A stretch of 5,523 nucleotides of DNA from Thermoplasmatota archaeon (GTDB taxonomy: Archaea; Thermoplasmatota; Thermoplasmata; Thermoplasmatales; Thermoplasmataceae), in the NCBI GenBank assembly GCA_023379355.1, contig JAMCUD010000005.1, positions 3,879-9,401 of the forward strand, read 5' to 3'. The notes beneath the pieces were generated by a model. That model was not told the origin of the DNA. It did not search any database and worked only from the letters and a program-made list of their open reading frames with translations. Positions 1 through 5,523 of the stretch are shown one piece after another. A program made the translations under genes and the position numbers. Positions within the stretch are counted from its first letter, which is position 1. Each line of letters starts with the position of its first letter.

Positions 1-94
1 GGGCCATGGATATTGCAGAGACATGCCTGTTGCTCAACAGCGCCCCGCCTGGAATCTTTAAGCGCATAGGATTTTTTCCGGACTCTGCTGCCAT
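1..94 (-). CDS. Possible 5' end of an unrecognised gene running off the left edge
   Basis: On the minus strand an open frame begins at an ATG ending at base 94 and stays open to base 1, about 31 codons. It starts MAAESGKNPMRLKIPGG; an internal ATG at base 67 (MRLKIPGG) is an alternative start. The frame has an upstream in-frame TGA and no SD. A TATA-like stretch on the minus strand (about 104-112) would suit the start at 67, and one at 138-149 would suit the start at 94. The fragment is too short to name a family. Other frames, including an antisense one (6-185, plus), are also open here, so coding is not proven. I prefer this frame because it points away from tmk, leaves a normal divergent promoter gap, and has an ordinary-looking composition. 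If real, it is transcribed divergently from tmk. Confidence 0.35.
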   Translation of the reverse strand, partial: MAAESGKNPMRLKIPGGALLSNRHVSAISMA

Positions 95-137
95 ATTGAG
101 AGTGCATATATGTTTTGTTGCCGCTTCCAATCATTAC

Positions 138-147
138 TTCAATATAG
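138..147 (+). promoter_or_regulatory. TATA-like box for tmk
   Basis: TTCAATATAG is centred about 25 nt upstream of the tmk ATG at 169. No SD-like sequence precedes that ATG (the bases before it are cttcctga). This spacing fits a leaderless archaeal transcript starting at or very near the start codon. The box is modest, so this is an inference from position and composition. Confidence 0.45.
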
Positions 148-168
148 ATCAAACAGTTCACTTCCTGA

Positions 169-762
169 ATGTTTGTAGCTCTTGAAGGCATTGACGGTTC
201 AGGTAAGACAACAGTATCGTCAAGGCTCAGGGAAAAGCTGGAAAGTGACGGGATCAAGGTTTTCCTTACACATGAGCCTACCTTCAGCGTGGATAGCATT
301 GCCGGTAAGCTGGTGTCGCAGAGGGATGCGGAAAGCGCCCTGAAGCTCTTCTTCATGTTCACGGAGGACAGGTACGGGCACCAGGCAGAGATATCTGAAA
401 AACTTGACCAGGGCTACCTGGTGCTGTGCGACAGATATATCTACTCATCCTTTGCCTATCAGGGATCGCTTCTTGAAGGGATTTTCGGCACTCCGGAAAA
501 AGTGGTGACATGGATGTCAGGCGTTTCAGAGATCATAAAGGTAAGGCCGGATCTCAATGTTTATCTTGACATAAGTGCAGACACAGCAATAAAAAGGATA
601 TGGAACCGACGCAACATAACAGGATTCGAGGATCTTCAGTACCTTGACAGAGTGAGATCATATTATACAGGGGTGCTGAGGAAGCACCTGGTGATTATGA
701 ACGGTGAAGACTCTATTGAGAGGATAGTGGATGCAATATACGGCCTCATCAGGCAGTGGTGA
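169..762 (+). CDS. tmk: Thymidylate kinase (dTMP kinase)
   Basis: Phosphorylates dTMP to dTDP with ATP in the cytoplasm, the step where the de novo and salvage routes to dTTP meet. The protein is 197 aa, close to the usual 195-215. Family marks in order: Walker A P-loop GIDGSGKTT at residues 7-15; the HEP motif at 35-37 (phosphate and dTMP binding region); EDRYGH at 66-71, matching the family DRxxH segment; the DRYIYSSFAYQG block at 88-99, which contacts the nucleotide; YLDI at 132-135; and an Arg-rich LID region around 143-165 (KRIWNRRN, then FEDLQYLDRV). No active-site element is missing. The start at 169 puts the P-loop at the normal distance from the N-terminus. The gene has no SD, has a TATA-like box near -25, and overlaps the 3' end of map on the opposite strand by 14 bp. 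Confidence 0.95.
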   Translation: MFVALEGIDGSGKTTVSSRLREKLESDGIKVFLTHEPTFSVDSIAGKLVSQRDAESALKLFFMFTEDRYGHQAEISEKLDQGYLVLCDRYIYSSFAYQGSLLEGIFGTPEKVVTWMSGVSEIIKVRPDLNVYLDISADTAIKRIWNRRNITGFEDLQYLDRVRSYYTGVLRKHLVIMNGEDSIERIVDAIYGLIRQW

Positions 763-1630
763 CAATTACCTCGTCTGAAAGGATCAGGAGAGTGTGCTCT
801 GCCTGTGATATGAAAGATCCCTTGTGCTCCCTGAGAACAGCGAATTCGCTCACTTCCTTTGCCTTAATCATCCTGTGCAGGTAGTCCGCGTAGTCCGGCA
901 TTATCTTTGCCACCCATCTCTCTGCGAATGGGACTGTATTGAAATTCTGGTACAGGGGCTCATCCTTCCTGACCTTTGTTCCGCTGAGTATGTATATGTG
1001 ACCGCCTGGTCCGTTGTGAATCATCCCTATGCCCGTGCTGGCAAATGGCTCAATTGCAATTGCCATATCCGCATGGAATGTCTCGCCATTTCCGTCATCA
1101 TAATTGGGTATGAATATCTCCGAGTGGAGATCGTATCTGTTGAGGCCATGCCCACCGAGGTTCCTTATTGGCTTGAATCCATGCGATGTGATTACCCTGC
1201 CTATTTCCTGCCCTATGGACCTTATCTGGGCTCCCGGCCTGACCTTCTTTATGGCTGCGTTGAGTGCCTCGCGTGTGGCATCGATGAGATCACTGTGCTG
1301 GCCGGATTCCCCAACTTCCACAGTGGCGGCATTATCAGAGAGGTAACCGTCAACCGATGCCCCAACATCTATCTTCACCACATCGCCGGTGGCAAATTTC
1401 TTTTTATCGCCCACATATGGTGAATAATGCGCAGCCTCGTTGTTTATTGAGAGGTTAACGGGAAATGACGGAACCGCCCCCTGTTCCCTGATGTAGCCTT
1501 CAATTTTTTCTGCAACGTCCAGAAGCAGGGCGCCGGGTGTTGCCAGGCTCTTCCCAAGTTCCAGCGCATCTCTGCCTATGACGCCTGCTTCAAGATATTT
1601 TTTCTTAACTTCTGGATCCAAACCAATCAC
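749..1630 (-). CDS. map: Methionine aminopeptidase, type 2 (archaeal)
   Basis: Removes the initiator methionine from new proteins; a cytosolic di-metal enzyme of the M24B 'pita-bread' fold. The 293 aa match the archaeal type 2 enzyme. All metal ligands and the substrate His are visible: H68 (AAHYSP), D88 (KIDVG), D99 (LSDNA), H161 (GGHG), H169, E194 (IEPFA) and E278 (QAEHT). The type 2 helical insert lies between H169 and E278 (around 230-262), and the protein ends in the family-typical EVIVTT. The start is GTG at 1630: an in-frame TAA lies directly before it, so no earlier start is possible. GAGGT lies only 2 nt upstream, closer than usual for an SD. A short, well-primed ORF in another frame overlaps this start (see 1605-1668). 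The 3' end overlaps tmk by 14 bp. Confidence 0.96.
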   Translation of the reverse strand: MIGLDPEVKKKYLEAGVIGRDALELGKSLATPGALLLDVAEKIEGYIREQGAVPSFPVNLSINNEAAHYSPYVGDKKKFATGDVVKIDVGASVDGYLSDNAATVEVGESGQHSDLIDATREALNAAIKKVRPGAQIRSIGQEIGRVITSHGFKPIRNLGGHGLNRYDLHSEIFIPNYDDGNGETFHADMAIAIEPFASTGIGMIHNGPGGHIYILSGTKVRKDEPLYQNFNTVPFAERWVAKIMPDYADYLHRMIKAKEVSEFAVLREHKGSFISQAEHTLLILSDEVIVTTA

Positions 1631-1668
1631 TTACCTCGTTTATTGCAAGATACATAAGTGGCCTCCTT
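1605..1668 (-). promoter_or_regulatory. Strong SD plus 16-codon ORF overlapping the map start
   Basis: On the minus strand AAGGAGG (1668-1662) is followed 6 nt later by an ATG at 1655. That ATG opens a 16-codon ORF (MYLAINEVSDWFGSRS) ending in TAA at 1607-1605. The ORF is out of frame with map and runs across its GTG start. The SD and its spacing are better than those of map itself. This could be a leader ORF that feeds ribosomes to map by coupling or re-initiation. It could also be chance, because a TATA-like element CTTATGTATC at 1649-1658, about 23 nt before the GTG, would give a leaderless map transcript that lacks this ORF. The two readings exclude each other for any one transcript. Confidence 0.3.
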
Positions 1669-2124
1669 TCCTGGCTTTCGCGTGAAACTCCACACTTCAG
1701 GGGTTGCTGACTTTATCTGCGTGGGCTTTGATTCTCAGTGCCCGAGGATACTCTGTCCTCCATGCTGAGCCACCTGACTTCACTGATGCATATGCTCATG
1801 AAGCAATATGCAAATCCCTTCTTTTTCATTTCTGTCTACCAGTGTACAAGTCAATATGTTGAGAGAAATGATAAAACTTCGCTCGCTTTTTTCTCCTATC
1901 TTGCGAAAGGAGGTTTATCGTTGGCATGTCTTAACTGACCCGTGATCTTCAGTCCGATTTAAAACCTGTCCGGGTTAATTATATATTTATGAATCCGTAA
2001 TTACCTGTATTATGGGCAAGGACTGAATGAGTCTGTACAAGTGCATGTTAAATACATAATAAATATAGATATATACTTATAATAACAAGAGAAAATTAAT
2101 TATCTTCAGCCTCATGTTTTCCAT
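1631..2124. other. Long intergenic region without a convincing gene
   Basis: These 494 bp separate map (minus) from the regulator gene (plus). They hold the map leader (above), a nested hairpin at 1734-1769 (CTCAG/CTGAG outside, GAGGA/TCCTC inside, 7-nt loop), a perfect GGAGGT at 1909-1914 on the plus strand with only a few codons after it, two tiny ATGA-overlapping minus-strand ORFs (1927-1826 and 1829-1713), and an AT-rich promoter zone from about 1976. A 66-codon plus ORF at 1738-1938 has no start signal and low-complexity composition (MLSHLTSLMHMLMKQ) and is not called. No tRNA or rRNA signature was seen. Confidence 0.6.
1976..2105 (+). promoter_or_regulatory. AT-rich promoter zone upstream of the regulator gene
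   Basis: Several TATA-like runs lie on the plus strand: TTAATTATATATTTATG (1975-1991), AATATAGATATATACTTATA (2062-2081) and AAAATTAATTATC (2092-2104). The last is centred about 26 nt before the ATG at 2125 and would give a leaderless message. The earlier ones would give leaders of roughly 20-110 nt. No SD precedes the ATG. The stacking of boxes could mean more than one start site, or binding sites for the regulator itself; the sequence does not decide. Confidence 0.45.
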
Positions 2125-2811
2125 ATGATATCTGATTCAATGAATGAAGACTCTTCTCGAGGCATTTCAATTAACGATGACGTTCTCTATCTTGAGCCTG
2201 GCATATGGGCAGTAAAACAGAAAGTTTCACTAAAAGGGACTAGCGGAATAAATCACCATGTGGATTTTTACTGTGAATCCAAAGATGGCGGGAAGATTAT
2301 CATCCTTAAGGCCGACTCGGATTATGGTTCAATTTATGAGATAATAGGAAAGGTTCAGATTCTCCGGGCAGAAAAATATTCAGACGGGATTTTTATAATG
2401 TGCACATGCGATAAATACCAGGGCAACCTCATAAATGCCTTGAAAATGATCGGTGCCATTATCATTAAGAATTTCAGGTTCGGAATCGAACTCTTCACTG
2501 CCGACTCTGGAAAGCCGCCTGTTAAGGGTTCTACCGGATGCAGAAACTCATCGGGATCAATGAGACTGAGAAGAGATCGAATGAGAATAATGCTTGATGT
2601 CATGGAACTTCTGAATGAAGAAAGCAGCAGAATCACCAACATAATCTACAAGTGCAACCTGAATTACAGAAGCGCAAATGAACTGCTTGATGAACTCATA
2701 AAGAAGAATTACGTTCAGTTGAGAAAGGACAGCGAGAATGAAAGCTTTTACACACTCACAAAAGCTGGAAACGATGCAATGCAAAGTGCCAGGAAAATGT
2801 ACTCAGCATGA
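2125..2811 (+). CDS. Winged-helix regulator with Mrr-like nuclease-fold N-terminal domain
   Basis: A 228-aa predicted cytoplasmic DNA-binding protein. Residues about 25-125 resemble the archaeal Mrr/restriction-endonuclease-like fold: GTSGINHHVDF (38-48) matches the GxSGxxHxhD signature, followed by strand KIIILKAD (57-64), a helix at 70-85, strand GIFIMC (88-93) and a helix/strand NLINALKMIGAIII (101-114). The expected (E/Q)xK catalytic pair reads ILK at 60-62, so the acidic or Gln residue is missing and the domain is probably a non-catalytic binding module. A Ser/Gly linker (about 136-147) leads to a winged helix at 148-228 (TNIIYKCNLNYRSANELLDE, LIKKNY, FYTLTKAG). This segment is very like the archaeal HTH_45 (ArnR1-type) family. 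The ATG at 2125 is the first usable start; M6 is an alternative. The stop overlaps the next gene by 4 nt. Target genes are unknown. Confidence 0.75.
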   Translation: MISDSMNEDSSRGISINDDVLYLEPGIWAVKQKVSLKGTSGINHHVDFYCESKDGGKIIILKADSDYGSIYEIIGKVQILRAEKYSDGIFIMCTCDKYQGNLINALKMIGAIIIKNFRFGIELFTADSGKPPVKGSTGCRNSSGSMRLRRDRMRIMLDVMELLNEESSRITNIIYKCNLNYRSANELLDELIKKNYVQLRKDSENESFYTLTKAGNDAMQSARKMYSA

Positions 2812-3449
2812 TAAATCCGGTAATTGCTCTGACCCCCACCATTATTTTCGTAACATGCGTATTTGTTTACATAGGGTTGAGAAAGGAGTCCAGAAAATAT
2901 ATTGCGGAACTGAAAGAACTTAACGAAGAGCAGACCAGGATAATGAACATGATATTCCTGAAAAAGATCATCAGTTTTTTCCTGGAAAGCAAAACCAGCA
3001 GGGACACTGAACAACTCCTTGATAGCATGGAAAATTTTGCTGAGAAGATAGAGGAGGGAGCCTCAAATATCGCCAGTGATGCCACCCACGAAATAGCGGA
3101 CCTGCATAGCTATCTGGATCGAATAAGTAGAAAGCAGAAAAATCTGGCCTCCCTTCAAGTCCTGACTTCAGTGATAACGAATACAGTCCTGGTCTATGGC
3201 GTGATAGTTGCCGCTATGCAGTATTCCATTCTTCTTCTGTTCATTACAGCTCCTCCCTTTGCCCCCATAAGGCAGATAAATGATATTATGATCGGTGCCA
3301 CCCTGATTTTCGGGGCAGTGATAATCTTATTCTACGTCGATATAGTGAGGCTGACTGGAAGGACCAATAACCTGGAGTATTCCGATCAAGAGCCTGTGAA
3401 GACCGCTGATAACGATCCGGGAATGAATTCCTTCAATCCTGCCCGCTAA
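2808..3449 (+). CDS. Unrecognised membrane protein with long helical segment
   Basis: A 213-aa protein of no family I can name. Residues 4-23 (VIALTPTIIFVTCVFVYIG) form a first membrane helix. Residues about 25-115 are charged and strongly helical (AELKELNEEQTRIMNMIF; later EIADLHSYLDRISRKQKNLA), possibly a coiled coil. Residues 117-148 hold one or two membrane helices, residues 159-182 a further one, and the tail of about 30 residues is hydrophilic (EYSDQEPVKTADNDP). The gene starts inside the stop of the regulator (ATGA), so the two are almost certainly co-transcribed and translationally coupled; only a weak AGGA lies 13 nt upstream. The arrangement recalls archaeal regulator and membrane-partner pairs, where a membrane protein might sense or tether the regulator. 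That role is inference. Confidence 0.7.
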   Translation: MINPVIALTPTIIFVTCVFVYIGLRKESRKYIAELKELNEEQTRIMNMIFLKKIISFFLESKTSRDTEQLLDSMENFAEKIEEGASNIASDATHEIADLHSYLDRISRKQKNLASLQVLTSVITNTVLVYGVIVAAMQYSILLLFITAPPFAPIRQINDIMIGATLIFGAVIILFYVDIVRLTGRTNNLEYSDQEPVKTADNDPGMNSFNPAR

Positions 3450-3576
3450 TTCCAAGATCATCTGTGACGAAATCTTATTTGTAGAGTTATAAAAGTTTGC
3501 ATTCCCCATATTAATTGATGAAAGGTTCATATTTATAATTCAAAATGGTTTTTAAATACTCCAGCATTTGTGAATA
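3450..3576 (+). promoter_or_regulatory. Promoter of the TasA-like gene
   Basis: TTTTTAAATA at 3549-3558 is centred about 24 nt before the ATG at 3577, the spacing expected for a leaderless archaeal gene; no SD is present. A second AT-rich run, TTCATATTTATAATTC (3526-3541), lies further upstream and could be an alternative box or a regulator site. No clear terminator follows the preceding gene, so read-through from it remains possible. Confidence 0.55.
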
Positions 3577-4233
3577 ATGCGGATCCGGATCATAATTATC
3601 TGCACTGTGATGATTCTTTCTGTAATGTCCGGATCCCTGGCATTTTCTGCTTTTTCAGGAATGGCAACAACAAATGTTTCAGCTACAGCAAATTTCTTTG
3701 GAATCAACGACGGTGTTTCAGTATGTGCTTTCTGGGCTGATAATACGGAATTGTACGTGAACAGTCACGTTTTTGAGGGTGATTCAAACTGTCTGTTCAA
3801 TGAGCTTTGCCCGCCGGTTGAGGTTATTAAGAACCACACATCCTATTCTGGTTCCATAAATGACAACCTGAACATATCAAATTTTTCACCTGGAAATGCA
3901 CTATTATTCTGTATCCAGATTTACAATCCAAACAGCCAGGTTTTATCTGTCTCGAATATATCCTTTGGGCAGTTCTCAGGTAACGGATTGAGCTTCTACA
4001 ACGCAACGAGCTGCAATAATCAGGAAGCGTGGTTTGCAGTTGTTAACAGCACTGTAAACCAGTGCCAGAATCCTGGCGGTTATTATGGTATAATATGGGA
4101 AAATGGAAACCAGGTATCCCCTGGTTGCAGCCTTACTATTGGCTTCTTCATCTTTCTATCACAGACTTCAGGAAACAGCTATCAGGAATCTTCATTCACT
4201 CTGCCACTGGTGATAACAATGACAGAACAGTGA
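3577..4233 (+). CDS. Secreted TasA/CalY (camelysin)-like protein, candidate surface-fibre or bundling-pilus subunit
   Basis: A 218-aa predicted exported protein. An MRIR start and hydrophobic stretch (5-22) lead into LAFSAFSGMATTNVSATANF (21-40), the pattern of SipW-type signal peptides (A.hFS...t.N.f.aG), with likely cleavage near A22 or A25. Two more family marks follow: NISNFSPGNAL (99-109), which I recall as NLSNLKPGDKL in Bacillus TasA, and a C-terminal NSYQESS (200-206) with final Gln, where TasA has NKYQGNS. These proteins form a jelly-roll fold and assemble into matrix fibres by donor-strand exchange; archaeal relatives make bundling pili. The mature part has 7 cysteines (50, 72, 78, 112, 146, 163, 184), 7 Asn glycosylation sequons, one Lys and no Arg. 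The length is usual for the family. Fibre formation here is inference; a non-polymerising relative is possible. Confidence 0.72.
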   Translation: MRIRIIIICTVMILSVMSGSLAFSAFSGMATTNVSATANFFGINDGVSVCAFWADNTELYVNSHVFEGDSNCLFNELCPPVEVIKNHTSYSGSINDNLNISNFSPGNALLFCIQIYNPNSQVLSVSNISFGQFSGNGLSFYNATSCNNQEAWFAVVNSTVNQCQNPGGYYGIIWENGNQVSPGCSLTIGFFIFLSQTSGNSYQESSFTLPLVITMTEQ

Positions 4234-4406
4234 CTGTAGAAAGCTGATACTTTCAAAAATTAGCACAATAACGAAATTTCCATAACGTATGAAGGTTAGA
4301 TCAATCACAAATGCCGGGAATATTGCCATTATTCTTTCTATACTTTCTGATATATACTCTGCACTGCAAAATATTTTAAGGAATATTCACTTGGTTTAAT
4401 ATCTTC
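4234..4406 (+). promoter_or_regulatory. Intergenic region with promoter for the DUF5305-like gene
   Basis: ATATTTTAAG (4371-4380) is centred about 31 nt before the ATG at 4407 and is a plausible TATA box with a leader of a few bases. An 8-bp perfect palindrome GAATATTC (4381-4388) lies just after it and could be an operator. A weak hairpin, GAAAG/CTTTC with a 6-nt loop (4239-4254), follows the upstream stop, but no T-run comes after it, so it is not a clear terminator. A 36-codon ORF at 4289-4399 is noted separately. Confidence 0.4.
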
Positions 4407-5354
4407 ATGAAGTCTATAATTAATAAGAAAAGTAAATCCACTGCTATAGGTGTGGTTGGCATAATTATTCTTGCCATTGCCCTCATTGTTCTTGTTCAGC
4501 CTAGGCCAAGAGATGTTCGTGAAGCCTATGGCTCTTATTCACTGAATGCCGGTATGAGTCTTGTTGATCAGTTACATAACAGCACACTATATGGCAACAA
4601 TACCACGCTAACAGATCCGTCTGTTATATACAATAGCATCAGCAAGGATGTGTTAATTGACGTGAATGTAAATTATTTCAATTCCCAAGGATCAAGTGAA
4701 CAGATCTATTACAGCTACAGTGTGTACGTCATATCTTCAAGTCCCTCCTGGGAGAAACTTTCATACAGCACAGATAAAGTTTTTAGCGCTACGTCTAGCT
4801 TCTCATATTCTTTTGTGATGAGAATAAACCTGACCTCCAACGTTTCCTTAGGATCTGAAATCAATGATCAGCTTGGGTTTACCTCAGGTTCGTCCTATTC
4901 AATAAACATAATTTCCCAGGCAAAGAGCGATCTTGGGTCGTCAGATTCAAATCTTACCATTGCCATTGGAGGAGCCACTGATTCTGTTTCAGGACCAGGA
5001 GATGCTCCCGTGACAGGTTCTTACTTCAAGAATGCTGTGATCCCGGGAAAGATAATTATTCCACTGAGCCGTGATACTTCCTATCCGCTGATTATAATTG
5101 CTGCCATACTTCTGGGTTATTCAGCCTTTTTGGTTATGCCTTCCAAACCTGATCCTGTCCAAAGGTTCAGAAGAGATAACAGAGAGAACCTCATAGAACT
5201 GGGTGTAGGTCCACCAGATGGATCCATTCCTGTAAGAAGTACTGATGACCTATTTAGGATGGCGACCTTTGTGGAAAGGCCTGTGTTTATCTTTGAAGAC
5301 ATAGTATTTATTGAGATTGATGGAAAAACATATTATGCGGAGATTAAAAAATGA
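4407..5354 (+). CDS. DUF5305-like membrane protein
   Basis: A 315-aa protein with an N-terminal membrane helix (about 12-30, AIGVVGIIILAIALIVLV), an outside domain (31-225), a second membrane helix (about 226-245, YPLIIIAAILLGYSAFLVM) and a cytoplasmic tail (246-315). The outside domain begins with YGSYSLNAGM, is rich in Ser, Tyr and Asn, has six Asn sequons (58, 64, 65, 141, 145, 182) and contains no Cys. The tail carries the segment I associate with archaeal DUF5305 proteins: a LIELGVGPPDG stretch, then RSTDDLFRMA, RPVFIFED and a final DGKTYYAEI. In haloarchaea such genes often sit beside S26 signal peptidases and SipW-type secreted proteins, which agrees with the TasA-like gene upstream. 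The function is unknown; anchoring, export or assembly of the surface protein is inference. The stop overlaps the next ORF (ATGA). Confidence 0.68.
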   Translation: MKSIINKKSKSTAIGVVGIIILAIALIVLVQPRPRDVREAYGSYSLNAGMSLVDQLHNSTLYGNNTTLTDPSVIYNSISKDVLIDVNVNYFNSQGSSEQIYYSYSVYVISSSPSWEKLSYSTDKVFSATSSFSYSFVMRINLTSNVSLGSEINDQLGFTSGSSYSINIISQAKSDLGSSDSNLTIAIGGATDSVSGPGDAPVTGSYFKNAVIPGKIIIPLSRDTSYPLIIIAAILLGYSAFLVMPSKPDPVQRFRRDNRENLIELGVGPPDGSIPVRSTDDLFRMATFVERPVFIFEDIVFIEIDGKTYYAEIKK

Positions 5355-5518
5355 AATCAAGATGGTACATACCATTACTGTACATCGTTTTCTGGCAGTC
5401 CAGCTACTTTTTCAAATTCAGCCAATGGATCGTGATGCTATCAACTCTGCCGGTTCTTTTAATCTATTACAGAAAATTCCGTGGAGACAGTAAATGGCCG
5501 TACGCTCCAGTTCTATGA
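5351..5518 (+). CDS. Small two-helix membrane protein, 55 aa, unrecognised
   Basis: It starts at ATG 5351 inside the stop of the DUF5305-like gene (ATGA) and ends at TGA 5516-5518. GGAG at 5339-5342, 8 nt before the ATG, is a fair SD, unlike the leaderless starts upstream. The overlap, the SD and the hydrophobic make-up together support it as a real coupled gene. The sequence shows a basic start (MKSR), a first membrane helix about 6-22 (YIPLLYIVFWQSSYFF), a second about 26-40 (WIVMLSTLPVLLIYY) and a basic tail (RKFRGDSKWPYAPVL). It lacks any protease motif, so it is not a signal peptidase. It could be a small subunit working with the DUF5305-like protein, or the N-terminal part of a longer gene cut by a real or sequencing frameshift near 5516; the window ends too soon to tell. 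Confidence 0.6.
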   Translation: MKSRWYIPLLYIVFWQSSYFFKFSQWIVMLSTLPVLLIYYRKFRGDSKWPYAPVL

Positions 5519-5523
5519 GGTTC

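Follow-up and report, generated by a model that had tools for sequence, protein, structure and literature searches.

AbpA of the archaeal bundling pilus of Pyrobaculum calidifontis (7ueg) was reportedly found to be widely distributed in archaea when it was first described. Bacterial biofilms are held together by fibres such as those of TasA. In Bacillus, the ER-type signal peptidase SipW processes TasA, whose cleavage site has a phenylalanine at P2', as reported in PMC10269814. Between the subunits of a TasA fibre, P62 and F29, the latter at the N-terminus of the mature protein, are described as forming a 'proline box' (PMC10151520). Several such proteins can act in company, and the report on Bacillus cereus describes three SipW-processed proteins, TasA, CalY and CapP, that work together (PMC13082335). 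Among the papers listed in a search of the open literature, none showed TasA-like filaments in Thermoplasmata in its title or abstract opening.

Here we analyse a stretch of 5,523 nucleotides from a Thermoplasmatota archaeon (contig JAMCUD010000005.1), hereafter the window. It encodes TasL1 (P0001), which an original prediction from the letters of the DNA had read as an archaeal relative of TasA. We conclude that TasL1 is most likely a remote, cysteine-rich variant of the TasA/camelysin-type filament subunits in Thermoplasmata. Like TasL1, AbpA is archaeal, and as in B. cereus several TasA-like proteins appear to go together, with three TasA-like genes per cluster, a parallel seen at the level of genes.

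Results

TasL1 was compared with three orthologues, and the differences by codon position were 12/9/65, 16/9/53 and 28/14/102. Because third positions dominate this divergence, 3577-4233 is a coding gene; the ORF is confirmed as genuine and purifying selection acts on it. The closest relatives among named records are Thermoplasmata MAGs. The best segments of three of them (loci L001-L003) are 85-92% identical over residues 1-218, and TasL1 of L004 (Thermoplasmatales archaeon) is 47% identical to the window protein. A 159-aa database record (P0008) whose start resembles, by eye, the DUF5305-like protein and whose end resembles TasL1 is probably a chimeric assembly. By hydropathy, the signal peptide of TasL1 is followed by no further hydrophobic segment. 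Beyond residue 24 there are seven cysteines, and the mature protein has seven N-x-S/T sequons. No TasL1 relatives were found in a viral sequence collection, a phage collection gave only five, with E-values from 4 to 6, and an Rfam scan returned nothing at gathering threshold. The promoter and terminator scan covers bacterial promoters and carries low information for an archaeon.

The 22 bases of the element that precedes TasL1 agree fully between the window, L002 and L003. The element has one mismatch in L001 and L070, and was absent from L004, L071 and L074 when searched at up to 4 mismatches. Its flanks diverge more in L003. Read by eye, the TATA-like box is the same in L001, L002 and L070, partial in L003 and absent in L004. 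The TasL1 transcript is probably short-leader or leaderless, with the box as its putative promoter element.

Table 1. Features of the window (positions are those of the 5,523-nucleotide stretch)
Feature	Position	Strand	Basis or remark
HTH_45 winged-helix protein, candidate cluster regulator	2125..2811	+	PF14947 4.5e-14; syntenic in L001-L004, L070
Membrane protein, 213 aa	2808..3449	+	Hydropathy, ~three hydrophobic segments; syntenic in L001-L004, L070
Conserved 22-base element, possible regulator site	3524..3545	+	Upstream of TasL1; putative role
TATA-like box TTTTTAAATACT	3549..3560	+	17-28 bases 5' of TasL1 ATG; read by eye
TasL1, TasA/camelysin-like secreted subunit, cysteine-rich subclass, 218 aa	3577..4233	+	ATG start
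Sec signal peptide, residues 1-24	3577..3648	+	Predicted cut A22-F-S24 / A25-F26, by eye
Mature N-terminus, residues 25-38, candidate donor strand	3649..3690	+	Putative role, from TasA; disordered in monomer model
SNFSPG, residues 101-106	3877..3894	+	P105 aligns with TasA P62 of 'proline box'
NSYQ, residues 200-203, C-terminal camelysin-like motif	4174..4185	+	Aligns with C-terminal N..Q of archaeal PF12389 proteins
DUF5305-like membrane protein, 315 aa	4407..5354	+	Hydrophobic segments ~8-35 and 224-247
Signal peptidase gene, 5' part	5351..5518	+	Resembles start of L003 12541-13722 and L001/L002 orthologues

Conservation was read from an alignment (A2) of P0001 with 73 of 106 relatives chosen by hand, which leaves out fragmentary and poorly covered sequences as well as one chimeric record and whose percentages are biased toward well-covered relatives; a further alignment, A3, comprised 60 sequences. 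The original prediction had named a SipW-type signal region, an SNxxPG strand motif and NxYQ near the C-terminus as family marks, and all three were found and proved conserved. The signal region reads AFSAF at residues 22-26, and 74/74 members have A[FY]S[AGS]F. Within SNFSPG, P105 is conserved in 74/74 and G106 in 73/74, with N102 (68/74) and S101 (52/74) less strict. For NSYQ the counts are 71/74 (N200), 70/74 (Y202) and 56/74 (Q203). A terminal glutamine, which the prediction had named along with NxYQ, did not hold up: the last residue is Q in 5/14 of the closest sequences and 0/60 of the others. Invariant columns of A2 include A22, S24, F26, G28, T57 and P105. When the mature protein was shuffled 200,000 times, SNxxPG arose in ~1.0%, NxYQ in ~4.7% and both in order in ~0.02%, percentages to be taken as a rough guide, the patterns having come from the original prediction.

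A cut after S24 would place F26 at P2', like the phenylalanine of TasA. In the A2 profile match, P105 falls on the proline of TasA NLKPG. This proline is P62 provided that the TasA chain starts at residue 28, a start suggested by the chain range in the structural match. F26 and P105 are both invariant, and thus two invariant residues lie at the places of TasA's subunit contact. The third member of the proline box (Phe, Pro, Gln), the terminal glutamine, is not conserved.

P0001 alone has no Pfam match and lies below the curated cut-off of PF12389 (camelysin), so we do not file TasL1 as a member of that family; TasL2 and TasL3 of close relatives are below the same cut-off or without a match. 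At E<=0.1, PF12389 matched 37 of the 74 A2 members (best 2e-4, below cut-off) and the next family 4/74. The most-matched NCBIfam model was TasA NF046066 (10/74), with an S-layer model at 7/74; the PF12389 and NF046066 counts are not independent, since the members are related. Searched against the PDB, the A2 profile placed TasA of Bacillus subtilis at the top (8aur, E=0.0076; 5of1, E=0.0083), the next chain being a flagellin at E=0.044. The narrower profile A1 gave just two matches, both TasA, at E=0.47. With single sequences, the only PDB match of P0001 was a fimbrial chain (E=0.47), and one archaeal PF12389 protein had no TasA match.

Proteins that, unlike P0001 and the matches from close genomes, pass the PF12389 cut-off occur elsewhere in the same phylum (25 matches in 13/389 sampled Thermoplasmatota genomes, L045-L069). 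Nine of them, from L046-L058 out of 14 extracted loci, served for an HMM-HMM comparison with PF12389, the check suggested with the original prediction, and it bore out the family as a whole. With hhalign the whole family matched the nine proteins over 147 columns with a global probability of 64% (E=8.8e-6), and the P-G and N..Q regions aligned. The local score was reached in 0/100 column shuffles and exceeded that of the reversed profile too. The TasL1 subclass on its own matched the set weakly (12-14% local, 0.06% global probability), and it was joined to the other TasA-like proteins at 99.7% probability.

AlphaFold predicted mature TasL1 as a beta-sandwich with a free N-terminus (pLDDT 81.4, pTM 0.79), and residues 1-14 of this model have pLDDT below 50. 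The mature protein was predicted because the model with the signal peptide was weaker (pLDDT 72.6). In structural searches AbpA and TasA (8aur) gave the two longest alignments in both lists, among 50 matches listed, with AbpA the longest in each (138 and 134 residues). Their Z scores were unremarkable and not above those of unrelated folds. A glycosidase domain (5fqe/5fqf) ranked first in the fold search, and MSP, adaptin-ear and PapD-like folds tied with AbpA and TasA. Identity to TasA in the structural alignment was 14-15%. As regards the expected jelly-roll with exposed donor strand, a beta-sandwich and a free N-terminus are predicted, but the fold match is not specific to TasA/AbpA. On the side of the fold, the original prediction had counted one other than a jelly-roll as contradicting it.

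A generically Ig-like fold would also suit a secreted beta-sandwich protein of the surface glycoprotein or S-layer-like kind without donor-strand polymerisation, as would the seven sequons and a weak match to the NCBIfam halophilic S-layer glycoprotein (P0001 at E=0.0017, residues 2-79; 7/74 members). We consider this explanation unlikely and rank it low because the P0001 match vanishes once the signal peptide is removed. Moreover, TasL1 has 218 residues and the S-layer model 862 positions, a C-terminal hydrophobic anchor is absent from TasL1, and its family matches camelysin/TasA.

The gene order in L001-L004 is HTH_45, membrane protein (207-213 aa), TasL1, DUF5305-like, signal peptidase, TasL2 and TasL3, and the window shows the same succession until it breaks off at the beginning of the peptidase. 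Locus L070, on a 2.0-Mb contig of genome G107, has the same order with its DUF5305-like gene interrupted; the insert (L070:7282-9868) encodes a DDE transposase (PF01609, 2.7e-8). A smaller module of peptidase, DUF5305-like, one TasA-like gene and HTH_45 is present in L074, L075, L078 and L079. The cluster is flanked by genes for thymidylate kinase and an M24 peptidase (methionine aminopeptidase-like; 169-1630 in the window), which are syntenic in L002, L003 and L070. The genes for HTH_45 and the 213-aa membrane protein share an ATGA overlap and accompany the cluster; their products possibly form a membrane-linked regulator pair. The DUF5305-like protein of the window has no Pfam match itself. 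In an alignment of nine sequences that includes it, PF17231 was found at E<=0.1 in 4/9 (best 2.1e-11), and it was above cut-off in 3/8 genomes searched.

A SipW/ER-type signal peptidase lies near TasL1 in L001-L004 and L070. The L003 and L004 enzymes exceed the cut-off of TIGR02228 and fall below that of SipW NF046067 (3e-21 and 1.2e-11, respectively, in L003). Ser270 and His311, a candidate Ser-His dyad, are invariant in 7/7 aligned peptidases. At its N-terminus the enzyme carries a long multi-TM region in which several segments are hydrophobic, and this sets it apart from the peptidase of the TasA system. As the cluster peptidase is the sole TIGR02228 match in four of seven genomes searched (G004, G107, G073, G098), it may serve other substrates too. 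In the window its frame meets a stop 5 bases before the end, where the final bases diverge from the relatives, probably a contig-end error.

This arrangement also bears on whether TasL1 could be a subunit of the type IV pilin or archaellin kind, with the N-terminal hydrophobic helix retained. The flagellin chain weakly matched by the A2 profile (8fk7, deposited as flagellin, E=0.044) was hit with the N-terminus. Against this, a signal-peptidase-I-like AxS/AF site is conserved after the hydrophobic stretch, a signal peptidase lies within the cluster, and a profile scan of the cluster genes showed no pilus ATPase, platform protein or prepilin peptidase, which makes a pilin very improbable. That TasL1 is a protease has hardly any credit, for the idea comes from the Pfam name of PF12389 (camelysin being filed as metallopeptidase M73), whereas the invariant A2 columns include no His, Asp, Glu or Cys and TasA, a camelysin homologue, is described as a fibre subunit (PMC9674648, PMC10151520).

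In a search of 117 order-level genomes, 21 gave matches, and we sorted all 48 of these by type. The TasL1 type was present in five of the genomes, in single copy each, and the TasL2 and TasL3 of the cluster there are cysteine-free. In a class-wide sample the family occurred in 17/300 genomes and the TasL1 type in 4/300 (E below 1e-60). The mature part has 4-9 cysteines in 14/14 TasL1-type members of A2 and none in 59/60 other members, one having a single cysteine, counts that do not take in the cysteine-rich members of the other class in G073, G071 and G068. In these three genomes, outside A2, TasL2-class members have 5-6 cysteines (L037:2671-3499, L080 and L083, respectively), and members with 0 or 1 cysteine are present as well. 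Cysteine-rich subunits may thus have arisen more than once.

Discussion

Remote homology of TasL1 to the TasA/camelysin family, as the original prediction had it, is supported by sub-threshold PF12389 matches, the TasA match in the PDB, hhalign, the predicted beta-sandwich and synteny, lines that are only partly independent. With TasA it shares the NL.PG and NxYQ motifs, a SipW-type peptidase in the operon and, by prediction, a beta-sandwich and a signal peptide that stops just short of A-F, which puts Phe at P2'. It differs from TasA in being cysteine-rich and in the lack of a conserved terminal glutamine. That TasL1 would work like TasA is well supported, as sequence, motif and gene order agree. 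We think it probable, with some confidence, that TasL1 is exported by Sec and serves as a subunit of an extracellular filament of the TasA/camelysin and archaeal bundling pilus kind, whose subunits would polymerise by donor-strand complementation.

The signal peptide suggests that TasL1 would be exported by Sec. The archaeal/SipW-like signal peptidase, whose gene is the second one downstream, would then cut AFS/AF, which is consistent with the conservation of the site and the gene order seen in relatives. The freed N-terminus, starting A-F, would complete the open beta-sandwich of the next subunit, and F26, invariant like P105, would pack near that residue in the manner of F29 and P62 of TasA. 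Co-assembly with TasL2 and TasL3, encoded downstream in relatives, may yield a filament of the matrix or bundling type, in which TasL1 perhaps forms disulphides. The DUF5305-like protein could conceivably serve as an anchor or help in assembly, and regulation of the cluster could perhaps fall to the HTH_45 protein.

Since TasL1 always occurs beside cysteine-free subunits in the five genomes, it is perhaps a special, initiating or capping subunit. TapA of B. subtilis is reported to have five cysteines and two disulphides whose removal left biofilm formation unaffected (PMC10151520), and the cysteines of TasL1 are for this reason no proof of such a role. Tentatively, TasL1 could initiate, cap or anchor a three-protein filament instead of forming its bulk. 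It would then be a TapA/CapP-like part derived from the TasA fold and locked by disulphides, with a peptidase joined to a multi-TM domain in the assembly machine; we hold this to be possible and somewhat doubtful. Three further genomes combine cysteine-free subunits with cysteine-rich ones of different descent, a hint that such a division of labour arose more than once.

Our findings extend TasA-type biofilm or bundling fibres, at the strength given above, to a branch of Thermoplasmata in which named records say hypothetical protein. They also show that additional genomes of this order carry a smaller module of signal peptidase, DUF5305-like protein, TasA-like protein and HTH_45 protein. The split between cysteine-rich and cysteine-poor subunits provides a testable model for how such fibres may be started or capped.
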